Shown here: in pieces, positions 1 through 64,000 of the stretch
How the letters are laid out: the number at the start of each line of letters is the position of its first letter
Position numbering within the stretch: position 1 is the first letter of the stretch
Source: Acidobacteriota bacterium
GTDB taxonomy: Bacteria > Acidobacteriota > Terriglobia > Terriglobales > Acidobacteriaceae
Length of the DNA: 64,000 nucleotides
Reading direction: 5' to 3'
NCBI GenBank assembly: GCA_021792135.1
Contig: JAJYVF010000012.1
Span: 1 to 64,000, forward strand
The notes under the pieces: model-generated
The model's input: the letters and a program-made list of their open reading frames with translations, nothing else
Databases searched by the model: none
Told to the model about the DNA's origin: nothing
Program-made: the position numbers and the translations under genes

Positions 1-62
1 CCGGCCTCAACCTGCTTCAGCGCAGCGATGATCTGCGCCTCCGTGTGTCTGCTCCTGCTCAT
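1..62 (-). CDS. IS3-family transposase OrfA, N-terminal fragment
   Basis: Only the first 20 codons are inside the window; the frame continues past base 1. It begins with ATG at 62 and reads MSRSRHTEAQIIAALKQVEA. This closely matches the conserved N-terminus of IS3-family OrfA proteins (pattern M-K-R-S-R-F-T-E-E-Q-I-I-x-x-L-K-E-x-E-A-G), the first helix of the helix-turn-helix that recognises the IS ends. A purine-rich AAGGGGAAGGG stretch upstream could be the ribosome binding site. In intact elements OrfA is joined to the DDE integrase OrfB by a -1 frameshift; that part is not visible here. Confidence 0.7.
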   Translation of the reverse strand, partial: MSRSRHTEAQIIAALKQVEA

Positions 63-127
63 CAGCCCTTCCCCTTTCCTTCGTCCAGATCGTATTCCGT
101 TCTGGACCGATTCTGGGGGTCAGGTCA
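1..127 (-). mobile_element. End of an IS3-family insertion sequence (truncated by window edge)
   Basis: The left edge is the beginning of an insertion sequence read on the minus strand. Position 127 starts a terminal sequence reading TGACCTGACCCCCAGAAT, the TGA/CCT/C-rich type of end seen in IS3-family elements of the IS407 type. About 65 bases further in, the orfA reading frame begins. The other end, orfB and the target duplication lie outside the window, so whether the copy is intact cannot be judged. The outer boundary at 127 is inferred from the end motif only. Confidence 0.6.
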
Positions 128-263
128 TCGGAATGGGCCCAAGGTGTTGGATTCCGAATATTGGGACGCTACCGGGGCTGGTTAGCCCCTTTCTGGCCGG
201 AAACCGGTGTGGTACAGTGTGGCGGGCTTCCAATTCGGCGGTATTTCACATCCGATCAACGAT

Positions 264-1112
264 ATGGCTTCGACTGTCTGGAAGGGCTACATCTCGTTCG
301 GGCTGATTTCGCTGCCCATTCGCCTGTACGTCGCCGCGCGCGAGCACCACGTCAGCTTCAACCAGATCCACTCGGTTTGCGGGACGCGGATCCGGCAGCA
401 GCTCTATTGCCCGCACTGCGAGCGGGTGGTGGAGCGGAGCGAACTGGCCAAGGGCTATGAGGTGGGCAAGGGCGAGTACGTGCTGGTCTCCAGCGAAGAG
501 CTGCGGGCGCTGGAGGCGCAGTCGTCGGAAACCATGGAGATCGTGCAGTTTGTGAAGTTGCCGGAGGTGGATCCGCTGTATTACCAGACCTCCTATTTCA
601 GCGTGGCCGAGGAGCCGGGACGGCGGGCGTACTCGCTGATCCACAAGGGCATGCAGGACCTGAATCTGGGGGCGATCGCCAAAATCACGCTGCACCAGCG
701 GGAGCAGATGGTGATGATCCGGCCCTTCGAGCAGGGGCTGGTGCTGCACACGCTCTATTATCCGGAGGAGATCCGGGCGGTGGCGGAGTACGACAATCAG
801 CCGGAGATCGAGGTACAGAAGGCGGAGGTTGAGCTGGCGCAGCAGTTCATGAAGCAGCTGACGGCGGAGTTTCATCCGGAGCAGTTCAAGGATCAATACG
901 AAATGCGGGTGGAGCAGCTGATCGAGAGCAAGCAGGGGCATACGGCCGCTCCGGCAAAGGCTGCGAAGCGGAAGCTGGCTCCGGTGATTGACCTGATGGA
1001 TGCCCTGCGCAAGAGCATGGAAGAGCAACCGCATCCGACCACGGAGCCCGAGGTTGCGGAGAAAAAGCGTCCGCAGCGGGTGACCGCAGGGCGGCGGCGG
1101 AAGGCGGGGTAG
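264..1112 (+). CDS. ku: Ku protein (non-homologous end joining)
   Basis: A 282-residue protein with the bacterial Ku beta-barrel core, from the N-terminal W-K-G-Y-I-S-F-G-L-I-S-L-P-I segment to about residue 245. Bacterial Ku binds broken DNA ends as a homodimer and recruits ligase D for non-homologous end joining. The tail, from about residue 230, is rich in Lys, Arg and Ala, like the C-terminal extensions of bacterial Ku that aid DNA binding. ATG at 264 was chosen over an in-frame start at 207 because family homology begins at M-A-S-T-V-W; the ribosome binding site is weak. No ligD lies next to it in this window, so the ligase partner must be elsewhere. Length is normal for the family (about 260-300). 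Confidence 0.93.
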   Translation: MASTVWKGYISFGLISLPIRLYVAAREHHVSFNQIHSVCGTRIRQQLYCPHCERVVERSELAKGYEVGKGEYVLVSSEELRALEAQSSETMEIVQFVKLPEVDPLYYQTSYFSVAEEPGRRAYSLIHKGMQDLNLGAIAKITLHQREQMVMIRPFEQGLVLHTLYYPEEIRAVAEYDNQPEIEVQKAEVELAQQFMKQLTAEFHPEQFKDQYEMRVEQLIESKQGHTAAPAKAAKRKLAPVIDLMDALRKSMEEQPHPTTEPEVAEKKRPQRVTAGRRRKAG

Positions 1113-1259
1113 GTTTCGCTCTTATCTTTTCAGGAGTCTGCCCAACAGCGGGTGGCCCGGTGAAGCAAGGGATTGGCCACGGTAACGCCTTTCCAGACGG
1201 AGCCTTCCTGGCTATCCAGCGATACTCGTTGATTATGAGCCCGGAAGAGAGCTCTCCGC

Positions 1260-1586
1260 TCACGGAGACGGCTCTGAGTGGGTCGCAATTCTGCGCGAAA
1301 CGGCGGCCGCGGTTTGGCCTCTTACCAGGACCTGCTTGTTGCGGCTGTGCCGGCCTGCGGCGATTTCGATACGGGAGCGCGGGACGCCAAGCAGGTCTGC
1401 CAGGAACTCGATGAGCGCAGCATTGGCCCGGCCCTCGATGGGCGGGACCTGCAGAGCGATCTTCAGGACCGCTTCGCTGCCTTCGCCGAGGATGCCGGTG
1501 ATGGCGGTGCGGCTGGCGCGGGGCGTGACGCGCACCTGAAAGCGGGCGCCTTCGCGGGTGTCGGTGACCGGCAGCGGCGGATTCAT
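1260..1586 (-). CDS. DUF167 / YggU-family protein
   Basis: A 108-residue protein of the DUF167 (YggU) family, a small alpha/beta fold of unknown molecular function found across bacteria and archaea. The family pattern is clear: V-R-V-T-P-R-A-S-R near residue 20, then P-P-I-E-G-R-A-N-A-A-L-I-E-F-L-A at about 48-63, and a basic C-terminal strand with G-R-H-S-R-N-K. Its ATG overlaps the stop of the upstream YggS-type gene by four bases (ATGA), implying translational coupling. The yggS-DUF167 pairing recurs in many bacteria, often near cell-envelope or division genes. No function can be read from the sequence. Confidence 0.88.
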   Translation of the reverse strand: MNPPLPVTDTREGARFQVRVTPRASRTAITGILGEGSEAVLKIALQVPPIEGRANAALIEFLADLLGVPRSRIEIAAGRHSRNKQVLVRGQTAAAVSRRIATHSEPSP

Positions 1587-2302
1587 GGGCGCGGGCGCTC
1601 GCCGAACAAAGCTGTGCCGATGCGGATCAGCGTCGAGCCTTCCTCGATGGCGATTTCGAAGTCGCCGGACATGCCCATCGACAATTCACTGAAATCGAGG
1701 CCGGGGAACTGCTGGGCGAGGGTGTCGCGCACGGTGCGGAGCGTGTGGAAGGAGGCGCGGGCGGTTTCGGGGCGGTCGTCAAGGGGCGGGATGGTCATGA
1801 GGCCGCGCAGGCGGAGGTGGGCGAGGCCGGGGAGGCGTTGGAGGAGAGTGCGCAGGTCGGGGCCGGCGGGGTCGAGGCCGGTTTTGGCGGGTTCGGAGCT
1901 GAGTTTGATCTCGATGAGGATGGGGAGCGGACGGCCCAGTTTGCCTGCGGCGTCGTTGAGGCGCTGGGCGAGGCGGAGGGAGTCGACGGTGTCGATGGCG
2001 GAGAAGAGCTCAGCGGCTCGGGTGGATTTGTTGGACTGCAGGTGGCCGATGAGGTGGATTTCCGCGTTGGTGATGCCCAGTTCGGTGAGGCGGGGGCGCT
2101 TGGATTCGAACTCCTGCACGCGGTTTTCGCCGATGAGGGTGACGCCGGCGGCGACGGCCTCGGCGATGGCTTCGGCAGGATGGGTTTTGGAGACGGCCAT
2201 GAGGCGCACGGCTTCGCGGGGACGGCCGGCGCGGCGGCAGGCGCGGTGAATGCACTCCTCGATGCGGGCGAGGTTTTCCTGGAAGGCGGTCACGGTTTCC
2301 AT
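1583..2302 (-). CDS. YggS/PROSC-family pyridoxal phosphate homeostasis protein
   Basis: A 239-residue single-domain TIM-barrel protein of the YggS/PLPBP family, which binds pyridoxal 5-phosphate without known enzyme activity and buffers vitamin B6 and amino-acid pools. The PLP lysine is K39 in M-A-V-S-K-T. Other family marks are G-E-N-R-V-Q-E near residue 58, the H-L-I-G-H-L-Q-S-N-K block, and S-M-G-M-S-G-D-F-E-x-A-I-E-E-G near the C-terminus. ATG at 2302 (M-E-T-V-T-A-F) was preferred to an in-frame ATG at 2344, because the longer start would overlap the upstream gene and add a Pro-rich leader unlike the family. It is the first gene of a pair with the DUF167 protein. Confidence 0.9.
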   Translation of the reverse strand: METVTAFQENLARIEECIHRACRRAGRPREAVRLMAVSKTHPAEAIAEAVAAGVTLIGENRVQEFESKRPRLTELGITNAEIHLIGHLQSNKSTRAAELFSAIDTVDSLRLAQRLNDAAGKLGRPLPILIEIKLSSEPAKTGLDPAGPDLRTLLQRLPGLAHLRLRGLMTIPPLDDRPETARASFHTLRTVRDTLAQQFPGLDFSELSMGMSGDFEIAIEEGSTLIRIGTALFGERPRP

Positions 2303-2319
2303 GTTAGGGGAGCGGCGGG

Positions 2320-4359
2320 CTAGTGGAGGTGGAGGAAGTTCCACTGGAGGAGGGGCAGGAGGCTGGAACGGTCGTCGGTCCAGGGATAAAGGCCGCGTTT
2401 GCGGAGGACGAGCCAGGCGGATGAGACGACTTCGGGCTGGGAGAGGAATTCGCTGTTGTTGGTGACGAGGACCCAGGAAGCGCGGTATTCGCCGCGAGAG
2501 TTATTGGAACCGGTGTCGACGAGGCGGCACTGCATGTCGGCGGCACGGGCCAGCTCGGCGACTTCCGGAGCGAGGTCGACGTACTGGTTGGAGACATGGA
2601 AGGCGAGGATGCCGCCGGGTGCGAGGTGGCGGCGGTAGATGCGCATGGCCTGGGTGGTGAGCAGGTGCATGGGGATGGCGTCGCCGGAGAAGGCGTCGAT
2701 GGCGAGGACGTCGAAGCGCTGCGGTGGTTCGGCGGCCAGCGAGAGACGGGCGTCGCCGGGGACGAAGGTGATCCGGGCGGGGGATTCGCGGAGGTAGGTG
2801 AAGAGATTCTGAGCGATGGGAAGGACGGCGGGGTTGATTTCGTAGAAGCGGATATGGTCGCCGGGCTTGCCGTAGGCAGCGAGGGTGCCGGCACCAAGCC
2901 CGACGACACCGATGTTGCGGGGGCGGTTGGCGCAGCAGAGGCGCAGGGCGAGGCCGACGCCGGAGTCGTAGGCGTAGTAGGTGGTGGGGGTGCGGCGGAA
3001 TTCGGGGGCGAACCACTGGGTGCCGTGCTGGATGGTGCCGTGGAAGAGAGTGCGGACGGTTTCGGCCTGGGGCGGAACGTGCGACTGCTGGACCCGGAGG
3101 GCGCCGTAGAAATTGCGCTCCTCCACTAAGGTGTCGCGGGCGTAAACGATGTGGAGCATGACAACGAGGGCCAGGAGGAGCGCGGTCCCGGTGGTCCAGA
3201 GGAGGCGCTGGGGCCAGCCGTTGGGCCAGGTGACGGGGATGGCGATGGCTGCGGTGGCGAGGAAGGCGATGGCCACGTCATAGTTGGCGTCGAAGAGGAG
3301 CGGACAGCCGATGCCGATGAAAATGGTGCCGGCGGCGCCTCCGGCGGCAAGCAGCAGGTAGAAGAGGGTGGCTTCGGAGGGACTGGCCGGGCGGAGCGCG
3401 TAGGTTTCGGCGTGGCAGAAGAAGCAGGCGAGGAAGAGTTCGATGAGGAAGAAGCCGACCGCGATGACGATGGGGAGGCTGACATCGGTTTTGGAGAGGA
3501 TGTAGCCGAGGCTGGCGAGCATGACGACGAGCAGGCGGACGATGAGCCAGCGGCGATAGAGGAACGGAACTTCAAAGGCCGCGATGAAGGTGATGAGGTA
3601 AACGGCGAGCGGCAGGATCCAAAGCAGGGGGATGGCGGCGATGTTCTGGCTGAGGTGGCTGGTGACGGCGCAGAGTTGCATGGCACCGACGGCGGGGAGC
3701 AGGAACCAGAGGAGCTTTGTGCGGAGGGGGCTGCGCGGCGCGGATTGGGGGATGGCCCCGGCGGGGGCGGGCTGAGCGGCGCGGATGCGCCAGGCGATCA
3801 CGGCGCCGAGAATGGCGTAGAGCGCGAAACCGATACCCCAGGCGGCGCGCTGATGGGGGAGCGAGAAGTGTGGCTCGATGAGGGTGGGATAGAGGCCGAG
3901 GGCGAGCAGGGAGCCGGCATTGGAGAGGGCGAAGAGCTTCCAGGGAATTTTGCCCTGCTGCCGGCGGGCGAGCCAGATCTGCAGGAGCGGGCTGGTAGAG
4001 GCGAGGAGGAGGAACGGGAGCCCGATGGTGACAGTGAGGGTGGTGAAGATGGCCGACAGCGGATGGGTCGAGGCGCGGCTGAGATCGGGATAGGAAATCA
4101 GGGCCAGCAGCGCGGCGGCGAGCACGAGCAGCGCGATGTGCAGGAGCACAGCGGAGCGGATGGAGGGGCGGCGGGCGAGCCAGTGGGCGTAGAGATAGCC
4201 GAGGAGGAGCACGGTCTGGAAGAAGACGAGGCAGGTGATCCAGACAGCAGAAGAGCCGCCGAGGGCGGGCAGAAGCCGTTTGGCGGCCATGGGCTCGACG
4301 GCAAAGAGGAGGAATGCGCCGAGGAAGATCGCCGTGCCGTAAAGGATGCGGAGGGGCAT
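2320..4359 (-). CDS. Fused MFS/spermidine-synthase-like membrane protein
   Basis: A 679-residue protein. The N-terminal two thirds is strongly hydrophobic with many predicted membrane helices, starting with a segment containing G-A-F-L-L-F-A-V-E-P-M-A-A-K, the hallmark of the fused MFS/spermidine synthase family. The C-terminal part, from about residue 485, is a Rossmann methyltransferase-like fold with G-L-G-A-G-T as nucleotide loop, then F-Y-E-I-N-P and A-I-D-A-F-S-G-D-A-I-P. True spermidine synthases use a D-x-x-D-P catalytic signature; here it is D-A-F-S-G-D, so aminopropyl transfer is doubtful and the substrate is unknown. It ends 17 bases before the yggS-type gene, so the three minus-strand genes may be co-transcribed. 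A biosynthetic link with the putrescine operon at 24-26.7 kb is not supported. Confidence 0.85.
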   Translation of the reverse strand: MPLRILYGTAIFLGAFLLFAVEPMAAKRLLPALGGSSAVWITCLVFFQTVLLLGYLYAHWLARRPSIRSAVLLHIALLVLAAALLALISYPDLSRASTHPLSAIFTTLTVTIGLPFLLLASTSPLLQIWLARRQQGKIPWKLFALSNAGSLLALGLYPTLIEPHFSLPHQRAAWGIGFALYAILGAVIAWRIRAAQPAPAGAIPQSAPRSPLRTKLLWFLLPAVGAMQLCAVTSHLSQNIAAIPLLWILPLAVYLITFIAAFEVPFLYRRWLIVRLLVVMLASLGYILSKTDVSLPIVIAVGFFLIELFLACFFCHAETYALRPASPSEATLFYLLLAAGGAAGTIFIGIGCPLLFDANYDVAIAFLATAAIAIPVTWPNGWPQRLLWTTGTALLLALVVMLHIVYARDTLVEERNFYGALRVQQSHVPPQAETVRTLFHGTIQHGTQWFAPEFRRTPTTYYAYDSGVGLALRLCCANRPRNIGVVGLGAGTLAAYGKPGDHIRFYEINPAVLPIAQNLFTYLRESPARITFVPGDARLSLAAEPPQRFDVLAIDAFSGDAIPMHLLTTQAMRIYRRHLAPGGILAFHVSNQYVDLAPEVAELARAADMQCRLVDTGSNNSRGEYRASWVLVTNNSEFLSQPEVVSSAWLVLRKRGLYPWTDDRSSLLPLLQWNFLHLH

Positions 4360-4462
4360 GTCCGAATAGAAAAAGCTATCACGCTGGGGTGGGATGGCTG
4401 GGGCGGCGGGACTGAGCCTCCGGCAACAACGTGAATCCGGTGGCCGAGTTGTTCAGCCCCGT

Positions 4463-7400
4463 TCAGCGGGTCATCGCGTAGTGGACCTGCTCTTCAATCG
4501 CAGAGATCTGCAGGGGCTGTTGGTGTGCCTGGCGCAGAGCGGCGTTGAGAGCAGCCAAGTCAGTTTTCTTGTATTGATCCCAGGCGGCGGTTTGGGTTTG
4601 GGCGGTCTGGCTCATCTGACTGTAGATTTGGTGCGCCTGGGCTGGGGCGGTGCGATCTCCGCTTTCGACGACGCGGAGGTCCGTTCCCAGCGCAGAGGAT
4701 GCCTGGGCGAGACCGGGGTGGTCCTCGGCGCCGTTGCAGATCTGGTCAAGGCGGGAGCGGGCCGTGCGGAGGGCCTGGACGACGGGGGCGGGACTTTCGG
4801 CGGAGTCGAGCTTGCTGAGCTGGGACGCCACGCTTTCGAGTTCGGCCATGGCTTGGCGGGCGGAACGCAGCTGACCGTAGATGGTTTCGGCGAAACCGAA
4901 CTGCTGGTCGAGGACCTGCCGGGTCACGTTGGCGCGGGGATCCATGGTGATGCGCAGGGGGCGATCCATGGTGACGTCGTCGTCGGTGAGCCGCACGGTA
5001 TAGGTGCCGGGCGGGACGCGGGGACCGGCGGGGATGCCGGGGCCGTCGTCATCGTCGTCGTCGAGGGCGCTGCCGGAGGCTCCGGTGGCGAGATCCCAGG
5101 TGAAGCGGTGCTCGCCTGCGGTTGTTTCCAGCAGCTGCGGTTGGGGAAACCAGCGTTCGGCGATGGGCAGCAACGGACGCTTCACCGTTTGCTTATCGGC
5201 GCTGGAGAAGTGGCGAAGGACGTGTCCCTGGGCATCGAGGATCTGGAGGGTGACTTTGGAGGCGGGGTGCGCGAGGTAGTAGTCGATGATGGCGCCGTTG
5301 GGGGGATTGTCAGCCTGGGGCTCCTCGGGGGGAAGCGGCGTGCCGAGGAAGGTATCGTTGTCGACACGGACTGCCGTGGGTGGTGTGTAAAGAAATGCGG
5401 TGGCGGAACCCACGGCGGCGGCCTGGCGGAGAGGCGCGATGTCGTCGAGGACCCAGAAGGAGCGGCCGTGGGTGGCGATGATGAGATCGCTGCCGTTGAT
5501 GTTCAGGTCGCGGACGGAGCTGACGGGAAGGTTGAGCTGGAGGGGCTGCCAGTGGGCACCGTCGTTGAAGGAGACGCAGACGCCGTATTCGGTGCCTACG
5601 AAGAGGAGGTTGCGCTGTTCGGGATCCTGGCGTACGGCCCGGAGGAAATGCGTCGGCGGGATGCCGTCGACGGAAAGCTGCCAGGTTTTGCCATAGTCGT
5701 GAGTGATGTAGAGGTACGGTTTCTGATCGCCGAGGCGGTGGCGGTCAACAGCGGCGTATGCGGTAGCCGGGTCGAAGGATGACGCTTCGATGAGGGAGAT
5801 TTTGCTCCAGGGCGCGAGGCCTGGCGGTGTGACGTTCTGCCAGGTTTTGCCGCCGCCGGTGGTGAGGTAGATGAGGCCGGTGTCGCTGCCGGCCCAGATT
5901 TCCTGGGCGAGCAGGGGCGAGGGTGCGATGGTGTAGACGACGCCGTAGCCGCGTTGCATGGCGTTGCCGGGGGTGGTGGGGCCGGTGGTGCCGGCGGGAG
6001 GATTGGCGCCGGTGAGGTCGGGGCTGATCTGCTGCCAGTGGAGGCCGCCGTCGGTGGTCTTCAGGACGTATTGCGTGCCGAGATAGAGGGAGGTCTTGTC
6101 GGCGGGCGAGAAGACGAGGACGGGCGTCCAGGGATCGCGGTAGCGGCGGCTGTTAATGGGCAGGTCGAAGCCGCCCAGGGGCCACGGGGTGATGGTCTGG
6201 CTGAAGGCGGTGCGCATATCGTGGCGGAGGACATCGCCGTAAGTGCCGGAGAGGTAGACGATGTTCTCGTCTTTGGGGTCGATGGCGATGTAGCCGCTCT
6301 CGCTGCCGCCAGGGAGAAACCAGTCGCGGGTGTCGAGGTGGCCGTGGTTGGAGCGGCTGTGCACGGCGATGGCGCCGGAGTCCTGCTGGGCGCCATAGAT
6401 GCTGTAAGGAAATATGTGGTCGGTGGTGACGTGGTAGAGCTGGGCGGTGGGCTGGTTATACCAGGTGGTCCAGGTTTTGCCGCGGTCGAGGGAGACGGTG
6501 GCGCCCTGATCGACGCCGAGGACGAGGTGATTCGGGTTCCTGGGGTCGATCCAGATCTGGTGGTAGTCGTCGCCGCCGGGCGCGCCGCGAACGATCTGGA
6601 TGGTTTTGCCGCCGTCCTCGGTGCGGTAAAGGGCGACATTGGGGATGTAGAGCACGTCGGGGTTGGTGGGATCGATGGCGAGGGCGTTGAAGTACCAGGC
6701 ACGGCTGGTGAGGCGCGAGTCGGTGTTGACGAGGGTCCATGTGCGGCCGCCGTCGTCGGAGCGGTAGAGGCCGGATTTACAGGCTGCGGGTGTTGCGGCC
6801 TGATGGCCGCAGGCGATGGCGGCGTAGACGCGGCGGCCATCGGCGGAGACCGCGATGCCGGTGCGCGTCCAGCCTCCGGTGGGAAGACCATGACCGGAGA
6901 TCTGAGTCCAGGCTACACCTCCATCTTCAGTCCGGTAGAGGGCGTTGCCGGGGCCTTCGAGGGGCGCGTAGGTGGACCACGGCGGGCGGTGGGCGTTCCA
7001 GGTGGCGGCGAAGAGGACCTGCGGCCGGCTGGTGGCCATGGCGATGTCGGCGATGCCGACCTCGGAACCTTTGTCGAGGATGCGGGTCCAGTGCTCGCCG
7101 CCGTCGATGGATTTGTAGACGCCGCGAGTGTCATTGGGCCCATAGGCGTGGCCGAGGACGCCGGCGTAGACGGTGCGGGGATCGTTCGGATCGACGAGGA
7201 TGCGGCTGATCTGCTGGGAGTCGTCGAGGCCGATGGGATGCCAGGTGGCGCCGGCGTCGTCGCTACGATACATGCCGTCGCCCGAGGCGAGGTCGGAGCG
7301 GATATCGGATTCGCCGGTACCGACGTAGATGACGCTGGAGTCCGAAGGCGCGACTGCGAGAGCGCCGATGGAGGCGACGGGCTCGTGGTCGAAGATGGGC

Positions 7401-7645
7401 TGCCAGACTGAGCCGGCATCGGTGGTCTTCCAGACGCCGCCGTCGACGCCGCCGAAGTAGAAGATGCGGTCGCTGCCGGGGACTCCGCCGACGGCGACGA
7501 CACGGCCGGCGCGGAAGGGTCCGACGAGGCGCCAGTGGAGGCTGCTGTAGAGGGCGGGGGAGACGGCTTGTGCGATGGTGGGGCGGGGAGCGCAGAGGAG
7601 GCAGGCGAGCAGAGGCAGGCAGCTCAGGCTGCGGCGGGTATTCAT
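4463..7645 (-). CDS. Secreted VPS10/BNR-repeat protein (sialidase/xyloglucanase-like propeller)
   Basis: A 1060-residue exported protein starting with a signal peptide (M-N-T-R-R then a Leu/Cys-rich core, cleavage near A-Q-A). The first ~750 residues carry many Asp-box (BNR) motifs such as S-D-D-A-G-A-T-W, S-I-D-G-G-E-H-W and S-D-D-G-G-R-T-W, the pattern of VPS10/sortilin-type beta-propellers often annotated as glycosyl hydrolases. The C-terminal ~250 residues hold an Ig-like segment (P-P-G-T-Y-T-V-R-L) and an alpha-helical tail. ATG at 7645 gives the signal peptide; an ATG 30 bases upstream is possible, and a longer frame reaching 8545 overlaps the divergent gene and is rejected. It is a paralogue of the gene at 7903-11091. 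Substrate is unknown; such proteins are abundant in Acidobacteriota. Confidence 0.85.
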   Translation of the reverse strand: MNTRRSLSCLPLLACLLCAPRPTIAQAVSPALYSSLHWRLVGPFRAGRVVAVGGVPGSDRIFYFGGVDGGVWKTTDAGSVWQPIFDHEPVASIGALAVAPSDSSVIYVGTGESDIRSDLASGDGMYRSDDAGATWHPIGLDDSQQISRILVDPNDPRTVYAGVLGHAYGPNDTRGVYKSIDGGEHWTRILDKGSEVGIADIAMATSRPQVLFAATWNAHRPPWSTYAPLEGPGNALYRTEDGGVAWTQISGHGLPTGGWTRTGIAVSADGRRVYAAIACGHQAATPAACKSGLYRSDDGGRTWTLVNTDSRLTSRAWYFNALAIDPTNPDVLYIPNVALYRTEDGGKTIQIVRGAPGGDDYHQIWIDPRNPNHLVLGVDQGATVSLDRGKTWTTWYNQPTAQLYHVTTDHIFPYSIYGAQQDSGAIAVHSRSNHGHLDTRDWFLPGGSESGYIAIDPKDENIVYLSGTYGDVLRHDMRTAFSQTITPWPLGGFDLPINSRRYRDPWTPVLVFSPADKTSLYLGTQYVLKTTDGGLHWQQISPDLTGANPPAGTTGPTTPGNAMQRGYGVVYTIAPSPLLAQEIWAGSDTGLIYLTTGGGKTWQNVTPPGLAPWSKISLIEASSFDPATAYAAVDRHRLGDQKPYLYITHDYGKTWQLSVDGIPPTHFLRAVRQDPEQRNLLFVGTEYGVCVSFNDGAHWQPLQLNLPVSSVRDLNINGSDLIIATHGRSFWVLDDIAPLRQAAAVGSATAFLYTPPTAVRVDNDTFLGTPLPPEEPQADNPPNGAIIDYYLAHPASKVTLQILDAQGHVLRHFSSADKQTVKRPLLPIAERWFPQPQLLETTAGEHRFTWDLATGASGSALDDDDDDGPGIPAGPRVPPGTYTVRLTDDDVTMDRPLRITMDPRANVTRQVLDQQFGFAETIYGQLRSARQAMAELESVASQLSKLDSAESPAPVVQALRTARSRLDQICNGAEDHPGLAQASSALGTDLRVVESGDRTAPAQAHQIYSQMSQTAQTQTAAWDQYKKTDLAALNAALRQAHQQPLQISAIEEQVHYAMTR

Positions 7646-7902
7646 CGGTGAATCGATTGTCAGCGGGATGCGCATGGGGCGCAAGTCCTGCGGTGATTTT
7701 GGGGATGGGTGACGGCGTTTGGTTTGGAAACCCTGATGCCGGGGCGGCGAATGACCCATCGCAGGGGCTCTTCCCCGTTCGGCTTCGCGCTGCGCGTTTC
7801 GCTCAGGGGAACAGCACTGCGTGCGCTCAGAACAGCGAGAGCGGGGATGTTTACAATGAGGCCGGTCCTGTGTGTTTGCGAACCCGTTTGGAGGAACCGC
7901 TG

Positions 7903-10900
7903 ATGGGAAGCCGTTCTGCTTCGCGTATTTTTCTGCTGGCTGCCGCTTTTGCCTTGTCTCTTCTGCCTGCGGCGGGGGCCGCTGCGCGGGATACGCGCTC
8001 CATGCCGGAGATGCACTGGCGGATGATCGGGCCGTTCCGGGGCGGGCGCGCGCGGGCGGTGGCCGGCGTGGCGGACGAGCCGAATGTGTTCTACGTCGGG
8101 CAGGTGGATGGCGGGGTGTGGAAGTCGACGGATTACGGGCAGAGCTGGAAGCCGATCTTCGACGGGCAGGATACGCAGTCGATCGGGGCGATTGCGGTCG
8201 CGCCTTCGGACGACAACATCGTTTACGTCGCCAGCGGAGAGGGATTGCACCGGCCGGATCTGTCGGTGGGGGACGGGATTTACCGGTCGGATGATGCGGG
8301 GAAGACGTGGACGCATCTGGGGCTGCGGGATGGGGAGCAGATTCCGGCGCTGGCGGTCGATCCCACCAATCCGAACCGGCTGTTTGCGGCGGTGCTGGGG
8401 CATCCGTATGGGCCGAGCGCGGAGCGCGGGATCTTTCGTTCGGAGGACGGCGGAACGACGTGGGAGAAGGTGCTGTACCGGGACGAGCGCACGGGCGGAT
8501 CGGATGTGGCGATCGATCCGAAGGATCCGCGGGTGGTGTATGCATCGCTGTGGGAGGAGACGCTGGGGCCGTGGGAGGACGGCAATGACTATGCAGGGAC
8601 GAAGGGCGGCCTGTTCAAGTCGGTGGATGGCGGCACGACCTGGAAGCAGCTGACGAACGGGCTGCCTGCGAATTTAGTGCAGATCAATGTGACCATTTCG
8701 GGGAGCGATCCCGAGCGCCTCTATGCGACGCTTTCCACGACGGAAGAGGGCGGATACGCAACGGGCAAGGGGCTGGGCGTGTACCGGTCGGACGATGCGG
8801 GGGCGAGCTGGCGGAAGATCACGGACGATCCGCGGCCGGCGATGAAGATCGGGGGCGGGGATCTGCCGGTGCCGGTGGGGGACCCGCAGAATCCGGACGT
8901 GGTTTACAGCGCCAGCATTGTCTTCTGCCGTTCAACGGATGGGGGGAAGACCTGGATCAGCCTGCGCGGAGCGCCGGGCGGCGACGATTACCAGAATTTG
9001 TGGATCAATCCCCGAAATCCGCGGATTCTGCTGCTGGTAAGCGATCAGGGCGCGGTGGTGAGCGTGAACGGGGGCGAGACGTGGAGTTCCTGGTATAACC
9101 AGCCGACGGCGCAGCTTTATCACGTAGCAGCAACGGATACATTTCCTTACCTGGTCTGTGCGGGGCAGCAGGAGAGCGGGTCGGTGTGCACCTCGACCCG
9201 CGGGAATGACGGGGAGATCACCTTCCGCGACTGGCATCCGGTGGGGATCATCGAGTACGGCTATGCCGCGCCGGACCCGCTGCATCCGGAGATTGTTTAC
9301 GGAGCGGGGCGGACGGAGGTTTCGCGGTACAACCGCGTGACCGGCGAGGTGCAGGATGTGACGCCGCTACCGGTGAGAAAGAAGGACTTTCGCGCGGACC
9401 GGACCGAGCCGATTCTGTTTTCGCCGGCGGATCCGCACACGATGTATTACGCGGCCAATCATTTGTTCAGGACGACGGATTACGGGCATACGTGGCAGAC
9501 GATCAGTCCGGACCTGAGCCAGGAGACAACGGGGCAGCCGGCGTCGGTGCCGGCGCTGACGGCGGAGCAGCAGAATCAGCGGCGCGGAGTGATTTATTCG
9601 GTTGCGGCTTCGTACAGGACGACGCAGACGATCTGGGCAGGCACGGATGATGGGCTGGTGTGGATCACGCGCGATGGTGGGGCGAACTGGTCGAACATCA
9701 CGCCGCCGGGCGTTTCGCCGTGGAGCAAGATTGCGCAGATCGATGCTTCGCGCTTCGACGATGACAGTGCCTATGTGGCCGTGAACCGGATGCGGATCAA
9801 CGATCTGCATCCGTATGCGTATCGCACCCACGATGGGGGGAAGACGTGGCAGCCGATTGCGGCGGGGCTGCCGGAGGATGCGCCGGTGAATGCTGTCCGC
9901 GAAGACCGGGTGCAGAAGGGGTTGCTGTATGCGGCGACGGAGCGGGGCGTGTGGGTTTCGTTCGATGACGGCGAGCACTGGCGGCCGCTCCAGTACAACC
10001 TGCCGCATACGTCGATGCGCGATTTGCTGGTGAAGGACGACGATCTGATCGTGGCGACGCACGGGCGGTCGTTCTGGGTGCTGGACGATCTGGAGCCGCT
10101 GCGGCAACTGGCGGCGGAGGCGGACAGACAGCCGCCGATGCTGTTTACGCCGTCGGCAGGGTGGCGGGTGCGGCGCGATGAAAATACCGACACGCCGCTG
10201 CCTCCGGATATGCCGGCGGGGGAGAATCCGCCGGATGGGGCGATTCTGGATTACGATCTGCCGCACGATGCGCAGACGGTGACGCTGGAAATCCTGGATG
10301 CGCAGGGTAAGGTGCTGCGGCGGTATGCGAGCACCGATCCGGAGCGGCCGACGCAGGAGGAATTACGCACGGATCTGATTCCGCCGTACTGGCCGAAGAT
10401 CCGTGGGCCACTGGCGGTGACGGCGGGGATGCACCGCTGGGTGTGGGATCTGCGCTCGACGGCGCCGACGGCGACGCACTACGAGTATCCGATCTCGGCG
10501 GTGCCGCATCGCACGCCGGTGGCGCCGCAGGGGCCGCTGGTGGCGCCGGGGATTTACACGGTGCGGCTGACGGTGGATGGGCAGAGCGAGACCCGGCCGC
10601 TGACGGTGAAGATGGATCCGCGGGTGCATACTTCGCCGGAGGATTTGCAGGCACTGCACGCGGCGCAGATGGCGATGGCCGAGGCGCTGGACGCGGTGGC
10701 GAAGGCCGACCTGGCGGCGCATTCGGTGGCGGAGCAGCTGGGGGCGCCGGGGAATGATTCGCTGAAGGCGCAGCTGGCGACGTACAGCACGGCGTTGCAG
10801 GGGCTGCTGGACGGGGATGAGGCGAATCATGTGCCGGGTCTTGACGATGTCAATGGCGAGGCGGGGCTGCTTTATGGGGAGCTGGAGCAGTCGGATAATC

Positions 10901-11091
10901 CTCCGACGGAGGCCCAGCGGGAGGCCGCCACGCATGTGGAGAGCGAGGAGCAGGCAGTGGTGGCGCGGTGGGAGGATTTCCGGACGAAGCAGCTGCCGGC
11001 GGTCAATCGGTTGCTGGGGAAGGCGAATCGTCCCGCGATCGATCCCGGGAAGGCGCCGGTGAATATGCCCGAGGAGGGGGATGAGGACTAG
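7903..11091 (+). CDS. Secreted VPS10/BNR-repeat protein, paralogue of the divergent neighbour
   Basis: A 1062-residue exported protein with a clear signal peptide (basic M-G-S-R-S-A-S-R, hydrophobic core, A-A-G-A-A-A-R cleavage area). GAGGAA six bases before the ATG fixes the start. Architecture matches the divergent protein at 4463-7645: a shared W-R-M-I-G-P-F-R-G-G-R start, repeated Asp-boxes (S-T-D-Y-G-Q-S-W, S-D-D-A-G-K-T-W, T-H-D-G-G-K-T-W), the landmark A-P-G-G-D-D-Y, then W-V-L-D-D and an Ig-like P-G-I-Y-T-V-R-L segment before a helical tail. The conserved colinearity shows an old tandem duplication with inversion. No catalytic residues can be assigned; family names such as sialidase or xyloglucanase are generic. 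The 257 bases between the starts must hold both promoters. Confidence 0.86.
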   Translation: MGSRSASRIFLLAAAFALSLLPAAGAAARDTRSMPEMHWRMIGPFRGGRARAVAGVADEPNVFYVGQVDGGVWKSTDYGQSWKPIFDGQDTQSIGAIAVAPSDDNIVYVASGEGLHRPDLSVGDGIYRSDDAGKTWTHLGLRDGEQIPALAVDPTNPNRLFAAVLGHPYGPSAERGIFRSEDGGTTWEKVLYRDERTGGSDVAIDPKDPRVVYASLWEETLGPWEDGNDYAGTKGGLFKSVDGGTTWKQLTNGLPANLVQINVTISGSDPERLYATLSTTEEGGYATGKGLGVYRSDDAGASWRKITDDPRPAMKIGGGDLPVPVGDPQNPDVVYSASIVFCRSTDGGKTWISLRGAPGGDDYQNLWINPRNPRILLLVSDQGAVVSVNGGETWSSWYNQPTAQLYHVAATDTFPYLVCAGQQESGSVCTSTRGNDGEITFRDWHPVGIIEYGYAAPDPLHPEIVYGAGRTEVSRYNRVTGEVQDVTPLPVRKKDFRADRTEPILFSPADPHTMYYAANHLFRTTDYGHTWQTISPDLSQETTGQPASVPALTAEQQNQRRGVIYSVAASYRTTQTIWAGTDDGLVWITRDGGANWSNITPPGVSPWSKIAQIDASRFDDDSAYVAVNRMRINDLHPYAYRTHDGGKTWQPIAAGLPEDAPVNAVREDRVQKGLLYAATERGVWVSFDDGEHWRPLQYNLPHTSMRDLLVKDDDLIVATHGRSFWVLDDLEPLRQLAAEADRQPPMLFTPSAGWRVRRDENTDTPLPPDMPAGENPPDGAILDYDLPHDAQTVTLEILDAQGKVLRRYASTDPERPTQEELRTDLIPPYWPKIRGPLAVTAGMHRWVWDLRSTAPTATHYEYPISAVPHRTPVAPQGPLVAPGIYTVRLTVDGQSETRPLTVKMDPRVHTSPEDLQALHAAQMAMAEALDAVAKADLAAHSVAEQLGAPGNDSLKAQLATYSTALQGLLDGDEANHVPGLDDVNGEAGLLYGELEQSDNPPTEAQREAATHVESEEQAVVARWEDFRTKQLPAVNRLLGKANRPAIDPGKAPVNMPEEGDED

Positions 11092-11117
11092 GCCGGCGCC
11101 GGGGTTCCTGGCTGCGC

Positions 11118-12065
11118 TCACAATGACGGGGGAGCGTGGGGGGAACGGATTGGCTGGCGGGCTTTCCAGAGGGCGCCGGCGAGGGCGTCGGCGGGGGTGT
11201 GCCGGACGACAATGCCGGGGTACATCTGGCGGAGGCGGGCGATGAGGGCATCGCGGACGGCGGCGGCGTTTTGCAGGACGCTGCTGGCGATGGCGACGGG
11301 GGGGAGCTCGAAGGAATCGGTGGGCGGTTCGAGGCTGCGGATGTGTTCGATGGCGAGACTGGCGAGGTAGGCGAGATCGTGGCCGCCCTGTTCGAGAACT
11401 TCCCGGGCAACGGCGTCGCCCTGCTCCGCGGCGGAGACCACGAGCGGCGCGAAGCGTGAATATTCGGGGGCGGGATTGGCGTTGGCGAATTCGACGAGGT
11501 CGCCCAGGGTTTCGAGTTTCCAGAAGCTGCAGGCGAGGTCGAGCAGGCGCGTGGGGCGGCGCTGATCGATGGCGAGGAATCCGCGGCGAAGGGCTTCGAG
11601 AGCAATGAAGTGGCCGGAGCCCTGATCGGCCAGAGCGGGACCCCAGCCGCCGGCGCGAACGATTTTCCCGGTGGAGGCACGGCCGGCGACGTTGGAGCCG
11701 GTGCCGGCAAGGACGAGGACGCCCCGGCCGCCCCGGAAGACGGAGTCGAGGGCGATCTCCACGTCGCCAACGATGACCAGTTCGCCGCCGACATGGCGGG
11801 CGAAGGCTTCGCGCAGCCACTTTACGACCATGGGGACGGTTTCGCCGGCGGTGCCGATGCAGCAGCGCGCGATGGCGCGGGCGGCGACGCCAGTGGCGGA
11901 TTCGAGCTGGCGGAGGCCCTCCTGGAGATTGGCTTCGGCGGTTGCGGCGTCGACCTTCATGCGCTTGATGGTGCCGGTGGCGACCCGGGCCAGTTCGCGG
12001 GATTCGTCTCCGATGGCAAATTCGGTTTTGGTGCCGCCCACATCGACGCCGAGAAAATACTGCAT
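11118..12065 (-). CDS. BadF/BadG/BcrA-type ATPase, probable N-acetylglucosamine kinase
   Basis: A 315-residue ASKHA-fold protein. It begins with the phosphate-1 loop G-V-D-V-G-G-T-K-T (about residues 6-14), has a D-V-E-I-A-L-D segment near residue 100, and the L-V-L-A-G-T-G-S-N phosphate-2 loop near 117-125. This pattern belongs to the BadF/BadG/BcrA/BcrD family, in which stand-alone proteins of this length are usually N-acetylglucosamine (or other amino sugar) kinases rather than benzoyl-CoA reductase activators, which need cluster cysteines absent here. It lies just downstream of the GH18-like gene on the same strand, consistent with phosphorylating a chitin or peptidoglycan sugar. GGAGGG precedes the ATG. 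The sugar specificity is inference. Confidence 0.82.
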   Translation of the reverse strand: MQYFLGVDVGGTKTEFAIGDESRELARVATGTIKRMKVDAATAEANLQEGLRQLESATGVAARAIARCCIGTAGETVPMVVKWLREAFARHVGGELVIVGDVEIALDSVFRGGRGVLVLAGTGSNVAGRASTGKIVRAGGWGPALADQGSGHFIALEALRRGFLAIDQRRPTRLLDLACSFWKLETLGDLVEFANANPAPEYSRFAPLVVSAAEQGDAVAREVLEQGGHDLAYLASLAIEHIRSLEPPTDSFELPPVAIASSVLQNAAAVRDALIARLRQMYPGIVVRHTPADALAGALWKARQPIRSPHAPPSL

Positions 12066-12135
12066 TTCGATGATCCCTCCGGTTGCTTCAGGTCAGGGGT
12101 TGCGGTTGGGCCAGCGGGGGCGGGGATGGTGCAGG

Positions 12136-13200
12136 TCAGGAGCGCGGGGGCAGGAAGGTCCAGATGGCGGGGTCTTCCTGGCCGAGGACCCAGGAGCAAA
12201 AGCCCTGGATGCCGTTCTGCTGGACGAGCTGGTAACGCTCCCGGAAGGTGCGGAGGTCGGTAAAGAAGACCCATTCGCGCATCTGGTCGCGATTGAACCA
12301 GAACCAGGAGGTGCGGTCTTCGGGATCCCACTGGATGGTGCCGTGCCAGTCCTGGGCGAGCTGCATGGCATCGGGCTCGCTGATGTAGTCGGCGGCAGGG
12401 TTGGGCTTTTCGCTGGGCGGGTCGCCTTCGTGGGCGGGTGGGCCGACGATGGGAGCGCCGGTATACCAGTGATAGCCGTAGAGCGGAATGCCGAGAGAGA
12501 GCTTGTCCCTGGGGACGAACTGGAGGGCGTACTTCAGATTGTTGACGGTCCAGGTCCAGCCGGCGACGGGGCCGGGGGTGGTCCAGCGGGTGTTCTGGTC
12601 GTAGGTCATGAGGCAGACGAGGTCAACGGATTGGGCGATGGCGGCGAGGTCGTAGGCTCCGCGCCAGTCGGTGAAGATCCATTTGGCGAATCCGCCGCTG
12701 CCGGGGTAGCCGGGCGCGTTGGGGACGGTGGCGATGCTGAGTTTGAATCCGGCCTGGTGGAGAGCATTGGCGGAGTTGATTACCAGGGAGCTGAGGACGC
12801 CGCGGTCGGTCCACTCGATGTTTTCGAAATCGAACTGGAAGCCGGTATAGCCGTGGAGCCTGCACTCGCGGATGAGAGCCTGGTTCATCTGCTGCTGGGC
12901 GGCGCCGTTGGTGGCGAGCAGATGGAAACTGCGCTTGTTGAAGAGGGCGACGATGGGCATGACGGGCAGCTTTTCGCTCTGGGCTCTGGCGAGGACGGCG
13001 GGCTCGGGCTGGCCGGTGACGAGGCCGTTTTCATCGACCTGATACCAGGTGGGGACGAGGAGATCGATCTGGGCGGAGTGGGCGAAGAAGTCGCGGATGG
13101 AGCCGGGGCTGTCAGTCATGTAGAAGAGCGCGACGGGCTTGCCGGCGGCCAGGGCGGAAGGCGCCAGAGCCAGCAGCAGAAGGAAGAGGGTGCGTCTCAT
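12136..13200 (-). CDS. Exported glycoside hydrolase family 18-like protein
   Basis: A 354-residue protein with a signal peptide (M-R-R-T-L then a Leu-rich core, cleavage near A-L-A-A). The GH18 active-site strand appears as G-F-Q-F-D-F-E-N-I (residues 120-128); the Glu at about 126 is the expected acid/base, and the motif resembles the YaaH/spore-type subgroup rather than classical D-x-x-D-x-D-x-E chitinases. Further GH18 marks are L-V-C-L-M-T-Y-D near residue 200, G-I-P-L-Y-G-Y, and the C-terminal Q-G-F-C-S-W-V-L. AAGGAG six bases before ATG 13200 fixes the start. The substrate is probably a beta-1,4-linked amino sugar polymer. It is upstream of the BadF-type kinase with 70 bases between, so an amino-sugar degradation pair is plausible. 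Confidence 0.85.
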   Translation of the reverse strand: MRRTLFLLLLALAPSALAAGKPVALFYMTDSPGSIRDFFAHSAQIDLLVPTWYQVDENGLVTGQPEPAVLARAQSEKLPVMPIVALFNKRSFHLLATNGAAQQQMNQALIRECRLHGYTGFQFDFENIEWTDRGVLSSLVINSANALHQAGFKLSIATVPNAPGYPGSGGFAKWIFTDWRGAYDLAAIAQSVDLVCLMTYDQNTRWTTPGPVAGWTWTVNNLKYALQFVPRDKLSLGIPLYGYHWYTGAPIVGPPAHEGDPPSEKPNPAADYISEPDAMQLAQDWHGTIQWDPEDRTSWFWFNRDQMREWVFFTDLRTFRERYQLVQQNGIQGFCSWVLGQEDPAIWTFLPPRS

Positions 13201-13364
13201 AGATCTCCTTGCGCGAAGAAACGGAGGGCAGCCGGACATTCCAGGGGTTCATGCCGGATGGTAACGGATTTGGCTGGAATTCGCCGGGGAGGATGAGTGG
13301 GGCGGGTTACCGCGGGGCGAGGGCTCCATTGCCGGAGCCTGGTGGGCGGACCTAAGCTGGAACG

Positions 13365-14348
13365 ATGCGCAGGATTACGCTTGAAGAGCACATGTCGACG
13401 CCGGCATTTCTCGCGGCGACCACGGCCGGGGAGCGCCGCAACAGCAACGACGAGTATATCCGCAGGATTCGCGCGAAGCTGGTGGAAGTGGGCGAGGGGC
13501 GCATCGCCGATATGGATGCCGGCGGGATCGACATGCAGGTGCTGTCGCTGGCCGGCGGCGATATGGACCGGCTGGATGCAGCCAGGGCGACGGCGCTGGC
13601 GCGGGAGACGAACGATGTGCTGGCGGAGACGGTGCGGGCGCATCCGGACCGCTTCGCTGCCTTTGCCACGCTGAATCTGCGGGAGCCGGAAAGGGCGGCG
13701 CGCGAGCTGGAGCGGTGCATCGGGGAGCTGCGCTTTTTGGGGACGATGGTGAACGGCACGACGGGCGGCCTGTTCCTCGATGATCCGCGCTTCACGCCTT
13801 TCTGGGAGGCGGCGCAGAGCCTCGATGTTCCGGTGTATCTGCATCCGGCGCCGCCGCCCGCGGCGGTCTATGAGGCATATTACGGCGGACTGCCGGAGGG
13901 GCTCGGCTTTCTGCTGTCGACGGCCGGGTGGGGCTGGCATGCGGAGACGGGCATGCACTCTCTGCGCCTCATCGCGACGGGACTCTTCGACCGCTTCCCG
14001 AAGCTGCGGATCATCATCGGGCATATGGGCGAGAATCTGCCGTTTTCGCTGGCGCGGGCCGACTCGGTGCTTGCGCGCAGCGGGCGCAAGCTGCAGCGGG
14101 GGTGCGCCGAGACCTTCCACGAGCACTTTCACATCACCACCAGCGGGTACTTCACGATTCCGCCGCTGCTGTGCGCGCTGGAGGTGGTGGGAGCGGACCG
14201 GATTCTTTTCTCGGTGGATTATCCGTTCAGTTCAACGGAGGCGGGCGGGAGGTTCCTGGATTCGCTGCCGCTGAGCCCGGAAGATCTGCGGAAGATCAGC
14301 CATGGGAATGCAGAGCGGCTGATGAGGATTCCGGCGGCGCATTCGTAA
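13365..14348 (+). CDS. Amidohydrolase family 2 protein (decarboxylase-like)
   Basis: A 327-residue TIM-barrel metal-dependent protein of amidohydrolase family 2 (ACMSD / gamma-resorcylate decarboxylase group). Visible marks are the N-terminal L-E-E-H in place of the usual H-x-H (residues 6-9), H-P near residue 165, the metal ligand in I-I-G-H-M-G-E, and S-V-D-Y-P-F with the conserved metal-binding Asp. The E-x-H start and the D-Y-P-F ending are typical of non-oxidative decarboxylases of hydroxybenzoates and related hydrolases. It stands alone between the GH18 gene (divergent) and the RDD gene (convergent). The substrate is unknown, and aromatic acid decarboxylation is only a family-based guess. 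Confidence 0.82.
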   Translation: MRRITLEEHMSTPAFLAATTAGERRNSNDEYIRRIRAKLVEVGEGRIADMDAGGIDMQVLSLAGGDMDRLDAARATALARETNDVLAETVRAHPDRFAAFATLNLREPERAARELERCIGELRFLGTMVNGTTGGLFLDDPRFTPFWEAAQSLDVPVYLHPAPPPAAVYEAYYGGLPEGLGFLLSTAGWGWHAETGMHSLRLIATGLFDRFPKLRIIIGHMGENLPFSLARADSVLARSGRKLQRGCAETFHEHFHITTSGYFTIPPLLCALEVVGADRILFSVDYPFSSTEAGGRFLDSLPLSPEDLRKISHGNAERLMRIPAAHS

Positions 14349-14402
14349 CCACGGCGGTGACGTATGCGGCGGCACCGGGCTGGCTGAAGCCATTCCGTCG
14401 GT

Positions 14403-15764
14403 TCAGGGTTCGCGATAGCTGCGCTGGTAGGTGCGGGTGATGCGGTCATGCCAGGAGAGCGTGTCCTCGTCGAAGGCGGCCCAGACCAGGCCAAGCCCGA
14501 GAGGGAGAGCGGAAAAGAGCAGGGCGGCGATGCGGCGGCGCATGGCGGAGGGTGTGGGGTTCTCATCATCGAAGGTGCAGAGGGCGATTTTGGCGTAGCG
14601 CATGCCGGGTGTCGCGTCGGAGAGGCCGAAGAAGACGAGCTGATAGAGGATCCAGGTGGCCAGCAGAGTGAGAGCGGCGCCGACGACCGCGATGCGGCCT
14701 GAGGGCGGATGAGTGGTGCAGGCGGCAAAGACGAGGACGAAGGCGAGAAAAGCGGCGAGGGTCAGGCCGAGGTCGACGACGCCCGCCATGGCACGGTCCG
14801 CGAAGGAGGCGACATAGAGCGGAGGATCCTCAGAGAGCCGGGAAGAGGCGGCGGCGCGGGAGGCGGGCGCGGGGGTGTCGGCGTCGAGCTGGATGGAATG
14901 CCATTCCTGAGCGGGCAGCTGGCCGGGAGCGGATGCGGCGCGATCCCGGGCTTGCGCCGGGGTGGTGGCGGGCTCAGGGTCGGCTTCGACGATGCGGAGC
15001 TGATCGGTTCCGGGCACCGGGGCAGAGGCGGGATCGGATGAATCTTCGCAGAGAGGGCCTTCGGCGAGGCGCGGACGGGCCTTGCGGGGCGCAACGAGTT
15101 CGCGGGGGAATTCGATGACGCGAGCGGGCAAGGGGCTGGCCGGCTCAATGACAGCTTCTTCGAAGGGGTCGAGGGTCTGGCCGGGGCGGGCCAGGGCCGC
15201 GGCATCGCCGCGGGGTCTCAGGGGAACGCGGGCCTCGGCGGGGGTGAAGCGCGGAACGGGCAGCGAGTCGCTGCTGACGTAGTAGCGGATGAGGTCGGGC
15301 TGCCAGGGCTGGGAATGCGGGTTTTCAGGGGGCAGGTCACGGGACGGCGCCGCATCCGCAGGCTGAGGGGCGGTCCATGCGGGCTCGAACAGGGAGGTTG
15401 AGGCAGCGAGGGCGGAGGCTTCGGCGGCGGCTCTGGCGGCGGCTTCGGACGCGGCACGGGCGGCGGCCTCAGCGGCTCTGGCGGCGGCTTCGGCGGCAGC
15501 TCTGGCGGCGGCCTGGGCGGCCAGCATGTCGCGGTAGGAGGGCACGCGGGCGTAACGCTCGGCGACGCGGGCAGCGATGGAGGAAGACGATGCGGCGGGT
15601 TCCATGCCGGGCAGGGCAGCCTGTTCTTCGGGAACGCGGGAGCGGCGGCTGCGATGGGCGCGGAGGCGTTCAGTAACCTCATTCTTCCAGCCGGAAGGGG
15701 CAGAAGGAGCGGGATCGCGCGAGGGGGCCGGTGCGGGCTGCGGAGGCAGAGTGGAAGTGCTCAA
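14403..15764 (-). CDS. RDD-domain membrane protein with long Ala/Pro-rich N-terminal region
   Basis: A 453-residue protein if started at TTG 15764, which has GAGGA six bases upstream; an in-frame ATG at 15794 without a ribosome site is the alternative. The first ~300 residues are low complexity: a Pro-rich start, a basic patch, then an almost pure Ala/Arg/Glu helix at roughly residues 80-120, then a Pro-rich linker. The C-terminal ~140 residues form an RDD domain: F-A-D-R-A-M-A-G-V-V-D, two hydrophobic helices, G-M-R-Y-A-K, and a final helix with W-H-D-R-I-T-R-T-Y. RDD proteins are small membrane proteins of mostly unknown role, some linked to ion homeostasis. The long cytoplasmic extension is unusual. 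It is divergent from lptD. Confidence 0.75.
   Translation of the reverse strand: MSTSTLPPQPAPAPSRDPAPSAPSGWKNEVTERLRAHRSRRSRVPEEQAALPGMEPAASSSSIAARVAERYARVPSYRDMLAAQAAARAAAEAAARAAEAAARAASEAAARAAAEASALAASTSLFEPAWTAPQPADAAPSRDLPPENPHSQPWQPDLIRYYVSSDSLPVPRFTPAEARVPLRPRGDAAALARPGQTLDPFEEAVIEPASPLPARVIEFPRELVAPRKARPRLAEGPLCEDSSDPASAPVPGTDQLRIVEADPEPATTPAQARDRAASAPGQLPAQEWHSIQLDADTPAPASRAAASSRLSEDPPLYVASFADRAMAGVVDLGLTLAAFLAFVLVFAACTTHPPSGRIAVVGAALTLLATWILYQLVFFGLSDATPGMRYAKIALCTFDDENPTPSAMRRRIAALLFSALPLGLGLVWAAFDEDTLSWHDRITRTYQRSYREP
15405..15525 (-). repeat. Ala-rich imperfect heptad-like coding repeat inside the RDD gene
   Basis: This GCC/GCG-rich stretch encodes about 40 residues with repeating units such as A-A-R-A-A-A-E and A-A-R-A-A-S-E. 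Ala fills most positions, with Arg and Glu placed so that salt bridges could stabilise one long helix. On the plus strand it appears as tandem gcggcgg/ctctggcgg-type units, a likely site for repeat-number variation by slippage. Confidence 0.7.
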
Positions 15765-16067
15765 TTCAAGTCCTCGTCCGGGTCGCGGCTGCATGCGGCA
15801 GCGAAACTCTGCCGGCAAAGCGCCGTCTTTGTGGGATGTGGGAACAGAAATGAAGGCAGCCCGGACGGCTTCCGCCACGGCAACGAAGCAGTGGAGACAG
15901 ATCTGCCGATCACTGGCCAACCTCCAGACGCGCGTGAGATCGGGAGAAAGCCGCCACGGCGCGTCGTCAGCCGGCACGCGGGGCGACCGAGTTTTCGAAC
16001 CAGAGCGGCGGGCGCCGGCGCCGGGGAATCCGCATTCTGCTTTGCTATGCTGGAGATGCCCCGCGCG
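15765..16067. other. Divergent intergenic region between the RDD gene and lptD
   Basis: About 300 bases separate the two divergent starts. All frames are open over long distances because of base composition, but none shows a ribosome site or protein-like pattern. Both promoters should lie here; I see no convincing -35/-10 pair. Confidence 0.4.
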
Positions 16068-18695
16068 ATGAGAGCCCGCTTGCTTTGGTGTATCACGCTG
16101 TTTCTGCTGTGTCATCCGCGGCTCGGGGCACAGCGGGTAACCAGCGAGTTTCCCCCCTCCGATTCGCCGCACCAGGCGAGCCCGGAGGCCGCGGCGGAGA
16201 GCGTCGCGAGTTTGCCTGACGATCCCAGCCAGGAGAGTTCGATTCCCGAGGCGCATGTGGTGCGGGAGCCGCAGGCGGGCGTGCCGGTGCGGATCATCGC
16301 CGACACGCAGACGCGGCAGAGCCTGCGGGATGGGAACCTCTACACGCTCGAGGGGAACGTGGTGATTTACTACCGCAGGTACATCGTGCATGCGGACCAT
16401 GCAACCTACAACGACGGAACGGGAAGGATCGACGCGCAGGGGCATCTGATGGTCGATGGGGGTCCCGACGATGAGCATTTCGTCGCCAGCCACGGGTGGG
16501 TGAACGTCCAGCAGGACACGGGCGATTTTTTCGATGTGGTGGGAACGATTGGGGCCAGGAAAACAGCTCGGGGGCGGATGGTGTTCACGGCGCCCAATCC
16601 ATTTACGGTGACCGGGCGCGAAGTGATGCAGCTGGGCCGGGGGCATTACCGGGTGGTGCATGGCAGCATGACGTCGTGCCGGTTGCCCCAGCCGGACTGG
16701 CGGATCCTTTCGCATGTGATCGAACTGAACAGCGGCGTGGCGAAGACCAGCAACGGAATATTCGAGTTGTTTCACGTGCCGGTGTTTTATCTGCCGTATG
16801 TGACGCATCCGGTGGGAGAGCAGCGGGCGTCGGGGATTCTGCTGCCGTATTACGGGTTTAACAACACCTATGGTCAGGTGGTGGGCACGGGGTTTTATGT
16901 GACGCTGGGGCGCAGCGCCGACCTGACGCTGGCCACGCAGTACTACTCCAAGCGCGGGTTTGCGCCGAACGGGCTGTTTCGCTACCGAGGGCGCGGCGAG
17001 GACTTCGTCAAGTTTCATTTCCAGAGCCTGCTGGATCACGGACTGCTGGAGCCGAACGGGACACGGCTTAACCAGGGGGGAGCGGATGTGATAGCCGACG
17101 GCCGCTATGACCTGTCGCCGGACACCCGAGCCGTGGTGGATGCGGAGTACCTGAGCTCCTATGTCTATCGGCTGGCTTTTGAGGAGATCTACGCGATCGC
17201 CATCGACTCCGAGGTGAAGTCGCAGCTTTTTGTGACGCGCGAGCACCGGGACATGTGGGCGAGCCTGAGGGCGAACCGCTACCAGAACTTCCAGAACGCG
17301 AATATCACGGGAGACGAGGTGCGCATCCTGCATCTGCCGCAGATCGATGTGGAGGCGGCGGATCACTGGTTTGGCGGCGAGCAGGGACGGTCACCGCTGA
17401 TGTGGGGGTTCACGGGGTCGGCGGGGGCGCTTTCGCGCTACGACTATCCGAGCTTCCGCAGCACGGCCGAGATCCCGCGAGTGGATTTCTACCCGCGCCT
17501 TTCGATGCCGCTGCACTTCGACGGATGGACCTTCAAGCCGGAGGCGGCGTTTCGGGAGACATGGTACGGGAAGAGCCAGAAGCCGGCGAATCTGGAGCAG
17601 ATTCCGATCGTGCGCAAGGAGGGGATCTCGCGCACGGACGCCGAGGCGGGGTTCGAATTCCGGCCGCCGGCGGTGGAGCGGGATTTCACGGCTCCGTGGC
17701 TGGAGCATCTGCTGGGCGGCGAGTTGCGCCATGTGGTCGAGCCGTATCTGCACTACCGGTATGTGACGGGGATCAACAATTTCCGGCAGATCCTGCGCTT
17801 CGACGAGACGGACGTGGCCAGCAACACGAATGAGCTGGAATATGCGCTGCTGCAGAGGGTGTTTCTGAGGAGCCGGCGGCCCGAGACATGCGGCAGCGGC
17901 GCGGGGGCGGGCAACGGTGGCGGGGAAGCCGCGCCGCTGTCCGCCAGCCCGACGAGCGTGGCCGGGTGGGATGTCGACAGCATCGACACGCTGAACGGGG
18001 TTACGGGGACGCCGGCATCAGCGCTGGAGCCGGAGTGCGGGGGCCAGACGAAGGACTGGATCAGCTGGCTGGTGGCGCAGAAGTACTATTTCAATCCCGA
18101 TTTCGGGGGCGCCATCACGCGGGATACGCCGAATCCGCTGGTGACCACGCTGGATTTTACGGGCGTGGACTTTCTGACGGAGCCGCGGAATACCACGCCG
18201 GTAATTTCGCGACTGCGGATGCGGACGACGCGGGCCACGGACGTGGAATGGGATCTGGATTACGACGTGAAGGAAGGCAAGATCACCTCCAGCAACGTCT
18301 TCAGCGGGTATCAGAGGGGGCTCTACCGGTTCCAGTTCGGGGACTCGTACGTGAACGTGCCACTGGGGTACACGCCGCTGACGACGGCGAGGACGACTGT
18401 GCGGGAGCCGACGCCCTCGAGCCCGTTCAACCAGATCCACGCGGCGGCCCTGTACGGGGCAGCGAACAAGGTGGGGCTGAGCGCGGGGGTGAACGTGGCC
18501 TACGATCTGGTCCACCAGGCTCTGCAGTACGGGGCCGTACAGGGCGATTACAACTGGAACTGCTGCGGGTTCAGCTTTCAGTACCGGCGGTTTTCGCTGG
18601 GGCCGATCCGGGACGACACCGAGTACTTTTACAGCCTGAACTTCGCCGGTTTCGGCAATGTGGGCGACCTGACGCACCGGATCACTCTCTTCTGA
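16068..18695 (+). CDS. lptD: LPS-assembly protein LptD
   Basis: An 875-residue outer-membrane protein. A signal peptide (M-R-A-R-L-L-W, core to about residue 21) is followed by a linker, an OstA/LptA-like beta-jellyroll at roughly residues 73-190 (with L-E-G-N-V-V-I-Y-Y), and a large barrel ending in Phe, as outer-membrane barrels do. LptD with lipoprotein LptE delivers lipopolysaccharide to the cell surface. A periplasmic C204 and a vicinal pair C832-C833 (N-W-N-C-C-G-F) match the disulfide logic of E. coli LptD. A loop near residues 605-660 has two more cysteines. ATG 16068 has GGAGA 11 bases upstream; in-frame ATGs at 16056 and 16047 are possible. The next genes encode a thiol oxidoreductase and a SurA-like chaperone, both relevant to LptD folding. 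Confidence 0.9.
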   Translation: MRARLLWCITLFLLCHPRLGAQRVTSEFPPSDSPHQASPEAAAESVASLPDDPSQESSIPEAHVVREPQAGVPVRIIADTQTRQSLRDGNLYTLEGNVVIYYRRYIVHADHATYNDGTGRIDAQGHLMVDGGPDDEHFVASHGWVNVQQDTGDFFDVVGTIGARKTARGRMVFTAPNPFTVTGREVMQLGRGHYRVVHGSMTSCRLPQPDWRILSHVIELNSGVAKTSNGIFELFHVPVFYLPYVTHPVGEQRASGILLPYYGFNNTYGQVVGTGFYVTLGRSADLTLATQYYSKRGFAPNGLFRYRGRGEDFVKFHFQSLLDHGLLEPNGTRLNQGGADVIADGRYDLSPDTRAVVDAEYLSSYVYRLAFEEIYAIAIDSEVKSQLFVTREHRDMWASLRANRYQNFQNANITGDEVRILHLPQIDVEAADHWFGGEQGRSPLMWGFTGSAGALSRYDYPSFRSTAEIPRVDFYPRLSMPLHFDGWTFKPEAAFRETWYGKSQKPANLEQIPIVRKEGISRTDAEAGFEFRPPAVERDFTAPWLEHLLGGELRHVVEPYLHYRYVTGINNFRQILRFDETDVASNTNELEYALLQRVFLRSRRPETCGSGAGAGNGGGEAAPLSASPTSVAGWDVDSIDTLNGVTGTPASALEPECGGQTKDWISWLVAQKYYFNPDFGGAITRDTPNPLVTTLDFTGVDFLTEPRNTTPVISRLRMRTTRATDVEWDLDYDVKEGKITSSNVFSGYQRGLYRFQFGDSYVNVPLGYTPLTTARTTVREPTPSSPFNQIHAAALYGAANKVGLSAGVNVAYDLVHQALQYGAVQGDYNWNCCGFSFQYRRFSLGPIRDDTEYFYSLNFAGFGNVGDLTHRITLF

Positions 18696-18788
18696 GAGCC
18701 GCGGCACGCCGGAGGCGGCGAAGCTGCGATAATGGAGCGAGGACTCCCATTGAAGGACGGCCCCCGGGGGCCGTAAAGGCGGAATTTC

Positions 18789-19742
18789 TTGTTCAAAGGG
18801 CTTTTTCTCTGCAGCGGCGCATGGCTGATGCTGGCCTCCGGCTGCATGGCGCAACCGGCTCCCGTCAGCACGGCGTTGCCGACCTCGAGGCTGAACCGAA
18901 AGATTGAAGTGATGATCCGGGCCGAGCTGAGCGTGCCGCCCGAGTATCAGATGGTGATCGGGGAGCGGCAGAAGAGCGATCTGGCGGGATACGACATGAT
19001 CCCGGTTACCTTTTCGCTGCCGGCGCACCCGGAGCGGTCGCAGACGGTGAATTTCCTGCTTTCGAAGGATGGCAATACGCTGGCGCGGCTCTCGAAGTGG
19101 GATATCGGAGAGGATCCGGCGATGATGATCCCGACGGATGGGCGGCCGGTGCGGGGGAATCCGGAAGCCAAAGTGACGATTGTCAACTTCGACGATCTGG
19201 AGTGCCCGTTCTGCGCGCGGATGAACGCGGAATTTTTCCCCGACACGATGGAGCACTACAAGGGGCTGGTGAAGTTCGTTTACCTGGACTTTCCGCTGGC
19301 GGAGATCCATCCGTGGGCGATGCACGCGGCGGTGGACGCGAACTGCCTTGCGGCGCAGGGCGGGACAGCCTACTGGAATTACGTGGATTACCTGCACACC
19401 CACGGGCAGGATGTGAGCGGTCCGGATAACGACCCGGCCAAGGCCGCGGTGAGGCTGGATAAGCTGGCCCGGCAGCAGGGAGAGGAGCAGCATCTGGATG
19501 CCGTGAAGCTGGATGCCTGCCTGCTGAAGCAGGACGGCTCGAAGGTCGAGGCCGAGATGAAGATCGGCGACAAGCTGGGAGTGAATGCGACGCCGACCTT
19601 CTTTGTGAACGGCGAGCGCTGGGCGGGACAGCTGGAGGAGAGCCAGTTGTGGATCATGATCGACCGGGCGCTGAAGGCGGAGGGGATTCAGCCTCCCGCG
19701 GCGCAGCCGCACCCGGGATCGAGCACGCAGCCGGGACAGTAA
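18789..19742 (+). CDS. DsbA-family thiol:disulfide oxidoreductase, probable lipoprotein
   Basis: A 317-residue periplasmic protein. A TTG start at 18789 follows a GGCGGA ribosome site. The N-terminus is a short signal ending at A-S-G-C (Cys19), a near-lipobox, so membrane anchoring is likely. After an ~85-residue N-terminal domain, a thioredoxin-fold domain begins at V-T-I-V-N-F-D-D-L-E with the active-site C139-P-F-C142. The helical insert and the later T-P-T-F-F-V-N-G strand with its cis-Pro are typical of DsbA/DsbG-type proteins. Active site C-P-F-C is unusual (E. coli DsbA C-P-H-C). Position between lptD and a SurA-like gene suggests disulfide formation or isomerisation in outer-membrane proteins such as LptD; this is inference from context. 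Confidence 0.85.
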   Translation: MFKGLFLCSGAWLMLASGCMAQPAPVSTALPTSRLNRKIEVMIRAELSVPPEYQMVIGERQKSDLAGYDMIPVTFSLPAHPERSQTVNFLLSKDGNTLARLSKWDIGEDPAMMIPTDGRPVRGNPEAKVTIVNFDDLECPFCARMNAEFFPDTMEHYKGLVKFVYLDFPLAEIHPWAMHAAVDANCLAAQGGTAYWNYVDYLHTHGQDVSGPDNDPAKAAVRLDKLARQQGEEQHLDAVKLDACLLKQDGSKVEAEMKIGDKLGVNATPTFFVNGERWAGQLEESQLWIMIDRALKAEGIQPPAAQPHPGSSTQPGQ

Positions 19743-19843
19743 TGGCTGACCCGAAAGTGCCCTATGCAGGCTGGGGGGCCGGCATTATTCTGATACGTGG
19801 ACGCCGCGCCCCGATCGCGGCGCAGCAGCGGGGAGAAGCTTTG

Positions 19844-20944
19844 TTGCCATCTCGATCGTTTCCATCCGGGGTCCGGGACCTCCGTTCCTCCGTCCGTAAA
19901 ATCAGCTTTGCGTGGCTGGCCCTCGCGCTGGCGGTGTGCGTGGGATGCGAGCATCCGCACGACGCCAATACGGTGGCGATGGTGAACGGCAAGCCGATTC
20001 TGCGCTCCGAGGTGGAAACGATCTACCGCAACAACCTGGGGGACTCGCACCAGGAGCCGTCCAGGGTGCAGGCCGACATCATGCGGCTGAACATCCTGCG
20101 CCAGCTGATCGACGAGGAGATCGTGATGCAGCGGGCGGCCAAGCAGGACCTGGTGGCAACGGACCAGGAAGTCGCCGACCGGCTGAACGAGATCAAGGCT
20201 CCCTTCACCCAGGAGGAGTTCCAGAAGCGGCTGGATTCGCAGCACCTGACGCTCGACGACCTGAAGCGGGAGATCCGGCGCAACCAGACGGAACAGAAGC
20301 TGTTCAACAAGGAGATCACGTCGAGGATCAACATCACCGACGCGGACATCACGAACTACTACGACGAGCACAAGGCGGAGTTCAACCTGATCGAGCCGCA
20401 GTACCACCTGGCGCAGATTGTGGTGACGTCGCTGCCGATGCCGCCGCAGCAGGTGGGGAATCTGCAGAACAGCAAGGCGATGAACGATGCCGATGCGAAG
20501 CGCAAGATCCAGATGCTGCACAACCGGCTGGAGAGCGGCGATGATTTCGGGGCGCTGGCGATGAACTTTTCCGAGAACTCGAATACGTCGGGCAACGGCG
20601 GCGACATGGGATTCATCCCGGAGTCGCAGCTGCGCACGAATACGACTCCCGACGTGTACGCGGCCATCGCGGAGCTGAAGCCGGGGCAGATCACGGACAT
20701 TCTGCCGGTCTATTCCGGAACGAACACGAAGCAGCCGGTGGGCTACGCCATCTACAAGCTGATCGACCGCGAGGCGGCCGGCCAGCGCGAGCTGAACGAT
20801 CCGCGCGTGCAGCAGGCGATCCGGCAGCAGCTGCGCGACAGCCGCGAGCAGCTGCTGAAGAACGCGTATCTGGAGATGCTGCGGGACCAGGCGAAGGTGG
20901 TGAACTACTACGCCGAAGAGGTTTTCAGAAACGGCGCGCAGTAG
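19844..20944 (+). CDS. SurA-like peptidylprolyl cis-trans isomerase, probable lipoprotein
   Basis: A 366-residue periplasmic chaperone-type protein. TTG 19844 (five bases after GGGAGAAG) gives a basic N-terminus, a hydrophobic core and a Cys in V-G-C-E-H that may be lipidated. An in-frame ATG at 19742, overlapping the dsbA-like stop, would add 34 residues without signal character. The N-terminal SurA helical domain (V-N-G-K-P-I-L-R-S-E-V, about residues 45-180) is followed by a parvulin rotamase domain (H-L-A-Q-I-V-V, then G-D-D-F-G-A-L-A and G-G-D-M-G-F-I-P). Family members escort unfolded barrel proteins across the periplasm. Adjacency to lptD and the DsbA-like gene on the same strand supports an outer-membrane assembly group. 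Confidence 0.87.
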   Translation: MPSRSFPSGVRDLRSSVRKISFAWLALALAVCVGCEHPHDANTVAMVNGKPILRSEVETIYRNNLGDSHQEPSRVQADIMRLNILRQLIDEEIVMQRAAKQDLVATDQEVADRLNEIKAPFTQEEFQKRLDSQHLTLDDLKREIRRNQTEQKLFNKEITSRINITDADITNYYDEHKAEFNLIEPQYHLAQIVVTSLPMPPQQVGNLQNSKAMNDADAKRKIQMLHNRLESGDDFGALAMNFSENSNTSGNGGDMGFIPESQLRTNTTPDVYAAIAELKPGQITDILPVYSGTNTKQPVGYAIYKLIDREAAGQRELNDPRVQQAIRQQLRDSREQLLKNAYLEMLRDQAKVVNYYAEEVFRNGAQ

Positions 20945-21269
20945 AGCGCGCATGCCGGTCTGCCTGCAGCTCGTCCTGCACGGCTGCCGGGATGGGGCGA
21001 GACGATCTTCATTCCTCGGAACGCCTGCATGTGGTTCGATACCCGGACAACGCCGGCGCCGACGGAAAGCCGGATGTGATGACGGCGGGCATGGCGCGGC
21101 GGCCGGAGGAAGCGCTTCGGGCTGCTGCTAATCTAAAGGTTGTCCACGATCCAGAATCAGTTGCATTGAGCGCGTCCCTATAGGGCCGCTTCCGCAGGCC
21201 TGTCTCTCCGGCAACAGGCGCGGGGTCAGGCCGGTAAAGCGCCGGAACTCCTCAGGTACGGAAGGTCCT
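20945..21269. other. 325-base intergenic region before the MFS transporter
   Basis: A 63-codon frame at 20992-21183 lacks a ribosome site and recognisable pattern, so I do not call it. No tRNA, terminator or clear operator is seen. GGAAGG just before 21270 serves the transporter. Confidence 0.35.
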
Positions 21270-22865
21270 TTGGCGGAACTGCACTACGACCAGGCGAACT
21301 GGACGCCCAGCCACAATCCCTGGCTGGTGGCGCTGACGGTGACGATGGCGACCTTCATGGAGGTGCTGGATACCTCGATCGCCAACGTGGCGCTGCCGCA
21401 CATGGCCGGGACGCTGGGGGCGAGCCAGGAAGAGGCGACCTGGGTCCTGACCAGCTATCTGGTTTCAAGCGCGGTGATCCTGCCCATTTCCGGATGGCTG
21501 ATGGAGCGGATGGGGCGTAAGCGGTTCTACATGATCTGCGTGGCGCTCTTCACCGGCTGCTCCGTACTGTGCGGATTCGCGCCTTCGCTGCCGCTGCTGG
21601 TGTTGTTCCGGGTGATGCAGGGGGTGGGCGGCGGAGGGCTGGCGCCGAGCGAACAGGCGATCCTGGCGGATACGTTTGCGGTGAGCAAGCGCGGGCAGGC
21701 GTTTGCGCTTTATGGAATGGCGGTGGTGGTGGCTCCGGCGATCGGACCGACGCTGGGCGGATGGATCACGGACAATTTCAACTGGCACTGGATCTTCTTC
21801 ATCAATGTGCCGGTGGGGATTTTGTCGCTGTTGCTGACGGAACGGATGGTGGAGGATCCGCCGTACCTGAAGGAGGAGAGGCAGGTTTCGGGGAAGGTGG
21901 ATTTCACCGGGCTGGGGCTGATTTCGATCGGGGTGGGCTGCCTGGAGTTCGTGCTGGACAAGGGGCAGGAGAAGGACTGGTTCGGCGATTCGAAGATTGT
22001 GGTGTTTTCGCTGATCGCGGCGTGCGCGCTGATATGGTTCGTATGGTGGGAGTGGCGGCACGAGGATCCGATTGTCGATATCCGGCTGCTGAAGAACCGG
22101 AATTTCGGGACAACGGTCTTTCTGCAGTTTGTGCTGGGCATGGTGCTGTTTGGGACGACGGTGCTGATCCCGCAGTTCCTGCAGGTGCTGCTGGGATACA
22201 CGGCGGAGCGGGCGGGGATGGTGCTGTCGCCGGGGGCGCTGGTGCTGATGTGCACGATGCCGATAGCGGGGCGGATCGTCAGCAGGAACAAGCTCGATCC
22301 GCGGCTGCTGGTCGCGATCGGATATGCCATCACGGCGGCGGGGCTGTTCAACCTGACGCAGCTGGATCTGAATGTTTCGTTCGGGCAGATTACGTTGTGG
22401 CGCACCTACCAGGTGATGGGGCTTTCGTTTGTCTTCATCCCCATCAGCACGCTGAACTATCTGGGGGTTCCGCGCAACAAGAACAACCAGATTTCGAGCT
22501 TTTCGAATTTCGCGCGCAATATCGGGGGATCGGTGGGGACGGCGCTGCTGACCACCTTTCTGCAGCGAACGCAGCAGACGCATATCTCCGCGCTGAGCTC
22601 GCACGTGGTTGCCGGGGGGCTGCAGTATTCGCGTTTTCTGGAGATGACGCGGGAGAGCCTGATGCGTCTGGGCCAGAGCGCGGCCGGCGCCACCGCGATC
22701 GCGATCGGGGATGCCTGGGAGATGCTGAACCGGCAGGCTCAGATGCTGAGCTACCAGAATGCCTTCTGGGGGCTGAGCCTGATCATCGCGTGCCTGATCC
22801 CGCTGCCGTTTATCATGCGGCGGCCGCCGCGGACTGAACACCGGCCGGAGATGGTGGCGGAGTAA
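21270..22865 (+). CDS. DHA2-family MFS drug efflux transporter (EmrB/QacA type)
   Basis: A 531-residue inner-membrane protein with 14 predicted helices, the DHA2 (EmrB/QacA) layout of proton-driven multidrug exporters. Helix 1 carries the family mark L-D-T-S-I-A-N-V-A-L-P (about residues 36-46), followed by W-V-L-T-S-Y and the loop 2-3 motif G-W-L-M-E-R-M-G-R-K-R. Helix 5 has the antiporter motif G-P-T-L-G-G. It starts with TTG at 21270 behind GGAAGG. No membrane-fusion (EmrA) gene is adjacent, so either it works alone or the partner is elsewhere. The LysR regulator begins 56 bases downstream on the same strand and could control it; this is context only. Substrates unknown. Confidence 0.9.
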   Translation: MAELHYDQANWTPSHNPWLVALTVTMATFMEVLDTSIANVALPHMAGTLGASQEEATWVLTSYLVSSAVILPISGWLMERMGRKRFYMICVALFTGCSVLCGFAPSLPLLVLFRVMQGVGGGGLAPSEQAILADTFAVSKRGQAFALYGMAVVVAPAIGPTLGGWITDNFNWHWIFFINVPVGILSLLLTERMVEDPPYLKEERQVSGKVDFTGLGLISIGVGCLEFVLDKGQEKDWFGDSKIVVFSLIAACALIWFVWWEWRHEDPIVDIRLLKNRNFGTTVFLQFVLGMVLFGTTVLIPQFLQVLLGYTAERAGMVLSPGALVLMCTMPIAGRIVSRNKLDPRLLVAIGYAITAAGLFNLTQLDLNVSFGQITLWRTYQVMGLSFVFIPISTLNYLGVPRNKNNQISSFSNFARNIGGSVGTALLTTFLQRTQQTHISALSSHVVAGGLQYSRFLEMTRESLMRLGQSAAGATAIAIGDAWEMLNRQAQMLSYQNAFWGLSLIIACLIPLPFIMRRPPRTEHRPEMVAE

Positions 22866-22921
22866 CCGGCAGGGCGCAGGCTTGTGAGGCGGAGCGGGGC
22901 CGCATATGCTGATTCCCAGCA

Positions 22922-23848
22922 ATGGACTTCGACAACCTGCGAACGTTTCTGGAGGTCAGCCGGCTGAAGAGCTTTTCGCGCGCGGCGCAGAAGCTGCTGC
23001 GGACGCAGCCGGCGGTTTCGGCCCAGATCCGTTCGCTGGAGCAGGAGGTTGGGGCGCGGCTCTTCGAGCGGGACGGGGGCAAGGTGACGTTCACGGCGGC
23101 GGGGCGGCTGTTTGAGCCTTTCGCGGAGCATTGCGTGGAGCGGCAGAAGCACATCCTGCTGGCGATCGCCGAGCAGGAGCGGGCTCCGCGGGGCGAAGTA
23201 GCGATCAGCGCGAACGAGGCCACGCATCTGTACGTTCTGCCGCAGGTGTTTGCGCAGTTCCGGCGGGAGTATCCGCGGGTGGTTCTGAACGCGGTGCGGG
23301 CGGAGCGGCTGAGGACGCTGGAAAGCGTCGTGAACCGGGAGGTGGATTTCGGAGTGGTTTCGCTGCCGGTGAACGACGAGCGGCTGGCGGTGGAGCCGAT
23401 TCACCGGGATGAGCTGGCGCTGGTGGCTCCGAAGGGGCATCCGCTGGCGGGGCGAGGATCGGTGCGACTGCGGGAGGCGGCGAAGTATCCGCTGCTGCTG
23501 CCCTCGCACGGGCGGCGGCGCGAGCAGCTGGATGAGCTGTTCCGGGTGAACGAGATCGCGCCGCGGGTGGCGATGGAGGTGGAATCGAGCGAGATGCTCA
23601 AGCGTTACATCGCGGTGGGACTGGGGCTGGGTTTTCTGCCGCGGACCAATGTGGCCGAGGAGGAGCGGAACGGGTCTCTGTGCGCGCTGTCGCTGGAGGG
23701 AGTGCGGCTGGCGCGGGACCTGGCGCTGATTTTCCGGAAGGATCGGCAGCTCTCCCGGGCCGCGGAGGAATTTCTGGAAATTGCGACGCAGAGGGGGCCG
23801 CGGCGCGAGGGGGATGCGGTCTCCGCGCGGAGGCGCGGTACCGTATGA
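22922..23848 (+). CDS. LysR-type transcriptional regulator
   Basis: A 308-residue protein with the LysR N-terminal winged helix-turn-helix (F-D-N-L-R-T-F-L-E-V through R-L-F-E-R, residues 2-45) and a periplasmic-binding-protein-like effector domain from about residue 90. The line A-A-Q-K-L-L-R-T-Q-P-A-V-S-A-Q-I is the recognition helix area. Effector-domain hallmarks include D-F-G-V-V-S and G-L-G-L-G-F-L-P. Regulated genes cannot be read from sequence. Candidates are the EmrB-type transporter upstream or the putrescine operon 135 bases downstream. It is not divergent from either, which is unusual for LysR control of a neighbour. Confidence 0.9.
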   Translation: MDFDNLRTFLEVSRLKSFSRAAQKLLRTQPAVSAQIRSLEQEVGARLFERDGGKVTFTAAGRLFEPFAEHCVERQKHILLAIAEQERAPRGEVAISANEATHLYVLPQVFAQFRREYPRVVLNAVRAERLRTLESVVNREVDFGVVSLPVNDERLAVEPIHRDELALVAPKGHPLAGRGSVRLREAAKYPLLLPSHGRRREQLDELFRVNEIAPRVAMEVESSEMLKRYIAVGLGLGFLPRTNVAEEERNGSLCALSLEGVRLARDLALIFRKDRQLSRAAEEFLEIATQRGPRREGDAVSARRRGTV

Positions 23849-23983
23849 TGAAGAGGCGTAAATTCACGATCGTGGTCCTTCCGGCGGCATCATTATTGGA
23901 TATAGGTTGCATCGTGGCGCATTCAATGCTGCCCTGGGCCGGCACGCCGGACCGGGAAAGCAGATCATCAAAGGAGTAAAGAA

Positions 23984-24541
23984 TTGGGAAAAGGCATGGT
24001 CCCGAAGCGGCTCTTTTTCACGAAGGGCGTCGGGAAACACAAGGAGCGGCTGACCTCATTCGAGCTGGCGCTGCGGGACGCCGGCATTGCGGCGCAGAAT
24101 CTGGTACGGGTTTCGTCGATTTTTCCTCCGCAGGCAAAGCTGATCACGCGCAAAGAGGGGCTGACGTATCTGAGCCCGGGCGAAGTGGTCTTTGCGGTGG
24201 TGGCAGAGAACTCCACGCGCGAGCCGCATCGGCTGGTGGTGTCGAGCATTGGGGTGGCGATCCCCAGCGATCGGAACACCTACGGTTACTTAAGCGAGCA
24301 TCACAGCTTCGGGGAGACGGAAGATCAGGCGGGCGAGTACGCCGAAGAGCTGGCGGCGGAGATGCTGGCGACGACGCTGGACGTGGAATTCGATCCCGAC
24401 AAGAGCTGGGACGAGAAGAAAGAAATTTACCGCATTTCGAACAAGATTGTGCGCACGGCGAACGTGACGCAGTCGGCGATAGGCGACAAGCGCGGGCTGT
24501 GGACGACGACCATTGCGGCGGCGATTCTGATTTTCGAGTAG
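23984..24541 (+). CDS. pdaD: Pyruvoyl-dependent arginine decarboxylase
   Basis: A 185-residue proenzyme converting arginine to agmatine and CO2. It belongs to the PdaD/PvlArgDC family, best known from methanogens and some bacteria. The family processing motif is R-V-S-S-I-F-P-P; by comparison with Methanocaldococcus (R-I-S-S-I-M-P-P), the chain cleaves itself between S44 and S45, turning S45 into the pyruvoyl group. The S-S-I-G-V-A-I-P-S block and a Glu-rich helix complete the fold. TTG 23984 sits seven bases after AAGGAG, a strong site, so it was preferred to ATG 23996. It opens an operon with aguB and aguA, giving a complete route to putrescine. PanD, another pyruvoyl enzyme, has a different cleavage motif. 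Confidence 0.92.
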
Positions 24542-24630
24542 CGGGAGAGCGGAACAGCCTGGGCGTGGGCCGCTGAGGCCTGCGCCTTTTGCTTCTGCCG
24601 GAGAATTCGGAACAGTGGCGGGTACAGATT

Positions 24631-25545
24631 TTGGCAAATGAGAGGGCATTTCGCGTCGGGCTGGTGCAGATGAGCTGCGGGCCCGATCCGGGCGCCAATC
24701 TGGAGAAGGCGGCGGAGCGCGTGCGTGAGGCGGCGCGGCAGGGGGCGGAGGTGATCTGCCTGCCGGAGCTTTTCCGGGCGCAGTACTTCTGCCAGCGCGA
24801 GGACATTGCGCTTTTCGATCTGGCGGAGACGATTCCCGGGCCGAGCACGGAGCGGCTGGGAGCGGTGGCGCGCGAGGAGAAGGTAGTGGTGGTGGTGTCG
24901 CTCTTCGAGCGGCGGGCGCCGGGAATCTACCACAATACAGCGGCGGTGCTGGAGAAGGATGGGCACATCGCGGGGCTGTACCGCAAGATGCACATCCCGG
25001 ACGATCCGCTGTATTACGAGAAGTTCTACTTCACGCCGGGCGATCTGGGATTTCGGGCCTTCGACACGTCGGCGGGGAAGATCGGGACGCTGGTGTGCTG
25101 GGATCAGTGGTATCCGGAAGGGGCGCGGATCACGGCCCTGAAGGGGGCGAATGTGCTGTTTTATCCGACAGCGATCGGATGGCATCCGCACGAGAAGGAG
25201 GAGTTCGGGACGGCGCAGTATGAGGCGTGGCAGACGATCCAGCGGTCGCATGCGATTGCCAACGGGGTGTATGTGGCGGCGGTGAACCGGGTGGGGCTGG
25301 AGCATGGGGATATCCGCGGGAACCGGGTGGAAGGGCCGGGGCTGGAGTTCTGGGGCGGATCGTTCCTGGCCGATGCGTTTGGGCGCATTGTGGCGAAGGC
25401 CGCGCACGACCGGGAGGAGATCCTGATCGGGGAAATCGATCTGGCGAAGCTGGAGGAGACGCGGCGGAACTGGCCCTTTCTGCGCGACCGGCGGATCGAT
25501 GCGTACGCGCCCATCGTGAACCGCTTTCTGGATAACGGCGAATGA
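24631..25545 (+). CDS. aguB: N-carbamoylputrescine amidase
   Basis: A 304-residue nitrilase-superfamily enzyme hydrolysing N-carbamoylputrescine to putrescine, CO2 and ammonia. The Glu-Lys-Cys triad is visible as E46 (L-P-E-L-F), K119 (Y-R-K-M-H-I-P) and C156 (L-V-C-W-D-Q-W-Y-P-E). The C-W-D-Q-W-Y-P-E signature and the helix with Y-E-K-F-Y-F are characteristic of AguB rather than generic nitrilases. The start is uncertain: TTG 24631 places family homology at the N-terminus but has only a weak ribosome site; TTG 24589 is an upstream alternative. Its stop overlaps the aguA start by four bases (ATGA), so the two steps after arginine decarboxylation are translationally coupled. Confidence 0.92.
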   Translation: MANERAFRVGLVQMSCGPDPGANLEKAAERVREAARQGAEVICLPELFRAQYFCQREDIALFDLAETIPGPSTERLGAVAREEKVVVVVSLFERRAPGIYHNTAAVLEKDGHIAGLYRKMHIPDDPLYYEKFYFTPGDLGFRAFDTSAGKIGTLVCWDQWYPEGARITALKGANVLFYPTAIGWHPHEKEEFGTAQYEAWQTIQRSHAIANGVYVAAVNRVGLEHGDIRGNRVEGPGLEFWGGSFLADAFGRIVAKAAHDREEILIGEIDLAKLEETRRNWPFLRDRRIDAYAPIVNRFLDNGE

Positions 25546-26677
25546 CGGAGATGGTACTGGAACCGGGCGTGATGGCGGGTACGCCACGGGAGCTGGGCTA
25601 TCGCATGCCGGCGGAGTGGGAGCCGCATGAGGCGACATGGATTGCGTGGCCGCACAACGCGGAGGACTGGCCGGGGAAGTTTCAGCCGATTCCGTGGGTG
25701 TATGCGGAGATCGTCGGGCATCTGGCCCGGGTGGAGGACGTGCACATCCTGGTCAACGATGCCGCCGCGGAGAAACGCGCGCGGGGCATTCTGAAGCGGA
25801 GCGGGGCCAGCCGGGGGCGGGTTCAGTTCCATCACTGGCCGACGGACCGGGTGTGGACGCGGGATTCGGGGCCGATCTTTGTTCGCCGGGGCGCTGAGGC
25901 GAGCGGGGCGGCACAGGAATCTGATCCGGTTGGGGTGACGAACTGGAAGTTCAATGCGTGGGCGAAGTATGCGAACTGGCAGCGGGATGACCGGCTTCCG
26001 GCATACGTGGCGGAATTGCTGAAGATGCCGCAGTGGACGCCGGTGACCGAGACGCCGTTGGGAGCGCAGCGCGTGGTGCTGGAGGGCGGCTCGATCGACG
26101 TGAACGGGCAGGGAACGCTGATTACGACGGAGGAATGCCTGCTGGGCGAAGTGCAGCAGCGGAATCCGGGGATCAGCCGGGAGCAGATGGAGCAGGTATT
26201 TCGCGATTACCTGGGAATTGAGCAGGTTCTGTGGATGAACCGCGGGATCGCGGGGGACGATACGCACGGACATGTGGACGACATCACGCGTTTTGTCTCA
26301 CCGGATACGATTGTGACGGTCGTCGAGCCCCACCGCGAAGACGAGAATCATCTGCCACTGGCAGAGAACCTGGATCGGCTGCGAGCAGCACGAGACCCGG
26401 CTGGGAAGCCGTTTCGGGTGATCGAGCTGCCGATGCCGCGCCCTATCGTGTTCGCAGGTCAAAGGTTGCCTGCGAGTTACGGGAACTTTTACATTGCTAA
26501 TGGGCTGGTACTCGTGCCAACCTTTAACCAATCCGCCGATCGCAGGGCGCTCAACATTCTCGCGGAGGCATTTCCGTCGCGCGAAGTGGTGGGTGTTTAC
26601 TGCGGTGACCTGATCTGGGGGCTGGGCGCTCTGCACTGTATGACGCAGCAGCAACCCTCGGCTGCTGTGGAGCCGTG

Positions 26678-26678
<1 letters not shown>
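25542..26678 (+). CDS. aguA: Agmatine deiminase
   Basis: A 378-residue enzyme of the guanidino-group-modifying (pentein) fold that converts agmatine to N-carbamoylputrescine and ammonia. Family marks are R-M-P-A-E-W-E-P-H-E-A-T-W-I-A-W-P-H at residues 21-38, W-T-R-D-S-G-P near residue 105, L-E-G-G-S-I-D-V-N-G near residue 185, G-H-V-D-D, and the catalytic Cys366 in G-A-L-H-C-M-T-Q-Q. It follows aguB with an ATGA overlap and itself overlaps the Imm53-family gene (TGATG). Together with pdaD and aguB it completes arginine to agmatine to N-carbamoylputrescine to putrescine. No spermidine-forming gene is in the operon. Confidence 0.94.
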
Positions 26679-27455
<777 letters not shown>

Positions 27456-27471
27456 GCCTGGTCGAGGTGCT

Positions 27472-28452
27472 GTGAGCGTGCTTCCCATAGACTGGAACAA
27501 GATGCCACCGACCATCCGGATGATTGTGATCGATATCGACGGGACGCTGCTGCGTTCCGGCGGAACGGCTGTGAGCCGGCGGAACCGGAACGCGGTGAGG
27601 GAAGCCCAGCGACAGGGAATCGAGATCGTGATTGCCACGGGGCGGCGGCAGGCCTACGCCACTCCGCTGATCGAACCGGTGGGGCTGAAGCCGGAGACGG
27701 TGCTGATCACGTCGAATGGAACCGTCACGCGCACGCTGGCCGGCGAGGCGATGGACCGTTTCCTGCTGCCGGTGGAGACGGCGCGGGCGCTGTGTCCGGT
27801 GCTGCGGCAGTTCGGCGGCAGGACGGTGTTCACCTTCGATCGAGAGGGGCCGGGCGAGATGGCGGTGGAGTCGCTGGAGGCACTGAACTCCTGGGTGCCG
27901 CTGTGGGTGGAGGCGAATCGGCCATGGATCCGGGAGGTGCAGCCGCTGGAGCGCGCCTTTGACGACGGTGAGGCCCCGGTGCAGGGGATGGTCTGCGGCC
28001 CGGTGGAAGCCATGCGCGAGGCGGAAGCGCGGCTGGCCGGCAGCGGCATGGCCGCGCTGATCGAAACGCACCGGACGGAGTACCCGGCGCGCGATCTGAC
28101 GATTCTGGACATCCTGCCGCCGGGATGCTCGAAGGGAACAGCGCTGAAGCGACTGGCTGAGCGGCGGGGAATGTGGCGCGAAGAGATTCTGGCTCTCGGC
28201 GATAACTGGAACGACGTGGAGATGCTGGAGTTTGCCGGGCAGCCGGTGGTGATGGGGAACGCCGCGCCGGAACTGCTGGCGATGGCCCGGGCTCGGCGGT
28301 GGAAGATTGCGCCGGGCAACGACGAGGACGGAGTCGCGGAGATTGTGGAGGGCGTCCTGAAGGCGCGGCATGCCGCGGGCAGGCTGAGCGGGGAGCCGGA
28401 GGGCGAACGGGAGACGGTGCCAGGGCCTCGCTGTGGCGCAGCCGGCGAGTGA
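27472..28452 (+). CDS. Cof-type HAD-superfamily hydrolase
   Basis: A 326-residue phosphatase of the HAD superfamily, Cof/IIB subfamily. Motif I is D-I-D-G-T-L-L (nucleophile Asp near residue 21), motif II T-S-N-G (about 80-83), motif III the Lys in C-S-K-G-T-A-L near residue 223, and motif IV G-D-N-W-N-D-V-E-M-L (about 243-252). The cap between motifs II and III is the alpha/beta type of Cof proteins, which dephosphorylate sugar phosphates, FMN or pyridoxal phosphate. GTG 27472 is assumed; GTG 27478 and ATG 27502 are alternatives. The last ~30 residues, Gly/Glu-rich, exceed the usual domain. Substrate unknown. Confidence 0.88.
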   Translation: MSVLPIDWNKMPPTIRMIVIDIDGTLLRSGGTAVSRRNRNAVREAQRQGIEIVIATGRRQAYATPLIEPVGLKPETVLITSNGTVTRTLAGEAMDRFLLPVETARALCPVLRQFGGRTVFTFDREGPGEMAVESLEALNSWVPLWVEANRPWIREVQPLERAFDDGEAPVQGMVCGPVEAMREAEARLAGSGMAALIETHRTEYPARDLTILDILPPGCSKGTALKRLAERRGMWREEILALGDNWNDVEMLEFAGQPVVMGNAAPELLAMARARRWKIAPGNDEDGVAEIVEGVLKARHAAGRLSGEPEGERETVPGPRCGAAGE

Positions 28453-28500
28453 GCGCAAGGGCCGGGAGCTGCGTCTGAGAATGGTAAAGTAGGGGAGGAA

Positions 28501-29232
28501 ATGCCGGTATTCCGCCACAATTCGTGGTGTGCCGCCCTGGCCGTGGTTTCGATGGCAGGGGCCGCACATGCCGCCGATCGCGTGACCCTGAAAAACGGGT
28601 TTGACCTGATCTGCGATCACGAGCAGGTGGAGGGCAACAGGGTTCGGTTGTATATGGACGCATCGGGCGCCAGCTTTCTGGAGGTGAGCGCGTCGGACAT
28701 CGTCTCTGACGAGCAGGTGACCCTGCCGCGGCCGGCGGCGGCGGTGAAGAAAGCTCCAAACGCCGGGGCGCCGAAGGTGCCGGAGAAGCTTTCCGATGCT
28801 GAGCTGCGGCCGATGCTGACGAAGGCGGGATCGGCCTACGATCTTGATTCGGATCTGCTGGCCAGCGTGGTGCGTCAGGAGAGCGGCGGGCAACCGCATG
28901 CTGTGAGCCGCGCTGGCGCGCAGGGCCTGATGCAGCTGATGCCCGGGACGGCATCAGAACTGGGCGTGGGGAACAGCTTTGCGCCGGCTGAGAATATCGA
29001 CGGCGGAACGGCCTATCTGAATTTGCTGCTGAACCGGTATCACGACAATCTGGCGCTGGCGCTGGCTGCCTACAATGCAGGACCTGCAGCGGTGGACCGG
29101 TGGCATGGAATTCCCCCGTACCCGGAGACGCGCGCGTACGTGGCGCGGGTGATCCATGAATACAACCGCCGGTACGCTTTGCGGCGGAAGGCGGAGCTTC
29201 AGTCCTCTCTCACCCGACAGCCTGCTGAGTAG
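28501..29232 (+). CDS. Exported lytic transglycosylase (SLT domain)
   Basis: A 243-residue periplasmic protein with signal peptide (cleavage near A-H-A-A). After an ~75-residue N-terminal segment resembling a small beta domain (V-T-L-K-N-G-F-D-L-I-C-D-H) comes an SLT/goose-lysozyme-like domain from about residue 100. The catalytic Glu127 lies in V-V-R-Q-E-S-G-G, followed by S-R-A-G-A-Q-G-L-M-Q-L-M-P-G-T-A and A-Y-N-A-G-P, the diagnostic family 1 motifs. Such enzymes cleave peptidoglycan between MurNAc and GlcNAc to leave 1,6-anhydroMurNAc. GGGAGGA right before the ATG is a strong ribosome site. The UPF0104 gene follows 28 bases later. Confidence 0.93.
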   Translation: MPVFRHNSWCAALAVVSMAGAAHAADRVTLKNGFDLICDHEQVEGNRVRLYMDASGASFLEVSASDIVSDEQVTLPRPAAAVKKAPNAGAPKVPEKLSDAELRPMLTKAGSAYDLDSDLLASVVRQESGGQPHAVSRAGAQGLMQLMPGTASELGVGNSFAPAENIDGGTAYLNLLLNRYHDNLALALAAYNAGPAAVDRWHGIPPYPETRAYVARVIHEYNRRYALRRKAELQSSLTRQPAE

Positions 29233-29260
29233 GGCAACTTTTCTTCCCCTGGAGTCTGCC

Positions 29261-30343
29261 TTGAAGAAATCCAGAAACCGGATCGTGCTGCTGGCCGTGG
29301 TGGTGGCGGTGGCAGCACTGGTGTGGTTCGGGCGCGGCCGCATCCACTTCAACTGGCACGTTTTCGTCGAGCAGCTCCAGCTGGCGGACTGGAAGCGGAT
29401 CGCGGTGGCGACAGCGCTGATCTGGCTGGGTCTCGGTGTGCGGGCGATCCGCTGGGCCCTCTTCATGAAGCCGACCCGGCGGGTGCGTTCGACGACGGTG
29501 CTGGGGAGCCAGGTGATCGGGTTCACCTGCGTGGCGCTGTTTGGAAGGCTGGCGGACCTGGTGCGGCCGTACCTGGTGTCGCGCCGGACGACGACCCCGC
29601 TGGCTTCGCAGATCGCTGTCTATACCGTGGAGCGGATGTTCGATATGGGTTCGGTGGCGCTGATCTTTTCAACGGTGCTGCTGTTTGCGCCGGATCGGCA
29701 CACGCTGCCGCGGCCGGACCTGATCAATCGGGCAGCGCTGGGAGGGCTGATTGTCACGCTGGGGCTGGCGTTTTTCGCCATGCTGGCGCGGCTGGCGGGA
29801 CGCAGCTTTGCCGGGGCAGCGCGCAGGCTGCTGGGCGCGGTTTCGCCGAAACTGGGCGAGGCGGTGAGCGAGAAGATTCTGGCGTTTCGCGACGGCCTGA
29901 ATGCCATCGGCTCGCTGCGGGACTTTGTTGTGGCTGTGGCCCTGTCGCTGGGCATGTGGGGAATGATCGCGGGCGCCTATCTGGAGACGACGCGCGCCTT
30001 TACCGCCTCGCCGGAGCTGGCGGGGATGACGCTTTCGCGGTGCATGCTGCTGATGGCGGCGAGCATGGGCAGCTCCATCATTCAGCTGCCGGTGATCGGC
30101 TGGTTTACGCAGATCGCGCTGACGGGCGCGGCCATGGAGGCGTTCCTCCATGTGGCTCCGGAGCCGGCGCTGGGGTGCGCAGCGGTGCTGCTGATCGTCA
30201 CCTTCATGAGCATTATTCCGGCAGGACTGGTGTGGGCGCGTTTCGAGCATGTTTCGCTGAAGAAGATCTCCGAGGAGAGCGAGCATGCCGGCGAGGAGCT
30301 GGCGCATCATTCAGCTCCCGCGCAGGAAGTGCAGGCTGGCTGA
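29261..30343 (+). CDS. UPF0104/YbhN-type integral membrane flippase-like protein
   Basis: A 360-residue polytopic membrane protein of the lysylphosphatidylglycerol synthase transmembrane family (AglD/YbhN, UPF0104). TTG 29261 six bases after GGAG gives a short basic start and first helix. Family marks are R-A-I-R-W-A-L-F around residue 62, the G-R-L-A-D-L-V-R-P-Y segment near residue 95, E-R-M-F-D near residue 125, and a repeated pattern of about eight helices. No catalytic synthetase domain follows, so it is not MprF; related proteins move or modify lipids or hopanoids. The tail after residue 330 is cytoplasmic and charged. It is probably in one transcript with the transglycosylase gene. Confidence 0.85.
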   Translation: MKKSRNRIVLLAVVVAVAALVWFGRGRIHFNWHVFVEQLQLADWKRIAVATALIWLGLGVRAIRWALFMKPTRRVRSTTVLGSQVIGFTCVALFGRLADLVRPYLVSRRTTTPLASQIAVYTVERMFDMGSVALIFSTVLLFAPDRHTLPRPDLINRAALGGLIVTLGLAFFAMLARLAGRSFAGAARRLLGAVSPKLGEAVSEKILAFRDGLNAIGSLRDFVVAVALSLGMWGMIAGAYLETTRAFTASPELAGMTLSRCMLLMAASMGSSIIQLPVIGWFTQIALTGAAMEAFLHVAPEPALGCAAVLLIVTFMSIIPAGLVWARFEHVSLKKISEESEHAGEELAHHSAPAQEVQAG

Positions 30344-30396
30344 GGCCGCTGCAGGCCTGTGGCAGAAGCCGGAAGGTTCGTAAAATGCGTTCCTCA

Positions 30397-30448
30397 GGGG
30401 CTAAAGCCCCGTGGATTTTGCGGCGTTTATGACACGACTACAGTCGTG
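30397..30448. repeat. Two-hairpin interspersed repeat
   Basis: Two palindromes lie 22 bases apart in non-coding DNA: GGGGCTAAAGCCCC at 30397-30410 (5-base stem, TAAA loop) and CACGACTACAGTCGTG at 30433-30448 (7-base stem, 2-base gap). From memory this pair, a GGGGCT/AGCCCC hairpin followed by a CACGACT/AGTCGTG hairpin, resembles a dispersed element of Acidobacteriota genomes; this needs a search. It is not followed by T residues, so a terminator role is less likely. Confidence 0.55.
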
Positions 30449-30550
30449 CCCCTGCACAACGCAACGTCTTCCGCAGGCTGTTCGCCAATGCCGCACGGCT
30501 GACCGCTTTGGTCAGAGGCTATCGGCCGCATCGGATTGCGGCGATCATTC

Positions 30551-30733
30551 TCACGAATGCTCGGGGTTCGAGCCGGGCTCGGGAAAATCGGAGTCGCTGT
30601 CCTTGATGTCTTCGTCGGTTTCGCGGTGGGGGAGCTGGTTGGCAAGCCGGTGCTGCGATTCGCCCGCATGACTGTCCTGCGGTGATTTGTCTTCGATCGC
30701 GCCCTTGCTGATATCGGCGTCCCTTGTTTTCAT
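30551..30733 (-). CDS. Small acidic hydrophilic protein, 60 residues
   Basis: A 60-residue protein in an otherwise gene-free stretch. GGAGG five bases before ATG 30733 is a strong ribosome site, which is the main support. The product is highly charged and lacks hydrophobic segments, suggesting an intrinsically disordered soluble protein: M-K-T-R-D-A-D start, R-E-T-D-E-D-I-K-D middle, and ending D-S-D-F-P-E-P-G then N-P-E-H-S. I recall similar D-F-P-E-P-G-type tails in small uncharacterised acidobacterial proteins but cannot verify it. It is convergent with the UPF0104 gene and divergent from cytosine deaminase. No function assigned. Confidence 0.6.
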   Translation of the reverse strand: MKTRDADISKGAIEDKSPQDSHAGESQHRLANQLPHRETDEDIKDSDSDFPEPGSNPEHS

Positions 30734-30880
30734 CGCTCCTCCGAGCTGCACGGGTTGAGACCATCGTGGAATGGATGCGCGGCTGCCAGGCCGCGATGCT
30801 TCATCGCAGCTTTGCTCGCGCCGCAGCTGTCACGTGCACACTCCGCTGTCGATCGCCGCAGACCTGCTATTGTGGACCCG

Positions 30881-31333
30881 ATGGCCGCGGAACTCAACCC
30901 CCGAATTCTGCTGGAGGCAGCGCTTCGCGAGGCGCGGGCGGGATTGGCGGAGGGAGGCATTCCCATCGGGGCCGCCATATTTGACCGCAAGGGGCGGCTG
31001 CTGGGCGCGGGGCACAACCGGCGGGTGCAGGAGGGCGATCCTTCAGCGCATGGGGAGACGGATGCTTTTCGCAGAGCGGGACGGCAGCGCTCCTACCGGG
31101 ACATGATTCTGGTGACCACGCTGGCTCCCTGCTGGTACTGCAGCGGGCTGATCCGGCAGTTCGGGTTTCGCACCGTGGTGGTGGGGGAAAGCCGCACCTT
31201 CGAGGGGGGGATCGCATGGCTGCGGTCGCTGGGGGTGGAGGTAATCGATCTGGATTCGGAGGAATGCGCCACCCTGCTGGGGGAATTCGTCGGCGCGCAC
31301 CCGGAAATCTGGGCCGAGGACATCGGGCAGTAG
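30881..31333 (+). CDS. Nucleoside/cytosine deaminase (yeast FCY1-like)
   Basis: A 150-residue zinc-dependent deaminase of the cytidine/deoxycytidylate deaminase superfamily. The zinc and proton-shuttle residues are H57-G-E59-T-D-A and C84-W-Y-C87 (P-C-W-Y-C-S-G-L). The H-G-E-T-D-A and W-Y-C forms, with the C-terminal acidic segment ending W-A-E-D-I, match the fungal-type cytosine deaminase rather than TadA (H-A-E, P-C-A-M-C) at 27003. It probably converts cytosine to uracil in pyrimidine salvage. ATG 30881 is the only start that keeps family length. It is monocistronic, with the hydrogenase operon starting 222 bases later. Confidence 0.88.
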   Translation: MAAELNPRILLEAALREARAGLAEGGIPIGAAIFDRKGRLLGAGHNRRVQEGDPSAHGETDAFRRAGRQRSYRDMILVTTLAPCWYCSGLIRQFGFRTVVVGESRTFEGGIAWLRSLGVEVIDLDSEECATLLGEFVGAHPEIWAEDIGQ

Positions 31334-31352
31334 AAGGAATTTCCCTTGCGCG

Positions 31353-31370
31353 CGGTGACGCGAGTCACCG
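31353..31370. promoter_or_regulatory. Perfect GNRA-loop hairpin upstream of hoxE
   Basis: CGGTGAC-GCGA-GTCACCG: a perfect 7-base stem closed by a GCGA loop, 20 bases after the cytosine deaminase stop and about 185 before hoxE. Without a T-tract it is a poor intrinsic terminator; it may stabilise the deaminase mRNA 3' end or be an operator. Role unproven. Confidence 0.35.
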
Positions 31371-31555
31371 ACAATCGTTGCCACTGGGTAGCAACCTGTC
31401 TGGTTCCCGCGCGCTGACTGTCGAGAGGCGGCCGCGTGCAGCACCGGCTTCGGCAGCCAGCCGCGGATGCAGGAGTTGCCGCCCGCACCGGCTTCATGTT
31501 CGGCGGAAGCCGCGGGCGAAATTGTGAACCGCAGTCAGCGACTGGGGGGAACCGC

Positions 31556-32053
31556 ATGCTCTACGTTGAACGACCACCTCTGCCCTCCGATGACAAGCGC
31601 TGGAGAATCGTCAGTGGCACGATGCGCAAGCACGGCTACTCGCGCAACGCGCTGATCGAGACGCTGCACACGGTGCAGTCGTCCTTCGGGTATCTGGATG
31701 AGCCCGCGATCCGGTTTGTGGCGCAGTCGCTGCGGGTGCCGCTGAGTCAGGCCTACGGCGTTGTGACCTTCTACCATTTCTTCAGCCTGAAGCCGCCGGG
31801 GAAACATACCTGCACGATCTGCCTGGGAACTGCGTGCTATATCAAGGGCTCGGACAAGCTGGTGGCGGAGGCGGAGAAACTGCTGCATATCCGGCCAGGC
31901 GAAACGACGCCGGACGGGGAGGTGTCGCTGGCCACGGTGCGGTGCGTGGGGGACTGCGGACGCGCTCCCGTGGCGCTGTTCGACGGCGAGCTGTCCGCGC
32001 AGATGGAGCCGGCCAGGCTGGCGCAGCGGCTGGATGACTGGAGGGCGCAATGA
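31556..32053 (+). CDS. hoxE: Bidirectional NiFe hydrogenase diaphorase subunit HoxE
   Basis: A 165-residue NuoE-type thioredoxin-like [2Fe-2S] protein. The four cluster cysteines are in C-L-G-T-A-C (about residues 88-93) and C-V-G-D-C-G (about 131-135). The G-V-V-T-F-Y-H-F-F segment is conserved in NuoE/HoxE. It starts the hox operon: ATG 31556 follows a GGGGGGA ribosome site, and its stop overlaps hoxF by four bases. In the group 3d enzyme HoxE joins HoxF and HoxU to pass electrons between H2 and NAD(P). The presence of HoxE marks the five-subunit HoxEFUYH form, as in cyanobacteria, rather than the four-subunit Ralstonia form. Confidence 0.93.
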
Positions 32054-33729
32054 ACGCGGAGGAGCTCCAGCAGATTGCGGCTGCGGCAGAGGAAGAACGC
32101 GGGAAGTTCGACTACGAAGTGAACGTGTGCATGGGCACGAGCTGCCTGGCACAGCACAGCGACGGGATCCGCGATGCGATCGAGAAGGAGGCGGAGGGCT
32201 GCGGCAAACGCTGTCATGCGCGCCGGACCGGCTGCATGGGACCCTGCGCTGCCGGGCCGATGGTGCTGGTGGAACCGGCGGGGATTCTCTACGGCCACGT
32301 GCACGAGGCGGACGCGAAGGAGATCGTGGCATCGCTGGGCGCGGAGCCGGTGGCGCGGCTCGATCCACAGCTGGGGAGCTATTTCGAGGGGCAGCACTTC
32401 AGGGTGCTCGAAAACGTCGGACACATCGACCCGGAGAAAGTGGACGAGTACGTGGCGCGCGGCGGCTACGAGGCGCTGCTGAAGGGGCTGACCGAGATGA
32501 CGCCGGCCGCAGTGATCGAGCAGATCTCGAAGAGCGGGCTGCGCGGGCGCGGAGGCGGTGGTTATCCCACCGGTCTGAAATGGGACACCGTCGCCAGGGT
32601 CAAGGGCGCGCAGAAGTACGTGATCTGCAACGGCGACGAGGGCGATCCGGGCGCGTTCATGGATCGCAGCGTGCTGGAGAGCGATCCGCAGCGGGTGATC
32701 GAGGGGATGACCATCGCGGCGTACGCCATCGGCGCGAGCAAAGGCTACATTTACGTGCGCGCGGAGTATCCGCTGGCGGTGCAGCGGCTGACGGTGGCGC
32801 TGCGCGAGGCGCGGCGGCGCGGGTTTCTGGGATACGGGATCTGCGAAACGACCTTCAACTTCGATATCGATATCCGGCTGGGCGCAGGGGCGTTTGTGTG
32901 CGGCGAGGAGACGGCGCTGATTGCCTCGATTGAAGGCAAGCGCGGGTCGCCACGTCCGCGGCCTCCGTATCCGGCGGTGTCAGGGCTGTGGGGCGATCCG
33001 ACGCTGATCAACAACGTGGAGACCTTTGCCAACGTGGCCCCGATTATACGCAACGGAGGCGAGTGGTTCGCGTCGATGGGAACCGCCCGCAGCAAGGGGA
33101 CGAAGGTGTTTGCGCTCACCGGCAGGATCCGGCGCACCGGGCTGGTGGAAGTGCCGATGGGGATGACGCTGCGGCAGATCATATTCGGCATCGGCGGCGG
33201 GGTGCCGGATGGAAGGAAATTCAAGGCAGTACAAACTGGCGGACCTTCGGGCGGCTGCCTGCCCGAGGAGCACCTCGATTTGTCCATCAGCTACGACGCT
33301 CTGATCAGCGCCGGTTCCATGATGGGTTCGGGCGGCATGATCGTAATGGACGATACGTCCTGCATGGTTTCTGTCGCCCGCTTCTTTATGGAGTTCTGCA
33401 TGACGGAATCGTGCGGCAAATGCATCCCGTGCCGCGCGGGGACGGTGCAGATGTACGAGCTGCTGTCGAAGATCTGCAGGGGCGAGGCGACGCGGCGCGA
33501 TCTGGATCAGCTGACGGAGCTGTGCGAGGTGGTGGGTGCGACCAGTCTGTGCGGGCTGGGGCAGACGGCGCCCAACCCGGTGCTGAGCACGCTGCGGTAT
33601 TTCAGACACGAATACCTGGCGCATATCGACGAGAAGCGATGCCCGGCGGGTGTCTGCCAGTGCGGCCCGCCGCCCCGGCAGGCAGACCTGACGGGGACCC
33701 AGGGCGCGGCGGTGGAGGTGCACGCATGA
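32050..33729 (+). CDS. hoxF: Bidirectional NiFe hydrogenase NAD(P)-reducing subunit HoxF
   Basis: A 559-residue NuoF-type flavoprotein. It carries FMN and NAD(P)(H) binding sites in [10 protein letters not shown] (about residues 170-179) and [10 protein letters not shown] near residue 200, and a 4Fe-4S site in [13 protein letters not shown] near residue 455. The first ~85 residues form an extra thioredoxin-like [2Fe-2S] domain (C-M-G-T-S-C, then G-C-M-G-P-C), as usual in HoxF. A C-terminal Cys pair (P-A-G-V-C-Q-C-G) resembles the extra ferredoxin-like tail. It exchanges electrons with NAD(P) at the far end of the enzyme. Overlaps of ATGA type link it to hoxE and hoxU. Confidence 0.94.
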
Positions 33730-34442
33730 GCGCAGAACCGAACATTCGCACGCTCAACATCGATGGTGTGGGCATCAGCGCACGCGCGGATCAGACCATC
33801 CTCGAAACGGCGCGCGAGCACAACATCGCGATCCCGACGCTGTGTCACCTCGAAGGGTTGTCGGAAGTCGGCGCCTGCCGGCTGTGCCTCGTAGAGGTGA
33901 AGGGCGCGCGGCGGCTGCTGCCGGCCTGCGTGACGCGCGTCGAGGAGGGGATGGAAGTCACGACGCACACTCCGAAGATCGACCGCTATCGCACGCTGGT
34001 GCTGGAGCTGTTCTTCGCGGAGCGGAACCACGTCTGCTCGGTGTGCGTGGCCAACGGCCGATGCGAGCTGCAGAGCCTGGCACTGACGCTGGGGATGACG
34101 CACGTCGAATTGCCTTACCAGTATCCGCAGCTGCCGGTCGACGCTTCGCATCCGCGCTTCACCGTGGACCACAACCGCTGCGTGCTGTGCACACGCTGCG
34201 TGCGGGTGTGCTCCGAGATTGAAGGCGCGAACACCTGGGGCGTGATGGGCCGCGGCGCACAGTCGCTGGTGATCACGGACCTGAAGGAGCCGTGGGGGCA
34301 GTCGGAGACCTGCACCAGCTGCGGCAAATGCGTGCAGGTGTGCCCGACGGGGGCGCTCTTCGAGAAGACCGGGGCCACCAGCAAGGTGCGGAAGCATCCG
34401 GAGTTTCTGCCGTATCTGCGCATCATGCGGGAGGGAGAGTAA
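33726..34442 (+). CDS. hoxU: Bidirectional NiFe hydrogenase Fe-S subunit HoxU
   Basis: A 238-residue NuoG N-terminal-like protein. A plant-type [2Fe-2S] domain has C40, C51, C54 and C68 (G-A-C-R-L-C-L-V-E). Next comes the histidine-containing [4Fe-4S] region ([15 protein letters not shown]) and two ferredoxin-type clusters at [11 protein letters not shown] and [15 protein letters not shown]. It relays electrons between HoxF and the hydrogenase module HoxYH. ATG 33726 overlaps the hoxF stop by four bases. The end, with [11 protein letters not shown], matches cyanobacterial HoxU. Confidence 0.94.
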
Positions 34443-34444
34443 CG

Positions 34445-34978
34445 ATGAGCGATGTGAAGACCCTCGCCACCGTGTGGCTCGACGGCTGTTCGGGATGTCA
34501 TATGTCGCTGCTGGACATGGACGAGCGGCTGATCGAGCTGAGCAGCCAGTTCCGGCTGGTCTATAGCCCGCTGGTGGACCGCAAGACCTTTCCCGAGCAG
34601 GTGGACGTGACGCTGGTGGAGGGGGCCGTGGCCAGCGAAGAGGATCTGAAGAAGATCCGCAAAATCCGCGAACATACGGCAGTGCTGGTGTCGCTGGGCG
34701 ACTGTGCGCTGACAGGCAATGTTTCGGCGATGCGCAATATGTGCGGGCCGCAGCCGGTCTTCGTGCGCGTGTACCAGGAGAATGCCGACCTGCAGCGGCA
34801 GGTTCCGTCCGTCGGTGTGCCGCCGCTGCTCGATCGGGTGCGCCCGGTACATGAGGTTGTGCCGGTGGAGGTCTATGTACCCGGATGTCCACCTTCGGCG
34901 GACACCATCTATCAGGTGCTGTCGGAGCTGCTGGCAGGCCATGTGCCGACACTGGGCGGCGTCGCCCACTTCGGCTGA
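34445..34978 (+). CDS. hoxY: Bidirectional NiFe hydrogenase small subunit HoxY
   Basis: A 177-residue short small subunit of group 3 NiFe hydrogenases. The proximal [4Fe-4S] cluster ligands are C15 and C18 (D-G-C-S-G-C-H-M-S), the Cys in L-G-D-C-A-L-T-G-N, and the Cys in V-P-G-C-P-P-S-A-D. It lacks a Tat signal and the medial and distal cluster domains of uptake hydrogenases, which fits a soluble cytoplasmic enzyme. Its ATG follows the hoxU stop by two bases. It pairs with HoxH to form the H2-activating module. Confidence 0.94.
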   Translation: MSDVKTLATVWLDGCSGCHMSLLDMDERLIELSSQFRLVYSPLVDRKTFPEQVDVTLVEGAVASEEDLKKIRKIREHTAVLVSLGDCALTGNVSAMRNMCGPQPVFVRVYQENADLQRQVPSVGVPPLLDRVRPVHEVVPVEVYVPGCPPSADTIYQVLSELLAGHVPTLGGVAHFG

Positions 34979-34990
34979 TCGGAGGGACTC

Positions 34991-36415
34991 ATGCCCCGGA
35001 CCATCATCATCGACCCGGTAACGCGGCTGGAAGGACACGGCAAGATCACGCTGCAGCTGGACGACGCCGGCATCGTGCAGGATGCGACCTTTCATGTGAC
35101 GCAGCTTCGCGGATTTGAAAAGTTCTGCGAGGGGCGTCCCTTTTATGAAATGCCGAACATTACGGCGCGGGTCTGCGGCATCTGCCCGGTGAGCCATCTG
35201 GTGGCTTCGTCGAAGGCCTGCGACGCGATCCTCGCGGTGCAGATCCCTCCGGTGGCGGCGGATCTGCGGCGCATTCTGAACCTCGCGCAGCTCGTCCAGT
35301 CGCATGCGCTGAGTTTTTTTTATTTGTCCTCCCCCGACCTGCTGCTGGGCATGGACGCGAGCCCGGAAGAGCGCAGCATTCTGCACGTGGCGCAGACTCA
35401 TCCGGAGATTGGCAAAGACGGCGTGGCGCTGCGGCAGTTCGGGCAGCGGATTATCGAGCTGCTGGCGGGCAAGCGCATCCATCCGGGCTGGACGGTGCCG
35501 GGCGGGGTGAATGAGCCGCTCAGCGAAGAGAAGCGCGATCAGATTCTGGGGATGATTCCGGCGGCTCTGGCCGCGATTCAGAGGACGATTACGTGGTTCC
35601 GCGGGAGCGTGGAGAGATTCACGGCGGAGATCGAGGTGTTCGCGAATTTCCCGACGCTGTTTATGGGGCTGATCGACGATCGCGGGCTGGCCGAGTACTA
35701 CGACGGGGCGCTGCGGGTGATCGATTCCGAGGGAAACATCATTGCCGGAGAACTGGAGCCGGTGCACTACCGCGAGTTCATCGGCGAGGCGGTCGAGCCG
35801 TTTACCTACATGAAGTTCCCGTATTACAAGCCGCTGGGCTATCCGGGCGGGACGTATCGCGTGGGTCCGCTGGCGCGCCTGAACCTGGCGGGGCGGTGCG
35901 ATACGCCGCTGGCGGATGTGGAGTGGCGCAGGTTCCGGGCGATGTCGCCGAGGCCGCTGCTCAGCTCCTTCCACTACCACCACGCGCGGCTGATCGAAAT
36001 GCTGCACGCGACGGAGAAAATCGCGGCGCTGCTGGCTGATCGCGAGATTCTCTCCAGGCATGTGAGGGCGACGGCTTCGGTGAACAACCTCGAGGGCGTG
36101 GGCGTGGCGGAGGCGCCGCGGGGCACACTGATTCACCATTACAAGGTCGATGAGAACGGGCTGATTCGCTGGGCGAATCTGGTGATTGCGACCGGGCACA
36201 ACAATGCCGCGATGAACCGCGGCATTCTGCAGACGGCGCGGCACTATGTGCAGGGCGAGCAGGTGGCCGAGGGCATGCTGAACCGCGTGGAGGCGGTGGT
36301 GCGGACCTTCGATCCGTGCCTGAGCTGCTCGACGCATGCCATGGGGCGGATGCCGCTGGTGGTGGAGCTGCGTGCGCGGGACGGTTCACTGGTGCGCGAA
36401 CTGCGCCGGGATTAG
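34991..36415 (+). CDS. hoxH: Bidirectional NiFe hydrogenase large subunit HoxH
   Basis: A 474-residue catalytic subunit carrying the NiFe(CN)2CO site. The L1 motif is R-V-C62-G-I-C65-P-V-S-H and the L2 motif D-P-C443-L-S-C446-S-T-H, which give the four nickel-binding cysteines. The 25 residues after H449 (A-M-G-R-M-P-L and a charged end) are the C-terminal peptide that the endopeptidase removes after nickel insertion. R-L-E-G-H-G-K at 12-18 is a conserved group 3 segment. The motifs and the operon place it in group 3d. hypABCDEF maturation genes are not in the window. It is followed 12 bases later by hoxW. Confidence 0.95.
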
Positions 36416-36427
36416 GGCGAGGCACGC

Positions 36428-36979
36428 GTGAAGGCGTTTGGAAAGAAGGCGCCGCTGCTCCGGACTGCCGGTTCGCGGCCGGGTCAGGGGCGGGCGGCTC
36501 TGCTGCTCGCCTGCGGCAACGCACTGCGCCAGGACGATGGTGTCGGGCTGCGCATCGCGGAGGAGGCGGAGCGGCTGTTTCCGGCGTCGCGGCTGCGGAT
36601 TATTGCAGCGCCGCAATTCACGCCGGAGATGGCCGAGGACCTGGCGCATACCGATCTGGCCATCTTTGTCGATGCCAGCGCGGGTGACGATCCGGGAGCG
36701 ATCCGGGTGGCGCCAGTGGCGGTGCGGGCAGAGCCGCTGGAGACGCACCGGCTGGATCCGCCGGCGCTGCTGGCGCTGAGCCAGGCGCTGTGCGGGCATG
36801 CTCCGGCGCGGGCCTTTGTCCTGACGGTGGGTGCGGTATCGTTCGGTTACGGAGACACGATCTCGGCGCCGGTACGCCAGGCGGTTCCGCGCGCTCTGCG
36901 ACTGCTCGGGAATCTGGTCGGCGGGTTGGGCGGGAAGCCCGCGGAAAGCTCCTCCCGCCGAAGGCGGCCCGCAAGCTAG
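36428..36979 (+). CDS. hoxW: Hydrogenase maturation endopeptidase HoxW
   Basis: A 183-residue protease of the HybD/HyaD family (peptidase M52) that trims the C-terminal peptide of HoxH. Family marks are L-A-C-G-N-A-L-R-Q-D-D-G-V-G (about residues 27-40), with the first nickel-binding acidic residue at D36/D37, and F-V-D-A-S near residue 80 carrying the second; the usual later His may be in C-G-H-A-P. The N-terminal 22 residues are basic and poorly conserved. GTG 36428 follows GAGG by five bases; an ATG is not available nearby. The stop overlaps convergent phaR by four bases. Being last in the operon fits dedicated processing of the hoxH product. Confidence 0.9.
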   Translation: MKAFGKKAPLLRTAGSRPGQGRAALLLACGNALRQDDGVGLRIAEEAERLFPASRLRIIAAPQFTPEMAEDLAHTDLAIFVDASAGDDPGAIRVAPVAVRAEPLETHRLDPPALLALSQALCGHAPARAFVLTVGAVSFGYGDTISAPVRQAVPRALRLLGNLVGGLGGKPAESSSRRRRPAS

Positions 36980-37551
36980 CGCTTGCGTGGCATGGCCGGA
37001 AGCTGCCTTTTCCCGGGCGCGGGTCTGCGGGCTGACGACTTTGGGGAGGCCATGGAGGCGACCAGCTTTTCCAGCTCTGCGACGCGCTGCTTCAGCTCGC
37101 CGACCTCCTGCGTATCCGAAGTCTTTTCGGCGGGCGCCTGGCCTGGGGGCGGGGCCGGCTGGCCTGGCGGTACGGGAACAGACACTCCCGGAGCGAAGAA
37201 TCCAAAGGGATTTACGGCAGGGGAGATGGCGCGGTAGGTGTCCTGGTAAATGTCGAGCATCGTTTTCATGTAGCGAAGGGCGGTTTCCTGGCTGGCGCGT
37301 CCGGAGGAGATGATCATCTGCCGCAGCAGGTCGAGGGGAAAGCCGGAGTCCGGAGTCTTGGCGTTCTCGACGATGATCTGGGTGAGGATGAGGCGGGTGA
37401 TGTCCTGGCCGGTGGCGGCGTCGACGACGCGGACCTCCTGGCCGTTCCTGAGGATCTGGGCGACGTCTTCGAGATTGACGTAGCGGCTGTTGGTGGCGTC
37501 GTAGAGGCGCCGATTCTCGTATTTCCTGATCAGAACGGTATCGGAGGCCAT
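36976..37551 (-). CDS. phaR: Polyhydroxyalkanoate synthesis repressor PhaR
   Basis: A 191-residue DNA-binding repressor of the PhaR family. The N-terminal domain starts with I-R-K-Y-E-N-R-R-L-Y-D-A-T-N-S-R-Y-V (about residues 8-25), the most conserved part of the family, followed by a PHB-accumulation-associated domain to about residue 120. The tail has Pro-rich then coiled-coil (V-G-E-L-K-Q-R-V-A-E-L-E-K-L-V) and basic parts. PhaR binds both DNA and the polymer granule, releasing phasin expression when polymer accumulates. It is divergent from the phasin gene, and two CTGC-N3-GCAG palindromes lie between them. Its 3' end overlaps hoxW by four bases. Confidence 0.93.
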   Translation of the reverse strand: MASDTVLIRKYENRRLYDATNSRYVNLEDVAQILRNGQEVRVVDAATGQDITRLILTQIIVENAKTPDSGFPLDLLRQMIISSGRASQETALRYMKTMLDIYQDTYRAISPAVNPFGFFAPGVSVPVPPGQPAPPPGQAPAEKTSDTQEVGELKQRVAELEKLVASMASPKSSARRPAPGKRQLPAMPRKR

Positions 37552-37573
37552 GGTCGGACCTTCATTTTATCCC

Positions 37574-37601
37574 TTGACATGGTGAGGGAAGAGAGTAGGA
37601 T
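37574..37601 (+). promoter_or_regulatory. Sigma-70-type promoter of the phasin gene
   Basis: TTGACA at 37574-37579, a 16-base spacer, and TAGGAT at 37596-37601 (four of six matches to TATAAT) form a good housekeeping-type promoter. Transcription would start near 37608. The two PhaR-type palindromes begin right there, ideal for repression. Confidence 0.65.
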
Positions 37602-37610
37602 GAGGCTATG

Positions 37611-37634
37611 CTGCAATGCAGCACTGCATCGCAG
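37611..37634. promoter_or_regulatory. Tandem PhaR operator palindromes
   Basis: CTGC-AAT-GCAG at 37611-37621 and CTGC-ATC-GCAG at 37624-37634 are two perfect CTGC-N3-GCAG palindromes, centres 13 bases apart. From established work on Paracoccus and Rhodobacter, PhaR binds TGC-rich CTGC-N3/4-GCAG sites in phasin and phaR promoters. Here they lie between phaR and the phasin gene, across the predicted transcription start, followed at 37645 by the phasin ribosome site CAGGAG. Binding by this PhaR is inferred, not shown. Confidence 0.75.
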
Positions 37635-37655
37635 CAAGGAAAGGCAGGAGCCACC

Positions 37656-38234
37656 ATGAGCGCATCGCCAAGAGTACCGCGCGAGGCCGCAGCGCCCGAG
37701 ACTCCGAGAAAGATGGAGTTCGGGGAATCCATGACCAGATTGTTCACTTCCGGCGTGGGGCGCATTGCCGAAGCGCAGAAGAAGAGTATCGATCTTGCAG
37801 CGCAGCAAAGCGCGGAAGTGATCGATCTCTGGAAGAAGACCGTTCAGAAGCTGCCGGGAGCCCCGGGGCTGTTCCTGCTGGAGCTGGCGGGGAGCGGAGT
37901 CGAGCGGTATGCCGAAACCCAGAAGAGCGTGATCGATCTGTTCCTGGAGCAGAGCCAGGCCTACGGCGAGATGCTGAAGGATCGCACTGCGACAGCGAAC
38001 AGAGCCAGCGAGGGAGCGGTGAAGTTCGCGCAGGAAGCAGTGGAGCGGACGGTGGCCGCGGAGAAAAAGGTGCTGGACCATGCCGCGGCACAGTCGAAGG
38101 CTGTTATCGAGACGACGAAGAAGCAGTTCGGGTTTGACGGCAGCCCGGTGGAAGCGGCTGCGGACTCGATCCAGCGCGGCGTGAACGCGATCGTGGATGT
38201 CCAGAAGGAACTGCTGGAGATGGCGGTCCGCTGA
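37656..38234 (+). CDS. Phasin-family granule-associated protein
   Basis: A 192-residue mostly helical amphipathic protein with the phasin pattern: F-G-E-S-M-T-R-L-F-T near residue 22, then repeated heptads such as V-I-D-L-W-K-K-T-V-Q and A-E-T-Q-K-S-V-I-D-L-F, ending in I-V-D-V-Q-K-E-L-L-E-M. Phasins coat polyhydroxyalkanoate granules and control their size. ATG 37656 sits five bases after CAGGAG. The preceding promoter and PhaR-type operators make polymer-responsive expression likely. It is the first gene of the phasin-phaE-like-phaC series, with a 127-base gap before the next. Confidence 0.85.
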   Translation: MSASPRVPREAAAPETPRKMEFGESMTRLFTSGVGRIAEAQKKSIDLAAQQSAEVIDLWKKTVQKLPGAPGLFLLELAGSGVERYAETQKSVIDLFLEQSQAYGEMLKDRTATANRASEGAVKFAQEAVERTVAAEKKVLDHAAAQSKAVIETTKKQFGFDGSPVEAAADSIQRGVNAIVDVQKELLEMAVR

Positions 38235-38361
38235 GGCGAATCCGGGGCTACGCGCGCAAGGGGCGGCCGCGGCCTGGGGCGGGGCGAAGAGCGAGCGCGC
38301 GTAAGATCACAGCTCGCCGGCCCCGTCAGGTATATGCTTCGTGTGACCGGAGGTGTCATGT

Positions 38362-38865
38362 ATGAGCGACGGTCAGGAGAAGGGATCCAAAGCGTTCGAT
38401 CCGATGGAAACGTTTCGCGGGATGCGCGACGCCTATCTCGATGCGATGGCGAAGACCATGGTCGAGGCAGTGAACACGGAAGCCTATGCGCAGGCGACGG
38501 GAGCCATGCTGGAGGGGACTCTGGCGGTGACGGCGCCGTTCCGCGAGGCCATGGAGAAATCCCTCGCCAATACGCTGCAGCAGTTGTCGCTGCCTTCCCG
38601 GCAGGAAGTAGCCGCGCTGGCGGAGCGCTTTACCAATATCGAAATGCGCCTGGACGATATGGATGCCAAGCTGGACCGGATCGAGGCCATTCTGTGCGGC
38701 GAGGAAGAGGGGGAGCCGCTCGGTGAGGGAAGCGAGGACGCGGCGGCGAGCCTCGCCGAGGGAGCAGTGCAATCGCCGGCAGCCGCCGGGGGTCCGCAGG
38801 CAAGGAGAAAAGCCGTGCGGCGGAGGCGGATGCGCCAGAGAAGCGCGGGAAACACGCGAAAATAG
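38362..38865 (+). CDS. Small PhaE-like PHA synthase accessory subunit
   Basis: A 167-residue protein immediately upstream of phaC. Residues 10-95 are helical and amphipathic, with a coiled-coil R-L-D-D-M-D-A-K-L-D-R-I-E-A-I-L at about 95-110, the kind of segment that ends class III PhaE subunits. After it come a Glu-rich, Ala-rich and strongly basic tail (R-R-K-A-V-R-R-R-R-M-R). Class III PhaE proteins are normally about 350 residues and class IV PhaR subunits about 200, so this is a short, atypical partner. GGAGG eight bases before ATG 38362 fixes the start. Its basic tail could bind DNA or granule surface, as PhaM does. Assignment rests on context and coiled-coil pattern, not clear homology. 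Confidence 0.6.
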   Translation: MSDGQEKGSKAFDPMETFRGMRDAYLDAMAKTMVEAVNTEAYAQATGAMLEGTLAVTAPFREAMEKSLANTLQQLSLPSRQEVAALAERFTNIEMRLDDMDAKLDRIEAILCGEEEGEPLGEGSEDAAASLAEGAVQSPAAAGGPQARRKAVRRRRMRQRSAGNTRK

Positions 38866-38874
38866 GGAATTTCC

Positions 38875-39942
38875 ATGAGACAGACTGGCGGTGTCCTGGA
38901 TTCGTTTCAGGCGACGGCAGAGCGGCTGCGGACCCTGAACCGGGTGATGACGACGAAGGCGGCGATCGCCCAGACCCCCAAAGAACTGGTATGGACGCTG
39001 AACAAGGCGAAACTCTACCGCTACGCGCCCATGACGGAGGCCGAGAAGCGGCACGCGATTCCGCTGCTGCTGATCTTCGCCATCATGAACCGGCCGTCGA
39101 TTCTGGACCTGCGCCCGGGGCATAGCTTTGTGGAGTTCATGTTGCGTCAGGGCTATGACGTGTATCTGCTGGACTGGGGTGTGCCGGGACTGGAAGACCG
39201 GCATATGAAGCTGGATGACTATGCGGTCGAGTATCTGCCCCGGGCGATCCGCAAGGTGAAGACGGTTTCCGGCGCGGAGGAGTTCAGCCTGCTGGGCTGG
39301 TGCATCGGGGCGATCCTGACGACGATCTACGCCGCGATGCTGCCGGACGAAGGCCTGCGCAATCTGCTGCTGCTGACCGCGCCGCTGGACTTTTCCAACC
39401 GGAACGGGCTGACGTTTGCCAAGTGGGTCGATGAGCGCTACTTCGATGTGGACAAGGTGCTGGAAGCCTTCGGGAACATGCCCGCGGAGATGATCGACTA
39501 CGGTGCGAAGGCGCTGAAGCCGGTGGAGAACTACCTCTCCAGTTACTACAAGCTGTGGGACAACCTGGACGACCCGCGGGTGGTGGAGTCGTGGCACGCG
39601 ATGAACACCTGGGTGACGGACAACATCCCGATGGCGGGCGCGGCGTATCGCCAGCTGATCGTGGAGCTGTACCGCAAGAACAAGCTGATCAACAACCAGC
39701 TGGTGGTCCGGGGCGGGGTAGTGGATCTGAGCCGGATCCGTGCCAACCTGCTGACGGTGATCGCCGAAGGGGACCACATCACGCCGCCGTGCCAGTCGGC
39801 GACCATCCTGACGAAGGTGAGCAGCCGGGACAAAGAGCTGTACCGCATTCACGGCGGGCACATCGGCATCATGGCCGGGAGCGCCGCTGCCAGGACCACC
39901 TGGCCGCACATCGACCGGTGGCTGGGCGCACGCTCCCGGTAA
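38875..39942 (+). CDS. phaC: Class III-like poly(3-hydroxyalkanoate) synthase PhaC
   Basis: A 355-residue alpha/beta-hydrolase-fold synthase polymerising 3-hydroxyacyl-CoA. The lipase-like box is G141-W-C143-I-G145 with nucleophile C143; the triad is completed by D300 (A-E-G-D-H-I-T-P) and H329 (G-G-H-I-G). Length and spacing match the class III Allochromatium enzyme (C149, D302, H331) rather than ~590-residue class I proteins. The D-W-G-V-P and Y-L-L-D-W motifs near residue 100 are family typical. It starts nine bases after the PhaE-like gene and ends six bases before convergent phaB. Class III enzymes need a PhaE partner, here presumably the small upstream protein. Confidence 0.92.
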   Translation: MRQTGGVLDSFQATAERLRTLNRVMTTKAAIAQTPKELVWTLNKAKLYRYAPMTEAEKRHAIPLLLIFAIMNRPSILDLRPGHSFVEFMLRQGYDVYLLDWGVPGLEDRHMKLDDYAVEYLPRAIRKVKTVSGAEEFSLLGWCIGAILTTIYAAMLPDEGLRNLLLLTAPLDFSNRNGLTFAKWVDERYFDVDKVLEAFGNMPAEMIDYGAKALKPVENYLSSYYKLWDNLDDPRVVESWHAMNTWVTDNIPMAGAAYRQLIVELYRKNKLINNQLVVRGGVVDLSRIRANLLTVIAEGDHITPPCQSATILTKVSSRDKELYRIHGGHIGIMAGSAAARTTWPHIDRWLGARSR

Positions 39943-39948
39943 CGGCGG

Positions 39949-40708
<760 letters not shown>

Positions 40709-40731
<23 letters not shown>

Positions 40732-41941
40732 TGGAATCCTCCTTGTCTCCTGCTGCGTCGATGGCTTCGAAGATGGCGGCGATACCCTGTCCGCCGCCGA
40801 TGCACATGGTGACCAGCGCATAGCGCCCGTGGATCCGCTGCAGCTCGTGGAGCGCCTTCACGGTAACGATGGCGCCGGTCGCGCCGAGAGGATGGCCGAG
40901 CGAAATGCCGCTGCCATTCGGATTGGTTTTCTCGGGCGGGAACTCGAGTTCGCGGCGGACGGCAAGCAGCTGCGCGGCGAAGGCCTCGTTCAGCTCGATG
41001 ACATCCATGTCGCCGGTCGTGAGGCCGGTGCGCTGGAAGAGTTTGCGGACGGCGGAAACCGGGCCGATGCCCATGATGGAAGGCTCGACGCCGGAGACCG
41101 CATAGTCCACCAGGCTGGCCAGGGGCTTGAGACCGCGGCGTCCGGCGGCGCCACGCTCCATCAGAACGACGGCGGCGGCGCCGTCATTGATGCTGGAGGC
41201 ATTGCCGGCGGTCACAGTGCCTTTCGGATCGAAAGCCGGTTTGAGCTTCGCCAGGTTCTCCGGCGTGGCATCGGCACGCGGCTGCTCATCGATATTGAAA
41301 GGGACGGGTCCGAGTTTGGTCTTCAGCTCAATGGGAACGATCTGCGATTTGAACCTGCCCGTCTGATTCGCGCTGATCGCACGGCGATGGCTCTCGACGG
41401 CCAGCTCATCCTGATCCTCGCGGGAGATCCCCCACTTGCGGGCGACGTTTTCCGCCGTCACCCCCATGTGGACTTCGTCGAAGGGATCGGTGACTGCGGC
41501 CACCAGGGCATCGATTGCCGTGGCGTCGTTGAGGCGCGCGCCCCAGCGCATGGCGGGCAGCCAGTAGGGAGCGCGGCTCATGGACTCCGCGCCTCCGGCA
41601 ATGGCGGCATCCGCGTCGCGGTGGACGATGGCATCGGCGGCTGTCAGGATGGCCTGCAGTCCGCTGCCGCAGAGGCGGTTGACATTGAGCGCCGGGGTCT
41701 CGACGGGAAGGCCTCCGCGGAGGGCGGCAACCCGCGCGAAATACATATCCTTCTGGTCCGTATGGATCACGTTGCCGAAGACAACATGGCCGATGTCGCT
41801 GGGCGCGAGGCCTGAACGCTGCAGGCTCTGGCACACGACCCTGGCGGCCAGTTCGGTGGGAGGGATATCTTTCAGCGCTCCCCCGAACTTGCCAATCGCT
41901 GTACGCACGGCGCTCAGGACAACCACTTCTCGATTACTCAT
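40709..41941 (-). CDS. phaA: Acetyl-CoA acetyltransferase (beta-ketothiolase PhaA)
   Basis: A 410-residue biosynthetic thiolase condensing two acetyl-CoA to acetoacetyl-CoA. The acyl-accepting C91 is in N-R-L-C-G-S-G, the His is H350 in S-L-G-H-P-L-G-A-T-G, and the proton-transfer C380 is in M-C-I-G-G-G-Q-G. The N-N/N-E-A-F-A loop (E-L-N-E-A-F-A) is also present. The C-terminal ~15 residues (G-D-K-E-D-S-N-G) extend beyond the fold and arise from the overlap with phaB. AAAGGA precedes ATG 41941. The phaA-phaB pair converges on the phasin-phaC series, so the pathway is split into two transcription units facing each other. Confidence 0.93.
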
Positions 41942-42465
41942 GACCGTATCCTTTCGGTGAAGCCGAGTTGCACGTTCCTGGACGAAATCCGCAGGGCAAG
42001 GCGATCATGGCCAATTGCCATGCGTTGCCGACAGCGCACAGTGAAGCAAGGCTGCCGCGGAAGATTTCAGACGACAGGACTATGCGGGACTGCACAGGGA
42101 GCTGGCCCGCTTCCCCGGGAAAGAGGGACTCAGCGGGGGAAGAGACAACCCGGTATGGCGTGCCGCGAAGAGGTGGCACAAGGAAGACATGGAGGCGCAT
42201 CGTTGCACCACCCCGATCAGTAAGGGTGTGGGGCGTAACAGGGCTTCACATCCGGCTCTGCGCGCCGACCTCGATCCCGTGGATCTTCCGCAGGGTCGGA
42301 GAGAGAGAGAGCATCGAGCGCGAGAAGGACGGGAATAAGAGAGCGAAACGACCTGCGGACGTCCTCACTGTAACCCCGTTCGCCCGAATCGTCAGGTGAT
42401 TTGAAAGTGAATTGGCGCGGGGATTCACATCACCAAAATAATTCGGCTGCCGCGAGGGCAGACCT
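41942..42465. other. 524-base region upstream of phaA
   Basis: No supported gene. Several open frames on both strands lack ribosome sites and protein-like composition. It must hold the phaAB promoter near 41950-42100, but I find no CTGC-N3-GCAG palindrome there, so PhaR control of phaAB is not evident. Confidence 0.4.
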
Positions 42466-42793
42466 TCAGCCTTGTCTCAGAAATTCGACATTTCGCAGAA
42501 TGCGCCTAACCTTTTTGGAGGAGACGGAGAGGCGCTCGGCGAGGCGGGAAATGTTGCGATCCTCGCGCAGCCACGCTTTGGGGGGCAGGATTTCAGCGAA
42601 TTCCTCGGTGATCTGCTGCAAAGTCTTGTTGCGAGCCGCCCAATCTTTCGACAAGCGATCGTTCTCGCGAGGACCCATGAGGCCGGCGAACCATTTCCGA
42701 GTCCAGAAAGAAGTGGTTGGCGGCGGGCATACCGCGGGCGATCCAGGCGCCGGCGTTTTTGTGTGTGACGAACAGCGACAGCGGAAACAGCAT
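42466..42793 (-). pseudogene. Frameshifted remnant of an unrecognised protein with helix-turn-helix-like C-terminus
   Basis: Two minus-strand frames join into one protein-like sequence. From ATG 42793 one frame reads to L-D-S-E near 42699 (with T-H-K-N-A-G-A-W-I-A-R-G and A-A-N-H-F-F-L-D-S-E). The other picks up at W-F-A-G-L-M-G-P-R-E and runs to a stop at 42466, ending S-V-S-S-K-K-V-R-R-I-L-R and F-L-R-Q-G. Removing one A from the GGAAATGG at about 42691-42698 would restore a single ~108-residue frame. The final part, L-A-E-R-L-S-V-S-S-K-K-V-R-R, looks like a helix-turn-helix, loosely like the tails of site-specific recombinases. Family not recognised; a short intact 70-residue gene from ATG 42678 is the alternative. 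Confidence 0.45.
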
Positions 42794-42869
42794 CGGGCCG
42801 GGGATTCGCGGCCTATACTCAGGCATACCAGCAGAGGATTCACCACGGAAGCTGTCCGGGGAGGTGACC

Positions 42870-43052
42870 ATGCGGGGTGCCGTGGAAGAACTTACTTTCA
42901 CCGAGCTACATATCCAGGAAAAGCCGATTGTCGTGTCGCACGATTCCGGTTCCGAATGCAGCCTCGAACACTGGATGGAGGTGTACTGGCTGGTTGAAGA
43001 AGAGTACAGGATGGCCAGGGTCGCCGACGGCGAGAATGCGGGCTGGAAGTGA
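42870..43052 (+). CDS. Small protein of unknown function, 60 residues
   Basis: A 60-residue protein starting at ATG 42870, five bases after GGGGAGG, a strong ribosome site. The composition is acidic with aromatic residues: L-T-F-T-E-L-H-I-Q-E-K-P-I-V-V-S start, then M-E-V-Y-W-L-V-E-E-E-Y-R-M-A-R-V. It has a normal globular character, with no signal or membrane segment. No family recognised. It converges on another unannotated small gene at 43104-43280, only 51 bases away. Confidence 0.5.
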   Translation: MRGAVEELTFTELHIQEKPIVVSHDSGSECSLEHWMEVYWLVEEEYRMARVADGENAGWK

Positions 43053-43103
43053 AGCGAGGGCGGGCGAAAAGCCGGGCTCCGAAGTGTCGAGGCGGAGTGC
43101 GCG

Positions 43104-43280
43104 TCAGCGACACTCCGCGATGCCGCACTCACGCAGAAACATTTGGTCTTCCGCAGTGAAAGCCGGTTCTGCGTTGTCTTCTTCCAGATCGATTCTTCCC
43201 AGCCAGGCGAGCATTTCCTGATACAGTTCGACATCGACTTCCAGTGAGCCGCAGCAGCCGCGGGGCGAAATTTCTTTCAA
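43104..43280 (-). CDS. Small Cys-containing acidic protein, 58 residues, coupled to the SDR gene
   Basis: A 58-residue frame beginning with TTG 43280 that overlaps the SDR stop codon by four bases. GGAGGA eight bases before the TTG is a strong ribosome site lying inside the SDR coding end. The product contains C-C-G-S near the start and C-G-I-A-E-C-R at the end, with an acidic amphipathic middle (V-D-V-E-L-Y-Q-E-M-L-A-W-L-G-R-I-D-L-E-E-D in two pieces). Four cysteines in 58 residues could bind metal or form disulfides. It is shorter than common gene-calling cutoffs and easily missed. Translational coupling suggests it acts with the SDR. No family recognised. Confidence 0.48.
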   Translation of the reverse strand: MKEISPRGCCGSLEVDVELYQEMLAWLGRIDLEEDNAEPAFTAEDQMFLRECGIAECR

Positions 43281-44149
43281 AAATGCAGTCCTCCGCTGCA
43301 GATGAGCACTTCTCCGGTGACGTAATCCGAGAGAGGCGAACAGAAGAACAGGACGGCACCGGCGGCCTCCTCGGGCGTGCCCAGGCGACCCAGCGGGCAG
43401 GCGCTCCTGACGGACTCAAGCAGGGTGGGCTGCACGCCCAGGCGGATATGGTGGCCGTGCATCTCCATGGCGGCGTCGGGGCGGTTGAGGTCCTGGACGA
43501 GGCGCGTCTGGATGAGGCCGAAGCCGACGGCGTTGACGTTGACGTTGTAACGGCCCCACTCCTTGGCCAGGGTCTTGGTAAGGCCAATCACGCCGGCTTT
43601 GCCGGAGGAATATCCTGCCTGCCCGGGATTGCCGTCGGTTCCGGCAATCGAGGTGATATTGACGACCTTGCGCATGACAGGGATGCCGGCGGCGATCTCA
43701 CGCTTCGCCGTCTCGCGGATATAGGCGGAGGCGGCGCGGAGCAGGCGGAAGGGCGTGATGAGATGGATGTCGAGCATCGCCTGGAACTGTTCATCGGTGG
43801 TCTTCTGGATGACGTTGTCCCAGCTGTAGCCCGCGTTGTTCACGATGATGTCAATGGCGCCAAAGGCGTCCAGCGTCGCCTTGACGACGGCATCGGGGGT
43901 GGTCGGGTCGGTGAGGTCACCACGGACGTGCTGCACGCGGTCGGGGATGGCCAGTTCGGCCTCCGTTTCCCGCAGCATGGTCTCATCCAGATCGTTGACC
44001 ATGACGGAGGCGCCGGCGGCAGCCAGCCGTCTGGCGATGGCTCTGCCAATACCGCGCCCTGCTCCGGTTACCAGGGCGGCCCGGCCCTCCAGCGAGAACG
44101 GCGATTCGAATACCGTTCTCGGCTGTTCCTGCAAAGTACTCGATTGCAT
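43277..44149 (-). CDS. Short-chain dehydrogenase/reductase (SDR) family oxidoreductase
   Basis: A 290-residue classical SDR. The cofactor loop is G-A-G-R-G-I-G (about residues 29-35), followed by N-D-L-D, D-L-T-D, N-N-A-G-Y-S-W near residue 105, and the catalytic G-Y-S-S-G-K (Tyr/Lys) near residue 185. It carries an insert R-E-T-A-K-R-E-I-A-A-G-I-P between catalytic segments that is longer than in FabG, as in some 3-oxoacyl-ACP or steroid-type reductases. AGGTGA precedes ATG 44149. It lies 2.2 kb from phaA but is separated by small genes, so a polymer role is not supported. The substrate is unknown. It is followed by the coupled 58-residue gene. Confidence 0.87.
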   Translation of the reverse strand: MQSSTLQEQPRTVFESPFSLEGRAALVTGAGRGIGRAIARRLAAAGASVMVNDLDETMLRETEAELAIPDRVQHVRGDLTDPTTPDAVVKATLDAFGAIDIIVNNAGYSWDNVIQKTTDEQFQAMLDIHLITPFRLLRAASAYIRETAKREIAAGIPVMRKVVNITSIAGTDGNPGQAGYSSGKAGVIGLTKTLAKEWGRYNVNVNAVGFGLIQTRLVQDLNRPDAAMEMHGHHIRLGVQPTLLESVRSACPLGRLGTPEEAAGAVLFFCSPLSDYVTGEVLICSGGLHF

Positions 44150-44286
44150 CGGATCACCTGCCGCCCGAAGGCGATTTCTGCTGCATGGCAGCATAATACA
44201 TGCCGCACTGCAAACACGTCCACAGAGGCGGAACGCCGATTTCGGTTGCCCCAGGGGAGGAGCCGCAAAGCCCGCAAAGCCGAGGA

Positions 44287-45648
44287 TCAGCGTTCCTGGT
44301 CCGGCGGGACGTTGTAGAGCTGGAACTCGCGGATGGCGGCGCCGTTAACGCTGGAAAGGATGTTGAGGCGGACGCGGCTGGCGGTCACGGGCGGGAAGAT
44401 GTCGATTTTTTCGTGCCCGATGGCGTGGGCCGAGGCCACGGTCTTCCAGCCGTTTCCCGTCCAGGCGTCGATCGAATACTTCTCGATGCGCTGGCCGTCG
44501 TTGATCCACTCCATGGTGAGCGCGCGGTCGAAGGTCACCGGCGGGCTGAAGAAGACTTCAAGGGTGGAGTGGTTCGATCCGGCGGGAGCCGACCAGAAGG
44601 TGTCCGGGTTGCCATCGAGGGCGGCGGACATCTCGGGCGAAGCAGGCGTGGCGCTGAGAGCCAGGTTGTGGGCGTAGCGTTGGCGCAGCGCTTTACCGAA
44701 TTCCTCGAGACGAGCGACGTCGGCGTCCGGCAGCAGGCCGCGGCGGTCGGGTGCCAGGCCGAGCATGAGCTGCGCCCCGCGTCCCACGGTCTGATCCCAG
44801 GTGGTGAGCAGTTGCTGGACGCTCCGGAGGGTGCCTTCGTCGTTCGGATGCCAGAACCAGTGCCCGCTGTGCAGGGGCGTGTCGGCCTCGACCGGACGCC
44901 AGCGCAGATAGCCGTGGCGGTCGATCACGTCCCAGTCTTCGTAACGAACGACACCATCCTCATTGCCCACCCAGCGGGCATCGCCGTATTCGAAGAGAGC
45001 GGTATCGGCGAAGACGATGGTGTTGGGCTGATACATGCGCAGGGTCTCGATGATCTTCGGGAAGTTGTAGACGTGGCCTGCGCTGCCGGCGCCATCGAGC
45101 CAGAACTCGACCAGATCTCCATAGTTCTGGGCCAGCTCGGACAATTCATCGTTGTAGTAGCGGTCGTAGGCGGCGGAGTCCTTGTAGCGGGGGTCGTGGC
45201 GATCCCAGGGCGAGAGATAGACGCCGAACTTCAGCCCATATTTGCGGGCGGCACGAGCCACATCGCCCACCACGTCACCCTTGCCGTTCTCCCACGGGCT
45301 GGATTTGACGCTGTAGTCGGTCTGCGCGGTGGGCCACAGGCAGAAGCCGTCGTGATGCTTGGCGACCAGCACCACGTAACGCGCGCCCGCGGCGCGAATG
45401 GCTTTCATCCACTGGTCGGGATCGAAACTCGTGGGGTTGAAGACCGAGGGGCTGGCGGTGCCGTCGCCCCATTCGCGGTTGAGAAAGGTGTTGGTGCCGA
45501 AGTGGATGATGACGCCGAATTCGAGGTCCTGCCACTCGACCTGCTGGGGTGAGGGTTTCATGTCGACGGCATTCTGCGCGTGGGCGGCAGCCACGCAGCA
45601 GGCGGCCGCCAGGACGGAAAGGAACAACAGGCGTCGGAAGGCTCGCAT
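44287..45648 (-). CDS. Exported alpha-L-fucosidase (GH29) with C-terminal discoidin-like domain
   Basis: A 453-residue protein with signal peptide (cleavage near A-H-A-Q). The GH29 barrel spans about residues 30-330: F-G-V-I-I-H-F-G, then A-K-H-H-D-G-F-C-L-W near 96-105, Y-L-S-P-W-D-R near 145, and the nucleophile Asp185 in F-W-L-D-G. From about residue 335 a beta-sandwich of the F5/8 type C (discoidin) class follows, ending I-R-E-F-Q-L-Y. It hydrolyses terminal alpha-L-fucose. ATG 45648 follows GGAGC. Neighbouring CutC, a DeoR/GlpR regulator and an alpha-galactosidase-like gene suggest a plant-polysaccharide utilisation area. Confidence 0.92.
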   Translation of the reverse strand: MRAFRRLLFLSVLAAACCVAAAHAQNAVDMKPSPQQVEWQDLEFGVIIHFGTNTFLNREWGDGTASPSVFNPTSFDPDQWMKAIRAAGARYVVLVAKHHDGFCLWPTAQTDYSVKSSPWENGKGDVVGDVARAARKYGLKFGVYLSPWDRHDPRYKDSAAYDRYYNDELSELAQNYGDLVEFWLDGAGSAGHVYNFPKIIETLRMYQPNTIVFADTALFEYGDARWVGNEDGVVRYEDWDVIDRHGYLRWRPVEADTPLHSGHWFWHPNDEGTLRSVQQLLTTWDQTVGRGAQLMLGLAPDRRGLLPDADVARLEEFGKALRQRYAHNLALSATPASPEMSAALDGNPDTFWSAPAGSNHSTLEVFFSPPVTFDRALTMEWINDGQRIEKYSIDAWTGNGWKTVASAHAIGHEKIDIFPPVTASRVRLNILSSVNGAAIREFQLYNVPPDQER

Positions 45649-45788
45649 GACAGGTGCTCCAAGCATAAACGAGGGGAACCGGGGATTGGCCGCTCGCGCC
45701 GGGCGGGCGGCGAATTAAGAAGAGGGAATGAACGCGGCGGGCTGTTCCATGCCGGGGTACGCGCCGGGGCGGGTTGCCGGGCGCGCGA

Positions 45789-46553
45789 TCAGCGGGATCG
45801 GGCCGAGGCGCGCCCCTCGATTTTCAACAGGGCATCGGCCAGGGCGCGGACATCTTCCTCGAGTACGGCGTAGCGCAGGTACTCGCGGTTCCGCATCGCG
45901 CCCATTTCCACTCCCAGCCTGTGGTAACGCACCGGGCTGGGGCAAACCGTGCGCAGACTGGCGTGAAACTCGGTGGCGCCGGTTGAATCGGCGGCGGAGG
46001 CGATGTTGTCGGGGGAAATGCCTCCGCCGGTCATGACGGTAATGCGGCCCGCGGCGCTTTCGACCATGCGGGCCACGGTGGCGAGGCCCTGGCTGGCCTT
46101 CGGCGCGCCGCCGGAGGTCAGCACGCGGGCAGCGCCGGTGGCGATGACGTCCTCCAGCGAGGCGGCGGGGTCGGGCGTCATGTCGATGGCGCGATGGAAG
46201 GTCACGGGGAGTGGACCGGCCAGGGCCACCAGTTCCTGCGTGCCGGGCACATCGACGCGGGCCTGTTCGTCGAGGACGCCGAGGACGAGGCCGTCGGCGC
46301 CGAGGCCGCGGGCCCGGCGAATGTCTTCCCGCATGACATCGAATTCGTCATCGCTGTAACAGAAGTCGCCGCCCCGCGGGCGGATCATGACAAAGACGTC
46401 AATCGTGACGCGCGCGCGGACACGGGCGATCAGACCGGCGGAAGGAGTGATTCCGCCCTCGGCCAGATCCATGCAAAGCTCAACGCGCTGCGCTCCGCCG
46501 CGCTGCGCAGCCACCGACGACTCCACCGAATCCGCACAGATTTCAAGGACCAT
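45789..46553 (-). CDS. cutC: CutC-family protein
   Basis: A 254-residue TIM-barrel protein of the CutC family. Marks are E-I-C-A-D-S-V-E-S near the start, R-V-E-L-C with the conserved Cys, G-G-I-T-P-S, the M-I-R-P-R-G-G-D-F-C-Y-S block (about residues 56-67), F-H-R-A-I-D (about 118-123), L-T-S-G-G-A-P and V-M-T-G-G-G-I. The family name comes from an E. coli copper-tolerance screen whose role is now disputed; deletion studies in bacteria give inconsistent copper phenotypes. The R-P-R-G-G-D-F-C-Y motif and Cys arrangement suggest metal binding, while its closeness to sugar hydrolase genes is common in Bacteroidetes and Acidobacteria. Function unassigned. Confidence 0.9.
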   Translation of the reverse strand: MVLEICADSVESSVAAQRGGAQRVELCMDLAEGGITPSAGLIARVRARVTIDVFVMIRPRGGDFCYSDDEFDVMREDIRRARGLGADGLVLGVLDEQARVDVPGTQELVALAGPLPVTFHRAIDMTPDPAASLEDVIATGAARVLTSGGAPKASQGLATVARMVESAAGRITVMTGGGISPDNIASAADSTGATEFHASLRTVCPSPVRYHRLGVEMGAMRNREYLRYAVLEEDVRALADALLKIEGRASARSR

Positions 46554-46689
46554 GCTTTCCCGATCTCCAATCTATCCTGGTGGGCAGCCGGATGGTCCGG
46601 TATCAGGTACAGAAAGAGCACTCTCATCCTGAGACTGGCTGCGAGGCTGCCCCCCGTGGGCGGCAGCCCCTTCGTGAGAAGTTATAGTG

Positions 46690-46870
46690 CGGGGAGAACT
46701 GCAGGGTTCGCGGTGTCGGCCGATCGAGAGAAAGGGCCGGCACCAGCGCCTTCCGGAATCCAGGAGCCTCCACGGACACCTGGTAGTGGCCGGGCTGCAG
46801 GGATTGAACCCGGTGGAACCCTCGCTGCTGGTGACGGCCCGCGTCGCCACGCCGGTGTCAAGGTTGTCAG
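46690..46870 (-). pseudogene. Frameshifted remnant of a carboxypeptidase-regulatory/TonB-dependent receptor protein
   Basis: On the minus strand from about 46870 one frame reads N-L-D-T-G-V-A-T-R-A-V-T-S-S-E-G-S-T-G-F-N-P, and after a one-base loss near 46800 the next frame continues L-Q-P-G-H-Y-Q-V-S-V-E-A-P-G-F-R-K-A. Together they give the core of the carboxypeptidase regulatory-like (Cna-B-type) domain that opens acidobacterial Oar-like TonB-dependent receptors. No start, signal or barrel follows. This is a degraded fragment. Confidence 0.75.
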
Positions 46871-47090
46871 GCCGAAATTCCAAAATTCCAGGGGCTTCAC
46901 TGCCCGGAGGTAGCGTTCGAAACGAAATGGGGAAGCGCGCCGGGAGAGGAATACTCCCTGGCGCGATGCTCCGCTTCGTGCGAACGCCTGTCAGACCTCC
47001 TGCCGGGAAACCGAGCATCGAAGACAAACCTCCAGGAGAATGGCTGAGGCCCAATTCTAAGCAAGAATCCTCAGAACTGTTCAATAAAAA

Positions 47091-47117
47091 TGATCGAGAC
47101 GATCAGGTGATGCACCT
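47091..47117. promoter_or_regulatory. Two adjacent inverted repeats upstream of the DeoR-type gene
   Basis: TGATCG-AGA-CGATCA at 47091-47105 and AGGTG-ATG-CACCT at 47105-47117 abut each other, about 175 bases before the regulator start. They could be operators for it or unrelated remnants. No protein can be assigned. Confidence 0.35.
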
Positions 47118-47291
47118 CGATAATCAGAAAGATGTTCGCGGACCCTTATCCAGGAGCTGCGAAGACCGCAGGATCAAGCGCCGCGACACCGGCACACAGC
47201 GGGGATATCGCCGGAATCAGCCTGTATGCATGACAGCGCGTGACGGACACGATGGTTCTGGTGTAGTGTTTCGAGGGAAAGAGGCCGAAAC

Positions 47292-48113
47292 ATGTCACGA
47301 AAGCTGGTGGAAATGGAAGCGGTCCAGGTTCCGTCGCCCGAACGCAGTCAGATGCTCATCGATGAGCGCAGGCAACACATCCTGTCGCTGATTCACAACC
47401 ACGGCCGCGTGCTCGTCGGGGAGCTGTCGCGCGACCTCGGCATTTCGCAGATCACCATCCGCAAGGATCTGGAGTACCTGCAGTCGAAGGGGCTGGTCCA
47501 GCGGACGCATGGGGGAGCGCTGCGGCTGCAGTCGGGCGCGCTCTTCGATCCCTCGCTCCAGGAGAAGCAGAAACAGCACTCGCAGGAGAAGCAGCGGATC
47601 GCCGCGGCCGCGGCGGAGATGGTGGAGGAGGGCCAGTGCGTCATGCTCGACTCCGGAACCACAACGGCCGCCGTGGCCCAGGCGCTCAAGCGCTTCTCCC
47701 AGCTGACCGTGATCACCAATGCGGTGAACATCGGGGCCGAGCTGGCCAGCACCAACTTCGAGGTCATTCTCATCGGCGGAACGCTCCGCAAGAACTCGTT
47801 TTCCCTGGTGGGGCCGCTGGCCGAGGATGTGCTCGACGAAATGCACGCCGACATTCTCTTCCTCGGCGTCGACGGCTTCGACACCGAGATCGGCGTGACG
47901 ACCCCGAATTTCCTCGAATCTCGCGTCAATCGCGCCATGGTCAAGGCGGCGCGCCAGGTCGTCGCCGTCTGCGATTCGACCAAGTTCGGGCGGCGCAGTC
48001 TGTCGCGCATCGTGCCCGTCTCGGCCATCCACTGCGTGATCACTGACAGGAACCTGCCAGCGGAAACGGCGGAAACGCTGCGGGCTCAGAATGTCGAGGT
48101 TGTCCTCGTCTGA
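47292..48113 (+). CDS. DeoR/GlpR-family transcriptional regulator
   Basis: A 273-residue sugar-responsive repressor. The winged helix-turn-helix (R-R-Q-H-I-L-S-L-I, then V-G-E-L-S-R-D-L-G-I-S-Q-I-T-I-R-K-D-L) covers about residues 26-75, with the family line R-T-H-G-G-A near residue 76. The effector domain has L-D-S-G-T-T-T (about 118-124), I-G-G-T, and F-L-G-V-D-G-F-D; it is related to ribose-5-phosphate isomerase and binds sugar phosphates. The extra ~20-residue N-terminal extension and overall pattern resemble AgaR/GlpR. Convergent alpha-galactosidase and upstream fucosidase genes suggest control of sugar use; this is inference. AAAGAGG precedes ATG 47292. Confidence 0.9.
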   Translation: MSRKLVEMEAVQVPSPERSQMLIDERRQHILSLIHNHGRVLVGELSRDLGISQITIRKDLEYLQSKGLVQRTHGGALRLQSGALFDPSLQEKQKQHSQEKQRIAAAAAEMVEEGQCVMLDSGTTTAAVAQALKRFSQLTVITNAVNIGAELASTNFEVILIGGTLRKNSFSLVGPLAEDVLDEMHADILFLGVDGFDTEIGVTTPNFLESRVNRAMVKAARQVVAVCDSTKFGRRSLSRIVPVSAIHCVITDRNLPAETAETLRAQNVEVVLV

Positions 48114-48179
48114 GCCCGGTGGCTGTTCCCCGGGGTCCTGAGTGCGTCCTGCCCCGGCTCAGTTGTTATAACTCAAGGC

Positions 48180-50651
48180 CTACTTCTGCTCGAACCTCTG
48201 ATTCTGCTGCGGAGCGAACGCCGTCGGAACATAGCCGGTGACGTGAATCGAGCAGCTCTTGTCGGCGTGGCTGCCGCTGAGGCCGTCGGCCGTGAGATGG
48301 ATCTGGAAGTCGCCCGGTTCCGTCCACGCGTGGGTCACATGCGCGCCATCGAGATGCACCCCGTCACCGAAATCCCAGTGATACGCGAGCACCGGATTGC
48401 CTGACTCCGCATGGGCGGAGAAGGGAACGGTGTCCCCCGATTTGGCGGTTGCGGGGCAGTCGGCGGTCAGATCGGGCGATCCCACCGGCACGCTCTGGTC
48501 GACGATCTTCAGCAAGCGGACTGAGTGGGTCGGCTGATCGAGCTGCACGGTTCCGGATGAGATCGGCACCGAGGAGTTCTGGTCCAGGACATCGGTGATC
48601 GTATAGTTGCCGCTCGCTGCAAGGCCGAGATCGGCGAGGCGAATGGAGTGCTGCCGGCTCTGCTCGGTCCAGTTGAAGACCGCCAGGATGCTCTGCCGGT
48701 TGGATTCCTTCAGGTACCAGATGCTGGGCTGCCCGTCTTCGGGGGAGTAGCTCATCAGGTCCACGGGCTTAGCCGCCTGGCCGAGCTTCACCATATCGAT
48801 CAGGTCCTCATTCTCGAGCAGCGCGGTGCGCTCCGGATCATTCTCGAGCGAGGGCAGATTGTCGCCGATCTCGAACATGCCGCCGGAGACGGCTGCCAGG
48901 GCGATCGAGGATTTGGCTTCATCCAGAGAGAGCGGACGGCGCCCCTGATGCCACGACTGGTCGCCGATGTGCTGGGTCGAGACGGTGAAGGCATCCGGGT
49001 CGGAGACGAAGAAATTGCGGTTCATGTAATAGCGGGCAGCGATGCCGGTGGCGGCGTCCTTGCTGGCGCCAAAGCTGTGGCCGGTGTCCTGGGAGATGCG
49101 CCCGTAATCGACAAAGCCGACGGGGTTCATCATCACGCTGCCGTCCTTGTCGAGGTAGACGTCGTTGCCCACGGCTTCGCGGATGATCTTCAGCCCGATG
49201 CGCTGCGCTTCCATGGCTGTGGTGTGCGGCTTATAGAAGTAGCCCTCGATGGCGCTGTCGTCCATGAAGTCCATCTTGATGTAGTGGATCTGCCACTGGC
49301 GGACCAGCTTGGAGTAGGTCTCCCGGAGGTAGTTCTGGGCGCCGGGGTTGGTGTTATCGAGCATGTAGAGCTGGTCTTTATTGCGTGACACATGCCCGGC
49401 CGGGATGGGCTTGCCCTGCGCGTTCCTGATCAGCCAGTCGGGGTGCTGCTGATAGACCCAGGAGCGCTCGGAGACTTCGAAGGGGGCCGTCCAGATGCCG
49501 GGGACCAGGCCGAGGCCGCGGATCTGGTACTCCATCGGGGTCATACCCTGCGGAAACAGGGTGGCGTTGGGTGTGACGTATTCGCCGCGCGCGTACTGGT
49601 AGCCCTCGTCGATGTGGAAGAGGTCGTAGCCGTACTTTTTCAGGTGTTCTGCCTGCCACTGCGCATTGGTGAGGGCGGTTCCTTCATTGAGGCCGAAGTA
49701 GTACGCGGTCCAGCTCCACCAGCCCAGCAGCGGAGGCGCGGAGACGCGGGCGTGGTGAATCTGGCGGATCAGCGAGCCGTAGGCTTCCAGCTGGTGGTGG
49801 TAGTCCTTGCTGACGCTGATGGTCACAGCTTCGGCAGGCAGCTGGCCGCCTGCGTCCACAGGAAGGCTCAGCTCGATCTGGTCCTCGGGGGAATCGCCGC
49901 GCAGCGAGTTCATCTTCTCCTCTTCGGTGGTCCCCGTGGACTCCGCTTCCCAGGCGGAGATATGCGGATTGCTGCCGGTGCTGTCCAGATGCACGCGAAG
50001 AATGGTGATGAACCGGTCGGAGGTGAGCGCCCCCACGAAGATGCTTTCGTGGCTCTGCCGGTTATAGATGAGCTGGCTGCCGACGCCCCGCTGCATGTTG
50101 TCTTCGGCATCGCCGAGGTCGTGGATCTTCACCGCCGGGCGGTCTTCGCTGAAGCTGTCGGAGAGCACGCGGTCTTCGGCGACGGGGCCTCCGAGATCGG
50201 CAATGGTGCCTCCCGAGGCATCTACGGGACGGATGGCTTCGACGTTGATGGTCTTCCCGGTGGTGTTGTGGACCGTGACCTCAACATCCGCAAACGGCTG
50301 GCTGGAGTAGGCGCGCAGGCGGTATACAAGGTCGGGCTGTCCGCTCAGGCCGGTGTAGGTGACCTGGTATTCTTCAGCCTCGCCGAGGTATCCCTGGCCG
50401 CTGGAGCGCTGGATGGTGTGAGTCGGGTAATCGGCGGCATGCAGCCAGCGATGATCGACTTCGGCTGCGACTCCGGAGTCGAGTGCGGGGCCGGAGGCGC
50501 CAGCGAGACGAATGCTGTATTTGCCGTCAGGACTGACAGCAACGCGCAGGGCTGTCTCCTGGGCGTACAGCGAACATGCCGTGGCCGCGCAACCCGCGAT
50601 CACCGCGCTAACAACACCTTTATGAATGGCCTGCCGGACTCTGTCGTTCAC
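48180..50651 (-). CDS. Exported alpha-galactosidase-like protein (GH27/GH36 fold) with PKD domain
   Basis: An 823-residue secreted protein. GTG 50651 follows a perfect AAGGAGG, so it was preferred to ATG 50675 that overlaps this ribosome site. A signal peptide (cleavage near Y-A-Q) precedes an N-terminal beta domain to about residue 300. The (beta/alpha)8 domain then shows G-W-W-S-W (about 310), F-H-I-D-E-G-Y-Q near 345, and the nucleophile D461 in Y-I-K-M-D-F. The acid/base is likely an Asp in V-S-D-P-D (549-553). The C-terminal ~100 residues form a PKD domain (Y-H-W-D-F-G-D-G-V and H-A-W-T-E-P-G). Alpha-galactosidase is the best guess; clan D members with other alpha-linkages are possible. 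Confidence 0.82.
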   Translation of the reverse strand: MNDRVRQAIHKGVVSAVIAGCAATACSLYAQETALRVAVSPDGKYSIRLAGASGPALDSGVAAEVDHRWLHAADYPTHTIQRSSGQGYLGEAEEYQVTYTGLSGQPDLVYRLRAYSSQPFADVEVTVHNTTGKTINVEAIRPVDASGGTIADLGGPVAEDRVLSDSFSEDRPAVKIHDLGDAEDNMQRGVGSQLIYNRQSHESIFVGALTSDRFITILRVHLDSTGSNPHISAWEAESTGTTEEEKMNSLRGDSPEDQIELSLPVDAGGQLPAEAVTISVSKDYHHQLEAYGSLIRQIHHARVSAPPLLGWWSWTAYYFGLNEGTALTNAQWQAEHLKKYGYDLFHIDEGYQYARGEYVTPNATLFPQGMTPMEYQIRGLGLVPGIWTAPFEVSERSWVYQQHPDWLIRNAQGKPIPAGHVSRNKDQLYMLDNTNPGAQNYLRETYSKLVRQWQIHYIKMDFMDDSAIEGYFYKPHTTAMEAQRIGLKIIREAVGNDVYLDKDGSVMMNPVGFVDYGRISQDTGHSFGASKDAATGIAARYYMNRNFFVSDPDAFTVSTQHIGDQSWHQGRRPLSLDEAKSSIALAAVSGGMFEIGDNLPSLENDPERTALLENEDLIDMVKLGQAAKPVDLMSYSPEDGQPSIWYLKESNRQSILAVFNWTEQSRQHSIRLADLGLAASGNYTITDVLDQNSSVPISSGTVQLDQPTHSVRLLKIVDQSVPVGSPDLTADCPATAKSGDTVPFSAHAESGNPVLAYHWDFGDGVHLDGAHVTHAWTEPGDFQIHLTADGLSGSHADKSCSIHVTGYVPTAFAPQQNQRFEQK

Positions 50652-51036
50652 TTTCCCTCCTTGGAAGAAAACCATGATTGAACCCCTCGATCCCCTCACC
50701 GGCGCAGCGATGCTTCGTCCGACCGGCTGCCTGATCGCCGTTGGTGGGATACGGTCAGGTTGCAACCCCGCCCCGGGGCGGGGGACTTCCCCGGGGCGCC
50801 CAGGAGGCAACCGGATTTCGTTTAATTACCTTTAAGAGCGAAAGGCTAGAATGAATGGAGAACCCATGTCAAGAAGATATGCCTGTCTTCCGGCCTGCCG
50901 CCTGCCGGGACTGAACCGGAAAAGGAAAGGCGGCCCGGAGGCTGGTGGGATTTTTGCCGTAAACCAGCGATGGGAAGAATAAGGAAACGCAAGGGATTGG
51001 ACGGCGCGACCCGCCCCCTGCCGTCGGGATCCGCTC
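50652..51036. other. 385-base intergenic region with a GC palindrome
   Basis: No gene supported. It holds an 18-base perfect palindrome CCCCGCCCCGGGGCGGGG at 50766-50783, about 115 bases upstream of the alpha-galactosidase-like start, with a second GC-rich inverted segment just after it. Its role is unknown; it may be a terminator-like structure or simply low-complexity GC sequence. Confidence 0.35.
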
Positions 51037-51252
51037 CTACTTCTTCTTTCGTGCCCGGCCCAGTGCCTTCTTTTGCGCTCTGAACGTCTTCTTTTGCTGT
51101 TTCCTGAGCTGGTGCAGGTCGCGGTGCGACTGTTTCCGGTTGTGCTTCTGCGCGGCGCGGCGCGCGGCATCCGCATCGGCGTGGGCTGCGACCGGCATCG
51201 CGGCGCCCAGACCCAGAGAAAACAACAGCATCCACGTTGCCAGCCACTTCAC
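51037..51252 (-). CDS. Small exported highly basic protein, 71 residues
   Basis: A 71-residue protein beginning with GTG 51252, seven bases after GGGAGG. It has a signal peptide (M-K-W-L-A-T-W, hydrophobic core, A-H-A cleavage) and a mature part of about 48 residues that is extremely rich in Lys, Arg, Gln and Ala: R-R-A-A-Q-K-H-N-R-K, R-A-Q-K-K-A-L-G-R-A-R-K-K-K. The mature chain would be helical and cationic, possibly binding anionic envelope polymers. No family recognised. It is divergent from groES with the heat-shock promoter between them. Confidence 0.6.
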   Translation of the reverse strand: MKWLATWMLLFSLGLGAAMPVAAHADADAARRAAQKHNRKQSHRDLHQLRKQQKKTFRAQKKALGRARKKK

Positions 51253-51448
51253 CGGCGCACCTCCCGATAAGGCCTGGCGGGATAGTACAACTCCGGAATG
51301 CCGGAAGCCTATCACCCGGTCAGGGGATTTTCTGGCTTTGGGGGAAACGGCCGCGGAGGTCGCTGGCTGAAGCGGACCGAAACCAGACGGTGAGCCGACA
51401 AGCGACGGAAAATATGAGCCGAATTCACTCACTTTTTACCTTCCCCCC

Positions 51449-51478
51449 TTGACATCCACAACTCCGGCCAGGTAGCTT
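51449..51478 (+). promoter_or_regulatory. groESL promoter
   Basis: TTGACA at 51449-51454, an 18-base spacer, and TAGCTT at 51473-51478 (weak -10) form a sigma-70-type promoter whose start would overlap the CIRCE element. The -35 is perfect; the -10 is poor. Confidence 0.55.
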
Positions 51479-51503
51479 AGCAGTCGTAGGGTGAAAGTGC
51501 TAA
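51477..51503. promoter_or_regulatory. CIRCE operator (HrcA binding site)
   Basis: TTAGCAGTC-N9-AAGTGCTAA closely matches the CIRCE consensus TTAGCACTC-N9-GAGTGCTAA, with two mismatches in total. It overlaps the groESL promoter -10 region. In many bacteria HrcA binds here and represses groESL until heat shock. hrcA is not in the window; HrcA control is inferred from the element. Confidence 0.85.
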
Positions 51504-51686
51504 ACGGCGACGCTGCGAGTTGTGCGGCAGCGGCGTTTCGGGGCCGGAAGCAAACGGCCGGCGATCGCCCGCAATCGCTCCATTTTTACGAAGCAGTCGA
51601 CGCAAGGGTTTCTTCCCCGCGGGACGGTTCCCGCGGGCAATCGCGATGCGGAGCGGCTACTCCGCAAATCTCTGAAGGAGAAGGTA

Positions 51687-52004
51687 ATGGCAACTGCAAC
51701 AGCATCCGTAACCAAGACGTTCACACCGCTGCACGATCGTATCCTGGTACGCCGCATTGAGGAGAACGAGACAGTGCGCGGCGGCATCATCATCCCCGAC
51801 AGCGCCAAGGAAAAGCCCCAGGAAGGCGAAGTGATCGCCGTGGGCAAGGGCAAGTCGAATGACGAAGGTAAGGTCTTCCCGCTGGATGTGAAGGCCGGCG
51901 ACCGCGTGCTCTTCGGAAAATATTCGGGCACCGAGATCCGCATTGACGGGGAAGAATACCTGATCATGCGCGAGGAAGAAGTTCTCGGAATCCTCAAGAA
52001 GTGA
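51687..52004 (+). CDS. groES: Co-chaperonin GroES
   Basis: A 105-residue heptameric cap of GroEL. The start [12 protein letters not shown] is somewhat longer than E. coli (97 residues). Conserved segments are [10 protein letters not shown], the mobile loop with [12 protein letters not shown], and [23 protein letters not shown] precedes ATG 51687. It is under the CIRCE-linked promoter and 99 bases before groEL. Confidence 0.97.
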
Positions 52005-52013
52005 ACTGGCCGT

Positions 52014-52046
52014 TCAGGCGTGGACGGCTTCGCCGTTTCGGCCTGA
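52014..52046 (+). other. Nested hairpin in the groES-groEL spacer
   Basis: TCAGGC at 52014-52019 pairs with GCCTGA at 52041-52046, enclosing an inner ACGGC-TTC-GCCGT hairpin at 52024-52036. There is no T-tract. It may act in mRNA processing or stability between the two genes, which often need unequal dosage. Confidence 0.4.
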
Positions 52047-53771
<1,725 letters not shown>

Positions 53772-53810
53772 ACTCCGCGTTTGGCGGAACGCGCTAACGC
53801 GCAAAAACGG

Positions 53811-53841
53811 CGGGCGTCCTCTTCGGGAGGACGCCCGTTTT
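53811..53841 (+). terminator. Rho-independent terminator of groESL
   Basis: CGGGCGTCCTC (53811-53821), loop TTCGG, and GAGGACGCCCG (53827-53837), an 11-base perfect stem, followed by TTTT. It lies 40 bases after the groEL stop and is the clearest terminator in the window. Confidence 0.9.
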
Positions 53842-54053
53842 GCTTGAGAAGATCCCTCCACCCGCTCGCTATGGGATACGCATTTTGAGGGCAAGCTCAG
53901 ATTGTCCACCGAGGCCCACCTGTTGCGATTGCCTTTGCTTTTCAACGGTTGTGATCATCTTTTGGACGTCTTTTGCCTCATCAACAGGCCCACCGCATCG
54001 CCATCGCCGGCCTGGGGGGGCCGGACCTACAATCCCAGGCATTGGGGGTGTCT

Positions 54054-54497
54054 ATGCCGCACGATGCACAAGGCCTCTGGAAGCTCGATCTGGATCTGTG
54101 GAACTCCGGCAAGGCGGAGCTCGTCCCGCAGGTCTACACGGCTCAGGCCACGCACGCCGAGCCCGGCCATGAAGCCGTCCATGGGCCGGCGGAAATCGGC
54201 CACTGGATGTCCGTTCTGCATACCGCGTTTCCCGATTTCAAAGTCGAATTCACGCGAACCGTTACCGAGGGCAACCAGTTCGTTCTCTGCTGGACCTGCC
54301 ATGGGACACACAAGGGCGAGTTCCTGGGGATCGCCCCGACCGGTAAGCACGTCGATCTTCAGGGGGTGACGGTGGGCCGCACCAGCCACGGCCACATACA
54401 CGAGGAGCGTCTCTACTACGACCGGCTCGGCTTCCTGGAGCAGGTGGGGGCGGTGCCGGCGCTGGCGCATATCCAGCCGGAGTCCGTGATGCGCTGA
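54054..54497 (+). CDS. SnoaL-like / ester cyclase-type small protein
   Basis: A 147-residue protein of the NTF2/SnoaL-like fold. Family features are an N-terminal helix pair (L-W-N-S-G-K-A-E-L-V-P-Q-V-Y), H-G-P-A-E-I-G-H-W-M, F-P-D-F-K-V-E-F, then W-T-C-H-G-T-H-K-G-E-F-L-G-I-A-P-T-G-K, and a strand with E-E-R-L-Y-Y-D-R. Related proteins include polyketide cyclases and steroid-isomerase-like enzymes; many have unknown roles. ATG 54054 is preferred because homology begins there. It is monocistronic between the groESL terminator and panB. Substrate unknown. Confidence 0.78.
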   Translation: MPHDAQGLWKLDLDLWNSGKAELVPQVYTAQATHAEPGHEAVHGPAEIGHWMSVLHTAFPDFKVEFTRTVTEGNQFVLCWTCHGTHKGEFLGIAPTGKHVDLQGVTVGRTSHGHIHEERLYYDRLGFLEQVGAVPALAHIQPESVMR

Positions 54498-54673
54498 CGC
54501 AGCGGGGAACCCGGACAGGGAGGGCTGATTTTTGGGGGATTGCCAGCCGGTGCCTCGCGCGGGCCGGGGAGGGGGGCCGTTCCCGGCATTGTCATCTCCG
54601 CGTCGGGGGCGTATCGTCGGAGGTTGGGTTCGGGCGTCATCCTCCGCCTGGGAGGAGCCGCACTGGAGACAAC

Positions 54674-55567
54674 ATGAGTATTCCGCATTTCCGCAATGCC
54701 GATCCGAATTCGCCGGAGCCGGTTACCTTTCAGATATTGCAGCAGAGGAAGCACACGGGTCGCCCTATCGCGGCTCTGACTGCCTATGACTACGCCACGG
54801 CGCGGCTGGTGGATGAGGCCGGCATCGACCTGATCCTGGTGGGCGATTCGCTGGCCCAGGTGGTGCTGGGCTACGACAACACGCTGCCGGTCACGGTGGA
54901 GGAGATGCTGCACCACACGCGGGCGGTGCGGCGGGCGGTGCGGCGCGCAATTGTGGCCGCGGATATGCCCTGGGGCTCGTATCACGTCAGCGTCGCGGAG
55001 GGGGTGGCGAACGCCGTCCGCTTTGTGAAGGAAGCCGGGGCTCAGGCGGTGAAGATCGAAGGCGGAGCGAGCCGCGCGGAGCTGGTGGAAGCGCTGAGTG
55101 CCGCGGAGATTCCGGTGATCGGGCACCTGGGGCTGACGCCGCAGTCGGTGCACCGCATGGGCGGGTACCGGGTTCAGGGCAAAACGCCGGCGGCCGTCTC
55201 CGCGCTGCTGCACGATGCGCACACGCTGGAGGCGGCGGGCGCGGTGATGATGGTGCTGGAAGGCATGCCGCGGGAAGTAGCGGCACGCATTACGGGCGAG
55301 GTCGGCATTCCGACGATCGGCATCGGGGCCGGGCCGGACTGCGACGGCCAGATCCTGGTCATCCACGACCTGGTGAACCTGAGCTTCGCGCGGCCTGCGA
55401 AGTTCGTGCGGCAGTACGGCGACGCGGCAGCGCTCTTCCGCACGGCGATTGAGGGCTACCGGCGCGACGTGGAAGGGCGGGCCTTTCCGGACGATGCGGA
55501 AAGCTATCACCTGTCGAAAGAGGTGGCTTCGGCGCTGGAAAGCCCGGAGATGCGGCGCAAGGCCTGA
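54674..55567 (+). CDS. panB: 3-methyl-2-oxobutanoate hydroxymethyltransferase PanB
   Basis: A 297-residue TIM-barrel enzyme of pantothenate synthesis that adds a hydroxymethyl group from 5,10-methylene-tetrahydrofolate to alpha-ketoisovalerate, giving ketopantoate. Key segments: A-L-T-A-Y-D-Y-A-T-A (about residues 34-43), V-G-D-S-L-A-Q with the metal-binding Asp, D-M-P-W-G-S-Y, V-K-I-E-G-G, and I-G-H-L-G-L-T-P-Q-S. The C-terminal ~30 residues extend past the core. GGAG lies before ATG 54674. Its stop overlaps the panC start (TGATG), so the two are translated together. panD and panE are not nearby. Confidence 0.96.
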   Translation: MSIPHFRNADPNSPEPVTFQILQQRKHTGRPIAALTAYDYATARLVDEAGIDLILVGDSLAQVVLGYDNTLPVTVEEMLHHTRAVRRAVRRAIVAADMPWGSYHVSVAEGVANAVRFVKEAGAQAVKIEGGASRAELVEALSAAEIPVIGHLGLTPQSVHRMGGYRVQGKTPAAVSALLHDAHTLEAAGAVMMVLEGMPREVAARITGEVGIPTIGIGAGPDCDGQILVIHDLVNLSFARPAKFVRQYGDAAALFRTAIEGYRRDVEGRAFPDDAESYHLSKEVASALESPEMRRKA

Positions 55568-56415
55568 TGCGGATAGTCAGGACCATCGCCGAAACGCGCC
55601 GCGCGGTTGCCGATCTGAAAGAGCCGTCGCGCACCCTTGGGCTGGTGCCGACGATGGGGGCTCTGCACGAGGGGCATCTGTCGCTGGTACGGGCTGCGCG
55701 CAGCCGCTGCGACGCGGTGGTGGTCTCGCTCTTCGTGAATCCGACCCAATTCGGCCCTAATGAGGATCTCTCGAAATACCCGCGCACCTTTGAGGCGGAC
55801 TGTGCGCTGCTGGAAGCGGAGAAGGTGGATCTGCTTTTCGCCCCGGAGGCCGCGGAGGTGTATCCTCCGGGCGCGCAGACCTTCGTCGAGGTGGAAGATC
55901 TGTCGAGGCGGCTGGATGGCGCGTCCCGGCCGGGGCATTTTCGCGGCGTGGCGACGGTGGTGGCGAAGCTGTTCCACATCGTTGCGCCGAATCTGGCGTT
56001 TTTCGGGCAGAAGGATGCGGCTCAGGTGGCGGTGCTGCGGCGCATGGTGCGCGACCTGAACTTCGATGTGGAACTGGTAGTGTGCCCCATTGTGCGCGAG
56101 CCGGATGGGCTGGCCCTCAGCTCGCGCAACCGCTACCTGTCGGCGGAGGACCGGCGGCATGCGCTGGTGCTCAGCCGCGCGCTGCGCAGGGTTGAGGAGC
56201 AGGCTGCCGCGGGCGTGGTGGATGCGGAGCCGCTGCTGGCGGCGGGACACGCGGTCGTGGCTGAGGAGCCGGCGGTTCGGCTGGATTACTTCCGCGTCGT
56301 CGATACGGACACGCTGGAGGACCTGCCGCGTATCGATCAGGGCGCGCTGATCGCGGTGGCCGCGTGGGTCGGACCGGCGCGCCTCATTGACAACGCGCTG
56401 CTTCCTCCGCGCTGA
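55567..56415 (+). CDS. panC: Pantothenate synthetase PanC
   Basis: A 282-residue nucleotidyltransferase that joins pantoate and beta-alanine with ATP. Motifs are V-P-T-M-G-A-L-H-E-G-H (about residues 27-37), F-V-N-P-T-Q-F-G-P-N-E-D, the F-F-G-Q-K-D-A segment near residue 140, and P-D-G-L-A-L-S-S-R-N (KMSKS-like) near 178-187. It overlaps panB by one base (TGATG) and ends three bases before the convergent cytochrome c gene, so the two stop codons nearly meet. It completes two of the four pantothenate steps here. Confidence 0.96.
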   Translation: MRIVRTIAETRRAVADLKEPSRTLGLVPTMGALHEGHLSLVRAARSRCDAVVVSLFVNPTQFGPNEDLSKYPRTFEADCALLEAEKVDLLFAPEAAEVYPPGAQTFVEVEDLSRRLDGASRPGHFRGVATVVAKLFHIVAPNLAFFGQKDAAQVAVLRRMVRDLNFDVELVVCPIVREPDGLALSSRNRYLSAEDRRHALVLSRALRRVEEQAAAGVVDAEPLLAAGHAVVAEEPAVRLDYFRVVDTDTLEDLPRIDQGALIAVAAWVGPARLIDNALLPPR

Positions 56416-56418
56416 GAG

Positions 56419-56901
56419 CTATTCGCCTGCGTGCTGCTCGGCGCCCGGAGGTCCATGGTGCTCCGGCGGAATGACGAAGACCGGCGGCATCTTGTGGCCG
56501 CGGTGGCAGGTGCCGCAGGTTACGTGCTTGTCCTCGGGCTTTGCATCGGGATCGTGAATCTGGGAGATGAACTTCTCATTGATGTCCCGGCTCATCAGCA
56601 TCATGGTGCGGGCGGTGCGCTTTTCGGGCTTGGCGTCGGAGGCGAAGTCGAGCTTGTGGGTCTGCGGGTTCATCTCGTGGCAGAAGCCGCATTTGACGCC
56701 CAGCGATCCGGCAAAGCCGTGCATGATCTTCTTCAGATCGTCGGGGGAGATGTTCTTCGGCAGCACCTTCAGGTTGGTGGGCTTGGGAAAGGGCTCATGG
56801 CCGTGGCCCGGAGGGCCGGCCTGAGCAGCGGCCGGGTGTGCGGCCACGGCGAGCGCGAGGCTCGCAAAGAAGACTCCTGCGACACGAATCCGGTTCTGCA
56901 T
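56419..56901 (-). CDS. Exported c-type cytochrome (PRC cytochrome c family, two CXXCH)
   Basis: A 160-residue periplasmic protein with signal peptide (cleavage near A-A-A-Q-A). Two haem c attachment motifs are C71-G-F-C-H75 and C129-G-T-C-H133. The segment N-L-K-V-L-P-K-N-I-S (about residues 43-52) and R-T-A-R-T-M-M-L-M with the Met ligand region match the family of photosynthetic reaction centre cytochrome c subunits (PF02276-like). In Acidobacteriota such proteins occur without photosynthesis, so it probably carries electrons in respiration. The Pro/His-rich end is not conserved. The cytochrome bc unit at 60.6-63.8 kb is a possible partner, but distance and separate orientation do not prove it. 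Confidence 0.85.
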   Translation of the reverse strand: MQNRIRVAGVFFASLALAVAAHPAAAQAGPPGHGHEPFPKPTNLKVLPKNISPDDLKKIMHGFAGSLGVKCGFCHEMNPQTHKLDFASDAKPEKRTARTMMLMSRDINEKFISQIHDPDAKPEDKHVTCGTCHRGHKMPPVFVIPPEHHGPPGAEQHAGE

Positions 56902-57003
56902 CTGCTGGTTTCCTGAGTTGGGGATGAGAAATCGACGGCAAAGAAACTCTGGGCCATCTTACACAAGTCGCCGGACAGGCATTGGGTTGGTGACCGCGGG
57001 AAC

Positions 57004-57603
57004 TCAGCGGGAGACGAAGCGGCTGCCGGCCATGGCGAAGCGCAGGGGACGCTCAGCGGCTTTGCGGATGCCAACGCGGGGCGTAACGGCGATTTCCGGG
57101 GGCAGCCAGCCATCGTCTTCGATGTGGAGCCCGGAGCGGGAGCTGGTGACGTCGATGCCGTTGTGGGTTTCGCGGGTGATGCCCAGCGCCTGGCACAGGC
57201 GGCCGGGCCCGGAGGCGATGAGGCGCGAAGAGCCATGCTGTGCAAGGCCGCGCAGCTGCGTCATCGCCGCGATGCCTTCCACCGGCTCCAGCGCGCGCAG
57301 CAGCACGCATCCGGCCTGCCCCTCAGGCTCGCAGGAGATGTTCAGGCAGAAGTGCATGCCGTAAATGAAATAGACGTAGGCGAATCCCGGCGGCCCGAAG
57401 AGGACGGCGTTGCGTTTAGTTTTTCCGGCGAAGGCGTGCGCGGCCGGGTCGTCGAGGCCGAAGTAAGCTTCGGTTTCCACGATGCGGCCCGCGAGGATGC
57501 GGCGTTCGAAGCGCCGCACCAGCAGCTTGCCAAGTAATGCGCGCGCTACAGCATCAGGAGGGTGCTCATAGAACGCGCGCGAAAGAATGGTCCTGCGGGG
57601 CAC
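57004..57603 (-). CDS. 3-methyladenine (alkyladenine) DNA glycosylase
   Basis: A 199-residue DNA repair enzyme of the AAG/MPG family. The catalytic Glu45 lies in I-V-E-T-E-A-Y-F-G, matching human E125. Next come the N-A-V-L-F-G-P-P-G-F-A-Y-V-Y segment (about residues 65-78) and M-H-F-C-L-N-I-S, then A-S-G-P-G-R-L-C near residue 130, all conserved in the family. It excises alkylated purines. The start is GTG 57603 with no clear ribosome site; an upstream alternative was not found. Length is normal. Neighbours are unrelated. Confidence 0.92.
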   Translation of the reverse strand: MPRRTILSRAFYEHPPDAVARALLGKLLVRRFERRILAGRIVETEAYFGLDDPAAHAFAGKTKRNAVLFGPPGFAYVYFIYGMHFCLNISCEPEGQAGCVLLRALEPVEGIAAMTQLRGLAQHGSSRLIASGPGRLCQALGITRETHNGIDVTSSRSGLHIEDDGWLPPEIAVTPRVGIRKAAERPLRFAMAGSRFVSR

Positions 57604-57631
57604 AGGAAGATTCTTTCACGCGCAAGCATCC

Positions 57632-58870
57632 TTACCAGTTGGTGATCGATCCGTCGGGGCGGAAGTAGGTCTGGGCACGCGCCGTCACGGGTTCGGTGAA
57701 CTCGGCCAGCTTCGTCAGGTGCGAGTAGTCGAGCTCGACGCCGAGGCCGGGACGCTCGTTGGGATAGAGCTTTCCGTCCTTGAAGTCGAGACACTGCTTC
57801 AGGTAGGGCAGCTCTCGGCCCTGATAGTTGTATTCCATCAGCACCGGGCCGGAAAAAGTGCTAAGGCAGTTGACCAGAGCGGCGGTGGCGATGGGGCCGG
57901 TGAAATGGGGAACCATGCCGACGAAGTGCGTTTCGCAGAGAGCGGCGATCTTCTTCATCTCGGTGATGCCGCCGACGTTGGGCAGCGTGGCGCGCAGGTA
58001 GTCGATGTCGTGATTTTCGATAAGGCGGTTGAAGTCCCAGCGATTGCCCCATTCTTCACCGGCGGCGAGCGGCACGTTCACTTTGTTGCGGAGGATGGGG
58101 AGATCCTGCTGGAAGGCTTCGGCCCGGACCGGATCTTCGACAAAGAAGGGCGCGAGGTCCGTGATTTCGTTGCAGCCGCGGATGGCATCGGATAGGTCGA
58201 AGCGCTGGTGGAAGTCGATGACCCAGTCGCCGTCGGGGCCAACGCCCTCGCGCGCCTGCTCGCATTCCTGGCGCAGGTGGCCGAGCCTGGCGCTGGTATT
58301 GAAGGTGGTGTTCGCCGGTACATCCAATGCACCGAAACGAAAGGCGCGGTAGCCGGCCTCGATGGTGAGGTGGGCGCGTTCGCGGATGCCCATACCCGGG
58401 GTGACGCCGGGAATGATCCCTGCCGTGTTGTACAACTCGCAGTAATTGCGGACGGTGCCGCCGAGAAGCTCGTGAACCGGGCAGTTGAGCACCTTGCCTT
58501 TGATGTCCCAGAGCGCGAGGTCGAGAGCGCCGATAGCGTCGCTTCGTTCGCGCCCCGCGGGATAGAAGAAGGCGCGGTTCATATCCTGCCAGAGCTCCTC
58601 AATGTGCTGCGGATCTTTGCCGATGAGGCGGCCGGCGGACGGGTAGAGCGTGTCTTTCACGCCGCCTTCGCCGATCCCGGTAATGCCCGCATCGGTTTCG
58701 ACGGTGACGACGATATTGCTCTGATTGAACAGAGGATTGAGATCGGGAGGAACCCACGCCCGCACGCGTATGACCTTCATTGTGGGGATCGAGGCAAAGG
58801 CCATGGGGGCGCGGAGCGAACTCACAGCTGCAACCGATGCCAGCTGGCGCAGAAAGGACCTTCTGTTCAT
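57632..58870 (-). CDS. Tat-exported enolase-superfamily protein (galactonate dehydratase-like)
   Basis: A 412-residue mandelate racemase/muconate lactonizing enzyme-type protein. The N-terminus M-N-R-R-S-F-L-R-Q-L is a twin-arginine signal (R-R-x-F-L), so it is exported folded. The enolase N-terminal capping domain covers about residues 30-150, and the barrel shows metal ligands in D-F-H (about residues 220-222), F-V-E-D-P and A-A-G-E-E-W-G, plus a conserved His in V-P-H-F. These match the D-galactonate dehydratase subgroup. A periplasmic member of this family is unusual, since sugar acid dehydratases are normally cytoplasmic. It ends 28 bases before the glycosylase gene. The substrate may be an extracellular sugar acid; specificity unproven. 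Confidence 0.85.
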   Translation of the reverse strand: MNRRSFLRQLASVAAVSSLRAPMAFASIPTMKVIRVRAWVPPDLNPLFNQSNIVVTVETDAGITGIGEGGVKDTLYPSAGRLIGKDPQHIEELWQDMNRAFFYPAGRERSDAIGALDLALWDIKGKVLNCPVHELLGGTVRNYCELYNTAGIIPGVTPGMGIRERAHLTIEAGYRAFRFGALDVPANTTFNTSARLGHLRQECEQAREGVGPDGDWVIDFHQRFDLSDAIRGCNEITDLAPFFVEDPVRAEAFQQDLPILRNKVNVPLAAGEEWGNRWDFNRLIENHDIDYLRATLPNVGGITEMKKIAALCETHFVGMVPHFTGPIATAALVNCLSTFSGPVLMEYNYQGRELPYLKQCLDFKDGKLYPNERPGLGVELDYSHLTKLAEFTEPVTARAQTYFRPDGSITNW

Positions 58871-59133
58871 TCCCGGGAACTCTCCTTCTCATGCGGCTCT
58901 GCCGGAGGGCGGCAGAACCCGGATGCACGATGTGTTGGCAGGCGCTCAGACGCCGGCCCCCTATCATTTCATGCGAATAAGATCCTGAAAACCAGGATCG
59001 CTCTGGCACGCCTGAGAGCCTGCAGGGGCGAAGACCGGGTCGGCCCGGGCCTGTTGCACATGCGGGCACCATCGGAGCGGGCGCGGTGAGGCATAAAATG
59101 GAGTTAATCTCCTGCCGGGATAACATCTGACAC

Positions 59134-60018
59134 GTGCGCTCCGAACTGGAAAAGGCCATCGCACTTCTGGGGAAGCGAGATGCTGAGAGTTTCCAGCATG
59201 CGCTTGGCCTGCTGCGGAAAACGGTCTTTTCGTTCAGCATGAAGGTTTGCGGTCATCGCGAAGATGCGGAAGACACGGTGCAGGAGGTGCTGCTGAAATC
59301 GCTTCCGCACCTGACCCGGCTGCAGGATCCGCAGGCGCTTTCCGCCTGGCTGTATACGGCCGCAAAGAACCGCTGCTGGCAAAGCCGGAGACGAGCGTCG
59401 TATCAGCGTTCCGTGCCGCTGGACGCGCTGGCGCCGGACGAAGCCGAACTGAAGACGCTGCTGCTGGCCGATGCCGCGCCCGATCCGGAAAGGCAGGCCT
59501 CCAGGCAGGAGGATCATCAGCTGCTGCATCAGGCGGTGCTGCGCCTGCCTGTGCAGTATCGAATCGTCCTGGTTCTCCACGACATGGAAGAGCTGGATAC
59601 CGAGCAGCTGGCGAAGATTCTTTCGCTGCAGCCGGGAACGGTCCGCATCCGGCTGCATCGCGCGCGCCTGATGATGCGGAAAGAGATGGCAAAGCTGCTG
59701 CAGGGCGCCGCCGAGAAGCCGTCGGCGAAGAAGGCGGCAAGGAAGGCGGCCGCGCGGCGCGGCCCTGAGTGCCGGGAGATTTTCTCCAATCTTTCCGACT
59801 ATCTCGATGGCAGGCTGCAGCCGGAGACGTGCGACCGGATGCGCCATCACATTGAGGCCTGTCCGGCATGCGTTGCGTTTATCCGGGACCTGAAGCGCGC
59901 TATCGACCGCTGCCGCTCGCTCGATCTGAGCCCTGACTCGGAAGCGTCGCCGGTGCTGCGCCGACTGCTGACCCAGGAATATCTCCGCCTCCTGAAGAAG
60001 TCCCCTCCCGATCTGTAA
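59134..60018 (+). CDS. ECF-type sigma factor fused to a zinc-finger anti-sigma domain
   Basis: A 294-residue protein joining two normally separate parts. Residues 25-90 form sigma region 2 (G-H-R-E-D-A-E-D-T-V-Q-E-V, residues 40-52; W-L-Y-T-A-A-K-N-R). Residues 130-185 form region 4 with D-T-E-Q-L-A-K-I-L and G-T-V-R-I-R-L-H-R-A-R. A Lys/Ala-rich linker (residues 192-209) leads to a zf-HC2/ZAS domain: C213, then H239-x3-C243-x2-C246. ZAS domains normally sit in membrane anti-sigma factors; here there is no membrane segment. Intramolecular inhibition released by oxidation or zinc loss is plausible but inferred. The start is GTG 59134 with a weak ribosome site. The OsmC-type gene follows 105 bases later. 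Confidence 0.87.
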   Translation: MRSELEKAIALLGKRDAESFQHALGLLRKTVFSFSMKVCGHREDAEDTVQEVLLKSLPHLTRLQDPQALSAWLYTAAKNRCWQSRRRASYQRSVPLDALAPDEAELKTLLLADAAPDPERQASRQEDHQLLHQAVLRLPVQYRIVLVLHDMEELDTEQLAKILSLQPGTVRIRLHRARLMMRKEMAKLLQGAAEKPSAKKAARKAAARRGPECREIFSNLSDYLDGRLQPETCDRMRHHIEACPACVAFIRDLKRAIDRCRSLDLSPDSEASPVLRRLLTQEYLRLLKKSPPDL

Positions 60019-60123
60019 CGAACCCCGTTCCGCCGGCGTTTCAGAAGTGTGGCGGCATCCGAAACCGGCGCTCCCCGGAGCGTACCCAGGAAACTGGATT
60101 GGCAAGACAGGAAAGGAAGAACC

Positions 60124-60564
60124 ATGGAAGTGCAGGTAACCCAGACCGATGGAATGCGCTTCGCGATTCGAGCCCGCGCCCATACCATCGTGAGCGATCA
60201 GCCGGCGGAGAACGGCGGCGCCGATGAGGGGATGACACCCCCTGAACTGCTGCTCGCTTCGCTCGGGTCGTGCGCCGCGTTCTATGCCGCGCAGTACCTG
60301 AAGACGCGCAGGCTGGCGGAAAGCGGAGTCGAAGTCTCCGTGAGCGCCGAGAAGCTGAAACCGCCGGCGCGGCTCGGGAAGTTTCGCATCGATGTGATCT
60401 CTCCCGTGGTTCTCACGGACGAGCAGCAGCAGGGGCTGCTGCGGTCGGTGCATCAGTGCCTGGTGCACAACACGCTGCTCTCGCAGCCGGAGATTGCCAT
60501 CAGCCTGGTTCGCCAGGGTCAGGCCGCGGAGTCGCACGCCGCCGATGTGCTGACTCCGGCCTGA
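60124..60564 (+). CDS. OsmC-family peroxiredoxin-like protein
   Basis: A 146-residue protein of the OsmC/Ohr fold. The two thiols that reduce organic hydroperoxides are C50 (L-G-S-C-A-A-F-Y) and C112 (H-Q-C-L-V-H-N-T-L). The P-P-E-L-L-L-A-S-L start of the central helix is typical. AAGGAAG precedes ATG 60124; an upstream in-frame start at 60049 would reach back near the sigma factor stop and is less likely. Following the sigma/zinc-finger fusion, it could be a target of a thiol-stress response; this is inference. It converges on the cytochrome bc unit. Confidence 0.88.
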   Translation: MEVQVTQTDGMRFAIRARAHTIVSDQPAENGGADEGMTPPELLLASLGSCAAFYAAQYLKTRRLAESGVEVSVSAEKLKPPARLGKFRIDVISPVVLTDEQQQGLLRSVHQCLVHNTLLSQPEIAISLVRQGQAAESHAADVLTPA

Positions 60565-60576
60565 CCTGGTCTGGGT

Positions 60577-63258
60577 TCACTGGTTGCCGGCAGGGGCGGG
60601 CATGGAACGAATAAAGGCTATCAGTGCGCGCATGTCTTCCGGGTTCAGGTTGGTAAGGGGCATACCGCCTCTCTGCATCCGCTGTGAGTGGTGCCGCAGC
60701 AGGTTCTCCAGAACGTCTGCGGGAAGCAGCGAAGCAGTGCCGGCCAGCGGCGGGGCGGCAATGGTTCCATGCAGGCCGCCGACTCCGTGGCAGGTTTCGC
60801 AGGACATGCGCTGGAAGATGCGCTGACCCTGCTGCGCCAGCGGGCTGAGAGGCGCCGCCGCCGGAGGAGGCGCGGCAGCGGCGGGTGCCGCGGCAGCTGA
60901 CTGGACTGGCTGTGCACCGGCGACCTGCGCTGCGGCCGCAGCCTGTGCAGCCCCCGGAGCGGCGGCTGCAGGCTCGAGGCTGGAGAGATAGCTCACCAGC
61001 TGCTGAATCTGCGTGTCGGTGAGATTGAAGGTAGGCATGCCTCCGGCGCGCATTGCGGCGGTGGGGTGGCGCAGCAGGCCCGCCACCTGGCCGTCAGGAA
61101 ATTTCCGTGTGATGCCGACCAGCGAGGGAGCAAAGCGGGTTCCGTGGGCTGTGGGCCCATGGCAGGCCGCGCATCCCTCGGAGAGGAAGAGGGCGCGTCC
61201 GGGACTGGGCTGGACAGCTGCGGCGGGAGCAGGTGCTGCGGCCGCAGGAGCCGCAGCGGGCGCGGGGGCAAGAGCATTCGCCGCCACCGGCGCCGTGGGT
61301 GAAGCCGAGCCGGCGGCCGGCATTTCCGGATAGGGAACGCTGCCTCCCTCCGAGACAGGCGGCGGCGCCGGTGCCTGCTGCCGGGGCTGCTGGGGTGAGC
61401 GCAGCGTGCGCAGATAGCCGATCAGCAGATTACGCTGTTCGGCGGTCCCGGAGAAGGCAGGCATGCCTCCGGCTCTCATCCTGGCTGTGGGATTTTCGAG
61501 GGCCTGCGCCAGCTGGGCATCGGAGAGATGTGCGATGAGCGGCGCCAGCGCGGGAGCGCGTCCGCCCTCTCCGGCTGGGCCATGGCAGGCAAAGCAGGCG
61601 TGCTCCTGAAACAGTTCGTGACCCGCGGCGGTTGCGGCCGAAACCTGCGGCGCAGCGGCCGGCGGTGGCGCGACCGCGGGTGCGGCCCCGCCGGGAGCTG
61701 TGGAGGCGGCCTCGCGCACGGCGGACAGCGGTTCCGCAGGCGCCCCGGAAGAGGCCTGCACGTACGCCGCACTGGTGCCGATGACGCCCAGATAGGCGAC
61801 GAGGGCATTCATATCGGCGCCGGAGATATCGACGGCAGGCATGTGGCCGGCGCGCATACCTGCATTTGGATTGTGCAGCAGCGCAACCAGCTGCGGTTCA
61901 GGAAACTTCGTCGTTACACCCTGCAGGCTGGGCGCGACCGTGGTGCCCAGGCCAACATCGCCGTGGCATCCGGAGCATCCGTGGGCCTGAAAGATGCCTC
62001 TTCCCTGCGAGACCAGGGGGTTGACCGGACCGGCAGGCAGAGCGAGCGGGCCGGTGGCGCCGGGAGATTCGATGTACGGCCGAAAGGGGGCAGCGGTGTA
62101 CGCCTCTTCCTGCTGTCTCTGCAGAGCAAGCTGCGCGGCAATGGCCGGATCGTCGCGGTCGTCAACCCGGCTCCTGACGCCCAGGAAGATGGTCCCGAGC
62201 AGAACCACCGAGACGGCGAGCACCGGAATCGGCCTGCGCCATGGCCGGCGCTCGAGCCTGCGGTCGAGGAACGGCAGCAGGAAGAAGAGCAGGGCCAGAA
62301 CGGCAGGAGTGATCACGACCGCGAACACCACCTTCGGCCCTTCCCAGAACTTGAGCCATTCGAACGCGGGCAGATAATACCACTCGGGCCGGGGCAGGTA
62401 GTGCGTGTCCGCGGGGTTGGCGATGGGTCCCAGCCCCACCGGACGGGCGTATGCCAGGAATCCCAGACCCGCCATGAGGAGCAGCGCGAAAGCCATATCC
62501 ATGAGAACCTGGCGCGGATAGAAGCCCTCGGGAGGGAGTTTGGGTGCTACGGGGTCTTCCTGGATGGGACCGGCTGCGCCAGCCTTGCGGAAGAGGAAGA
62601 TGTGAATGGCGATAAAGGCGAAGATCGCCCCGGGCAGGACAAAAACGTGGGCGACAAAAAAGCGCGACAGGGTGAGGGTGCCGATGGTATCGCCGCCACG
62701 CAGCAGGCGCGTGAGCCACTGGCCGATCCAGGGCACCTGGCCGACGATATTTGTCCCGACGGCGGTTGCGAAATAGGCCTTCTGATCCCAGGGAAGCAGA
62801 TAGCCGGTGAAGCCCATGCCCAGCACGAAGAGGGAGAGCGTCGCTCCGGAGATCCAGAGCAGCTCGCGCCTGCCCTTGAAGGAGCCGTACAGGAAGGTTT
62901 GCAGGAAGTGGAGGACCAGCACGATGATCATCGCGCTGGAGCCGTAGTAGTGGAGGCTGCGCAGGAAGTCGCCTGCCGCCACCTGTTTGGTGATGTAGGC
63001 AACGCTGGTGTGCGCGGTTTCCGCCGAGGGAACGTAATAGAGCGCGAGGCAGACGCCGGTGATGATCTGGGAGATGAAGATGAACAGCAGTCCCGAACCA
63101 AACACGTAGGCGAATCGCGCTCCGCCGGGAATCGGCTCGTCGAGGGATTCCCTCATCAGCTTGTCGACGCCGGCCCGCCGGTCAAGCCAGTGGAACAGGC
63201 GGGTTCGGGCACTGGCGCCGCGCGGGGCGGCAGAGGTTACTTCGTGCTTTTCATCCAC
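60577..63258 (-). CDS. Cytochrome b fused to four tandem cytochrome c domains
   Basis: An 893-residue membrane protein. Residues 1-365 are an eight-helix cytochrome b (b6 plus subunit IV in one chain). Haem b ligands are H103/H117 and H204/H219; the 14 and 15 spacings are the b6-type pattern. The Q-site motif is P291-E-W-Y294. From about residue 415 come four cytochrome c units with C428-S-G-C-H, C555-F-A-C-H, C696-A-A-C-H and C820-E-T-C-H, each followed about 40-45 residues later by a candidate Met ligand (M473, M599, M741, M866) in a G-x-M-P setting. Ala/Pro-rich linkers separate units 2-4. No separate cytochrome c1 or f gene is seen in this window, so these domains probably take its role. 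The Rieske gene is just upstream. Confidence 0.92.
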   Translation of the reverse strand: MDEKHEVTSAAPRGASARTRLFHWLDRRAGVDKLMRESLDEPIPGGARFAYVFGSGLLFIFISQIITGVCLALYYVPSAETAHTSVAYITKQVAAGDFLRSLHYYGSSAMIIVLVLHFLQTFLYGSFKGRRELLWISGATLSLFVLGMGFTGYLLPWDQKAYFATAVGTNIVGQVPWIGQWLTRLLRGGDTIGTLTLSRFFVAHVFVLPGAIFAFIAIHIFLFRKAGAAGPIQEDPVAPKLPPEGFYPRQVLMDMAFALLLMAGLGFLAYARPVGLGPIANPADTHYLPRPEWYYLPAFEWLKFWEGPKVVFAVVITPAVLALLFFLLPFLDRRLERRPWRRPIPVLAVSVVLLGTIFLGVRSRVDDRDDPAIAAQLALQRQQEEAYTAAPFRPYIESPGATGPLALPAGPVNPLVSQGRGIFQAHGCSGCHGDVGLGTTVAPSLQGVTTKFPEPQLVALLHNPNAGMRAGHMPAVDISGADMNALVAYLGVIGTSAAYVQASSGAPAEPLSAVREAASTAPGGAAPAVAPPPAAAPQVSAATAAGHELFQEHACFACHGPAGEGGRAPALAPLIAHLSDAQLAQALENPTARMRAGGMPAFSGTAEQRNLLIGYLRTLRSPQQPRQQAPAPPPVSEGGSVPYPEMPAAGSASPTAPVAANALAPAPAAAPAAAAPAPAAAVQPSPGRALFLSEGCAACHGPTAHGTRFAPSLVGITRKFPDGQVAGLLRHPTAAMRAGGMPTFNLTDTQIQQLVSYLSSLEPAAAAPGAAQAAAAAQVAGAQPVQSAAAAPAAAAPPPAAAPLSPLAQQGQRIFQRMSCETCHGVGGLHGTIAAPPLAGTASLLPADVLENLLRHHSQRMQRGGMPLTNLNPEDMRALIAFIRSMPAPAGNQ

Positions 63259-63270
63259 GGTATCGCCTCA

Positions 63271-63840
63271 CTAACTCAGTTGTTCCTGGTTGGGCACATC
63301 GGAGCGGAAGTACTCGAAGTGGACCTGGAGCTTGCCCCCCTGGACTCTGGTGGGCAGGCGATCCATGGAACGCGGCGGTGGCCCAAAGACGTGCTGGCCG
63401 TCGGGGGCGAAGCGGCCGCCATGGCAGGGGCAGACGAACTCGTCCTGAGCCTTCTGCCAGGAGACGCTGCAGCCGAGGTGGGGGCAAATGGCAGAAAGAA
63501 CCTCCAGCTGGCCCTGCTGGCCGCGTGTGACATAGACCGACTGAGCCGAGACCACCTCGCGCCAGCCGTCACGCTGGGCAAAGGTGATGGTCTTGCGAAC
63601 GGGAGACGTCGAGCCGGCGAACTCGGTCATATCGCCGACGTCGGACCATTCCGTTCCGCTGGCTTTGGCGTAAAGCGGATAAAGGACATAGCGCAGCACC
63701 GGGATGGAGAGGAAAGCTCCCATGCCCGCGGTGCCGATGGCCATCAGCGCTCCGAAGAAGGAGCGCCGGTTGATGATGATGACATCCTTGCCGGCCGCGA
63801 CTCTTTCCGATGGTTTGCTGGTATTGATTTCCTGTTCCAC
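63271..63840 (-). CDS. Rieske iron-sulfur protein of a cytochrome bc complex
   Basis: A 189-residue membrane-anchored [2Fe-2S] protein. The two cluster loops are C119-P-H-L-G-C124 and C137-P-C-H-G-G142, giving two Cys and two His ligands plus the disulfide pair. The N-terminal I-N-R-R-S-F-F-G-A-L is a twin-arginine signal that remains as the anchor helix (about residues 24-50). GTG 63840 follows AGGAGAA by five bases. Twelve bases separate its stop from the cytochrome b-c fusion gene, so the two are one transcript. The large F-G-P-P-P-R segment near residues 152-157 is the Pro loop. It transfers electrons from quinol to the fused cytochrome c domains. Confidence 0.94.
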   Translation of the reverse strand: MEQEINTSKPSERVAAGKDVIIINRRSFFGALMAIGTAGMGAFLSIPVLRYVLYPLYAKASGTEWSDVGDMTEFAGSTSPVRKTITFAQRDGWREVVSAQSVYVTRGQQGQLEVLSAICPHLGCSVSWQKAQDEFVCPCHGGRFAPDGQHVFGPPPRSMDRLPTRVQGGKLQVHFEYFRSDVPNQEQLS

Positions 63841-63849
63841 GACGTTCTC

Positions 63850-64000
63850 CTAGAAGTTGAGCCAGAGGGCCATGAATGCGGTGTTGTTGTCGGAGGCGCT
63901 GCGCAGTGCGCCGTCGTAGTTGGTGCTGGAGCCGTTGAACTTGAAATAGCCCGAATAGTTCAGGTCGATATTGATGTTCTGCACCGGCCAGAAGCCGAAC
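63850..64000 (-). CDS. C-terminal end of an outer-membrane beta-barrel protein (partial)
   Basis: The last 49 codons of a gene that continues beyond the window. The product ends F-M-A-L-W-L-N-F at a TAG, with alternating polar and aromatic residues (N-I-D-L-N-Y-S-G-Y-F-K-F-N-G) and a C-terminal Phe, the signature of a barrel recognised by BamA. It lies nine bases before the Rieske start on the same strand, so it is likely first in, or part of, the cytochrome bc transcript. A porin-type role linked to electron transfer is speculative. Confidence 0.7.
   Translation of the reverse strand, partial: FGFWPVQNINIDLNYSGYFKFNGSSTNYDGALRSASDNNTAFMALWLNF

Follow-up and report, generated by a model that had tools for sequence, protein, structure and literature searches.

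Among described systems, the one nearest in description to the protein considered here is sigma factor group ECF270, which has soluble ZAS anti-sigma factors and for which 'Acidobacteria bacterium SCN 69-37' is given as an example (PMC8999054, after Casas-Pastor et al. 2021). In the sections of that survey consulted, the table places certain members – Anaeromyxobacter is the example – among sigma factors whose regulatory extensions are taken to work through proteolytic activation; on our reading of the table, this extension is a fused ZAS domain. The same sections describe experimental data on the group as lacking and give no promoter, target or signal. More is on record for RsrA, the anti-sigma factor of SigR in Streptomyces: the excerpts of PMC4960319 consulted state that Cys11, its first zinc ligand, is required for redox sensing, and provide an exception to this first-cysteine rule in RslA, an HHCC protein reported to form a disulfide with peroxide. 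In the ZAS domain helix 1 sits on sigma4 and helix 4 on sigma2; the zinc site of RsiW is called structural, as such zinc sites can be (PMC7406223, in the parts consulted).

The locus described here lies in the window, by which we mean the whole stretch of 64,000 nucleotides of an Acidobacteriota genome that was analysed. It comprises a gene in which the regions of an ECF sigma factor are continued by a ZAS domain (hereafter the sigma-ZAS protein), and an osmC-family gene downstream (Table 1). All three Pfam domains of the sigma-ZAS protein – Sigma70_r2, Sigma70_r4_2 and zf-HC2, the last with its core at residues 213-246 (E 5.2e-11) – exceed their curated cut-offs. Regions 2 and 4 occur with no Pfam match to region 3, as expected of an ECF factor, and TIGR02937 (sigma70-ECF) scores 86.7 bits against a cut-off of 42.9; among 25 of 87 NCBIfam families listed, no equivalog reached its cut-off. 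The H-x3-C-x2-C signature of ZAS, or class I anti-sigma, domains is present as H239-IEA-C243-PA-C246, with C213 as the fourth potential ligand and C233 present too. Behind residue 185 there is no membrane helix: the top 19-residue hydropathy mean is 0.62 here and no more than 1.23 in a set of 130 proteins that includes a few unfused ones, which rules out a membrane-anchored fusion. The downstream gene matches PF02566 with 50 bits (cut-off 27.5), its start being most likely the ATG at 60124. The initial annotation had proposed just this layout – region 4, a basic linker and an H-x3-C-x2-C domain with no membrane helix, beside osmC – and open reading frame, Pfam, composition and hydropathy agree with it. 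We think it probable that the sigma-ZAS protein is an RsrA-like redox switch contained in one chain and controlling RND efflux and OsmC.

Table 1. Features of the sigma-ZAS locus, in positions of the window.
Feature	Position	Strand	Basis
Possible housekeeping -10 (TAAAAT) of sigma gene	59094..59099	+	Sequence
ECF sigma factor with soluble C-terminal ZAS domain in one chain (294 aa, GTG start)	59134..60018	+	ORF, Pfam, 32-protein alignment A1
Sigma region 2 (residues 28-88)	59215..59397	+	PF04542 Sigma70_r2, E 1.3e-10
Sigma region 4 (residues 129-180)	59518..59673	+	PF08281 Sigma70_r4_2, E 2.5e-13; model-to-structure match
Basic, variable, probably flexible linker (22 aa, net +5)	59704..59769	+	Composition; low pLDDT
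Anti-sigma-type domain (residues 206-294), predicted all-helical	59749..60015	+	PF13490; profile match RsiW/RsrA; model
Zinc-ligand stretch C213-x25-H239-x3-C243-x2-C246, plus C233	59770..59871	+	Alignments A1, A2
Predicted osmC promoter, TGTAAC (60014-60019) - N16 - GCGTTT (60036-60041)	60014..60041	+	Conserved in relatives; like site before RND operon
osmC-family gene (146 aa, cysteines C50 and C112)	60124..60564	+	PF02566, E 4.3e-13

With ECF270 the sigma-ZAS protein shares, by the group's description, a soluble ZAS partner, separate or (on our reading of the table) fused. With SigR-RsrA it shares a soluble domain whose CHCC set is collinear with that of RsrA, and an OsmC neighbour that fits a thiol-oxidative response; RsrA, however, is a separate protein, whereas the present domain is part of the sigma chain and has an RND pump as its chief conserved target. 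The actinobacterial groups ECF52, ECF48 and ECF53 likewise carry sigma regions and then a zf-HC2-type domain in one chain, but are described, in the sources consulted, with one or two membrane helices and long extensions, in contrast to the soluble acidobacterial protein. CorE (ECF238) offers a cysteine-containing C-terminal regulatory extension and cytoplasmic sensing; it differs in having a CxC between regions 2 and 4, where residues 89-128 of the sigma-ZAS protein hold no cysteine. Finally, the SnoaL-fused group ECF41 (promoter TGTCACA-n16-CGTC) resembles it in a fused C-terminal regulator, a similar -35 element (TGTNAC) and a 16-base spacing, and departs from it in its targets and in a CGTC rather than NNNTTT -10; SnoaL gave no Pfam match at E up to 1. 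The comparison with C-terminally extended ECF groups that the initial annotation had recommended leaves ECF270 as the nearest in description, the distinguishing features of ECF52, ECF48, ECF53, CorE and ECF41 not being found.

The sigma-ZAS protein is conserved well beyond its own genome. Matches at E <= 1e-30 occur in 13 of 41 genomes (its own and 40 relatives), at E <= 1e-50 in 59 of 150 family genomes and at E <= 1e-35 in 67 of 399 genomes of the class, some of the last being unfused; the searches covered samples of genomes. Among the 59 best matches in the family, 58 extend to residue 250 or further (three with one internal stop codon), and this conservation rules out a chance open reading frame. 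We assembled 126 fused loci, near-copies included: the window, 45 from a first set, and 80 from a second that represents the best 80 of at least 432 relatives and takes in Acidipila rosea DSM 103428 (L118), Granulicella, Terracidiphilus and Candidatus Sulfotelmatobacter. Alignment A1 holds the window and 31 of the 45 loci (32 proteins); A2 holds the window and 49 of the 80 (50 proteins), the 31 omitted including L128 and L146. C213, C233, H239, C243 and C246 are invariant in both alignments, as are cysteines C39 and C81 of region 2. The pattern C-x25-H-x3-C-x2-C recurs in 124 of the 126 fused loci, the two exceptions being L128, with a broken frame, and L148, with an insertion; L146 is missing the equivalent of C233. 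The linker behind region 4, where measurable, has a median length of 26 residues and carries positive charge in 117 of 123 proteins. In L128 (4001-4483) the sigma-ZAS frame breaks at 161 aa despite RND, methyltransferase and OsmC neighbours, which marks either a decayed copy or an assembly error.

The extra domain resembles RsrA in its ligands and RsiW no less in its profile. In a phmmer search with the domain RsrA came top, weakly (E 0.063) and collinear through the motif, while the domain profile matched RsiW at E 2.7e-4 and RsrA at E 3.4e-4. In the alignment C213, H239, C243 and C246 take the places of RsrA Cys11, His37, Cys41 and Cys44. At the place of C233 native RsrA has Cys31. The solved construct has alanine there and serine at the place of C243, and a Cys41Ser change is mentioned in the parts of PMC4960319 consulted. 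The first ligand is thus a cysteine, C213, as in RsrA, and by alignment the set is of the CHCC type. The soluble zinc-finger reading of the initial annotation fits both this ligand pattern and the hydropathy of the domain, which would be expected to bind zinc. Structure prediction adds less: the full-length model has a pTM of 0.44, so that the ZAS domain is not docked with confidence onto the sigma part, and linker residues 191-210 have pLDDT values of 57-61. Its region 4 matches sigma4 structures (e.g. 3hug_C, Z 11.5, rmsd 3.3, 77 aligned residues), and its fold matches mostly cover residues 1-194, that is, the sigma part; a fold search with the model of the domain alone gave no usable match to solved folds. 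The helices predicted for the domain are compatible with placement of helix 1 on sigma4 and helix 4 on sigma2.

The likeness to RsiW bears directly on how the sigma part might be released. The domain could inhibit sigma and yet be removed by proteolysis rather than answer to thiol oxidation, its zinc site being structural as in RsiW. The profile that fits RsiW as well as RsrA is consistent with this, as are the ECF270 members with regulatory extensions tabled under 'proteolysis' in the consulted sections of PMC8999054 and the linker, which, being variable and modelled with low confidence, is probably exposed. We nonetheless regard proteolytic release as unlikely: there is no membrane helix for intramembrane cleavage, and the first ligand is an invariant cysteine in both alignments, unlike that of the HHCC proteins. 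Even so, the equal match to RsiW and the fact that zinc sites can be structural count against a purely redox reading, and redox sensing by the domain is here suggested by analogy with RsrA.

Where the domain came from is indicated by relatives in which it is not fused. In 11 relatives (families f5 and f6) the sigma gene ends after region 4, and in nine of these a short, separate H-x3-C-x2-C open reading frame lies directly behind it. In L046 and L047 the ZAS frame starts one codon past the sigma stop and in the same frame; the small protein of L046, the one scanned, matches zf-HC2, and the split ZAS frame of L048 is without the first cysteine. In the remaining two, L052 and L056, neither a fused nor an adjacent ZAS domain was found (a GreA-like gene, identified by eye, takes the next place behind the sigma relative). 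A further 18 homologous loci elsewhere in the phylum, drawn from 38 places outside the family, comprise five that are fused, 12 with a separate ZAS-like frame – 12 of the 13 unfused ones – and one with none. Since relatives encode the ZAS domain as a separate gene behind sigma, the fused domain appears to descend from an anti-sigma factor; judged by these sequences, it is a former anti-sigma factor, and the anti-sigma-type identity claimed in the initial annotation is borne out.

In a tree of the sigma part, a single clade (99/96) holds the 36 fused proteins sampled from the window's class, and the split ones fall outside it. The single fusion suggested by this class-level tree is too simple. 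Once more of the phylum is included, the most parsimonious history of the fused state has three changes, whether gains or losses, and no fewer than two are required by well-supported branches. Either a split ancestor gave rise to fused forms several times, or the fusion was later undone; we judge repeated fusion, on the tree, to be likelier than secondary loss.

The neighbourhood of the sigma gene was mapped by tblastn with named proteins. The most constant partner of sigma is an OEP-MFP-RND efflux operon, which lies downstream of it, upstream or – in several split loci – divergent from it; where upstream, the order is RND, often a methyltransferase, sigma, osmC, and then LysR and YeiH-like genes. 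Among 107 dereplicated fused loci, and within the DNA covered, RND parts are present in 88, an OsmC-family gene downstream in 44, both in 41 and neither in 16. In the window itself osmC is the sole partner present, the RND operon of this genome being on another contig (C24), and OsmC as sole partner of the system is rejected in view of the more constant RND operon. The RND outer-membrane gene co-occurs with sigma across genomes (57 of 59 sigma-bearing against 7 of 91 others, Fisher p 7e-31, a value that overstates independence because the genomes are related and some are drafts). Seventeen fused loci have a second OsmC subfamily downstream of sigma, at distances of 85 to 2,370 bp, and three unfused ones have it divergently oriented; it replaces the first between sigma and the efflux operon in L154, L155, L157, L158, L160 and L162-L165, and the same replacement is seen in L019, L043, L045 and L058-L062. 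An OsmC gene precedes sigma by 48 bp in L046 and by 75 bp in L048, both of them split loci. Usp-like genes, recognised by eye, lie upstream of sigma in L093 and L118.

An efflux pump next to a predicted CHCC metal site could also mean that the domain senses metal – an excess of zinc, or a thiophilic metal – and that the RND operon is a metal exporter. CorE sets a precedent, sensing metals via a C-terminal cysteine-rich domain (PMC8999054, in the sections consulted), and the adaptor protein of the operon matches HlyD_D23, described as a CusB/HlyD barrel-sandwich domain. Against this stand the absence of CorE's CxC between regions 2 and 4 and the partner genes identified, namely OsmC of two subfamilies, a methyltransferase, a YgaP-like membrane protein and Usp; metal sensing strikes us as improbable.

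The sequence that links sigma to these genes is a candidate promoter. In relatives the sigma gene is followed by TGTAAC, 16 bases, and then GTCTTT, GCGTTT or CATTTA (read by eye), and the corresponding site before osmC, whose TGTAAC overlaps the sigma stop codon TAA, is the sole exact match in the window. The stop codon forms part of TGTAAC in many loci; in loci with a different end of sigma, the site is still present further downstream. An earlier, strict form of the motif matched only 41 of 106 loci because too many bases were fixed. The form TGTAAC-N15/16-NNNTTT, counted in 107 of the 126 fused loci after removal of near-copies, is present in 61 of the 73 in which an OsmC gene or the RND operon comes next (first OsmC type 25 of 29, second OsmC type 12 of 15, OEP 24 of 29), in one of the 34 with no such target behind sigma, and in 5 of 2,810 random control stretches of those loci; as the motif was found by eye and its form loosened on the same loci after misses were seen, these counts are descriptive. 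Several of the 12 misses are off by one base. Random stretches served as the control here, since reversed sequence keeps pairs and is unfit for a count of this kind. With a tighter -10, 41 matches have a spacing of 16 and 14 a spacing of 15, with at most one at each other spacing from 12 to 20. The -10 part varies by lineage, and the sites follow the sigma gene across families. The sigma gene itself is set apart from this pattern: no ECF promoter was found within 300 bp ahead of it in 136 loci, which leads us to reject one, and housekeeping-type -10 boxes are found in the 70 bp preceding it at 83 of 137 loci, whereas a stretch of equal length 235-300 bp upstream has them at 5 of the 136 loci that extend far enough. 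By its upstream sequence the gene looks to be driven by a housekeeping promoter.

Sites of the same kind are found away from sigma. Allowing any last base, 26 of 30 OEP operons of family genomes have one within 330 bp upstream: 13 of the 15 that directly follow sigma and 13 of the 15 located elsewhere, the own genome included. Counted by hand, as was the split itself, the latter divide into 6 of 6 on another contig, 6 of 8 more than 5 kb off on the same contig, and 1 of 1 in a genome with no sigma match. Random 360-bp stretches of the OEP loci have a site in 154 of 2,400 cases, an upper bound as true sites were not removed. In the own genome TGTAAC-N16-GNSTTT occurs at five sites against 1.2 expected and one in the reversed control, two of the five lying before no obvious target. 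A version narrowed after that result was seen, TGTAAC-N15-GGCGTTT, has three exact sites against about 0.06 expected by composition; these precede osmC in the window, the operon OEP-MFP-RND-YgaP-like-methyltransferase on contig C24, and trxC. The copy before trxC (C24:292651-292678) lies 223 bp ahead of the gene for thioredoxin 2 (292030-292455, L177), and trxC as a conserved target is unsupported, the site being absent from five other sigma-bearing and 24 sigma-lacking genomes (30 of 40 matches examined). A copy with one mismatch (C24:278444-278471, L176) stands just before a Usp gene divergent from the RND operon. Genome-wide there is no enrichment: TGTAAC-N16-GTCTTT gave 48 sites against 44 in the reversed control (hand count) over 150 genomes, and two mismatches in the own genome gave 59 against 93. 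The case for a regulon consequently depends on the position of the sites before orthologous genes, and on that basis RND efflux and OsmC are well supported as predicted targets. The initial annotation had osmC as the gene possibly driven by the sigma factor and would have been undermined in part by an osmC promoter with no ECF site; a conserved ECF-like promoter does precede osmC, which emerges, however, as only one target, the RND operon being the more constant. A ZAS domain that works chiefly in trans, or that serves as a passive or an activating appendage, with the TGTAAC sites read by another regulator, we think highly improbable: the model has no confident docking, the trxC site is not conserved and the draft genome G470 (73% complete), with no sigma match, keeps the site before its OEP, but the sites track sigma across families with a -10 part that varies by lineage, their spacing is nearly always 15-16, and sigma and the RND OEP co-occur.

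Taken as a redox switch, the sigma-ZAS protein would work as follows. Sigma regions 2 and 4 would be tethered to their own former anti-sigma factor, the CHCC ZAS domain. Reduced and zinc-loaded, the domain would fold back and keep both regions off RNA polymerase, as known ZAS complexes suggest. Oxidants, electrophiles or thiol-reactive compounds would then, as in RsrA, join C213 to C243 or C246 in a disulfide with loss of zinc, and the domain would collapse – still attached, yet harmless – leaving the sigma part active. A tethered inhibitor is unable to dissociate, so that release would have to come from its collapse, a mechanism that the structure of RsrA makes plausible. Active sigma would recognise TGTAAC-N15/16-NNNTTT (GCGTTT here) and so express the adjacent osmC and the unlinked OEP-MFP-RND operon with its methyltransferase, and perhaps trxC and the divergent Usp gene; in loci with upstream RND genes, read-through from their promoter into sigma may provide feedback. 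The parts of this scheme differ in standing. Comparison supports the homology of the domain, its descent from a split pair, the promoter and the targets; inhibition in cis we infer by analogy with ZAS complexes; OsmC and efflux would fit other signals too. For the Acidobacteriota at large, we would put at even chances the broader proposal that a sigma/RsrA-type pair tied to an RND pump and OsmC became, in more than one fusion event, a single-chain redox sensor and transcription factor released by collapse of the tethered domain, so coupling efflux straight to thiol oxidation in the cytoplasm.

ZAS anti-sigma factors of the soluble kind are widespread, and some fused members of ECF270 seem to be listed already; the architecture alone is therefore probably not new and seems to have been noted before. 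The contrast with membrane anti-sigma factors drawn in the initial annotation needs correcting to that extent. What seems to be added to existing knowledge is the promoter with its targets, the conservation of the CHCC set and the recurrence of fusion. Literature searches, limited and covering few subscription papers, found no description of ECF270 beyond PMC8999054 and none of this system under fused zf-HC2/ZAS sigma factors or ECF factors with OsmC and RND. Few fused sigma/anti-sigma proteins have been studied, and those named in the sources consulted, IutY and SCO4117, have membrane parts. A soluble, minimal version of 294 residues with a defined promoter and targets could be used to ask whether a tethered anti-sigma factor is a complete redox switch; RND efflux and OsmC would provide a testable regulon for an ECF type, in a soil phylum, for which experimental data are lacking. 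It also points to a way in which a sigma factor could couple efflux to thiol stress. MexT of Pseudomonas, a LysR-type regulator and not a sigma factor, works alike with MexEF-OprN, by analogy only. In that system the RND pump is induced by thiol or electrophile stress (PMC10333786, in the parts consulted).

A separate feature of the window lies on the reverse strand immediately beyond osmC. The 893-aa protein encoded at 60577-63258 combines cytochrome b/b6 with several cytochrome c domains (four stretches matched), joined by proline/alanine-rich linkers, and is preceded by a Rieske-like protein (63271-63840, recognised by eye); together the two would constitute an unusual fused bc-type complex.
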